A stretch of DNA of 39,377 nt from Bryobacterales bacterium (lineage in GTDB: Bacteria; Acidobacteriota; Terriglobia; Bryobacterales; Bryobacteraceae): assembly GCA_025462965.1 (NCBI GenBank), contig JAOAPQ010000068.1, forward strand, positions 1 to 39,377, in the 5' to 3' direction. The number at the start of each line of letters is the position of its first letter. Position 1 is the first letter of the stretch. The notes under the pieces were generated by a model. The model worked only from the letters and a program-made list of their open reading frames with translations. It did not search any database and was not told where the DNA came from. The translations under genes and the position numbers were made by a program. Of the stretch, positions 1 through 39,377 are shown piece after piece.

Positions 1-149
1 GCGCGGCACGGCTCGCACCATGTCGCCCAGAAGTCCACCAACAGCACTTTGTTCTTTTGGGACGCGATCAGCGCGCGGTAGCCAGGCTCATCTATCGGCT
101 TTAACGACGCGCCAGCCAACAGGCAAAGCAGCACCGCTCTACTGATCAT
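1..149 (-). CDS. TlpA/thioredoxin-like protein, N-terminal part only (runs off window edge)
   Basis: Reverse strand from ATG at 149 reads MISRAVLLCLLAGASLKPIDEPGYRALIASQKNKVLLVDFWATWCEPCR; signal peptide plus WCxxC motif. Overlaps the upstream redoxin stop by 11 nt. Confidence 0.75.
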   Translation of the reverse strand, partial: MISRAVLLCLLAGASLKPIDEPGYRALIASQKNKVLLVDFWATWCEPCR

Positions 150-660
150 GCCGCGGACGCTTGACCGTGCAGCCGAAAGCCTTCGTGACTGGCGCCGTAA
201 CCGGGTTCCCGGCCAGGACGGCATCGAGCGCAGCGCGCAAACTCTGCGTCTTTACGCGCGCCGGATTCTGGGCATCGTCAATACCTCCGTGGTAGCGGAC
301 CGCGCCATCCTTGTCCAGCACGTAGATTTCGGGCGTAAACTCGGCGCCCAACTTCGATGCCATCTCGCTGTTGCGATCCTGCGCTACGGGGAAGGTGAAT
401 CCGTGCCGATGGGCGTTCGCCGCAATCTCGGCCCCGCTCTCATTCACGTTGGGATTTAGAAACAAGAACCGCACGCCACTGTTCTCATAATCCGAGTAAA
501 TCGCTTGCAGCCTGTCGCCATAGGCATTGGAAATGGGGCAGCGCGCCGAAATAAAGGCCACAACCGTGATCTGAGCGTTGCCGATGCCAGTCGCCGCGGC
601 GCCTTGCCAGGCAAACGCCAGGGCGGAAGCCAGCACTGCAGACGGCAGACCCGGTCGCAC
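139..660 (-). CDS. Redoxin (AhpC/TSA-like) domain protein, exported
   Basis: Signal-like N-terminus; AQITVVAFISARCPISNAYGDRL and TPEIYVLDKDGAVRYHGGIDD are typical of redoxin-fold proteins. Confidence 0.75.
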   Translation of the reverse strand: MRPGLPSAVLASALAFAWQGAAATGIGNAQITVVAFISARCPISNAYGDRLQAIYSDYENSGVRFLFLNPNVNESGAEIAANAHRHGFTFPVAQDRNSEMASKLGAEFTPEIYVLDKDGAVRYHGGIDDAQNPARVKTQSLRAALDAVLAGNPVTAPVTKAFGCTVKRPRHDQ

Positions 661-662
661 GG

Positions 663-1022
663 TTATTTGTCCAGCTTGAGATTGATAATCGCCTGTTTCC
701 GGCTGTCGAACGAACTGAGCGTCTTGGTGGGGCTTGAGGCTCCGCTCATCATTGCGTGAAGTTCATAATCCACGTCGGGGCTCAGGCTGTTGAAATAGTA
801 TTCGCCCTGCTCCTTCGTGATGAACGACCGGATCTGGAGCGTCTTGGTGTTCTTCAGTTGGACCACCGCACCGGCCACAGCATCACCCGCCGCGTTGGAG
901 ATTGTCCCCTGCACGGACCTGCTGCTCGAATCCTCGTTTTTCTTCTGGCCCGCGAGCAGAGCCGCCGGAACCAGCGCCAGCAGCAACACCGCAACCACCG
1001 TTCGCCGTATCAATGGCTTCAT
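663..1022 (-). CDS. Carboxypeptidase regulatory-like (Ig-like) domain secreted protein
   Basis: Internal start MKPLIRRTVVAVLLLALVPAALLAG gives a signal peptide; VQGTISNAAGDAVAGAVVQLKNTKTLQIRSFITKEQGEYYFNSL matches CarboxypepD_reg-like repeats. The upstream ORF extension is Arg/Lys-rich and unlikely to be real. Confidence 0.7.
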   Translation of the reverse strand: MKPLIRRTVVAVLLLALVPAALLAGQKKNEDSSSRSVQGTISNAAGDAVAGAVVQLKNTKTLQIRSFITKEQGEYYFNSLSPDVDYELHAMMSGASSPTKTLSSFDSRKQAIINLKLDK

Positions 1023-1071
1023 GGGAGAAACCTCCAGCCACTGAGACGGCGGGGTGGCAAGGTGGGTTTCC

Positions 1072-1305
1072 TTACTTCCATTCGTCCTCTTCTTCTTCCT
1101 CTTCTTCCTCCTCGTCGTCCTCGTCATCGTCCAGATCGTCTTCGTCCTCATCCTCATCCGCGTCGTCGGCCGATTCTAGCTCGAGCGGGTCTTTGCCCAG
1201 CACCTTCAGCGACGCGCCGCACTCATCGCAACTCAGCGTGTCGCCTTCGTCTACTTCTTCTTCGTCCACGTCAATCGCACCGTCACAAGCGGGGCAGGTA
1301 ACCAT
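1072..1305 (-). CDS. LysW-like zinc-ribbon protein with long Asp/Glu tail
   Basis: MVTCPACDGAIDVDEEEVDEGDTLSCDECGASLKVLGKDPLELE: CxxC...CxxC spacing and the GxDPLxLE segment resemble LysW; strong SD (AGGAG) upstream of ATG on the minus strand. Confidence 0.7.
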   Translation of the reverse strand: MVTCPACDGAIDVDEEEVDEGDTLSCDECGASLKVLGKDPLELESADDADEDEDEDDLDDDEDDEEEEEEEEEDEWK

Positions 1306-1397
1306 ATTTTTCTCCTGGAGTCTCTCTCCGAAATTTACTTTCTTTATACGACACTTTTGGCAGGCAGGTTGTATTTTCCCGATCGAAACCCGGGATT

Positions 1398-1913
1398 TTA
1401 CGCCGGTTGCCGCCGAGCCGCTTCGCGGCGGCGCGTGGTGGGTGGTACGATCCCCTTCAGCCGCAGGAACATGAAGAGCTGGGAGCGATGCGTCAGTTCA
1501 TGCTCCTTCAGAAACTGCAGCATCTCCAGGCGCGTCACGCGCTGGCCGTCGAACCTCGTGATTTCCCCCGCCCAAAATTCGACGGGCTGCTCCTGGAACG
1601 TTGCTGTCCGGTCACGCATGCTCTCCAGCAGCGCCTCCGCCAGATCTTCACCGGAAGGGCTGTCCGGAAGGTGCATCTTATACCGATCGAGGAGTTCGCG
1701 CCGGTTCGGAACGGCCATATCGTCCACTCCAGCCAGTATCGCGCCCGTAACACAGTGACTCACTTCCAGGATGTGGAAGGCCGTCTCGCGAAAGCTCATG
1801 CATCCCTCTACCAGAATTTCGTCCATCGCCGCTTCCGGAAGATCGCTGACGCCTTGGGCCGTGTCCTCACGAATCTTGCGCCACGAGTCCAAAACCGTTT
1901 GCAATCGGATCAT
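1398..1913 (-). CDS. DinB-like family protein
   Basis: MIRLQTVLDSWRKIREDT...SFRETAFHILEVSHCVTGAIL...LEMLQFLKEHELTHRSQLFMFLRLKGIVPP; C-terminal HxxxHRxQ-type motif of DinB-like four-helix proteins. Start refined from ORF start 2036. Confidence 0.7.
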   Translation of the reverse strand: MIRLQTVLDSWRKIREDTAQGVSDLPEAAMDEILVEGCMSFRETAFHILEVSHCVTGAILAGVDDMAVPNRRELLDRYKMHLPDSPSGEDLAEALLESMRDRTATFQEQPVEFWAGEITRFDGQRVTRLEMLQFLKEHELTHRSQLFMFLRLKGIVPPTTRRREAARRQPA

Positions 1914-1948
1914 GAGGTGATTGTAACTGGCATCCCCCGTCTTCCATG

Positions 1949-3373
1949 TCAAAAAATCGCATAAAGGAACGGATTGCGGCTCTCGCCTCCCGCCAGCAGC
2001 AACATAATCACAAACACCACGGTGACGGCGGTGCATGAATAGACTGACCAGCGCCCCCAGCGCGGCAGTGACTCGACCAACTCGCCGCGTCGGTTACGGC
2101 GTCGAAAATAATCTGCGATTTCCAGCAGGACATATCCGCCGAAGCCGATTAGTATCGAACGCCCCGAAACATCCATCAGTCCTCTGAACTCAGCCGAAGG
2201 AAAACGGATACCGCTACCCAGGTGTCCCAGAAGGTAAAAAATGTCGGAAACGCGCTCGCCCCGGAAGAATACCGCGCCGATCGCCACCAAATGGAACGTC
2301 ACGACGGGTCCAATCCAGTTCATCGCCCGATCGGTACTTGGATGCGCTTTGTAAAAGCGCTTTCGCCATCGGGCGCTGAGAGCATCCACGGACAGATAGA
2401 ACGCGTGAAGCAGGCCGAATAAGGCAAATTCCCACCGCACGCCGTGCCAAACTCCGATCAGTACCAAATTGACCGTCAGGCTGAAGATTAAGCCGACATT
2501 TCCCCAATTGCGCGTCGCCATTCGTAGAGGAGTGAATACATAGTCTGTCAGCCACGAAGTGAGACTGATATGCCAACGGCGCCAGTACTCGCTGATGTTG
2601 TGCGCTGCGAAAGGTGCGTAGAAGTTCTCGGGCGTTTCAATGCCCAGCACCAGGGCCGACCCTACCGCTATGTCTGTCAGGCCGCCGAAATCCGCGTACA
2701 GTTGGAGCGGGTACGCATAGAACCCGAGCGCCAACGGAGTGCCCCGGCCATACACGTGGCCGTAGACGAAATTCACCAGAGTCTCCAAGTTGTCGGCCAC
2801 CACAAACTTCTTGAAGTAGCCGAGTAGAATACGCTGCACCCCCGTCATCACATCCGGAAGACGCGCCGCGGGCGCGCGATGGATCTCCTCCAGGAAGCTT
2901 TCGCTCCGCTGGATCGGTCCCGCAACGATTTGGGGAAAGAACGATGCATAGGAGGCGAGGGCGAGAAAGCTCTTCTCCGCCCGCATCTTGCCCCAGTACA
3001 CGTCCACCACATAACTGATGAGCTTGAATGTGTAGTACGAAATCCCGAGCGGGATCAGGAGATCGTGCTTGAAAATATCGCGCCAGAGGAAGGTCGTTTT
3101 GAAAATCGCGAGCAGCGCCACAAATGCAGACACCGCCGCAAACATCGTCCAGCGCTTTGCTGAGTCGTTCTGCGCTGTTTGTATGCGTCTGGCGGCAATG
3201 TAGGCGCAGGCAGTTGCCGCGAGCATCAGAGTCGCCAGGGAACCGCTCCAGGTCCAGTAAAACGCGTAGGAAGCGGCCAGGATCAGCCCGACCCGAAACC
3301 TCGCCGGCGCCAGGCGGTAAGCCACCCCGACAACGGTAAGAAAGATGCAGAATTTGAAGCTTGTGAAATCCAA
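1949..3373 (-). CDS. MBOAT family O-acyltransferase (AlgI/DltB-like)
   Basis: Polytopic protein with FFPQIVAGPIQR, YWRRWHISLTSWLTDYVFTPL and LIGVWHGVRWEFALFGLLHAFYL (catalytic WHG region). Confidence 0.92.
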   Translation of the reverse strand: MDFTSFKFCIFLTVVGVAYRLAPARFRVGLILAASYAFYWTWSGSLATLMLAATACAYIAARRIQTAQNDSAKRWTMFAAVSAFVALLAIFKTTFLWRDIFKHDLLIPLGISYYTFKLISYVVDVYWGKMRAEKSFLALASYASFFPQIVAGPIQRSESFLEEIHRAPAARLPDVMTGVQRILLGYFKKFVVADNLETLVNFVYGHVYGRGTPLALGFYAYPLQLYADFGGLTDIAVGSALVLGIETPENFYAPFAAHNISEYWRRWHISLTSWLTDYVFTPLRMATRNWGNVGLIFSLTVNLVLIGVWHGVRWEFALFGLLHAFYLSVDALSARWRKRFYKAHPSTDRAMNWIGPVVTFHLVAIGAVFFRGERVSDIFYLLGHLGSGIRFPSAEFRGLMDVSGRSILIGFGGYVLLEIADYFRRRNRRGELVESLPRWGRWSVYSCTAVTVVFVIMLLLAGGESRNPFLYAIF

Positions 3374-3387
3374 AAGTCGGGGCCTGT

Positions 3388-3630
3388 CTACGCGGCCTTC
3401 CTCTCGACCAGGGAGATGAAGTCGCCCACGTTATTCAAGCTCCTGACCTCTGCCGTGGTCAGCTTGATCTTGAAGGCTTTCTCGACCGCCACAATCAGGT
3501 TGATATGCGAAAGAGAATCCCAGCCCTCCACGTCCGCCGCGGTCATGTCATCGCTGACCTGGAGCGATGGATCGTCGAAGATGTCCTGGAAAATCGCATT
3601 CATGCGTTGTCTTAGGGTCTGCCGGTCCAT
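3388..3630 (-). CDS. Acyl carrier protein
   Basis: 80 aa; GWDSLSHINLIVAVEKAF contains the DSL phosphopantetheine-attachment serine. Confidence 0.9.
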   Translation of the reverse strand: MDRQTLRQRMNAIFQDIFDDPSLQVSDDMTAADVEGWDSLSHINLIVAVEKAFKIKLTTAEVRSLNNVGDFISLVERKAA

Positions 3631-3636
3631 GTGGTC

Positions 3637-5394
3637 TCAATCGCCTTCGGTGATGTAGATAGTGCGCGCCTGGTATGGCGCCGGGTCCAGATGCCACTTG
3701 CTTGCGCCGTCCTGCTCCGCCGTTTTTTCGAATCCGAACTGCGCGAAGAAATCTTTCACCATGGCATTTTTTGCCGTCGGAATGTACTCGCCGGTGATCC
3801 GCGTCAGCCCCTTTTCTCTCGCGAGTTCCACCACGCGCGTCATCAGGAAATGTTCTACCCCGCGCGCCAGGACGCGGCAGCTCATCAGCCAGTCGCCGAT
3901 CTCCAGCACGTCGGGCTTGATCCGGAGAATCACGATCGATATCAATCCATGGTCGCCGAACCGGTCCCGCAGGCTTGCGTAGAGCGGCACGCAGCCCTCG
4001 GTGTCGAGCATCATCTTTTCGCAGTCCCCTTCGTTGTAGCGGTGGGTTGTCAGGTTGAACTGATTGCTTCGCTGGATCAGCTGCGCGATTCTTGGAATCT
4101 TCGCCTTGTGGAACCGTGCCACTTCGATCTGCATCTCGAGCGACCTTAGATATTCGTCTATGTTCGAATAGGTGCTCTGCACCTCCCGCCGGCCGGCTTC
4201 CTGCTTATAAAGCTCGGAACGCGCGAGATCCTCCGCTGAAAAAGAGCTTGTTTCGAAAAGATTCAATTCCGAAATCGCACGCACATAGTCGGCCGGATCC
4301 TCCGGCATTTCCGGCACGATCACGTCCGGCAGGAATTGCCGAACCAGATTCCGCTCGAACGGATTGTCGTCCAGGAACACCATGGAGTCCAGGCCGATCT
4401 CGAGCGTGTCCCGGATCTTCCGTATGTTGTCCGCCTTGTTCTCCCAGTTCACGACGAACATCGTGATGTCCTGCCGCTTCAGAACCATTTCCGGATTCTC
4501 CACAAAGGGGCGCACCGCATTTTCGTGGTCATTCTTGCTGCAGACGGCCAGGAGAATTCCGCGGCGCTTGAGCGAAAGCAGGTAGTGCTGGAAGTGAAAG
4601 AAAGCTTCGCCATCTCCGTGCGCGCCGATCGAGATTCCGAGCGGCCCGTCATCGCCCACCACGCCGCCCCACAATGTGTTGTCGAGATCCAGCACCACGC
4701 ATTTCACGACGCGCCCCATCGTGGGAAGCGTCATTTCCACAAGCGCCTGCGCCACTTGCGGCAGGTGATCGAGTTGGCAGAATGCCTTGGTCATGTTCCA
4801 GAGCCGGTCGTCGTACCAGTTCTTTCGGCCTGCGTAGGACGCGATGCCTTCCACGTCGCAAACCAACACGTTGGCGCGCTCGCGGACACATTGGGCGATG
4901 TTCATGTTGATCGCCGCTACGCTCGCATAGAGAGAATGCGCCACTTTGAGGTCGTAGTTGCCAAACTGGCGCTCGTACGGAAGCGGATAATTGCACTGGA
5001 CCACGCACGCCGCACAATGCCTCCCCAGCGCGTCCCAGATACGTAGCATCCGTTCGGTGGCCGCCTCCGGAAAACCGGCTCCGCCGTGCTGGTAATAGCG
5101 GCTCCGCAAAGCCTGCGCGCAGTTCGCCAGCACGACGACGCCCGGCTGGAATTGGTATAACCCCGAGGAACGGTCGAACGTTTCCATTTCGATCGCGTCG
5201 AACGCGCCCTCATAGATCTCCGCGTTCACCCCGTTGTCATGGAACAAGGCCTTCAACAGCGGAACGAACTGCTGCGTTGCGGCGTCCGACAGAATCGCTA
5301 TCCGCGCGTTCTGATTTGACCCCTTCGTTACGAGCTTTCTGCCTGCGCGGGCAAGACGGCTGTAATCCAGATCTGGTGTGTTCTTGGAAATCAA
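3637..5394 (-). CDS. FkbH-like HAD-IIIC phosphatase / acyl-activating protein
   Basis: KCVVLDLDNTLWGGVVGDDG, LLAVCSKND, FLDDNPFERNLVR; C-terminal GNAT-like region; N-terminal region similar to FkbH-like N-terminal domains. Confidence 0.9.
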   Translation of the reverse strand: MISKNTPDLDYSRLARAGRKLVTKGSNQNARIAILSDAATQQFVPLLKALFHDNGVNAEIYEGAFDAIEMETFDRSSGLYQFQPGVVVLANCAQALRSRYYQHGGAGFPEAATERMLRIWDALGRHCAACVVQCNYPLPYERQFGNYDLKVAHSLYASVAAINMNIAQCVRERANVLVCDVEGIASYAGRKNWYDDRLWNMTKAFCQLDHLPQVAQALVEMTLPTMGRVVKCVVLDLDNTLWGGVVGDDGPLGISIGAHGDGEAFFHFQHYLLSLKRRGILLAVCSKNDHENAVRPFVENPEMVLKRQDITMFVVNWENKADNIRKIRDTLEIGLDSMVFLDDNPFERNLVRQFLPDVIVPEMPEDPADYVRAISELNLFETSSFSAEDLARSELYKQEAGRREVQSTYSNIDEYLRSLEMQIEVARFHKAKIPRIAQLIQRSNQFNLTTHRYNEGDCEKMMLDTEGCVPLYASLRDRFGDHGLISIVILRIKPDVLEIGDWLMSCRVLARGVEHFLMTRVVELAREKGLTRITGEYIPTAKNAMVKDFFAQFGFEKTAEQDGASKWHLDPAPYQARTIYITEGD

Positions 5395-5447
5395 GGCTAT
5401 CTTCGCGGGCAGCTAAATTTGGATTCTAACATCGTTGTTTAGTGCGC

Positions 5448-6209
5448 TTATGACTTCTTAAATACGGCGAACAAAGAGGCGGAGCTGCTGCCATTGAACC
5501 AATCCAATCTACGAAAGACGGATGTCAGCAGGATGCTCCCTGCCCATGCCATCATCTTAGGCAAGCGGGGTAGCCTGGCCTGTATCCAGCATCCGTATTG
5601 AGCAGGCACACCGGTATTGCGCGACAAAAGCGCAAGCTCGAATTCAGCGGGAAAGAGCGCACGCAAGGTTTCTTCGGTGTAGCCATCCAAAACGTGTCCG
5701 ATTCGTTCATGCATTTCACGGGTGAAAACGGCGGGATAGCGCGGAGTTGGAACGGAAACGACGATCTCGCCGCCCTTTCTCAGGCAGGGCGAAACATTTC
5801 TAATGATCGACGCCGGATTCTCAACGTGCTCGAGGAAATCCATGAACAGGACCACGTCGAAGACTTCACCCATGTCCGCGAGCTTGGTGGCGTCCTCGCA
5901 ATGAAATGTGATCTGCGGAAATCGCGCCGCTGCGATGCGGCGCGCTATTGCTATATCTCCGGAATCGAAGTCGTATCCCTCTCCGCGCATCCTCGATCCA
6001 AGGATTTTCGCCAGCTCAAAGAGACACCATCCTTCACCGCAGCCGATTTCCAGAACCCGCAGGTTACGGCCGCGATAATGCTTCGAAGCGTACTTTACCA
6101 ACGGCGCGATCCGTAGATGGTCATGCAGGCCCTTTGCGCCGAATGTCTTCGCAAGGAAAACGGCGGCTGGCTTCTTGTAGAGCGCTGCTTCCACGTCTCC
6201 TATCGGCAT
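5448..6209 (-). CDS. Class I SAM-dependent methyltransferase
   Basis: VLEIGCGEGWCLFELAKIL (motif I), DVVLFMDFLEHVENP, LRKGGEIVVSVPT. Confidence 0.88.
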   Translation of the reverse strand: MPIGDVEAALYKKPAAVFLAKTFGAKGLHDHLRIAPLVKYASKHYRGRNLRVLEIGCGEGWCLFELAKILGSRMRGEGYDFDSGDIAIARRIAAARFPQITFHCEDATKLADMGEVFDVVLFMDFLEHVENPASIIRNVSPCLRKGGEIVVSVPTPRYPAVFTREMHERIGHVLDGYTEETLRALFPAEFELALLSRNTGVPAQYGCWIQARLPRLPKMMAWAGSILLTSVFRRLDWFNGSSSASLFAVFKKS

Positions 6210-6327
6210 TTCTGTCTATGGTCCCCCTGTGGCATGGCGCCACTCTCGCAATTATCGCAGCAGGCGCGTACTTATTGTCGTCTCCCGAAGTATTTGCAAA
6301 AATCGTGAAGAGACCCCGCCCGCTCGA

Positions 6328-7503
6328 ATGCAACCCCAGGAAAGACGCTTGTCGATCGGTCGCGACCTGCTCATCGTAGCTGCGATCCTTGCGATCTGGA
6401 CCGCTGCTTTCGAAGGTTCCCTTCACCTGGCTGATCTTAAAGTCGAAGGATCTCTGTTTATGCGGGACCAGACGCGCGGCTTCCGGCTGCGCCCTCTCGC
6501 CGGAGCGTGGTATCTCACGGAAGGACAGACGTTCGTTACCATCAACAGGCGCGGATATCGGGACCGCGAGCGCGTTCCCGCTCCTCACCCCGGGGTATTT
6601 CGTATCGCTGTCATCGGCGATTCAAGCGTCATAGGCGAGCAGGTCCGAGGTGAACAAACCTTAACTCAGGTTGCAGAGCGGGCCCTTGCCGGTCAAACCG
6701 GGAACGTCGAAGTGCTGAATTTCGGCGTGCCGAATTACGGCTTGGCCCAACAATATCTCACGCTGCGTGACGATGTATTCGCGTACCAACCGGATCTGGT
6801 AGTCCAAGCCGTCTCCCTGACCAATGCCATTCTCAACAGCACGCGCGAAACTTGCGTCAACGAATCCCCTTACCCCTACTTCATGGAGCGCGACGGCCGC
6901 CTGGAATTGTACGATCCTCCGCCGGCTTACTGGCTCGATTCAGCTCGGGAACCCAAACTTCTGGATCTTGAGAATCATTTGGACCTCGCCCTTCTTTATC
7001 TGACAGCAGACCGCACGGTATCCGATATGGCTGATATTTGGGCGCGGCGATTCCATGTGAAACAGCCGCTTCCGGATGATTTCTACGAGCGTTCGTTGTT
7101 TCCGCCCCGGCTGCCCGCGGTCGAGAAGGCGTGGAACATTTCCGAACGCACAATCGCTCTGACTCGAGACCTCTGCGCGTCCCGGCACGTACCTTTCTGG
7201 ATGGTGACTCTCGATTACCCGGCTCAGGTGGATCCGGATCCGAAAGGCCGGGAAGCTTTCCGCGCCAGGTTCAATTCACCGGACCTTTATTACGCCGATT
7301 CGCGTCTCATCCGGTTTGCCGAACGCGAGAACATCCCGCACATTCAAGCAGCGCCCGTCCTGGCCGACTACGCGCTGAGAACTGGCAAATGCCTGCATGG
7401 CTTCTTCAACACGCCCCGCAACTACGGACACCTCAATGTAGAGGGACACAGCGTACTCGGCGCCTTACTCGCTGAGCGCCTTGCGAATACAATCCCGCGC
7501 TAG
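6328..7503 (+). CDS. SGNH/GDSL-type hydrolase-fold membrane-anchored protein
   Basis: N-terminal TM (LLIVAAILAIWTAAF), FRIAVIGDSSVIGE, VLNFGVPNYGLAQQYLTL, C-terminal GHLNVEGH. Start taken at MQPQERR within ORF 6229..7503. Confidence 0.75.
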   Translation: MQPQERRLSIGRDLLIVAAILAIWTAAFEGSLHLADLKVEGSLFMRDQTRGFRLRPLAGAWYLTEGQTFVTINRRGYRDRERVPAPHPGVFRIAVIGDSSVIGEQVRGEQTLTQVAERALAGQTGNVEVLNFGVPNYGLAQQYLTLRDDVFAYQPDLVVQAVSLTNAILNSTRETCVNESPYPYFMERDGRLELYDPPPAYWLDSAREPKLLDLENHLDLALLYLTADRTVSDMADIWARRFHVKQPLPDDFYERSLFPPRLPAVEKAWNISERTIALTRDLCASRHVPFWMVTLDYPAQVDPDPKGREAFRARFNSPDLYYADSRLIRFAERENIPHIQAAPVLADYALRTGKCLHGFFNTPRNYGHLNVEGHSVLGALLAERLANTIPR

Positions 7504-7512
7504 CGCGCGATC

Positions 7513-8337
7513 TTATTTATCGAGCTCTCGAATTTTGATGTTGCGGAACCACGCATCATCACCGTGGTTTTGCAACGAGATCGGGCAATCCTTCACCGGC
7601 TGGTTCGCCAGCAAATCCCGCACGTGCGGACTGGCCGCCCACCGCTTCTGAATCCCGGCCAGAGCGTCTGGAGAATCCAGGCTCGAATCGACCACCTTCA
7701 CGCCGTTGAGCCAGTGCTCGACATGGTTTCCACGCACCACGATCCGCGACTGGTTGAACTCGCCCACCGGCCGCGATGCGGCGCTTGCGGGCGCGACCAT
7801 ATCGTAGAGGGCCCCAGCGGTATGCTTCCCGTTGCCCTTCGCGTCAGGATTGGTGCTGTCGTCGGTCATCTGGTACTCGAAGCCGATGACGTAGTCCTGG
7901 CCTCGTACGGGGCGCTCCGTTACCGGCTTCAGAAAACTCTGTTCCACCCGCGTTTCGAACCGTGTTTTCGGAAGATCGGTGTCCGGCAGCAGATACAAAT
8001 GCTTCTGTATCCGGTACTTGATTCCGCTGTTCCCCGCGGGCGAAATGCGCCATTCGAAACTGAATTCGAAGTCGCGGAAGGTCCGCTTTGTAAATAGGTC
8101 TTCCGTGAGAAGCGGTTTCTTCTGAGCCTTCAGGCACCCGTCTTCGATGGTCCAGGCAGCTCCGGCGGGCCTCCACCCATCCATTGACTTTCCGTCAAAC
8201 AGAAGGATCCAGCCCGCTTTCTTCTCGTCCGGCGTCAACGAATTCTGCGCCAATGCCATGGAGGCTGCAGAAACACTGAAAACAGCGATTCTAAGCATGA
8301 ACCCTCTGGGCATCCGTCTAAACATCCGTCTAAGCAT
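7513..8337 (-). CDS. DUF1080 (3-keto-disaccharide hydrolase-like) domain protein
   Basis: [31 protein letters not shown]...[20 protein letters not shown]...[14 protein letters not shown] are DUF1080 hallmarks; signal peptide. Confidence 0.9.
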
Positions 8338-8346
8338 CGGTCTGTA
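8311..8346 (-). repeat. Three tandem 12-bp units at the pckG stop / DUF1080 start junction
   Basis: CATCCGTCTAAA / CATCCGTCTAAG / CATCGGTCTGTA read directly on the + strand. Confidence 0.85.
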
Positions 8347-10192
8347 ACCGGCAGATCAGCAACTCGCGCTCATAAATCATCTCGGGCGGAAGATGATCGT
8401 GCAGCATGATAAACAACTCCTCATGACCGATCACCTCGCGCCGCCACTCGGACGGATTGAAAGCCTGGGCCTGGTCGAACCGATCCTTCGAGAAGTCCAG
8501 TCCATTCCAGTCCATATCGCTATAGCGCGGCATCCAGCCGATCGACGTTTCCTTACCCAGGGCCCGCCCTCGCACCCGGTCCGCGATCCACTTGAGCACG
8601 CGCATGTTTTCGCTGAAGCCGGGCCACAGAAACTTCCCGTCCTTATCCTTTCGGAACCAATTCACGTGGAAAATCTTCGGCGTCTCGCTCAGCGTGCGCT
8701 GCATCTTGAGCCAGTGCCGGAAATAATCTCCCATGTGATAGCCGCAGAAGGGGAGCATGGCCATAGGGTCGCGGCGCACCTGGCCCACGGCCCCGGCCGC
8801 AGCCGCCGTGGTCTCCGACCCCATCGTCGCGCCCACATACACTCCGGAGCTCCAATTGAAAGCCTGATACACCAGCGGTATCGTGGAAGCGCGCCGGCCG
8901 CCGAACACGAGTGCGCTTAACGGCACACCGGTCGGGTCCTCCCACGCCGGGTCGATGGTAGGGCATTGGGAGGCCGGCGCCGTGAACCGCGCGTTGGGGT
9001 GCGCCGCCTTCGCCCCGGTCTGCTTCGCGATCTCCGGAGTCCATTTGTTCCCCTGCCAGTCCAGACATTCGGCCGGCGGCTCGTCCGTCATGCCTTCCCA
9101 CCAAACCCCGCCCGCGGGCGTCAAAGCTACGTTGGTGAAAATGGTGTTCCGCGATAGCGTCGCCATCGCGTTCGGATTCGTTTTCGCCGAAGTTCCCGGC
9201 GCCACGCCGAAAAAACCGGCCTCCGGGTTGATCGCCCGCAAATGCCCCTCGGCATCCGGTTTGATCCATGCGATATCGTCCCCCACCGTCCAAACCTTCC
9301 ACCCTTTGAAAGCCTCTGGGGGAATCAGCATCGCCAGATTGGTTTTGCCGCAAGCACTCGGGAACGCCGCGGCCATATAGGTCTTCTCGCCCTGCGGATT
9401 CTCCAAGCCCAGGATGAGCATGTGCTCCGCCATCCAGCCTTCGTCGCGCGCCATGTTGCTCGCGATTCGCAGCGCGAAGCATTTCTTGCCCAGCAGCGCG
9501 TTGCCGCCATAGCCCGATCCGTAAGACCAGATCTCCCGCGTCTCCGGGAAATGCACGATGTACTTCTCCGGATTGCATGGCCACGACACGTCTTTCTTGC
9601 CCGGACCGAGCGGCGCGCCTAGGGTATGCATGCAAGGCACCACCCGCTTTACGTCCTTATCGATCTCTTTAAACACGGGCAGTCCGATGCGCGCCATGAT
9701 GCGCGTGCTCACCACCACGTAGGGCGAATCCGTGAGCTGCACGCCGATCTGGGACATCGGCGACCCGATCGGACCCATGCTGAACGGCAGCACATACATC
9801 GTTCGGCCCTGCATGGACCCGTTGAACAGCGCTTTCAGCTTCTTGCGCATCTCGAACGGATTCACCCAGTTGTTGGTCGGGCCGGCCGTATCCTTTGACA
9901 ACGAACAGATGTATGTCCGGTCCTCCACCCGCGCCACGTCGGTTGGATTCGATCGGGCGTAATAACAACCGGGCCAAAGCTCCTGGTTCAGCTTGATGAA
10001 TGTGCCTGCGTTCATCATCTGCTGGCACAACAAGTCGTGTTCTTCCTGCGATCCCGAGACCCAGTGCACCGAGGCGGGCTTTGTCAGGTTGGCCATCTTT
10101 TCCACCCACCTGACAAGATGCGGGTTCTCACTTAAGGGAACGGAAGAGTTGCGTAGCTTCTTTAAGGGCGCGGACATGGTCGGCGCGACCAA
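8330..10192 (-). CDS. pckG: Phosphoenolpyruvate carboxykinase (GTP)
   Basis: [29 protein letters not shown] (P-loop, SACGKTN), [17 protein letters not shown]; full length. True start may be MSAPLKK at about 10177. Confidence 0.95.
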
Positions 10193-10258
10193 GATAACAT
10201 GATCGCTCTACCCCTTCCGCGCCGCCGCCACGCCGCGGTATAGTACTTCTCTTTACGA

Positions 10259-10383
10259 ACGCCACTGAAAGGCGTATCTGGTTTTGCCCGCTGATCCATA
10301 AACCTGCCGGTTTCAGCATCGCGTTTCGTCCAGCAATTATAAGGCGGGTTGTAGACCCGCGAACGGTCGGTGACTGCTCCGTT
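10259..10383. repeat. Cluster of four short hairpins in the pckG / PEP-CTERM intergenic region
   Basis: ACGCC-N7-GGCGT (10259-10275), AAACC-TGCC-GGTTT (10300-10313), GCGGGT-TGTAG-ACCCGC (10344-10360), AACGG-N12-CCGTT (10362-10383). Confidence 0.5.
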
Positions 10384-10514
10384 ACGGTGACTATCGACTG
10401 CTGGGGGATTAGTTGCCAATCTTGTTCACCTCCTTTCTGTTGGATTGGACCTCGGGCTTCCGTCAGCACCTGTTCAGCGGCTTATCATTCGGGTCACAAA
10501 TCTTTGTAGGTTGC

Positions 10515-10540
10515 TTGCGCCAAGAGTTCAAGTGGCGCAA
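10515..10540. promoter_or_regulatory. Perfect 8-bp inverted repeat immediately upstream of PEP-CTERM gene
   Basis: TTGCGCCA-N10-TGGCGCAA, ending 9 nt before the ATG at 10550. Confidence 0.5.
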
Positions 10541-10549
10541 ACTAGACCG

Positions 10550-11191
10550 ATGATCACGTTACGGCTCTTGCCAGCGCTGTTCTTCCTCTCTTGTGCCGCC
10601 CCATTCGCGCATGCAGATCTTTCTGTGTACAAATACGTGGGTAATGCTTTCACGTCCCAATACGGATTGTGGCCAGCGAATCCCACGCGGATCACAGCCA
10701 CAATAACTCTCGCCCAGGCTATTCCCGGAAACAGTTCTGTAGCATTCAACGCCGCATACTTGGGGCCAGACCTTCTAGGGTGGACAGTCAGCGATGGAGT
10801 GCGTACGCTGACCGGATCGGATACAGGGTTAATCAATCTATACACGGACGCGAAAGGATCTATCAGCAACTGGACCATTGCAGTTGGGGAGCGTCCCTAT
10901 GCTGGTAGTTCGTACGCATTCGCCATGAATACATGGGGGCCCGGCACCCCCTGTGACGGCGCTGCTTACTATGCCCCGCCTTCGTCTGACAGGGGATGCC
11001 CGACTGATTTCACCGCCAACACACTCTTCCTAGACCCTAACCCGACTATTCCCTTTAATGTTTTCGCTGGAGTTGGCGACCCTGGCGTGTGGACAATGAC
11101 ACCGGAACCGACAGGGATCGGTATGCTGTTAGCAGGAACGATGACGCTGTTGGCAATACGGCTCTCAAGAAAGAGTCACAAAACAGAATAA
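10550..11191 (+). CDS. PEP-CTERM sorting-domain protein
   Basis: Signal peptide MITLRLLPALFFLSCAAPFAHA and C-terminal TPEPTGIGMLLAGTMTLLAIRLSRKSHK (PEP motif, TM, basic tail). Start refined from ORF start 10445. Confidence 0.8.
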   Translation: MITLRLLPALFFLSCAAPFAHADLSVYKYVGNAFTSQYGLWPANPTRITATITLAQAIPGNSSVAFNAAYLGPDLLGWTVSDGVRTLTGSDTGLINLYTDAKGSISNWTIAVGERPYAGSSYAFAMNTWGPGTPCDGAAYYAPPSSDRGCPTDFTANTLFLDPNPTIPFNVFAGVGDPGVWTMTPEPTGIGMLLAGTMTLLAIRLSRKSHKTE

Positions 11192-11268
11192 TTCTGGCAC
11201 TCAGGCCGGATGCAAATCCGGACGACGTGGTCCCGACCCGGAACCTTACACGTGCGGGCCGAGCCGCC

Positions 11269-11970
11269 CTATTGAACCGCAATGTACAACCTCAGCGGTG
11301 CGGAAATTCCCCCGAGATTCAATGTCAATGGCACCGTGTCGCTGCCGGGAAAGGCCTAGCGCGCTGGGGGCCAGCCCTGCGAATGTAACGGTCGCTTCAG
11401 TCTGTCCGACGAAATATGTAGCGGCAGAGACAACGTATTGGTCTGCTGAACGATCTAGCCCGCCGAAATATTTGGTGTTACCGGGCTGAAGCCGATGGCC
11501 GTAGAGGGTGATCGCATCTCCCGCCAATGCGCGCCGGGACGGCACGCCTGCGATGACGCCTGGAGGAAGCGCGTAAGTCGCACCATCAGAAAACAGCGCA
11601 GCGACGTACCGCTTTCCTCCGACGCTGAAGAAGGTCGGGGCCAGCAGGCCGGGCTGCTCGGCGGTAACCGTCATGGGGAATACGCTGCTCGTGCCAGCGG
11701 CTGTGGGTACAATTAACGGGTGGGGCTGGTGCCGACATTGGAGGGCGCTTGCGCGTTCACCTGACCAGGGTTGATGTAGTCGATAAAGGCGGGTTGGCCG
11801 CCAATTTGTCACCTTTGTGCCGCCGAGCGAGGTGGGAGCGTTCACGCCGTTGAAGTCGCGGCCGCTCCAACCGGGCGTGCCGGTAGCGAGGTTCGAGCCG
11901 TAGATTTTATTCCAGGTCCCGGGGAATGGAGGCGAATTGTCCGAAGGCGCTGGCGCTATAGTTGCGGTCG
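11269..11970 (-). pseudogene. Degenerate TIGR03437-family C-terminal domain remnant
   Basis: Pieces in different frames: PGTWNKIYGSNLATGTPGWSGRDFNGVNAPTSLGG / GGQPAFIDYINPGQVNAQAPSNVGTSP / LIVPTAAGTSSVFPMTVTAEQPGLLAPTFFSVGGKRYVAALFSDGATYALPPGVIAGVPSRRA / GSDTVPLTLNLGGISAPLRLYIAVQ*. Left limit from the stop; right limit approximate. Confidence 0.8.
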
Positions 11971-12028
11971 CGCTTGCCTCAACCCGCGCCCATCGGATAG
12001 CCTAAAAGATTATGTCAAAAGCATCGCT

Positions 12029-12802
12029 ATGAAAAATCGCGCTTGGGGGGGGGACTATTTCTTTCTGCTTTCGAATCTGATGCAGAAGGATTTTAAGATC
12101 CGCTACCGTAACATGTCGCTAGGCGTGTTCTGGTCCTTGCTGAATCCGCTCGTCACCATGGGTGTCCTGACGTTCGTCGTGACGCAGATCTTCAAGAGCC
12201 CGCAGCCCAATTACCCGGTTCGCATCCTTTGCGGCCTCGTACCCTTCAATTTTTTCAGTTTCGCCTGGGGAGTCGGAACCAACTCGATCGTCGATGGCAG
12301 CGCCTTCGTCAAGCGCGTTGCCATACCCCGCGAGATCATTCCCATCGCGTCGGTCTTCAGCAATTGCCTCCATATGTTCATTCAGATCGGGTTGTTGCTC
12401 TTCATGACCCTCGTCTTCGGCAATCCTGTCAACCTGAACTGGTTCTGGCTCCCGCTCATTTGGGGCCTCTTCATTGTCTTCGTCTGCGGGCTCACGCTGA
12501 TCACCTCCGCGCTCAATGTCTTCGTACGCGATGTGCGCTACCTGGTGGAATCCTTCAACGCGGTCCTGTTCTGGCTCGTGCCCATCTTCTACGGTTTCGA
12601 AATTGTTCCGGAAAGGTATCGCCCGATTTACGATTTCAACCCCGTCTCGGCGATGGTGTTCGCGCTCCGCCGCATACTGGTCGAAGGCGGCACGCCGTCA
12701 TTCTCCACAATCCGAAACCTCGCTTTTGTTTCCTTCAGTGCGCTGATCGTCGGTTTCATCGTCTTCCGGCAGCTTCGGCGCAAGTTTTACGACTATCTGT
12801 AA
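12029..12802 (+). CDS. ABC-2 type polysaccharide export permease (Wzm-like)
   Basis: LLSNLMQKDFKIRYRNMSLGVFWSLLNPLVTMGVLTFVVTQIF and RYLVESFNAVLFWLVPIFYGFEIVPERYRPIYDFNPVSAMVFALRRIL. Confidence 0.92.
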   Translation: MKNRAWGGDYFFLLSNLMQKDFKIRYRNMSLGVFWSLLNPLVTMGVLTFVVTQIFKSPQPNYPVRILCGLVPFNFFSFAWGVGTNSIVDGSAFVKRVAIPREIIPIASVFSNCLHMFIQIGLLLFMTLVFGNPVNLNWFWLPLIWGLFIVFVCGLTLITSALNVFVRDVRYLVESFNAVLFWLVPIFYGFEIVPERYRPIYDFNPVSAMVFALRRILVEGGTPSFSTIRNLAFVSFSALIVGFIVFRQLRRKFYDYL

Positions 12803-12805
12803 CCT

Positions 12806-13546
12806 ATGTCTCTGATCGAGTTCGAACGAGTTTCGAAGACATTCAAGCAGGGCGCGGGCGCCAAGTTGCTGCTGGGCCATGTCCAGGACCGCCTCCGGCG
12901 CACCGAGCGGAACCTCTTCTATGCTCTCCGCAATGTCTCCTTTAGGGTGGAGAAAGGCGAAAGCCTGGCTGTGATCGGACGCAACGGGGCGGGGAAGAGT
13001 ACGCTGCTCGGGCTCGTCGCCGGCCTCTCCGATCCCAACGAAGGGCGCGTCACCGTCAACGGCCGCGTCGCCGCGCTCCTCGAGCTTGGCTCCGGTTTTC
13101 ACTGGGATCTCACCGGCGTTGAAAATCTCTGGCTGAACGCCGCCCTGCTCGGACTCACGCGCAAGCGTACCGAGGAGATCTTCGATTCCATTGTCGAGTT
13201 CTCCGGCATCAGTGACTTCATCTTCCAGCCGCTCCGCACCTATTCCACGGGCATGGTCATGCGGCTCGCCTTCGCCATCGCCGTCCACGTCGATCCGGAC
13301 ATCCTCATCATCGATGAAGTACTAGCCGTTGGCGACGCCGCCTTCTACACCAAGTGCCTGGACAAGATCATGGAATTCCGCCACGCGGGCAAGACGCTGC
13401 TCTTCGTTTCCCACTCGGGCGCCATGCTCACCACCCTCTGCGACCGCGCGCTCTGGCTCGACCAGGGCCAGGTGATGGCCGATGGCCTCATCGCCGATGT
13501 CGCGCCGCTTTACGAGGGGCACGCGGCCACCCCCGTCGGTGCCTGA
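12806..13546 (+). CDS. Polysaccharide export ABC transporter ATP-binding protein (Wzt-like, no C-terminal carbohydrate-binding domain)
   Basis: VIGRNGAGKSTLLGLVAG (Walker A), YSTGMVMRLAFAIAV signature region, DILIIDEVLAVGD (Walker B). Confidence 0.93.
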   Translation: MSLIEFERVSKTFKQGAGAKLLLGHVQDRLRRTERNLFYALRNVSFRVEKGESLAVIGRNGAGKSTLLGLVAGLSDPNEGRVTVNGRVAALLELGSGFHWDLTGVENLWLNAALLGLTRKRTEEIFDSIVEFSGISDFIFQPLRTYSTGMVMRLAFAIAVHVDPDILIIDEVLAVGDAAFYTKCLDKIMEFRHAGKTLLFVSHSGAMLTTLCDRALWLDQGQVMADGLIADVAPLYEGHAATPVGA

Positions 13547-14570
13547 TCCCCAGCCGCTCGCGCCGCGCGTAACTGTCGCCATTCCCACCCTGGCAGCGGA
13601 TCAAGCGCTCTCCGAGTGCCTCGACTCCCTCTCGTGCCAGACGCTCGGCAATTTCGAAATCATCGTCATCGATAACAGTGGTCGCGGCCTGGTCCGCGAA
13701 CGAGGCCACGCCTCGCGCTCCCGCGTGCGCATCCTGGATATGACACACAACACCGGCTTCGGGGCCGCCATTAACCAGGCGATCGACGCCTCAACCGCAC
13801 CTTACATAGCAACCTTGAACGACGATGCCGTTGCATCATCGCGCTGGCTCGAAGCCCTCGTGGAAGCCCTGGACTCGAGACCCGACGCCGGAATGTGCGC
13901 ATCGCAGGTGCGCCTCGCCGGCGAAGACCTGCTCGATTCCGCCGGAATGCTCCTCTGCGCCGATGCCAGCAGTAAGCAACGGGGCCACACGCGCCATCCC
14001 CAGGACTTCAACTCGCCCGGCGAGGTTCTTCTGCCCAGCGCGTCCGCCGCGCTCTATCGGCGCGCCATGCTCGAACAAACCGGCGCTTTCGATCCCGATT
14101 TCTTCCTGTATTGCGAAGACACTGACCTCGGCCTCCGCGCCCTGCGAGCCGGCTGGAGGTGTCTCTATGCCCCAGGCGCCGTCGTGGACCATCGGTATTC
14201 GCATTCCGCCGGCCGTGTATCTTCGCTAAAAGCGTACTTCGTGGAGCGCAACCGTCTCTTCGTCGCGATCAAGAACTTCCCGCTCCGCATCCTTCTGGCC
14301 GTGCCTTTCGCCGCAGCGGCGCGCTACGCGTGGCATTTTTTTTATCTGCTGCAAGGCACCGGAGCGGCCGCCGGCTTCAGCGGAGAAGGGAACTCCGCCT
14401 GGAACCTTGCCTGGTACGTGCTGAAAGCTCACGGTTCCGCTATCGCCGCCCTCCCCGCATTGCTCCGGAAACGCCGCCAGATTCAGCGCACCGCGAAGCT
14501 GTCTTCGTCCGCCTTCATCCGCGTCTTGCGCCGCTTTTCCATCTCCCCGCGCGCTATCGCCAGGCTGTGA
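13539..14570 (+). CDS. Glycosyltransferase family 2
   Basis: VTVAIPTLAADQALSECLDSLSCQTLGNFEIIVIDNSG, IATLNDDAVAS, GAFDPDFFLYCEDTDLGLRALRAGW. GTG at 13539 proposed as start, 8-nt overlap with the ATPase gene. Confidence 0.88.
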   Translation: MPDPQPLAPRVTVAIPTLAADQALSECLDSLSCQTLGNFEIIVIDNSGRGLVRERGHASRSRVRILDMTHNTGFGAAINQAIDASTAPYIATLNDDAVASSRWLEALVEALDSRPDAGMCASQVRLAGEDLLDSAGMLLCADASSKQRGHTRHPQDFNSPGEVLLPSASAALYRRAMLEQTGAFDPDFFLYCEDTDLGLRALRAGWRCLYAPGAVVDHRYSHSAGRVSSLKAYFVERNRLFVAIKNFPLRILLAVPFAAAARYAWHFFYLLQGTGAAAGFSGEGNSAWNLAWYVLKAHGSAIAALPALLRKRRQIQRTAKLSSSAFIRVLRRFSISPRAIARL

Positions 14571-14571
14571 T

Positions 14572-15408
14572 TCACTTGTGAATCAGTTTCAAATCCACAA
14601 ACACCCGGGCGCCCGCGCTCGTGTCGGGCGTCGCCACGTACATCGCTTTCTCCGTCTTTCCATCCGGACCGCTCTCGTCCGCTTTCTCGAATACCAGATC
14701 CCGCGACAGCATCTGCTGCTGAACGTGACCCATGATCGCTCCGCTGATTGTCGCGTTCTTCGCCATGATGGTCTTGGCGTCGCCGTTACCTTTGTTTCGC
14801 TCGCCGGTCGCGTAGATCAACTTCTCCAGATCTTCCTCGGGCGTTCGCGTCAGGATCAGCGAAACCTTCTCCGTTCCCGGTTGCTCGTCAAAATAGAACG
14901 ACGGTGAATCCGCCGGCGGAATCTGATACACCTTGCCGCGATCGATCCGGTTGTTCCCGCCCGAAATCGCGGGATTCGGAAACAACGGGCGCCAGGTCCC
15001 GCTCGTTCCCTGCATCACGATATACAGAAACGCCGTGTCGTTCGATTCCACGTTGATCCGGATGCGATCGCCGGAGCGAAACTCCGTATCCGGGTCCACC
15101 TCCCGGTATTTGTCTCCCGTCAGCTTCAGAATCGTGTATTTGAGCCCAAGCGGCTGCTGCCGGTAACTGACCGTGGTGATCTCCGCGGCCTTGGTAGTTA
15201 CCGGAGGTTCAACGGGAGGCGCCCTTTTGACGACGCTCGTTCCTTTCGGTTTAGCAGGCGGGGCCTTCGCCTGCGGCTTTGCGGCCGGCGTCGCAGTCAT
15301 CGGCTTGTAGAACAGTTCGCGCGCCTTGAGCGGCGCATCGTCCTGGTATCCGAAAGCGGCCGCTGCCGCAGCCATGCCGATGTAGAGCGGAGCGCGCAAT
15401 AGAGACAT
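14572..15408 (-). CDS. DUF4384 domain-containing exported protein
   Basis: YREVDPDTEFRSGDRIRINVESNDTAFLYIVMQGTSGTWRPLFPNPAISGGNNRIDRGKVYQIPP is a DUF4384-like segment; Pro/Ala/Lys-rich linker after the signal region. Confidence 0.8.
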   Translation of the reverse strand: MSLLRAPLYIGMAAAAAAFGYQDDAPLKARELFYKPMTATPAAKPQAKAPPAKPKGTSVVKRAPPVEPPVTTKAAEITTVSYRQQPLGLKYTILKLTGDKYREVDPDTEFRSGDRIRINVESNDTAFLYIVMQGTSGTWRPLFPNPAISGGNNRIDRGKVYQIPPADSPSFYFDEQPGTEKVSLILTRTPEEDLEKLIYATGERNKGNGDAKTIMAKNATISGAIMGHVQQQMLSRDLVFEKADESGPDGKTEKAMYVATPDTSAGARVFVDLKLIHK

Positions 15409-15443
15409 TTGGAATCCTCTCTCGATTCAGTATGCAATAATAA

Positions 15444-15459
15444 GCGGCGTTAAAGCCGC
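15444..15459. repeat. Short REP-like hairpin
   Basis: GCGGC-GTTAAA-GCCGC in the divergent intergenic region. Confidence 0.4.
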
Positions 15460-15519
15460 AATCGCGTTACGGCTGAAACGAAGCTGCAAGCAAGGTCACT
15501 ACCTGGTTGGAGGGCCCGG

Positions 15520-16143
15520 ATGTGGAAAGCCTATAGATCGCGCGGTCCGTCCGCAGCGGTAGTCGCGGTGACATGCGTTGCGGCTCTGCTTTTGCAGCCT
15601 CTGCCAGCGCAGGATCAGCCCCCGCCGGCCGCTCTGCGTATTGTCATTCTCGATGGCGATGAAGCCATCAACAACATCCGCCAGCGTACAGCCCGCGAGC
15701 CCATCGTCCAGGTGGAGGATGAGAATCATCGGCCCGTTGCCGGCGCGGCCGTGATCTTCGTGCTGCCGAACGATGGCGCGGGCGCCACGTTCGTCAACGG
15801 CGCACGGACCCTCTCGGTGGTAACGGATAGCAAGGGCCAGGCCGTGGCACACGGCCTGCGGCCCAACAACGTTCCCGGCCAATATCAGATTCGTGTGGAT
15901 GCATCGTACCGGGGCGCGACTAGCCGGGCTACTATCAACCAGAGCAACGTCGCCGGGTCCGCAGCCGGCGTTGGACTCTCCACCAAAATGCTCATCGGCC
16001 TCGGCGTGGTCGCGGGTGTTGTCGCTGCTACGAGCGCCTGGGCAGCGACGCGGGGAAATAACAATACGGCCGGAAACGGCACTGTAACGGGTACGCCCAT
16101 CGTTCTGACTCCAGGTACCGGCACCGTAGGTCCGCCGCATTAA
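15520..16143 (+). CDS. Ig-like / carboxypeptidase-regulatory-like exported protein with C-terminal TM
   Basis: Signal region VVAVTCVAALLLQPLPAQ; VQVEDENHRPVAGAAVIFVLPNDGAGATFVNGARTLSVVTDSKGQAVAHGLRPNNVPGQYQIRVDA; TM KMLIGLGVVAGVVAATSAWA; Gly/Thr-rich tail. Confidence 0.7.
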   Translation: MWKAYRSRGPSAAVVAVTCVAALLLQPLPAQDQPPPAALRIVILDGDEAINNIRQRTAREPIVQVEDENHRPVAGAAVIFVLPNDGAGATFVNGARTLSVVTDSKGQAVAHGLRPNNVPGQYQIRVDASYRGATSRATINQSNVAGSAAGVGLSTKMLIGLGVVAGVVAATSAWAATRGNNNTAGNGTVTGTPIVLTPGTGTVGPPH

Positions 16144-16157
16144 ACAGGAGAACCCTT

Positions 16158-17096
16158 ATGTGGATGAAATCATCGCTCCTGCTTCCGCTGCTTGCGGGCT
16201 CACTCTTCGCGCAGTTTTCGGGGCCGTCCCTCGGTCTGGTCTACGACGCTCCCAACCAGGCGCTGCGGCGCATTGCCGGCCTGCCCGGCGGCGCGACCTT
16301 GAGCGATCCGGTCCTCACCGGGATCGCCTTCGCGGCGGTCGCGCCCGATCACAGCTTCGCCATCGTCAGCAGCGCAGACGGATCCGGTTACCAGTTGTTC
16401 ACGCGCGATGGGCTTAGTGCGCTGCCACCCGGTCTTACTCCCAGTGCGCGTGTCGCGTTCAGTCCCGGCGGTGGCGCGGCGGCATTCTACGCCGATGGTT
16501 CTGCCTCGCTCACGCTCGTCACCGGATTACCGTCCCAGCCCTCGCTCCAAGCAATCGCCGTGGGCGGAGCGGTGGGCAAATTCGCAGTGAACGACGCCGG
16601 CTCCCTGCTCGTGAGCGTCCCGCGACAGCCCGCCGGCGAGAGCGTCCTGCAAATCTCGCCTCAAGGCCAGCCAGTTCAGGTCCTCGACGTCACCCAGGCA
16701 GCGGCGATCATTTTCTCCAGGGACGGAGCGAAGGCCTGGATCGCCGATGCCGCGGAGAATCGTATCTGGTCTCTATCTCAGTTCGATACTTCGGCAGTGG
16801 CCGCGCCAATTGCTTCTGATGCGGACGGTCTCTCGACTCCCCTGGCGCTGGCCGTGTCAACCGACGCGCGGACCCTATGGATCGGGAACGGTGGAACGAA
16901 CGGCGTCATCACCTTTGATCTCTTTCAAGGTACCGCCCTTGCCTCCCTGACCTGTTCCTGCAAGTTGACCACTCTGTCCCCGTTGACGGGCGCTGGCGTC
17001 TTTCGACTCACCGATCTGGCGACTGACCCCATTTGGATTCTGGACGCCTCTCAACCAGCTCCCCGGATTCTTTTCATACCGGCGGTGGCCCAATGA
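16158..17096 (+). CDS. Secreted beta-propeller-like protein
   Basis: AGGAGA SD upstream of ATG; signal peptide; repeated blade-like segments (IAFAAVAPDHSFAIVSSADGSGYQLF..., AIIFSRDGAKAWIADAAENRIWSL..., LAVSTDARTLWIGNGGTNGVITFDL). Confidence 0.65.
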   Translation: MWMKSSLLLPLLAGSLFAQFSGPSLGLVYDAPNQALRRIAGLPGGATLSDPVLTGIAFAAVAPDHSFAIVSSADGSGYQLFTRDGLSALPPGLTPSARVAFSPGGGAAAFYADGSASLTLVTGLPSQPSLQAIAVGGAVGKFAVNDAGSLLVSVPRQPAGESVLQISPQGQPVQVLDVTQAAAIIFSRDGAKAWIADAAENRIWSLSQFDTSAVAAPIASDADGLSTPLALAVSTDARTLWIGNGGTNGVITFDLFQGTALASLTCSCKLTTLSPLTGAGVFRLTDLATDPIWILDASQPAPRILFIPAVAQ

Positions 17097-19984
17097 AACG
17101 CCCGCCGCTAGCCTCTTTCGCCCTGATACTCGCCGCGGCGTGCTGCTTCCATGCGTCGGCGCAGACCATCACTTCCTTCAGCCCGTCTTCGGTAGCCGCC
17201 GGCTCGCCCACGTTCGACCTGACCATCAACGGCCAGTTTGGCGGCTCGGATTTTCCGCCGACGGTCACCTGGAGCAATCTCGGCTCCGCCACTCTCAACG
17301 TCGTTTCCTTCAGTGCCGTTCAGATAGTCGTTACCGTGCCTGCGAATCTGATCGCGAATCCCGGTACCGCCGCCATCACCGTGAATCAACCCTTCTTCAA
17401 TGCCCCTGTCACTGCGAATTTCGTCGTCGCGCCGCCGCAGATCACCAGTCTCAGCCCGACATCCGTCACGGCCGGCTCGCCTGCCTTTCAGCTTCTCGTG
17501 AACGGTCTGAACTTCGTGAGCGGTACTTGCGCCACACCACCCTGTCCGCCTCTCTCCACAGTGAACTGGAATGGCACCGCCCTCGCTACCGCTCAAGTAA
17601 GCGCCACCCAACTCTCCGCGACCGTACCGGCCAACCTGATCCTTTCGCCAGGGACGGAGCTAATCACTATCTTCGGCCCGGGTACAGTGTCCTCCAATGC
17701 GGTGAACTTCGTCGTCACCTACCCTGTCCCGACAATCACGAGCATTTCCCCTTCTTCCGCAAATTCCGGAGGTCCCGCGTTCACTCTCACGGTCGCCGGA
17801 ACCGGCTTTTTTAGCGCAAGCGTGGTCCAATGGAACGGAGCCAGCCTCCCGACGAGCCTCGTAGGCAACTTTCTTACCGCCGCTGTACCCGCAGCCCTTA
17901 TCTCGCAACCGGGGACTGCGAGCGTAACGGTACTGAACCCAGGCCAGCCCTCGTCAAACTTTGCGCTCTTCACCATAGTGGCGCCGCCAATTTTGCCAGT
18001 GATCTCCGCTATCTCGCCCTCCACGACTGTCGAAGGCAGCCCGGCCTTCACGCTCACCGTGAACGGTTCCGGATTCGCCGCCCTGACGAGCGTTCTGTGG
18101 AACGGCCAGCCGCTGGCAACCGCCTTTGTTTCTTCCGCCCAACTAACCGCGGCCGTCCCCGCGAGCCTCGTCGCCAAGGCAGCCACCGCCGTTGTGCAGG
18201 CCGGCAACCCGAATCAAGCTCCTTCGAACGGGATCTCGTTCATCATCACCCCGACACCCATTGCGATCACGAGTCTTAGCCCCTCTACTGCGCAAGCCGG
18301 GGGTGCGTCATTCACGATGACCGTCACCGGCAGCGGATTCCTGCCGGGAGTCGGCGCCCTCTGGAACGGTTCGCCCCTGAGTTCCACCTATGTCAGCGCC
18401 ACCCAGCTCACGGCCACCGTGCCCGCGGCTCTCATAGCAAACACCGGCACGGCAACAATTCGCGCGGCGAATCCGAATGGACCGCAATCGAACGGCCTCC
18501 CGTTCACCATCGTCCTCTCTACCCTAACCCTCACGAGCCTCTCCCCGAACACGATCGCCGCCGGAGGACCAGCTCTCAGCCTTGGGATCACGGGCACCGG
18601 ATTCCAAAGCGGCGCGCAAGTGCTTTGGAACGGATCCCCGCTGGCGACAACGTATGGTTCCGGAACGCAGCTCACCGCCGTTGTCCCCGCGAACCTGACG
18701 GCCGCTGCCGGGAATGCCAGCGTGTCGGTCGCGAACCCCGACGCTGTCTCGAACTCACTCACCTTCACAATTACCGCGCCGGTCTTCAGCCTCACGACCA
18801 TCTCTCCCAACTCTGCCGCCGCGGGCGATCCGGCCGTCACTATAACCGCCACTGGGACAGGTTTCACCAGCGGTTCTGTAGTCCAGTTCAACGGCTCCGC
18901 CTTACCAACTACCTTCGTCAGTGCCACCCAATTGACGGCAACCATTCCCGCTAATCTGCTGGCAACCGCCGGCACCGCTACCGTCACCGTCGTCAATCCG
19001 AACGCGCCCCCGTCGAACGCCCTGACGTTCACCATCCGGCCCAGATCGGTTCCGCTCACCATCACCAGCCTGAGCCCGAACAGCGCGACCGCCGGAAGCG
19101 CGACGCTCACACTCACCGTGAACGGCACCGGCTTCGCCAACGACGCGGCCGTTCTCTGGAACTCCACCTCCCTCGTCACTACCTTTGTGAGCGCCAGCCA
19201 ACTCACTGTCGCGGTGCCCGCGAATCTGCTCGCCCAGCCCGGGTCCGCGTCCGTTTCAGTCGCCAGCGGCGGAGCTACATCGAATACCACCAACTTCACC
19301 GTCGCTTTGCCCCCTGCGCCGAGCATCACGCTCACCGGGCCGGCAACGATAGGTCCCGCTCAGCAGCCACCCATCACCTTCACTCTCGGCAGTGCGTATC
19401 CGCTGCCACTCACCGGCACCGTGACCCTCACATTTACTCCCGACGCGCTCGTGCCCGGCGACGACCCCGCCATCCAGTTCGCCTCCGGAGGACGATCGCT
19501 CAGTTTCAACGTCGCGGCGAACTCCCTGACGTTACCGGCCCTGCTGGTCCAGACCGGCACGGTAGCGGGCACGGTAACCCTCACGTTGAAGCTCACCGCC
19601 GTGGGGGTCGATGTAACGCCGCCCGGCGGCACGCTCGCGCTTCAGATTCCGCGCCAGGCGCCGGTGATCCGCTCGGCGCAGCTCATTCGCAGCGCTTCAG
19701 GTCTGGAAATCGATATCACCGGTTACGCGACTTCCCGCGACGTCACCCAGGCCACGTTCCACTTCACCACCGCCGCGGACAGTAATCTGCAGCTCGCGGA
19801 TTTTACCGTGCCGCTCTCCAGCACCTTCGCCGCATGGTACGCGAGCGCCGCCGCCGCGCCTTACGGGAGCCAGTTCACGTACGCCCAACCGTTTTCCATT
19901 CAGGGCAACTCATCCGCCATCACGTCCGTTACGGTAACATTGACCAACTCGATTGGAGCCTCGCCGCCGGCCACATCGAACTGA
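17093..19984 (+). CDS. Large secreted protein with about eight tandem IPT/TIG-like domains
   Basis: Start MKRPPLASFALILAAACCFHASAQ overlaps the previous stop (ATGA). Recurrent ITSLSPNSAxAGxxxxTLTVxGTGFxxGAxVLWNGSxLxTTFVSATQLTATVPANLxAxxGTAxVxVxNPNxxxSNxLxFTI units. Confidence 0.88.
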   Translation: MKRPPLASFALILAAACCFHASAQTITSFSPSSVAAGSPTFDLTINGQFGGSDFPPTVTWSNLGSATLNVVSFSAVQIVVTVPANLIANPGTAAITVNQPFFNAPVTANFVVAPPQITSLSPTSVTAGSPAFQLLVNGLNFVSGTCATPPCPPLSTVNWNGTALATAQVSATQLSATVPANLILSPGTELITIFGPGTVSSNAVNFVVTYPVPTITSISPSSANSGGPAFTLTVAGTGFFSASVVQWNGASLPTSLVGNFLTAAVPAALISQPGTASVTVLNPGQPSSNFALFTIVAPPILPVISAISPSTTVEGSPAFTLTVNGSGFAALTSVLWNGQPLATAFVSSAQLTAAVPASLVAKAATAVVQAGNPNQAPSNGISFIITPTPIAITSLSPSTAQAGGASFTMTVTGSGFLPGVGALWNGSPLSSTYVSATQLTATVPAALIANTGTATIRAANPNGPQSNGLPFTIVLSTLTLTSLSPNTIAAGGPALSLGITGTGFQSGAQVLWNGSPLATTYGSGTQLTAVVPANLTAAAGNASVSVANPDAVSNSLTFTITAPVFSLTTISPNSAAAGDPAVTITATGTGFTSGSVVQFNGSALPTTFVSATQLTATIPANLLATAGTATVTVVNPNAPPSNALTFTIRPRSVPLTITSLSPNSATAGSATLTLTVNGTGFANDAAVLWNSTSLVTTFVSASQLTVAVPANLLAQPGSASVSVASGGATSNTTNFTVALPPAPSITLTGPATIGPAQQPPITFTLGSAYPLPLTGTVTLTFTPDALVPGDDPAIQFASGGRSLSFNVAANSLTLPALLVQTGTVAGTVTLTLKLTAVGVDVTPPGGTLALQIPRQAPVIRSAQLIRSASGLEIDITGYATSRDVTQATFHFTTAADSNLQLADFTVPLSSTFAAWYASAAAAPYGSQFTYAQPFSIQGNSSAITSVTVTLTNSIGASPPATSN

Positions 19985-20000
19985 AGCTTCGGAGGAACCC

Positions 20001-20981
20001 ATGAAAAAAGTCATTCCCTGTATCGCCGCTCTGCTCTATTTCGCGCCAGTCAGCCATGCGCAAACGGCCCCGAAGAAGCGGATCGCGATCATGAACTTCG
20101 ACTACGGCACGGTTCAGAGCAACGTCAACCTGATCTTCGGCGGCGCGCAGGATATCGGCAAAGGCATCGCCGACCTCGTTGTCGACCGCCTCGTCAACGA
20201 CGGCCGCTACTCCGTAATCGAACGGAAGGCGATCGACAAAATCATGGCGGAGCAAAACTTCTCCAACAGCGACCGCGCCGACCCGAACTCCGCCGCCAAG
20301 CTCGGCCGTCTCCTCGGCGTTGACGCGATCGTCATCGGCAGCATCACCCAGTTTGGCCGCGACGATAAGAACACCAGCGTCGGAGGCAGTGCCCTCGGCG
20401 GAATCGCCGGCCGCTATGGACTCGGCGGCGTCGGCAAGAAACAAGCGAAGGCCGCCGTCGCAATCAGCGCGCGCCTCGTCAACACCGACACCGGCGAAAT
20501 CCTCGCGGCCGTCACAGGCAAGGGCGATTCGGAGCGATCCGGCACCAGTCTGCTCGGTTCCGGCGGTAGTTGGGGCGGCGTTGGCAGCGGCAACTTCGAC
20601 ATGTCCTCCAAGAATTTCGGCGACACCATCATCGGCGAGGCTGTCGCCAAGGCCGTCACGGATCTCTCGTCCAAGCTCGAAAACGAATCCGGCCGGCTCA
20701 CCGCCCATGTCGTCACCATCTCCGGGGTCGTCGCCGATGTCTCCGGCGACACTCTGATCTTAAATATTGGCTCGAAATCCGGTGTCAAGGTGGGCGATCG
20801 CCTAGTCATCCGCCGATCCACGCGTGAAATCAAAGATCCCACCACCGGCAAGGTCATCCGCCGCGTGGAAGACAACGTGGGCGAAGTGATGATCTCCGAA
20901 GTGGACGAGTCCTCCGCGGTCGGTAAATTCACCGGTGGGATGCCGGCCAAGGTTGGGGATACCGTCAAAAGCTCGCAGTAG
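20001..20981 (+). CDS. CsgG/HfaB-like protein with C-terminal FlgT-like domain
   Basis: KKRIAIMNFDYGTVQ...IADLVVDRLVNDGRYSVIERKAIDKIMAEQNF...AAKLGRLLGVDAIVIGSITQFG...ISARLVNTDTGEILAAVTGKG; C-terminal GDTLILNIGSKSGVKVGDRLVIRR. Confidence 0.85.
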   Translation: MKKVIPCIAALLYFAPVSHAQTAPKKRIAIMNFDYGTVQSNVNLIFGGAQDIGKGIADLVVDRLVNDGRYSVIERKAIDKIMAEQNFSNSDRADPNSAAKLGRLLGVDAIVIGSITQFGRDDKNTSVGGSALGGIAGRYGLGGVGKKQAKAAVAISARLVNTDTGEILAAVTGKGDSERSGTSLLGSGGSWGGVGSGNFDMSSKNFGDTIIGEAVAKAVTDLSSKLENESGRLTAHVVTISGVVADVSGDTLILNIGSKSGVKVGDRLVIRRSTREIKDPTTGKVIRRVEDNVGEVMISEVDESSAVGKFTGGMPAKVGDTVKSSQ

Positions 20982-20988
20982 CAGTTAA

Positions 20989-22440
20989 ATGGAACTCACA
21001 ATCGGCCAGACCCTCGGCGACTACGAAATCATTAAAGTCCTCGGTTCGGGCGGAATGGGTAAGGTCTACGAGGTCCGCAACCTGATCTCCCGCCGCGTCG
21101 AGGCGATGAAGGTCCTGCTCCCAGATCTCACGGCGGAGCGCGACCTCGTCGAGCGTTTCCTCAACGAAATTCGTATCTCCGCCAGCCTCGATCATCCGAA
21201 CATCGCCGCCCTGCGCACCGCTCAGCGCGTCGGCAATCAACTGGTCATGATCATGGAGTTCGTCGAAGGCTCGACGCTCGATCAGCTCATGCGGGCGTCC
21301 CGCATCCCCGTCGGAAAAGCCGTCGACTATACCTCGCAAGCGCTTTCGGCGCTCGGCTACGCTCACGCGCGAGGCGTGGTGCATCGCGACATCAAGCCGC
21401 CCAACATCATGCTGATGCCGAACGGAACCATCAAACTGATGGACTTCGGCATCGCCAAAATCGCAACCGGCAGCAAGCTCACGAAGACCGGGCTGATGGT
21501 CGGGTCCGTGTACTATATGTCGCCCGAACAGATCGAGGGTCGCGAACTGGACGGTCGCACGGACATCTACTCCCTCGGTGTGACCTTGTATGAAATCGCG
21601 ACCGGCAAGCGGCCCTTCAATGGCGATAGTGAATACCAGATCATGGCCGCGCACTTGAAAGAGAATCCGCCGCCTCCTCGGGAGATCGACCCCTCCCTTC
21701 CGCCGGCGTTGAACGAAATCATCCTGATGGCGCTGGCGAAGGATCCTTCGCAGCGCTTTCAATCTGCCGACGCGTTTCGCCAGGCGCTCGCCACCCTGAC
21801 ACCCGCCAGTGCCCCCGCAAGCCTTGCGCCGAAGAAAGACAAACGACTCCTATATATGGTGGCCGGATCGGTGGCGACGATCGCGGTGATTGCCGCCGCG
21901 CTCATCGAGATCCCGAAATATTGGAATGCGGGCGCGTCGACAGCCGCTCGGACTCAGGCCCAGTCCGCCCCGCCGCCTGTGGTAGCTGCGTCGGCACAGC
22001 TGGTCGTACAGCAGCAGTCGGCGGTTCAGACTCCGCGCCAGGGTCAGCCTCGAGCGCTGCCTGAACCCAAAACTCAGCTCCAACCCCAACCGCAAGCTCA
22101 AGTGATTCCGCCTGTAGCGCAGCCGGTTCAAACCCCACCTGTTCAGCAGCCTCCGGCCGTGGCCCCCAATGCGGCTGAGCTCTCCGAACTGCGTGATCGC
22201 ATGATGCAGATCAGCGCGCGCACCACAAGCATCGAGGCGTCGCTAAACAAGCTACAGCAGGAACAGGCCAAACAGGGGCTTGGTCTAAGAGGCGATATGG
22301 TGGCAGCGCAGCAGCGCCTGAATTATCAGCTAAACGAAGCCGATTCAAACTTGAAGCAGGGTGATCATGTTAACGCGAAGAAGCGCCTTGACGCCGCGGA
22401 ACGCGAACTTGAAACAATAGAAAAGTTTCTCGGCAGATAA
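20989..22440 (+). CDS. Transmembrane Ser/Thr protein kinase (PknB-like) with extracytoplasmic Gln/Pro-rich and coiled-coil region
   Basis: GSGGMGKVYEVRN, ARGVVHRDIKPPNIML, KLMDFGIAK, YYMSPEQIEG, GRTDIYSLGVTLYE; TM LLYMVAGSVATIAVIAAALIEI. Confidence 0.95.
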   Translation: MELTIGQTLGDYEIIKVLGSGGMGKVYEVRNLISRRVEAMKVLLPDLTAERDLVERFLNEIRISASLDHPNIAALRTAQRVGNQLVMIMEFVEGSTLDQLMRASRIPVGKAVDYTSQALSALGYAHARGVVHRDIKPPNIMLMPNGTIKLMDFGIAKIATGSKLTKTGLMVGSVYYMSPEQIEGRELDGRTDIYSLGVTLYEIATGKRPFNGDSEYQIMAAHLKENPPPPREIDPSLPPALNEIILMALAKDPSQRFQSADAFRQALATLTPASAPASLAPKKDKRLLYMVAGSVATIAVIAAALIEIPKYWNAGASTAARTQAQSAPPPVVAASAQLVVQQQSAVQTPRQGQPRALPEPKTQLQPQPQAQVIPPVAQPVQTPPVQQPPAVAPNAAELSELRDRMMQISARTTSIEASLNKLQQEQAKQGLGLRGDMVAAQQRLNYQLNEADSNLKQGDHVNAKKRLDAAERELETIEKFLGR

Positions 22441-22479
22441 CTGCTCCGATCATCCAGACGCTTGCTGCAGACGATCGAC

Positions 22480-23004
22480 TTACCTCTTCAATGTCCCTAA
22501 CTCCGCCAGCACTTCTTCGCTATGCTGCTGCGGTTTTACTTTCTCATACACCTTCCGAATCACTCCGTTCGGATCGATCAGAAAGGTATTGCGCGCGGCC
22601 ACCATGTTATTGGCCGCAAGCGACCCATACTCCTTGGTCACTTCTTTGTTTGTGTCCGCCAGCAGCTTGAATGAGAGGCTCTCCTTCGAGCAGAATTCCT
22701 TGTGAGAATCCACGCTATCCACGCTCACGCCCAGGATCACCGCATCTTTTTGCTGATACTGAGCCAGGTCGCGCTGAAAATTGTGCGCTTCGATCGTGCA
22801 GCCCTGCGTCATGTCCTTCGGGTAGAAGTACAGCACCACCCACTTGCCCTTGAAATCATGCAGGCTCACAGGCGTCCCTTCCTGGGAGCTCAAGGAGAAG
22901 TCGGGCGCGGGCGTTCCTGCCGCCGGCGGCACATCGGCGCCACGCACCAAAGTGGTCGCGGCCGCGAGCACAATCAAGCCGAGCGAAATCTTCATGTCAA
23001 TCAA
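22480..23004 (-). CDS. Peroxiredoxin (Bcp/AhpC-TSA type), exported
   Basis: PDFSLSSQEGTPVSLHDFKGKWVVLYFYPKDMTQGCTIEAHNFQRDL; N-terminal signal peptide. Confidence 0.9.
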   Translation of the reverse strand: MIDMKISLGLIVLAAATTLVRGADVPPAAGTPAPDFSLSSQEGTPVSLHDFKGKWVVLYFYPKDMTQGCTIEAHNFQRDLAQYQQKDAVILGVSVDSVDSHKEFCSKESLSFKLLADTNKEVTKEYGSLAANNMVAARNTFLIDPNGVIRKVYEKVKPQQHSEEVLAELGTLKR

Positions 23005-23027
23005 TCTCCAGTGTAGAAATTATACTC

Positions 23028-24392
23028 TCACTCCGACGCCTCACCCAGGTCTTCCGCCCGGTTCTCGAACTTCGTCAGCGCATGCAAATACACCAAATCC
23101 ACCTTCCCGATGGGTCCGTTGCGCTGCTTGGCAATGATCAGTTCCGCCAGGCCGCGCAAATCTTCCCGGTCACGCTTATAAACCTCCTCCCGGAAAATGA
23201 AGCCCACCAGATCAGCATCCTGCTCGATCGATCCCGATTCGCGCAAATCGCTGAGCTGCGGCCGGTGATCGCCCTGCCGCGTTTCCGGAGCGCGGCTCAA
23301 TTGCGAGAGCACCAGCATCGGCACCTTCAACTCCTTCGCCAGCAGCTTCATGCCGCGCGAAATCGCGCTCACCTCCTGGTTCCGATTCTCGAAGCGCCCG
23401 CGTCCGCTCATCAGTTGCAGGTAATCCACGATCACCAGTCCCAATTTCTGGTCGCCGCCTTGGATGCGCCGAAGCTTCGCGTGCATGTCCATCAGATTCA
23501 CGCCCGCCGTGTCATCGATATACAGCGGCGATTCCACCAGCTTCTGCGAGGCCTGCGTCAGCTTACGCCGCTCATCCGCATTCAAATACCCCGCCCGGAA
23601 CCGCTGGCTATCCACATAAGCGGAAGCACATAACATACGCGTCAGCAGCGAGTCGCCCGACATTTCAAGCGAAAACACCGCGACCTTCTGATTCAGCTTC
23701 GTCGCCACGTGGCTCGCGATGTTCAGCGCGAGCGCCGTCTTCCCCATGGAGGGACGCGCCGCCAGGATGATCAGCTCGCCCTCGTGCAGGCCGCCGGTCA
23801 TCTCGTCGAACTTCGTGAAGCCTGTGCTGATCCCCTTGATGCGCTTGCTCGGATCGAGGAAGGCGTTGATGCCGCCTTCATAGTTTTCGATGATCTCGGC
23901 CGGCGTCAGCAGCCCGGTGCTTAACTGCGATTCGCCCAGCTTCAGCAGCGTTTCTTCGGCGCCCGCCAGAATCTGGTCCGGATCTTCCTCCGCCAGCAGG
24001 CAGCGGTTCATCATGTGCTGCGACGCCGTGATAATCCGCCGCAATACCGCTTTATCGCGAATGATCTTGACGTAGCTGTCCAGATTCGGGATCTTGGGCA
24101 GCCCGTCGTCCAGCGACACCAGGTAGGTCAGCCCGTCGACAGATTCCAGTTCGTTGTACCGCAGCAACTCGTTCGCGATCGTCACGCGATCGATACGTTC
24201 CGAACGCCCGTGCAGCTCCACCATGCGCGTGAAGATTTTCCGGTGCTTGTCAAGGCAGAAATCTTCAGCCGTGAGCCGGCCGGCTACGTCGAGGAAGGCC
24301 GAATCGTCGAGCAGGATAGAGCCCAGTACGAAACGCTCGGCATCGACATTCGAAGGAAGACCTTTTTCAAGCGCAAGGCTGGTTGGCGGCAT
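23028..24392 (-). CDS. dnaB: Replicative DNA helicase
   Basis: GLPSNVDAERFVLGSILLD, TGGLHEGELIILAARPSMGKTALALNIA, VFSLEMSGDSLLTRM, LVIVDYLQLM, LSDLRESGSIEQDADLVGFIFRE. Confidence 0.97.
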   Translation of the reverse strand: MPPTSLALEKGLPSNVDAERFVLGSILLDDSAFLDVAGRLTAEDFCLDKHRKIFTRMVELHGRSERIDRVTIANELLRYNELESVDGLTYLVSLDDGLPKIPNLDSYVKIIRDKAVLRRIITASQHMMNRCLLAEEDPDQILAGAEETLLKLGESQLSTGLLTPAEIIENYEGGINAFLDPSKRIKGISTGFTKFDEMTGGLHEGELIILAARPSMGKTALALNIASHVATKLNQKVAVFSLEMSGDSLLTRMLCASAYVDSQRFRAGYLNADERRKLTQASQKLVESPLYIDDTAGVNLMDMHAKLRRIQGGDQKLGLVIVDYLQLMSGRGRFENRNQEVSAISRGMKLLAKELKVPMLVLSQLSRAPETRQGDHRPQLSDLRESGSIEQDADLVGFIFREEVYKRDREDLRGLAELIIAKQRNGPIGKVDLVYLHALTKFENRAEDLGEASE

Positions 24393-24448
24393 AATGGGAC
24401 CGTCTCACATTACTTTCAGCGCCCTGTGCATTACAAGCACCGGCTGCA

Positions 24449-24564
24449 AACATTTCCGTGGGTACGATTGCCCCCGTCCGGCAAGGCCGCCGGGACACCC
24501 GGCTTGGGGATTTCCGTAAATATCCACAGCCTATCCACACAAGACAGGATACCCCGGAAATGTT
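24449..24564. repeat. Inverted repeat flanking DnaA-box-like pair
   Basis: AACATTTCCG (24449-24458) and CGGAAATGTT (24555-24564); continues as GGGTA / TACCC with a 1-nt offset. Confidence 0.6.
24520..24539 (+). promoter_or_regulatory. Two tandem DnaA-box-like 9-mers upstream of dnaB
   Basis: ATATCCACA (24520-24528) and CTATCCACA (24531-24539), each 8/9 to TTATCCACA, 11 bp start to start. Confidence 0.6.
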
Positions 24565-24644
24565 CTGGCTCACCCGCCGGGCGGACCGCGGGCGCCGAAT
24601 GGCACGGCATGTGCAACAATGGCGGGAATACGTGAAAGGATCGC

Positions 24645-24944
24645 GTGAGCGCACCCACCAATACTCCTTTTGATAGCATCGAAGGTTCTCACCGCTATAT
24701 CGCGATGCTCTTTGAAGTGATCGAAGAAGCACAGGCGGACGTGGAAACGGAGATCGGAATTGCCATTGACGAGCGTGCTGGCCGCCGTAAGGAAGCCTTG
24801 CAGATCGTGGCATTCAATCTGAACAAACTGGCATCCCACATGATCGCCAGCCGCCGCATCCTCAATGACTTGCGCACGCTTCAGCGTTTGCTGCTGGAAG
24901 AACGTCCTCAGGCGGAAGTTCTGGTCAAACGCGCGGCGGAGTAA
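24645..24944 (+). CDS. Conserved hypothetical small helical protein
   Basis: 99-aa ORF with GTG start, well-formed amphipathic composition (IAMLFEVIEEAQADVETEIGIAIDERAGRRKEALQIVAFNLNKLASHMIASRRILNDLRTLQRLLLEE). Confidence 0.6.
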   Translation: MSAPTNTPFDSIEGSHRYIAMLFEVIEEAQADVETEIGIAIDERAGRRKEALQIVAFNLNKLASHMIASRRILNDLRTLQRLLLEERPQAEVLVKRAAE

Positions 24945-24945
24945 T

Positions 24946-24979
24946 CGCACACCTCCCAGAGGTGGTATTGCGTATTTTT
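24946..24979 (+). terminator. Candidate rho-independent-like terminator
   Basis: CGCA-CACCTC-CCA-GAGGTG-GTAT-TGCG followed by TATTTTT directly after the stop at 24944. Confidence 0.5.
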
Positions 24980-25079
24980 GAAGTCTGTGACGGACGTCAG
25001 AAACGGCAGCAAAGTTTTTGAAACTTTTCGTGCCAATGTGCCGAACCGACCGTTTTTAGCCCCTCCGGTTGTACTGCGC

Positions 25080-25108
25080 TTGACATTAAAATGTCTTAGG
25101 CCTACTAT
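25080..25108 (+). promoter_or_regulatory. Near-consensus sigma70-type promoter for carD
   Basis: TTGACA (25080-25085), 17-nt spacer, TACTAT (25103-25108). Confidence 0.7.
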
Positions 25109-25179
25109 GAAGCGGTTGTAATACTCGCTTCACAAATAGCAACTGACCGCCGGTGTTAAGCAAAGTGGGGGCTCCTCGT

Positions 25180-25689
25180 ATGACCTTCGAGATCGGTGAA
25201 AAAGTGGTGTATCCCAACCAAGGGGTTGGGACCATCGAAAACATCAGCGCCCGTTCGTTCGGGACGCAATTTGAGAAGTTTTATCTACTCCGCCTGGTTT
25301 ATACCAGTATGACCGTGATGGTCCCGTTTTCAAACGTCGGGAACATCGGGTTGCGGAAAATAACCAAGACAACTGAGATCAACCGCGTGCTGAACTATCT
25401 GGCCACGGGCGAATGCACCAACTGCAGCGATTGGAAAAATCGGTTTCGTTTGAACAGCGACAAAATGCAGAGTGGAAACCTTCTGCAAATTGCCGAAGTT
25501 CTCAAGGGACTCCTGATTCTGCAGGCGGATAAACCGCTTTCGTTCCGTGAAAAGAAGATGTTGGAGCGAGCCCGCCACATGTTGGTTTCGGAACTGTCCA
25601 TAGCCAAGGGAATCGCTCAGGCGGAAGCGACCGCCACCTTGCAGAAGACGCTTTCCAAGGCCAATCTGGTCCTGCCGGAAGTTGCGTAA
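25180..25689 (+). CDS. CarD-family transcriptional regulator
   Basis: MTFEIGEKVVYPNQGVGTIENISARSFGTQFEKFYLLRLVYTSMTVMVPFSNVGNIGLRKI; G-rich SD before ATG at 25180. Confidence 0.9.
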   Translation: MTFEIGEKVVYPNQGVGTIENISARSFGTQFEKFYLLRLVYTSMTVMVPFSNVGNIGLRKITKTTEINRVLNYLATGECTNCSDWKNRFRLNSDKMQSGNLLQIAEVLKGLLILQADKPLSFREKKMLERARHMLVSELSIAKGIAQAEATATLQKTLSKANLVLPEVA

Positions 25690-25753
25690 TAGCCATCGCC
25701 CGCGGACTAGCCAAGCGGGGTGCCTATACTGGTAGGGGTCTTGTGTCCCTGTC

Positions 25754-26485
25754 ATGGTACTAGGTTCTCTGCTCGGCGCGCTGGTGGTTGTGGCTTGTAC
25801 TCTGTTCCTGCACCCGCCGGCATGGTTCCCCTCAGCCATCACCCTTGCAGGTCAGCAATATGATCGCCAGTTTCTGCTAACGTTGTGGGTTTCTGCACTT
25901 ATCTTCCTGATCGCTCACCTTTTCCTGATCTCCCTCACTCTTCCCTTTCGCCGCAAGGTGCTTCACCCCCGCTTCGAATTCGTCTGGACCTTCATCGCCG
26001 TCCTCCTCTTTTCCGGCCTCGCGCTGACCGGAACACGCATTTGGGCAGGCGTCCGCACTGATCCGATTCCGCCCGGTGCCGTACGCGTCGAAGTGCTGGC
26101 CCACCAGTTCGCCTGGAGTTTCCGCTCCCCCGGCCCCGACGGCAAATTCGGACGCACAGCTCTGAAATACGTCAACGATCCCGCCGGCAACCCATTTGGC
26201 GTCGACCCTTCCGATCCGGCCGGCCGCGATGACGTCACCACCGCCACTCTAACGGTTCCCGCCGGGCGCGACATCATCCTCATGCTTCGCTCCCGCGACG
26301 TCATCCACGATTTCTTCGTACGCGAGCTCCGCCTCAAGCAGGACGCCGTCCCCGGCATGGATATCCCGTATCGTTTCCGCGCCGACATTCCGGGCATTTA
26401 CGAGATCGCATGCTCCGAACTCTGCGGTCTCGGTCACAGCCAGATGCGCAGCACCCTCGCAGTCGTCCGCGAAGCCGTGCGCTGA
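25754..26485 (+). CDS. Cytochrome c oxidase subunit II
   Basis: Two N-terminal TMs; DVIHDFFVRELRLKQDAVPGM and YEIACSELCGLGHSQM (CuA ligand set). Confidence 0.92.
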   Translation: MVLGSLLGALVVVACTLFLHPPAWFPSAITLAGQQYDRQFLLTLWVSALIFLIAHLFLISLTLPFRRKVLHPRFEFVWTFIAVLLFSGLALTGTRIWAGVRTDPIPPGAVRVEVLAHQFAWSFRSPGPDGKFGRTALKYVNDPAGNPFGVDPSDPAGRDDVTTATLTVPAGRDIILMLRSRDVIHDFFVRELRLKQDAVPGMDIPYRFRADIPGIYEIACSELCGLGHSQMRSTLAVVREAVR

Positions 26486-26493
26486 CTCTGCCC

Positions 26494-28146
26494 ATGCTGT
26501 TCGCCCGCAACCACCGCACCATCGGCCTTCAATACTTCTTCCTCTCGCTCGGCTCCGTAGTGCTGGGCCTCGTGCTTTCTTTGCTGATGCGCTTCCACCT
26601 GGTCCATCCGGAATCCACACTTCCGGGCGTGGGCGACATCCCGCCCGAACTTTACCTCGCCTTTCTCACGATGCACGGCACTCTGATGGTGTTTTTTGTC
26701 CTCACCTTGGCGCCGCAGGCGGCTTTCGGTAATCTGTTCCTCACCGCGCAACTCGGTACGGAGGAAATGGCTTTTCCGATCCTCAACATGCTTTCTTTCT
26801 GGACCACGGCGCTCTCGCTCGCCATCATGGTCCTCGCTTTCTTCGCGACCGGCGGCGGACCGCTCTCCGGGTGGACCGCCTATCCGCCCCTGAGCGCCGC
26901 TGGCGGCGTCGCCGGACCCGGCCAGGGCGCTGGACAAACGCTCTGGCTCATCGCCATCGCCGTCTTCTGCCTCGCGACGCTGATGAGCGCGATCAACTTC
27001 ATCACCACCACCATCGAACTTCGCGCGCCCGGCATGTCCCTCATGCGCATGCCGCTCACCTGCTGGAACTGGTTCATCACTGCCATCCTCAGCTTGCTGG
27101 CCTTCTCCGTCCTGTTGCCCTCCGTCCTTCTGCTCTTGGCGGACCGGCTCGCCGGAACCAGTTTCTTTCTCCCCTCCGGCCTTCTCATTGCGGATCAGGC
27201 GCTCCCGAACCAGGGTGGTTCGCCGCTGCTCTGGGAACACCTTTTCTGGTTCTTCGGACATCCGGAGGTGTATATCGCAATCCTCCCTGGAATGGCGGTC
27301 GTCTCGCACGTTATTGCGACCTTCTCCCGCCGCCCTGTCTTCGGCTACCGCGCCATGGTCTACGCCGCCCTCTCGATCGGCTTCCTCGGACTCCTCGTCT
27401 GGGGCCACCACATGTTCATCAGCGGCATCAATCCCTATTCCGCCATCGCATTCTCCGTGCTGACTTTGATCATCGCCGTGCCGTCTTCCATCAAGACGCT
27501 GAACTGGATCGCGACCGCATGGGGCGGGGAACTGCGCCTGACCACTTCCATGCTCTTCGCGCTCGGGTTCGTATCGTTATTTATTACCGGCGGATTGAGC
27601 GGCTTATTCCTTGGCCAGCCGGTCCTAGACCAGTACTTCCACGACACCACTTTTGTCGTGGCGCATTTTCATATCATCATGGGTGTAGCCGCCATCTTCG
27701 GCATCTTCGCGGCCACCTTTTACTGGTTTCCTCTCATGTTCGGCAGAATGCTCAACGAAAGGCTCGGGAAGCTGCACTTCTACCTCACCTTCATCGGCGC
27801 TTACGCCATCTTTCTCCCGATGCACTTCACGGGTTTCGCCGGCAATCCCCGCCGCTACGCCGATCTGACAAGTTTTCAGTTCCTCGCACCCCTTCTTCCC
27901 ATCCATGTATGGATGACCGACGCCGCCTACTTGACGGCAGCCGTGCAGGTCCTCTTTCTGGTGAACCTCTTCTGGAGCATGAAAAGAGGCGCTCCCGCTG
28001 TCCGTAATCCCTGGCAGGCCACCACGCTCGAGTGGGCGCAGGGCCCCGTCGGCGTGGTGTATCGCGGACCTTGCGATTACGGCGTCACCGGGACAGCGAA
28101 GGACTATCTGATGCAACACGAGGCGGAGCCATGCCCGAAACCCTGA
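26494..28146 (+). CDS. Haem-copper oxidase subunit I (A1-type)
   Basis: WFFGHPEVYIAILPGMAVVSHVI, WGHHMFISG, FHDTTFVVAHFHIIMG. Start refined to MLFARNHRTIG. Confidence 0.95.
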   Translation: MLFARNHRTIGLQYFFLSLGSVVLGLVLSLLMRFHLVHPESTLPGVGDIPPELYLAFLTMHGTLMVFFVLTLAPQAAFGNLFLTAQLGTEEMAFPILNMLSFWTTALSLAIMVLAFFATGGGPLSGWTAYPPLSAAGGVAGPGQGAGQTLWLIAIAVFCLATLMSAINFITTTIELRAPGMSLMRMPLTCWNWFITAILSLLAFSVLLPSVLLLLADRLAGTSFFLPSGLLIADQALPNQGGSPLLWEHLFWFFGHPEVYIAILPGMAVVSHVIATFSRRPVFGYRAMVYAALSIGFLGLLVWGHHMFISGINPYSAIAFSVLTLIIAVPSSIKTLNWIATAWGGELRLTTSMLFALGFVSLFITGGLSGLFLGQPVLDQYFHDTTFVVAHFHIIMGVAAIFGIFAATFYWFPLMFGRMLNERLGKLHFYLTFIGAYAIFLPMHFTGFAGNPRRYADLTSFQFLAPLLPIHVWMTDAAYLTAAVQVLFLVNLFWSMKRGAPAVRNPWQATTLEWAQGPVGVVYRGPCDYGVTGTAKDYLMQHEAEPCPKP

Positions 28147-28787
28147 CCACCACGCAGGCCGGCCACGGGAGCCTCCCGCCCATCGATGAAGACCCGTTCC
28201 GCTGGGACGGCGACGGCGATGGCAACGGCCCAAACGAGCGCGGCGCGTCCCGCAAGACTTCCCTGATCGGCCTCGTCGTCATGATGTGCGCCAGCGTCAT
28301 GACTTTCGCCGCCCTGGCCAGTGCTCTCGTCGTGCGGCGCGGCATGGGCAACGATTGGTCGAAGATGCCGCTGCCCTGGATCCTGTGGCCGAACACCGCC
28401 GCGCTCCTGGTCTCGAGTGTCGTGCTCGATGTTGCGCGCCGCCTGCTCAATCACGGAAAGCGGATGGCGTTCAATTGGGTCTGGTCCGCCGGAACGCTGC
28501 TGGGCTCCTGTTTTCTCGCGGGCCAGATTATCGCCTGGCGCGAGCTCAACGCCCGAGGTTACTTCGTCGCCGCCAACCCCAGCAACGGCTTCTTCTACAT
28601 CATGACCTGGACCCATGCGGCGCACGCCATCGGAGGTCTCATCGCGCTCATCTGGGTCGCGGTGATGGCGCTCCGTTTCCGCTTCGGTCCCAGCCGTCGC
28701 ACCTTTATGTTGGTGAGCCTGGTCTTCTGGCACTTCCTCGACGTACTCTGGGTACTGCTCATGTTGCTGTTCGTGTACTACGGATGA
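28131..28787 (+). CDS. Cytochrome c oxidase subunit III (copy 1)
   Basis: MPETLTTTQ...; GYFVAANPSNGFFYIMTWTHAAHAIGGLIALIWVAV and LVFWHFLDVLWVLLMLLFVYYG; overlaps subunit I end. Confidence 0.88.
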   Translation: MPETLTTTQAGHGSLPPIDEDPFRWDGDGDGNGPNERGASRKTSLIGLVVMMCASVMTFAALASALVVRRGMGNDWSKMPLPWILWPNTAALLVSSVVLDVARRLLNHGKRMAFNWVWSAGTLLGSCFLAGQIIAWRELNARGYFVAANPSNGFFYIMTWTHAAHAIGGLIALIWVAVMALRFRFGPSRRTFMLVSLVFWHFLDVLWVLLMLLFVYYG

Positions 28788-29356
28788 ACGCCCGCGAACT
28801 CTTGCGCGGCGTGGTCCGTACGCGCCGCCAGCGCGCCATGTTCCTTTGCCTGTGCGCGGACGGGGTCGTCTTCCTGGCGCTCTTCACTGCATACATCTAT
28901 CTGCGCGTACATTCCACCGAGTGGCCGGTCGCGCTCCACTTCGCCTCCGGCCTCATGGCCTTCGCGATGACCCTGTTTACGGTTTGCGGCAGCTTCACGA
29001 TGGCCGTCGCCGCCCGCGAGCAGCGGAAAGGCAACGAAGTGATCGCAGTCCGCCTGATCCTCGCGACCATCGCGCTATTCGGCACGTTCCTGCTCCTTGA
29101 CGCCATGGAGTGGGCACGGCTGCTCCTCTTCGAGCGGGTCTCGATCTCGACCGCCTTCGGCTCCACATTCTTTGCCTTGTCCGGCTACCACGCTTTACAC
29201 GTTCTGGTGGCGCTTTTCTATATGGCCGCGGTAGCGGGTAGAATCAAGCGGAGTGATGTCGGAGCATGCGCCCTCTTCGTTCACTTTACGAATCTCGTAT
29301 GGTTGGCGCTCTTCGTCGGGCTCTATCTTTCGAATGCGGATCTGAAGGGTCTGTGA
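28784..29356 (+). CDS. Cytochrome c oxidase subunit III-like protein (copy 2)
   Basis: ATGA overlap with copy 1; FALSGYHALHVLVALFYMAAV and ALFVHFTNLVWLALFVGLYLS. Confidence 0.82.
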   Translation: MNARELLRGVVRTRRQRAMFLCLCADGVVFLALFTAYIYLRVHSTEWPVALHFASGLMAFAMTLFTVCGSFTMAVAAREQRKGNEVIAVRLILATIALFGTFLLLDAMEWARLLLFERVSISTAFGSTFFALSGYHALHVLVALFYMAAVAGRIKRSDVGACALFVHFTNLVWLALFVGLYLSNADLKGL

Positions 29357-29520
29357 ATCTGCTCCTGGCCCAGTGCGTCATGTGCAACCGCACCGCCGCC
29401 GCGCAGCAGGCCGCTCGCGCTGGCGTTCTGAATTCCGGTATATTGATCCTTCTGATTCCGCCTATCCTGATCCTTGGCGGGTTACTCTGGCTGGCCTACA
29501 CTCGCCAAAGAAATGAATAG
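29353..29520 (+). CDS. 55-aa membrane miniprotein with CxxC motif
   Basis: GTGA overlap with preceding gene; VNLLLAQCVMCNRTAAAQQAARAGVLNSGILILLIPPILILGGLLWLAYTRQRNE. Confidence 0.65.
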   Translation: MNLLLAQCVMCNRTAAAQQAARAGVLNSGILILLIPPILILGGLLWLAYTRQRNE

Positions 29521-31033
29521 GATGTTCCCGAAACTCTCGCTCGCTCTCGCACTCGTCCTGGCCGCCGCCGCACAAACTCCCGGCGGCAATATCCCAACCC
29601 TCTTCGTAGCCGGCGACTCCACCGCTAACAACAGCGCCGCAGGCCAGCAAGGCTGGGCCGACCCCTTCGCCGCCTATTTCGACCCCGCCAAAATCCACGT
29701 CGCGAACCGCGCCCGTGCCGGCCGCAGCAGCCGCACCTTTCAGACCGAAGGCCTCTGGGACAAAATCCTCGCGGAAATGAAACCCGGCGATTTCGTCCTC
29801 ATCCAGTTCGGCCACAACGATGGCGGCCCTCCCGATAAAGATCGCGCCCGCGGTTCGCTCCCCGGTACCGGTGACGAGACGAAAGAAGTCACCATGCCGG
29901 ACGGCGCGAAAGAAATCGTCCATACCTACGGCTGGTACATGACCAGGTTCATCACGGACACCAAAGCCAAAGGCGCAACGCCCGTCGTGCTCTCGCTCAC
30001 CGTCCGCAACATCTGGACCAATGGAAAGGTCGAGCGCGGCTCCGGCCAGTTCAACAAATGGGCCGCCGAGGTGGCCGAATCGCAGCATGTGCCGTTCGTC
30101 GACGTAACGCGCATCATCGCCGATCGCTATGAACAGATGGGCGAGGACAAGACGAAAGCGTTCTTCCCGGGCGACCACACCCACACCAATCCGGCCGGGG
30201 CGGATTTCAATGCCGCTGCCGTTGTGGCCGGTCTTCGCGCCATCGAGAACAGTCCCTTTACTGCCAGCTTCTCGGCCAAGACCGCGACCCGTTCTCTCAA
30301 TCTCCCGGAACCAAAAGATCCCAATCTCCCCACCCTGTTCCTAATCGGCGATTCCACAGTTCGTAACGGCCGCGGCGATGGCGCAAACGGCCAGTGGGGC
30401 TGGGGCGAGCCGCTGGTGCGCTATTTCGACGCCGCGAAAATCAACGTGGTCAACCGCGCTGTGGGCGGTCTCAGCAGCCGCACGTATCTCACCGACGGCC
30501 ATTGGGACAAGGTTATGGCCATGCTGAAACCGGGTGACTTCGTTATGATGCAGTTCGGTCACAACGACAACGGACCGCTGGACGATGTCGACCGCGCCCG
30601 GGGCACCATCAAAGGCGCGGGTGAAGAGACGCGCGAGATTTACAATCCCATCCACGTGCAACATGAAGTGGTCCACACTTACGGCTGGTATCTGCGCAAG
30701 TTCATCACGGATGCGAAGGCCAAAGGCGCCACGCCCATCGTCTGCTCGCTCGTCCCGCGGAAGATCTGGAAGGAAGGCAAGATCGTCCGGGCCTCCGCCG
30801 ATTATGGGAAGTGGGCGGCCGACGTCGCGAAATCCGAAGGCGTCGTATTCATCGATTTGAACGAAATCATCGCCCGCCGTTATGATCAACTGGGCGCAGA
30901 AAAGGTCGAGCCGCTTTTCGCCGATCCGCACACCCACACCAGCCGCGCTGGCGCCGAGCTAAACGCCGAATGCGTGATCTCCGGTCTGAAAGCTTTGCCC
31001 AAAGATCCGCTAACCTCCTACTTCGCGAAATAG
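29513..31033 (+). CDS. Tandem-duplicated SGNH (rhamnogalacturonan acetylesterase-like) esterase
   Basis: Two homologous units: IPTLFVAGDSTANN...QFGHNDGG...DHTHTNPAG and LPTLFLIGDSTVRN...QFGHNDNG...DPHTHTSRAG. Start may be 29513 or 29522. Confidence 0.88.
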   Translation: MNRMFPKLSLALALVLAAAAQTPGGNIPTLFVAGDSTANNSAAGQQGWADPFAAYFDPAKIHVANRARAGRSSRTFQTEGLWDKILAEMKPGDFVLIQFGHNDGGPPDKDRARGSLPGTGDETKEVTMPDGAKEIVHTYGWYMTRFITDTKAKGATPVVLSLTVRNIWTNGKVERGSGQFNKWAAEVAESQHVPFVDVTRIIADRYEQMGEDKTKAFFPGDHTHTNPAGADFNAAAVVAGLRAIENSPFTASFSAKTATRSLNLPEPKDPNLPTLFLIGDSTVRNGRGDGANGQWGWGEPLVRYFDAAKINVVNRAVGGLSSRTYLTDGHWDKVMAMLKPGDFVMMQFGHNDNGPLDDVDRARGTIKGAGEETREIYNPIHVQHEVVHTYGWYLRKFITDAKAKGATPIVCSLVPRKIWKEGKIVRASADYGKWAADVAKSEGVVFIDLNEIIARRYDQLGAEKVEPLFADPHTHTSRAGAELNAECVISGLKALPKDPLTSYFAK

Positions 31034-31092
31034 TGGGGCAGGCTCGTTTTTTCCTCACCTGAATTCAAGGGACACAACGGACACGCGGCGAT

Positions 31093-31605
31093 AGCGCCGT
31101 GGTGTGGGGTGCGGGGCCCATCGGGCTTCTTACCATCGCGGTATTGAAGCTCTTCGGAGCGCCACGCGTTTGGCGGTCGAACCCCTCGCCCATCGCCGCG
31201 AATTTGCCCGCGCGTCAGGCGTTGACGACGTATTGGATATCGCCCCGCCTATTCCCCGCGGGCCGACATCGCTTTCGATTGCGCCTCGAAGGACAACTCC
31301 GTCAACCAATGTCTTGCTGCGCTGAAAGGCTTCGGCCGCCTGGTGCTTACAGGTATCCATTCCGATCACAGCGTAAATCTGGACGACCATCTGATGCGCC
31401 GTTCCGAGTTGAAGCTCTTCAGTGTCCGCCGATCGAATGACGAATCGAATGACGCGCGCGATTTGCTAGAACAACACGGGCGACTCTTTGCGCCAATCCT
31501 CACCCATCAGCGGCCGATTACTCAGATCAATGAAGCCTTCGCGCTAAACGAAAGGTACGGCGATGGCGTCGGCAAGATGCTGGTCATTCCGGACGGGCCG
31601 GAATA
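31093..31605 (+). pseudogene. Truncated, frameshifted zinc-type alcohol dehydrogenase (MDR family)
   Basis: VVWGAGPIGLLTIAVLKLFGAPRV / AVEPLAHRREFARASGVDDVLDIAPP / ADIAFDCASKDNSVNQCLAALKGFGRLVLTGIHSD...LTHQRPITQINEAFALNERYGDGVGKMLVIPDGPE* in different frames; N-terminal domain missing. Confidence 0.8.
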
Positions 31606-32648
31606 AACTCGATGCAAACGGGTGACGGAACCGTCAGCGCTTTGCCCGCCGGTGTCACCATACCTGTTTTGCGCTCGATTTTAAACAAGGCAATACTGTT
31701 CGAACTCTGGTTCGCCACAAGCAGGTAACCGCCGCTCGGGTCGATGCGGAATGTTCCCGGCCCCCTGCCCCCGGATGGCACCCGCTGCACCTGTTTGAGC
31801 GTTCCGGCCTTGCGGTCGATCGCATAGACCGCTAAGCTAGCGTCACTTCGGCTCGATTCATAAGCAAATCTGCCCGCCGCATCCACCGCGATTTCAGCAG
31901 TTCCCGGTGGTGTCGATACGCTCGCCACCAGTTCAGTCACAGTCCCGGCTTCACGGTTGTACCGCAGCACGCTCACAGAGGATTTCTTTTCATCCACCGA
32001 ATAAGCAAACTTCAGGTCGGGGCGGAAAGCGATGTGCCCCGCGCCGGCCCCAGCCGCTAACGCGAACGAAGGCGGGGCGTTCGGCCAGAAGGTGGCTTCG
32101 GAAGCGTTGAATCGATAGTGGAAAACCTTGCCCGTCGAATCCGGCACGAAAATGAAGAAATTATCCGGCGAAATCACCGCTTCGCCCGCATGGCCGGTCT
32201 CCTGCAATCCCATCGATGGACCCACGCCGCCGTCACCTTCGGTCCGAAACGAAGCAACATTGCCGGAAGTACAGTTGGTCACCAGCAGCATCCAGCCGTT
32301 CTTGTCCATAGTGATGTGACACCCGCCGGTGCCGCGGGAAGAAGCGGTGTTCATCAGGCGCAACGCGCCGGTCTTGCCGTTCACGGCGAAGCTCGCAACG
32401 GAATCGTCCGAAACTGCATAGAGCAACTGATTGCTCGGGTGCGCCGAGAGCCATGCCGGCTTGGGCACGGCGGTTGCTGTCGCGAGCGGTTCGAGCGTGC
32501 CTTCCTCAGGATCGAACCGGTAGCTCGCAATCCCGCCGCCATTCGTTGCCACATAAACGAAGTATTTGGTTTTCGGGCCGCGCTTCAAGACGTCCAACGT
32601 TCCCGCGTGGAGAAGCCCGGTAAGCGCGAGCGCCGCAATCAGCCGCAT
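31584..32648 (-). CDS. Lactonase-family beta-propeller protein (6-phosphogluconolactonase-like)
   Basis: KYFVYVATNGGGIASYRFDPEEGTLEPLATA...PSNQLLYAVSDDSVASFAVNGKTGALRLMNTASSRGTGGCHITMDKNGWMLLVTNCTSGNVASF; signal peptide. Confidence 0.88.
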   Translation of the reverse strand: MRLIAALALTGLLHAGTLDVLKRGPKTKYFVYVATNGGGIASYRFDPEEGTLEPLATATAVPKPAWLSAHPSNQLLYAVSDDSVASFAVNGKTGALRLMNTASSRGTGGCHITMDKNGWMLLVTNCTSGNVASFRTEGDGGVGPSMGLQETGHAGEAVISPDNFFIFVPDSTGKVFHYRFNASEATFWPNAPPSFALAAGAGAGHIAFRPDLKFAYSVDEKKSSVSVLRYNREAGTVTELVASVSTPPGTAEIAVDAAGRFAYESSRSDASLAVYAIDRKAGTLKQVQRVPSGGRGPGTFRIDPSGGYLLVANQSSNSIALFKIERKTGMVTPAGKALTVPSPVCIEFIPARPE

Positions 32649-32716
32649 GCTTTTATCATCTCTTAAGCAGCGGCGCCTGACCTCCTCGCGGCCATGGTGG
32701 ATAAAATAGGCGTACT

Positions 32717-34981
32717 GTGCGAACGGCCGCCCGCAAACGTGCTATTACCTTCATAAGCGCTGGCACTTTCTACGCGCTTCTCCTGACCCCTGCGTTCCGG
32801 GCCGCTGCCGCCCCCTACCAAACCGCCGTCCAACCATTCCTCCGCGAATATTGCCTGACTTGCCACAGCGCCTCCGTCGCCTCAGGCACCGTCAATTTGC
32901 AGCAATATCAGACCAAACCCGCCACTGAAGCTCTCAAAGACCGCCCCACCTGGGAACTGGTCCTCCGCAAACTCCACGCGCGGGAGATGCCGCCCCGCGG
33001 TTCCAGGCAACCCTCCGAAGACCAGGTCGCCGCCATTACTAACTGGATCGAATCCGAATACGCCCGTCTGGACCGCACCGCGAAACCCGACCCCGGACGC
33101 GCCATCGCTCATCGTCTGAACCGCTACGAGTACAACAACACCGTCCACGACCTCCTCGCGGTCAATCTCCGAGTCGCCGAGGACTTTCCCGTCGATCCAT
33201 ACGGCTACGGCTTCGACAACATCGGCGATGTTCTCTCGCTCTCGCCCGTCCTGACTGAGAAGTACCTAAAGGCCGCCGAGCGCCTCGCCAAGGCAGCCAT
33301 CCCGACCGACGAGCCGCAAAAACCGATCGCCGCCCGCTATCTCGCCGAGCGCATGGGCCAAGCCAACAAGCTCCACATCTCCGTGGTCCATGAATTCCCC
33401 GTCGATGGCGATTACACCCTGCGCTCGGCATGGTTCCAGGTTTTCAAAGTTGGAACAAAACTCCGGGGCCGCCTGTTTCTCGACGGCAAACACGTGAGCG
33501 ACCAGGCGCTCATCTTCTATACCGAGATGGATCGCGGCTTTGAAGCCCACGACCTGCATGTCTCCCAGGGGCCGCACAAGGTAGAAGCCGATATTGAGTT
33601 CGAGGCGGATGCGAAGGGCGCGAAGCCCTACCTGGAATACATCCAGATCTACGGGCCGAATAGACAGACGCCCGCGCAGCTCACGGCTAGTTACAAACCA
33701 ATCTTCGTGTGCGGCCATGCGCCGGGCCAGCACCATCCTGAATGCGCGCGCCGCATCCTCGCTCCGCTCGCGCACCGCGCCTTTCGCCGCCCAGTCTCTC
33801 CGAATGAACTGGATCACCTCGCCGCGCTCGTGAAATTGGCCCAGGACCACGGCGATTCCTTCGAGACCGGAATGCGCGTCGCGCTCGAAGGCATCCTCAT
33901 GTCTCCGAATTTCCTGTTCCGCATCGAGCGCGATTCCCAAGACCAACCCGGCGTGGCGCACCCCGTGAGTGACACGGAACTCGCCTCCCGCCTCTCCTAC
34001 TTCCTGTGGAGTAGCATGCCCGATGACGAACTGCTCGCGCTCGCCGGGAAGGGCCGCCTTCACGCCCCCGGGGTGCTCGAAGCCCAAGTGCGTCGCATGC
34101 TGGCCGACCGCAAATCCCACGCGCTCGTCGAGAACTTCGGCGGCGAATGGCTGCAGACCCGCAATCTCGACGTTCTGAAACCGGACCCGGTCCGCTTCCC
34201 CGAATTCGATCCGGAACTTCGCGAAGACATGCGCACCGAAACGCAAATGTTCTTCGGTGCGATCGTGAAAGACGATCGAAGTATTCTCGAATTTCTCGAC
34301 GGCCGCTTCACATTTCTGAACGAGCGTCTGGCGAAACACTACGGCATTTCCGGCGTGGAAGGTTCCGAATTCCGCCGCCGCGAACTCGATGGCGTCCAGC
34401 GGAGCGGCGTTCTCACGCAGGCCAGCGTCCTCACGGTTTCGTCCTATCCCACTCGTACGTCCCCGGTGATTCGCGGTAAGTGGGTGCTCGAAAATCTACT
34501 GAATACGCCACCCCCGCCTCCCCCGCCCGACGTACCTGCGCTCGATGAAACAGCGGCGGGCACAACCGTTTCCCTTCGTCAGCAACTCGAAGCGCACCGC
34601 GCCAACGCCACTTGCGCCGGCTGCCACTCGCGGATGGATCCTCTCGGTTTCGGCCTGGAAAATTACGACGCCATCGGCCGCTGGCGCTCGGCTGATGGCA
34701 AGTTCCCCATTGATGCCTCGGGGGTGCTGCCGAACGGAAAGGCCTTTACGGGAGCCGCGGAATTGAAGACAATCTTGAAAGGGGACCAATCCGCTTTCGT
34801 CCGCGCATTGACCGACAAAATGCTCACCTACGCTCTGGGAAGAGGTCTGGAAACCTACGATCGCCCCGCCGTCGAGAAGATAGCGAAGAGCGTGGAAGCG
34901 GACGGTTTTCGTTTCTCCCGCCTCATCCAGGCGACCGTTGACAGCGTACCGTTCCAGATGCGCCGTGGAGCGAATCAATAA
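32717..34981 (+). CDS. DUF1592-family protein (with DUF1587/1595/1588/1585-type segments) and planctomycete-type cytochrome c motif
   Basis: FLREYCLTCHSASVASG (CxxCH); RLNRYEYNNTVHDLL; FLFRIERD; SRLSYFLWSSMPDDELL; RTSPVIRGKWVLENLLNTPPPPPPPDVP; CAGCHSRMDPLGFGLENYDAIGRWR. Confidence 0.93.
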   Translation: MRTAARKRAITFISAGTFYALLLTPAFRAAAAPYQTAVQPFLREYCLTCHSASVASGTVNLQQYQTKPATEALKDRPTWELVLRKLHAREMPPRGSRQPSEDQVAAITNWIESEYARLDRTAKPDPGRAIAHRLNRYEYNNTVHDLLAVNLRVAEDFPVDPYGYGFDNIGDVLSLSPVLTEKYLKAAERLAKAAIPTDEPQKPIAARYLAERMGQANKLHISVVHEFPVDGDYTLRSAWFQVFKVGTKLRGRLFLDGKHVSDQALIFYTEMDRGFEAHDLHVSQGPHKVEADIEFEADAKGAKPYLEYIQIYGPNRQTPAQLTASYKPIFVCGHAPGQHHPECARRILAPLAHRAFRRPVSPNELDHLAALVKLAQDHGDSFETGMRVALEGILMSPNFLFRIERDSQDQPGVAHPVSDTELASRLSYFLWSSMPDDELLALAGKGRLHAPGVLEAQVRRMLADRKSHALVENFGGEWLQTRNLDVLKPDPVRFPEFDPELREDMRTETQMFFGAIVKDDRSILEFLDGRFTFLNERLAKHYGISGVEGSEFRRRELDGVQRSGVLTQASVLTVSSYPTRTSPVIRGKWVLENLLNTPPPPPPPDVPALDETAAGTTVSLRQQLEAHRANATCAGCHSRMDPLGFGLENYDAIGRWRSADGKFPIDASGVLPNGKAFTGAAELKTILKGDQSAFVRALTDKMLTYALGRGLETYDRPAVEKIAKSVEADGFRFSRLIQATVDSVPFQMRRGANQ

Positions 34982-36306
34982 TGAAACAACTGCCCCGCCG
35001 CACCCTTCTGCGGGGGCTCGGCGCATCCATCGCTCTGCCTTTCCTCGACGCGATGGTTCCCGCTTTCGCCGCGCCCGCACGCTCCGCATCAGCCGGCCCC
35101 ACTCGCCTGATGTACGTATACGCGCCAACGGGCATGATGCCGCAAGCCTGGTACCCCGAGACTACCGGCGCTGAATTCACGTTCCCGCGCATCATCAAAC
35201 CGCTCGAAAAGTTCCGCAAGGACATCCTAGTGATCAGCGGGTTGGGCGACAACCCAGGGCGCGCTCTCGGCGATGGACCCGGCGACCATTCCCGCGCCGC
35301 GGCCAGCTATCTCACCGGCGCGCATCCCAAGAAAACCGAAGGCGCCGATATCCAGTGCGGCATCTCTGTCGATCAGGTCGCCGCGCGGAAGTCAGGCAAA
35401 GAGACCAGGTTTGCGTCGCTCGAACTGACTTGCGAAGATAGCCGCCAAGCGGGCGCTTGCGACAGCTATAGCTGCGCGTATCAGAGCATTTCGTGGAAAT
35501 CGGAAACGCAGCCGCTGCCGCCGGAGATGAATCCGCGGCTCCTCTTCGAACGTCTCTTCGGCGATCTCGATCTCAGCGGCAGTCCGGCTGAGCGCCGGAA
35601 CCAGCAGACTTACCGCAAGAGCATCCTCGACCTCGCGTTTCAGGACACGCAGACTCTGAAAGGCACGCTCGGCGCGGGCGACCGCCGCAAGCTGGATGAA
35701 TATCTCACCTCCATTCGAGAACTGGAGAATCGGATCGAGAAAGCCGAAACTGATACGCGCCGGCTTCCGCCCGGGATCGGCAAGCCGGAGGGAATCCCGC
35801 CCAACTATGCGGACCATGCGCGGCTCCTGTTCGATCTGGTCACCGTCGCCTTCCAGACTGACATGACGCGCGTTGCCACCTTCATGATGGCCCGCGAAGG
35901 CGGCCTTCGCACCTACGCTGAATGTGGAGTTCCTGAAGCGCACCACTCCATCTCCCACCACCGCGGCGACCCGGCGTTGATCGAGAAGATCACGAAAATC
36001 CAGTGCTACCACCTGGAGCAATTCACTTACTTCATCGAAAAGCTGAAATCAACGCCCGATGGCGATGGCTCGCTGCTCGATCACTCCGCCATCGTATACG
36101 GCGCGGCGATGGGAGACCCGAACGTGCACGACCACGGCACGTGTCCTACGCTGATCGCCGGCAACGCGCGAGGCCGGATACAAACCGGGCACCATGTGTC
36201 CTACGAGAAGGAAACCCCCATGGCCAACCTGCACCTCTCGCTGCTGGACTGCGCCGGCGTCCCGACCGAGAAACTAGGCGACGCCACGGGCCTGGTCGAC
36301 TTGTAA
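34981..36306 (+). CDS. DUF1552-family protein
   Basis: RRTLLRGLGASIALPFLDAMVPAFA; RLMYVYAPTGMMPQAWYPE; YGAAMGDPNVHDHGTCPTLIAGNARGRIQTGHHV; TAATG overlap with the DUF1592 gene. Confidence 0.93.
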   Translation: MKQLPRRTLLRGLGASIALPFLDAMVPAFAAPARSASAGPTRLMYVYAPTGMMPQAWYPETTGAEFTFPRIIKPLEKFRKDILVISGLGDNPGRALGDGPGDHSRAAASYLTGAHPKKTEGADIQCGISVDQVAARKSGKETRFASLELTCEDSRQAGACDSYSCAYQSISWKSETQPLPPEMNPRLLFERLFGDLDLSGSPAERRNQQTYRKSILDLAFQDTQTLKGTLGAGDRRKLDEYLTSIRELENRIEKAETDTRRLPPGIGKPEGIPPNYADHARLLFDLVTVAFQTDMTRVATFMMAREGGLRTYAECGVPEAHHSISHHRGDPALIEKITKIQCYHLEQFTYFIEKLKSTPDGDGSLLDHSAIVYGAAMGDPNVHDHGTCPTLIAGNARGRIQTGHHVSYEKETPMANLHLSLLDCAGVPTEKLGDATGLVDL

Positions 36307-36342
36307 GCTCCACCCCACACAGCTCTGGAAAGCTCCTAAATC

Positions 36343-37374
36343 TTGAAAGCTCTCGTCAAAACCTCCACCGCCCCGGGTCTCCAACTCGAAGACGTCCCTG
36401 AGCCCGTTCCCGGCATCAATGACGTCCTTATCCGCGTCCGCTACACCGGCATCTGCGGCACCGACCTCCACATCTACCAGTGGGACGATTGGGCCCGCGC
36501 GACCATACCCGTCCCTATGGTGATCGGCCACGAGTTTTCCGGCGAAATAATCACCGTCGGTTCGAATGTCAACGATTTCCACCCGGGCGAAATCGTCAGC
36601 GGCGAAGGCCACGTGGTCTGCGGCCGATGCCGCAACTGTCTGGCAGGCAGGCGGCATCTCTGCGCGCACACGCAAGGCGTTGGCGTAAACCGGCCCGGAG
36701 CCTTCGCCGAGTACGTCGTTCTACCCATGAGCAACATCTGGCGGCACAATCCCACGATCGACCAGGAAGTCGCCGCCATTTTCGATCCGTTCGGAAACGC
36801 CGTTCATACTGCTCTCTCGTTTCCGGTCCTCGGCGAGGATGTCCTTATCACCGGCGCGGGCCCCATCGGCATCATGGCCGCCGCCGTTGTGCGTCACGCA
36901 GCCGCGCGCCACGTCGTAATCACGGACCTGAACCCATACCGTCTCGAGCTCGCCCGCAAGATGGGCGTCACGCTCGCGATCGATCCAACCAAAACGCCCG
37001 TCCGCGAAGCGCAAAAGAAACTCGGCATGCAGGAGGGCTTCGATGTCGGTCTCGAGATGTCGGGCAATGAAACCGCGTTCCGTGAGATGCTCGCGAACAT
37101 GTCGCACGGCGGCAAGATCGCGATGCTCGGCATCCCGCCCAGGGAGCTCGCCATCGATTGGAACCAGGTCATCTTCAACATGCTCACCATCAAGGGAATC
37201 TACGGCCGCGAAATGTACGAGACCTGGTACAAAATGACGGTCATGCTCGAATCCGGCCTCGATATCTCACCCGTCATCACGCACCGTTTCCCGTTCCACG
37301 AGTTCCAGAAGGGCTTCGATGTCATGCTATCCGGCAAAGGCGGCAAGGTAATCCTCGATTGGACGGTTGTGTAA
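36343..37374 (+). CDS. tdh: L-threonine 3-dehydrogenase
   Basis: [83 protein letters not shown] start. Confidence 0.95.
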
Positions 37375-37379
37375 TCGCC

Positions 37380-38561
37380 ATGTACGCCAACATTCAACCT
37401 TTTCTGCAAGACAAGCTTCGCGAAATCGAAAGCGCCGGCCTCTACAAACGCGAGCGCGTCATCGCAACGCCGCAGCAGGCCGAAGTCAGCGTCGCCGGCT
37501 CGCCGCCTGTCCTCAACATGTGCGCGAACAATTACCTCGGTCTTGCAAACCACCCCGAGATCCTCGCCGCCGCGCACACCGCACTCGATGATTGGGGATA
37601 CGGCCTGGCCAGCGTACGTTTCATCTGCGGCACTCAAACCATCCACAAGCAGTTGGAAGGGCGCTTGAGTGAGTTTCTAGGCACCGAAGACACGATCCTC
37701 TACGGTTCCTGTTTCGACGCTAACGGCGGCCTCTTCGAAACGCTGCTCGACGCGGAAGATGCCATCATCTCCGATGAACTGAATCACGCCAGCATCATCG
37801 ATGGCGTGCGTCTCTCGAAGGCCGCCCGCTTCCGCTACAAGAACGGCGACATGGACGATCTGGAAGCGAAGCTCAAGGAAGCCTCGGCCGCGCGCTTCCG
37901 GCTCATTGCCACGGACGGTGTCTTCTCGATGGACGGCTTCATTGCGAACCTGCCGGCGATTTGCGATCTGGCCGACAAATACCAGGCGATGGTGATGGTT
38001 GACGATTCGCACGCAGTCGGCTTCATGGGCGAGAACGGCCGCGGCACGCATGAGTACCACCATGTAATGGGCCGCGTCGATATCATCACGGGTACGCTCG
38101 GCAAAGCGCTCGGCGGCGCGAGCAGCGGCTACACCAGCGGCCGGCGCGAAATCGTCGATGTGCTCCGTCAGCGCTCCCGGCCCTATCTGTTCTCGAACTC
38201 CGTCGCGCCCCCCATCGTAGCCGCGTCGCTCAAGGTTCTCGATCTGCTGGCGCAGTCGGCGGAACTGCGCGACCGCGTCCACAGCAACACGCGTTTCTTC
38301 CGTGAGCGGATGCAGTCTCTCGGTTTCGCAATTCCGCCCGGAGAGCACCCCATTGTCCCCATCATGATCGGCGACGCCGCCCGCGCCACCAAAATGGCCG
38401 ATCTGCTGCTCACAAGAGGCGTCTACGTGATCGCGTTCTCCTACCCCGTGGTGCCCCGCGACAAAGCCCGGATCCGCGTCCAGATATCCGCGGCCCATAC
38501 CGAAGCCGAACTAAACTTCGCCACCGAGCAGTTCGCCGCCGCCCGCAAGGATCTGGCGTAG
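37380..38561 (+). CDS. kbl: Glycine C-acetyltransferase (2-amino-3-ketobutyrate CoA ligase)
   Basis: [69 protein letters not shown]. Start refined from ORF start 37158. Confidence 0.95.
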
Positions 38562-38564
38562 CCG

Positions 38565-39308
38565 CTAGCTCTCATGAATCAACTCCTCGCTAGCCGAAAG
38601 CGTTGCATCTTCGGCGTCAACCGCGGCCACTACCTCCCACGAAATGGCACTGACGCCCGCCTCCAGCGAAAGCCTGGTCACAATCTGCTCCAGCCCTTGC
38701 TCTTTAGGTCCCAGTGTCTTCAGATAAGCCTTCACATTTACGCGAGCCAATAGCTCATCATCCACGCTCTGCAAGGCAATCAGACTTAATTGCGAACGCC
38801 CCACGTTCTGAATCAGGATGGTCCGGAAATTCGCTTCATCCGCCGTCCGGCAAGTGCATCGCAAGCGATACAGGATTTCGTGTTCTTCCTTCAGAACCGG
38901 CGTGCGATTGACCAGATACGCCACGGGCCGCAGGATCAGGTTCGCCGAGAGCACGCCTGCCGCCCCCATGGCCGCCAGCTCCATGCGACCAAGCCCGGCA
39001 AGGGTTCCCACCGCCGCCGTACACCACAGTGTCGCGGCTGTGTTCAACCCCCGGATGTTAAAGCCGTCTTTCAGGATCACGCCGCCGCCCAGAAAGCCGA
39101 TGCCCGAAACGACATACGCGGCCACTCTGCCCTGGCTGCCGTCCCCCGCGATCAGGCCGCCCATCATGACGAACATGGCGGACCCCACCGCGACCAGCGC
39201 GTTCGTTCTCAACCCCGTCATCCGCTGCCGCCACTGCCGTTCCAGGCCGATCACCCCGCCGAGCAACAGCGCGGCAACCATTCGAATTCCGAAATCCATC
39301 CAGTGCAT
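38565..39308 (-). CDS. MgtC/SapB family protein
   Basis: RMVAALLLGGVIGLERQWRQRMTGLRTNALVAVGSAMFVMMGG; GIGFLGGGVILKDGFNIRGLNTAATLWCTAAVG. Confidence 0.93.
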   Translation of the reverse strand: MHWMDFGIRMVAALLLGGVIGLERQWRQRMTGLRTNALVAVGSAMFVMMGGLIAGDGSQGRVAAYVVSGIGFLGGGVILKDGFNIRGLNTAATLWCTAAVGTLAGLGRMELAAMGAAGVLSANLILRPVAYLVNRTPVLKEEHEILYRLRCTCRTADEANFRTILIQNVGRSQLSLIALQSVDDELLARVNVKAYLKTLGPKEQGLEQIVTRLSLEAGVSAISWEVVAAVDAEDATLSASEELIHES

Positions 39309-39320
39309 CGTCCTGCTCCT

Positions 39321-39377
39321 TTACATCTTGCCAAACACTCCCGCCAGATCAAGCGCGTGATAGAGCACGAGCATCGT
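39321..39377 (-). CDS. C-terminal tail or short fragment of an unidentified ORF (window edge)
   Basis: Minus-strand reading ...TMLVLYHALDLAGVFGKM*; too short to classify. Confidence 0.25.
   Translation of the reverse strand, partial: TMLVLYHALDLAGVFGKM

Follow-up and report, generated by a model that had tools for sequence, protein, structure and literature searches.

An FkbH-ACP-MBOAT gene set conserved across bacterial phyla as a candidate system for envelope acylation with a glycerate-derived group

The window analysed here is a 39,377-nucleotide stretch of DNA from a Bryobacterales bacterium (contig JAOAPQ010000068.1). Five genes, all judged to be real, lie together in it. Four are on the minus strand: an MBOAT O-acyltransferase of 474 aa (1949..3373, Pfam MBOAT 8e-23), a stand-alone acyl carrier protein (ACP) of 80 aa (3388..3630, PP-binding 3e-5), an FkbH-like enzyme of 585 aa (3637..5394, TIGR01686, FkbH_N 5e-28) and a class I SAM-dependent methyltransferase of 253 aa (5448..6209, Methyltransf_23 1.5e-17). 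The fifth, on the plus strand, encodes a TM-anchored SGNH-fold protein of 391 aa (6328..7503), assigned by structural model and Foldseek. The intergenic gaps are 6 bp (FkbH-ACP), 14 bp (ACP-MBOAT) and 53 bp (methyltransferase-FkbH). An earlier note, made from the letters alone, had placed the FkbH-like, ACP and MBOAT genes side by side on one strand, which the profile matches and the two short gaps bear out. The upstream methyltransferase and divergent, membrane-anchored SGNH protein that it also described are both present, the former by its Methyltransf_23 match and the latter by its fold model and TM helix.

The FkbH-like enzyme scored 312.6 bits against TIGR01686, well above the cut-off of 146.65. 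Its domains are ordered as FkbH_N (31-220), a HAD-IIIC phosphatase and a C-terminal GNAT-like acyltransferase fold. The HAD motif is DLDNT, with D236 as nucleophile and D238 as acid; in two alignments the catalytic DxD, second-motif Ser, Lys, DD and the Cys of the SCR motif were all invariant. In the window the latter is Cys506 (codon about 3879-3877), which, judged by its conservation, probably carries the acyl group in the GNAT-like domain. The Cys of a VCSKN motif was also considered as acyl acceptor and was dropped, as several relatives have A, S or V in its place while the SCR Cys does not vary. A Foldseek search with the AlphaFold model, whose underlying alignment comprised the window and genome loci, returned 3slr first at 39% identity (the solved N-terminal part of the relative BF1531) and then GNAT folds. 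The predicted structure supports a two-enzyme architecture. In vitro, the FkbH homologue Tmn16 charges discrete ACPs with glyceryl taken from 1,3-bisphosphoglycerate (PMC3625739; see also PMC7489565), and by analogy glyceryl is the likely default cargo here.

The ACP carries its phosphopantetheine Ser (Ser39) in GWDSLSH and, its gene being the immediate neighbour of the MBOAT gene, is a candidate donor for the MBOAT. The MBOAT retains the catalytic His (His310, in VWHG). Its C-terminus, directly before the stop, is FLYAIF (codons 1952..1969, minus strand), which includes Tyr471 and fits the FxYxxF acyl-shuttle hexapeptide as defined in PMC12148441. In PatA and DltX the Tyr of this motif serves as the carrier from which the SGNH protein receives the acyl group (PMC12148441). 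With the motif on the MBOAT itself, the window has no need of a separate DltX-like small ORF. The solved relatives found by sequence search were DltB proteins only, and the MBOAT fails the DltB equivalog TIGR04091 (205.4 bits, cut-off 375).

Relatives of the FkbH-like enzyme were collected from public genomes of many phyla. Within 6 kb of FkbH, an ACP was found in 72 of 80 loci and an MBOAT in 50, a share which is not a prevalence, the loci being the best-scoring relatives rather than a random sample. The remaining 30 had no MBOAT within 6 kb, part of them being truncated by contig ends, and FkbH-ACP pairs therefore also serve other ends. Among 61 related genomes, four FkbH-MBOAT pairs lay within 6 kb of each other against approximately 0.1 expected (P ~3e-6). 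The association of FkbH, ACP and MBOAT is far beyond chance, and the possibility that the trio is not conserved together, which would have spoken against the earlier note, is not borne out. The trio is spread over at least seven bacterial phyla, including in the laboratory strain Sinorhizobium meliloti 2011. The gene succeeding a linked MBOAT nearly always encodes a TM-anchored protein of 300-375 aa, often with SGNH-like motifs. Moreover, glycosyltransferases were found near 16 of 51 linked loci compared to 4 of 29 others. In the window itself polysaccharide synthesis genes are not directly adjacent, the nearest being a Wzm/Wzt-like exporter and a GT2 gene (12029-14570) with other genes between. 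A search of the open-access literature on FkbH with MBOATs, on HAD-IIIC proteins with the envelope and on gellan glyceryltransferase, which may miss subscription papers, turned up no account of the set. The earlier suggestion of an undescribed system agrees with this, but the set is no local oddity given its spread over the phyla above.

A polyketide explanation for the trio in the window was rejected, as no ORF with a KS motif occurs anywhere in it. The earlier statement that no PKS genes are nearby thus holds; a few ketosynthase genes exist in the genome, on other contigs.

Gene identity, catalytic motifs, folds, the conservation of the set across phyla and the shuttle motif are all directly supported here. 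On balance, and with rather better than even confidence, we favour the reading in which the MBOAT hands an ACP-bound, glycerate-derived C3 acyl group on to an envelope polymer. From what is known of these families, FkbH would take the glyceryl unit of 1,3-bisphosphoglycerate, its HAD domain would remove the phosphate, and its GNAT-like domain, probably via Cys506, would load the glyceryl onto the phosphopantetheine of the adjacent ACP. The methyltransferase, by its proximity, may then O-methylate the ACP-bound glyceryl. In the cytoplasm the ACP would deliver the acyl group to the MBOAT, whose His310 would move it to Tyr471 of FLYAIF at the outer face. Finally it would pass to Ser99 of an SGNH protein, in all likelihood the one encoded divergently, which would esterify an envelope glycan with it; both the glycan acceptor and the part of this SGNH protein are inferred from proximity only. 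That O-methylglyceryl is the exact group transferred is doubtful and is offered tentatively. The earlier note had proposed a Dlt-like route. Comparative anatomy gives good support to its core, the delivery of an ACP-bound C3 acyl group to an MBOAT that decorates the envelope: the trio is conserved, the catalytic motifs are intact, and the hexapeptide, SGNH partners and glycosyltransferase neighbours are present. The MBOAT, however, is not DltB, falling below its cut-off and having the FxYxxF motif fused to it as in PatA/AlgI, and is nearer to PatA.

A sub-variant that does not exclude this reading keeps the trio as described but takes the methyltransferase and the SGNH protein for bystanders, with plain glyceryl as the cargo and the periplasmic partner encoded elsewhere; we regard it as a real possibility, though short of an even chance. 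The methyltransferase has only weak similarity to the one that recurs at such loci in other phyla and so may be an unrelated neighbour, a view with which its wider 53-bp gap agrees. Moreover, phmmer found no homologue of it or of the SGNH protein in L065, L066, L067, L068 or L213, the last of these being the one described below whose MBOAT is the top match within the phylum but outside the family. Against this, methyltransferases of another subfamily occur in 10 of the 80 FkbH loci, in Tistrella pTM1 and in Paroceanicella. The window methyltransferase is a candidate for O-methylation of the acyl group or the glycan. The SGNH-like protein has a sub-threshold GDSL profile match (6e-4), an AlphaFold model (pLDDT 82) for which Foldseek ranked mostly SGNH/GDSL enzymes at the top, and an N-terminal TM helix. 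The ORF as called mechanically opens at 6229, leaving only 19 bp to the start of the methyltransferase gene; ATG 6328 is more likely to be the real start because the TM helix comes directly after it and ~118 bp are left for divergent promoters. Block-I Ser99 and His368 are conserved, and the canonical Asp 2 or 3 residues before the His is missing, which again favours a bystander. However, in L168 a homologue directly follows an MBOAT and in L045 one lies next to the trio, and the protein is a candidate periplasmic transferase. The missing Asp and the divergent position of its gene, outside the operon, both count against the favoured explanation.

A second alternative retains the machine and changes the cargo, glyceryl-ACP being dehydrated and reduced in trans to lactyl-ACP such that lactyl esters are made. 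The combination of MaoC and SDR is that of polyketide loading modules making a lactyl starter. FkbH-ACP loci repeatedly contain MaoC-SDR fusions or the two genes apart; among them is L065, a close relative whose FkbH is 73% identical to that of the window and whose fusion suggests lactyl cargo there. No homologue of MaoC or of the matching SDR was found in the window, where a methyltransferase stands instead, and we consider lactyl cargo here unlikely.

In the MBOAT tree, linked and unlinked sequences separated in 2 changes compared to 17 in shuffles, and the window MBOAT falls with the linked ones; the unlinked set came from related acidobacterial genomes only, so that the clustering is partly taxonomic. 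Linked MBOATs of the same family still place with or beside linked ones, and the top match within the phylum but outside the family (L213, 43%) is likewise linked to FkbH, an ACP and a gene with TM and SGNH motifs. The FxYxxF end is present in 51 of 55 linked MBOATs and also in unlinked ones. It is improbable that FkbH and ACP feed a soluble acyltransferase, sugar-nucleotide N-acylation or a secondary metabolite beside an independent acetyl-CoA-dependent O-acetyltransferase, as the genes are tightly spaced and joined across phyla and the linked MBOATs are phylogenetically set apart from unlinked ones, even though the hexapeptide is shared, some of the 80 loci have FkbH-ACP without MBOAT (with a PKS in Methylosinus, for instance) and Campylobacter jejuni, which bears dimethylglyceroyl on a nonulosonic acid, has an fkbH-domain gene in its flagellar locus (PMC7099621).

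Returning to ACP-fed transfer by the MBOAT, the wider picture would be a widespread, modular and so far undescribed class of envelope acylation, for which and against which we see about equal weight. In it FkbH and ACP would draw glyceryl from a glycolytic intermediate, interchangeable tailoring genes (methyltransferase; MaoC and SDR; a VOC protein; a transketolase pair) would vary the acyl group, and an ACP-fed MBOAT with an acyl-Tyr shuttle would, with an SGNH protein, load surface glycans across many phyla. If true, this would be a third donor logic in envelope acylation, an ACP-bound sugar acid beside acetyl-CoA and D-Ala-carrier protein, and the MBOAT would bring its own fused shuttle. 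Glycolytic flux and surface chemistry would be directly coupled, and there would be a genetic entry point to the glyceryl, methylglyceryl and lactyl groups that bacterial polysaccharides carry, the genes for which are, to our knowledge, mostly unassigned.

Among known systems, the Dlt pathway (DltA-DltC-DltB-DltX-DltD) D-alanylates teichoic acids. It is alike in its carrier-protein thioester donor (a candidate here), its MBOAT and its SGNH acceptor enzyme. It differs in that FkbH takes the place of the adenylating enzyme DltA, with no AMP-binding domain among the scanned window ORFs; in that the shuttle hexapeptide is fused to the MBOAT rather than carried by the DltX microprotein; and in that the MBOAT is below the DltB cut-off and the present set occurs in many diderm phyla. 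PatA/PatB and AlgI-type systems share an MBOAT that ends in FxYxxF and has the catalytic His, together with an SGNH partner (a candidate here). However, they use an acyl-CoA donor and have no carrier gene, whereas here the MBOAT gene is accompanied by those for a dedicated ACP and an acyl loader. A Dlt-like ACP donor combined with an MBOAT bearing its own shuttle is absent from other MBOAT/SGNH pathways according to the 2025 PatA paper (PMC12148441). FkbH/Tmn16 glyceryl-ACP synthases and the methoxymalonyl-ACP operon resemble the set in having FkbH with a discrete ACP (and a methyltransferase); in contrast to the latter (FkbG-K), no PKS, FabH-like or FkbI/FkbK dehydrogenase genes accompany the trio, and an export acyltransferase is joined instead. 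The dimethylglyceroyl-pseudaminic acid of C. jejuni resembles the proposed cargo in being an acyl group that derives from glycerate, is O-methylated and sits on a surface glycan, but is tied to nonulosonic acid and flagellin synthesis. We know of no MBOAT that takes part in it. The fkbH-domain gene of the flagellar glycosylation locus is cj1302; strain 12664, in which it is a pseudogene, is without those glycans, and cj1295 is the gene demonstrated to be needed for them (PMC7099621). Native gellan, for which no glyceryltransferase gene was found named in the open-access papers, carries an L-glyceryl substituent (PMC9737242), a glyceryl ester on an exported polysaccharide that resembles the product proposed here.

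Four adjacent genes lie on the minus strand of the window. The first, at 5448-6209, encodes a SAM methyltransferase; after a gap of 53 bp comes the gene for an FkbH-like protein (3637-5394), 6 bp further on that for an ACP (3388-3630), and after another 14 bp that for an MBOAT (1949-3373). All four domain calls are firm and agree with the coordinates, so the run of FkbH, ACP and MBOAT with an upstream methyltransferase proposed in the earlier note is real. The divergent SGNH-like gene (6328-7503), also proposed there as membrane-anchored, stands too: sequence evidence is weak, and its AlphaFold model (pLDDT 82) contains an N-terminal helix (9-34) and structurally matches SGNH/GDSL enzymes. ATG 6328 fits better as its start than the possible start at 6229. 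The window is an entire 39,377-base contig (G000:C451) from a fragmented 6.9 Mb genome.

The window FkbH, whose closest relative is from an Acidobacteria MAG, has a full set of HAD motifs, and its SCR motif (Cys506) is invariant in two alignments. Foldseek matched the N-terminal part of the FkbH model to BF1531 (3slr) and the C-terminal part to GNAT acyltransferases, suggesting a phosphatase and a transferase joined in a single chain. As the overall pTM was low (0.48), the domains were read and their arrangement was left aside. The ACP has Ser39 within GWDSLSH. Further FkbH-domain genes or fragments, some beside ACP and SDR genes, occur on contigs C500, C226, C344, C13, C861, C1 and C267 of the same genome.

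One genome per species was scanned, giving 80 FkbH loci (the best-scoring relatives), and neighbours within 6 kb were counted. An ACP was found at 72/80 loci and an MBOAT at 50/80, across many phyla, which upholds conservation of the trio. MaoC proteins (32/80), VOC proteins (19/80) and one particular methyltransferase (10/80) were also found. Going by record titles, MBOAT-linked loci occur in Acidobacteriota, Alphaproteobacteria, Nitrospirota, Omnitrophota, Elusimicrobiota, Bacteroidota, Bacillota, Verrucomicrobiota and Spirochaetota. Across 61 genomes (the window's and 60 relatives), 4 FkbH-MBOAT pairs within 6 kb were observed against 0.1 expected. A Rhodobacteraceae SC52 plasmid record reads ACP-FkbH-MBOAT-TM protein-VOC, Tistrella pTM1 carries MBOAT, ACP, methyltransferase and FkbH together, and S. 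meliloti pSymB has VOC-MBOAT-SGNH-like-ACP-FkbH close to glycosyltransferase and capsule genes; FkbH, ACP and MBOAT are also present in S. meliloti 2011.

The window MBOAT has His310 and terminates in NPFLYAIF. In PatA and DltX, the tyrosine of FxYxxF ferries the acyl group from MBOAT to SGNH protein, and DltB is without this tail (PMC12148441). The hexapeptide is the C-terminal end of 51/55 FkbH-linked MBOATs; the others comprise one truncated at the locus end, two with the motif on the next small ORF, and that of locus L086, which fits neither pattern. In two uncultured Clostridium loci (L117:10115-11684 and L121:2337-3906) a 444-aa FkbH-linked MBOAT lacks the hexapeptide, and an overlapping ORF after it (102 and 88 aa, respectively; one TM) terminates in FLYFQF, either a natural split like DltB and DltX or a frameshift common to both. 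In a tree of 56 MBOATs, separating linked from unlinked requires 2 changes, against 17 for shuffles, and the window MBOAT clusters with those of L065 and L067. The best in-phylum match outside the family (L213, 43%) is also joined to FkbH and ACP, at a locus encoding a TM-anchored protein with SGNH-type motifs.

Where another gene follows an MBOAT closely on the same strand (45 MBOATs), its product is nearly always ~300-375 aa and TM-anchored, and 25 meet a loose three-part SGNH motif test. Homologues of the window SGNH gene occur in L168, directly 3′ of an MBOAT, and in L045, next to the trio. The window protein retains Ser and His, as do the relatives closest to it (L147, L168, L171); the Asp 2-3 residues ahead of His is missing from all of these and present in other relatives. 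On S. meliloti ml59 pSymB, the gene amid MBOAT and ACP (L229:7228-8457, WQP17344.1) is annotated 'TonB-dependent receptor'; it looks rather like a TM-anchored SGNH-type protein, the Rm41 copy (L044) having GGSTT and DPGH. Elsewhere in the window, 29474-31033 encodes a two-GDSL/SGNH-domain protein weakly resembling the pectin acetylesterase PaeY.

Tailoring genes differ by locus: a methyltransferase, MaoC with SDR (fused in L065 and L045), VOC, or a transketolase pair with aldo-keto reductase. Acting on glyceryl-ACP, MaoC and SDR would dehydrate it, let it tautomerise and reduce it to lactyl-ACP, following the logic of bryostatin-type loading modules. Five loci (L101, L116, L122, L123, L125) have FkbH, ACP and a split transketolase pair, with MBOAT in 4/5 and aldo-keto reductase in several, which points to possible acyl chemistry besides glyceryl. 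As the methyltransferase is the sole tailoring gene of the window, the best guess for its cargo is glyceryl or O-methylglyceryl. Tmn16, which is homologous to FkbH, takes glyceryl from 1,3-bisphosphoglycerate and loads it onto discrete ACPs (PMC3625739). Precedents for such a group on a glycan are dimethylglyceroyl-pseudaminic acid on the C. jejuni surface, whose locus includes the fkbH-domain gene cj1302 (PMC7099621), and the L-glyceryl of gellan (PMC9737242).

Glycosyltransferases (two clusters) were near 16/51 MBOAT-linked loci versus 4/29 others. The window's Wzm/Wzt-like exporter and GT2 gene (12029-14570), 4.5 kb past the SGNH gene, are too loosely placed to be assigned as an acceptor clue. 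The window also contains a two-gene set (32717-36306) in which a DUF1552 protein comes after a PSD/DUF1592-type cytochrome protein.

The window set is best described as a putative novel form of MBOAT-SGNH envelope acylation, with the methyltransferase and SGNH gene as candidate members. The Dlt-like route first envisaged was largely right in kind, and by gene content the set shares a carrier-protein gene with Dlt; however, its MBOAT falls below the DltB cut-off (205 vs 375 bits) and its fused hexapeptide shuttle resembles PatA. Other MBOAT/SGNH pathways are without a carrier protein (PMC12148441), a rule to which the window set is, by gene content, an exception. Its FkbH loader distinguishes it from both Dlt and PatA.
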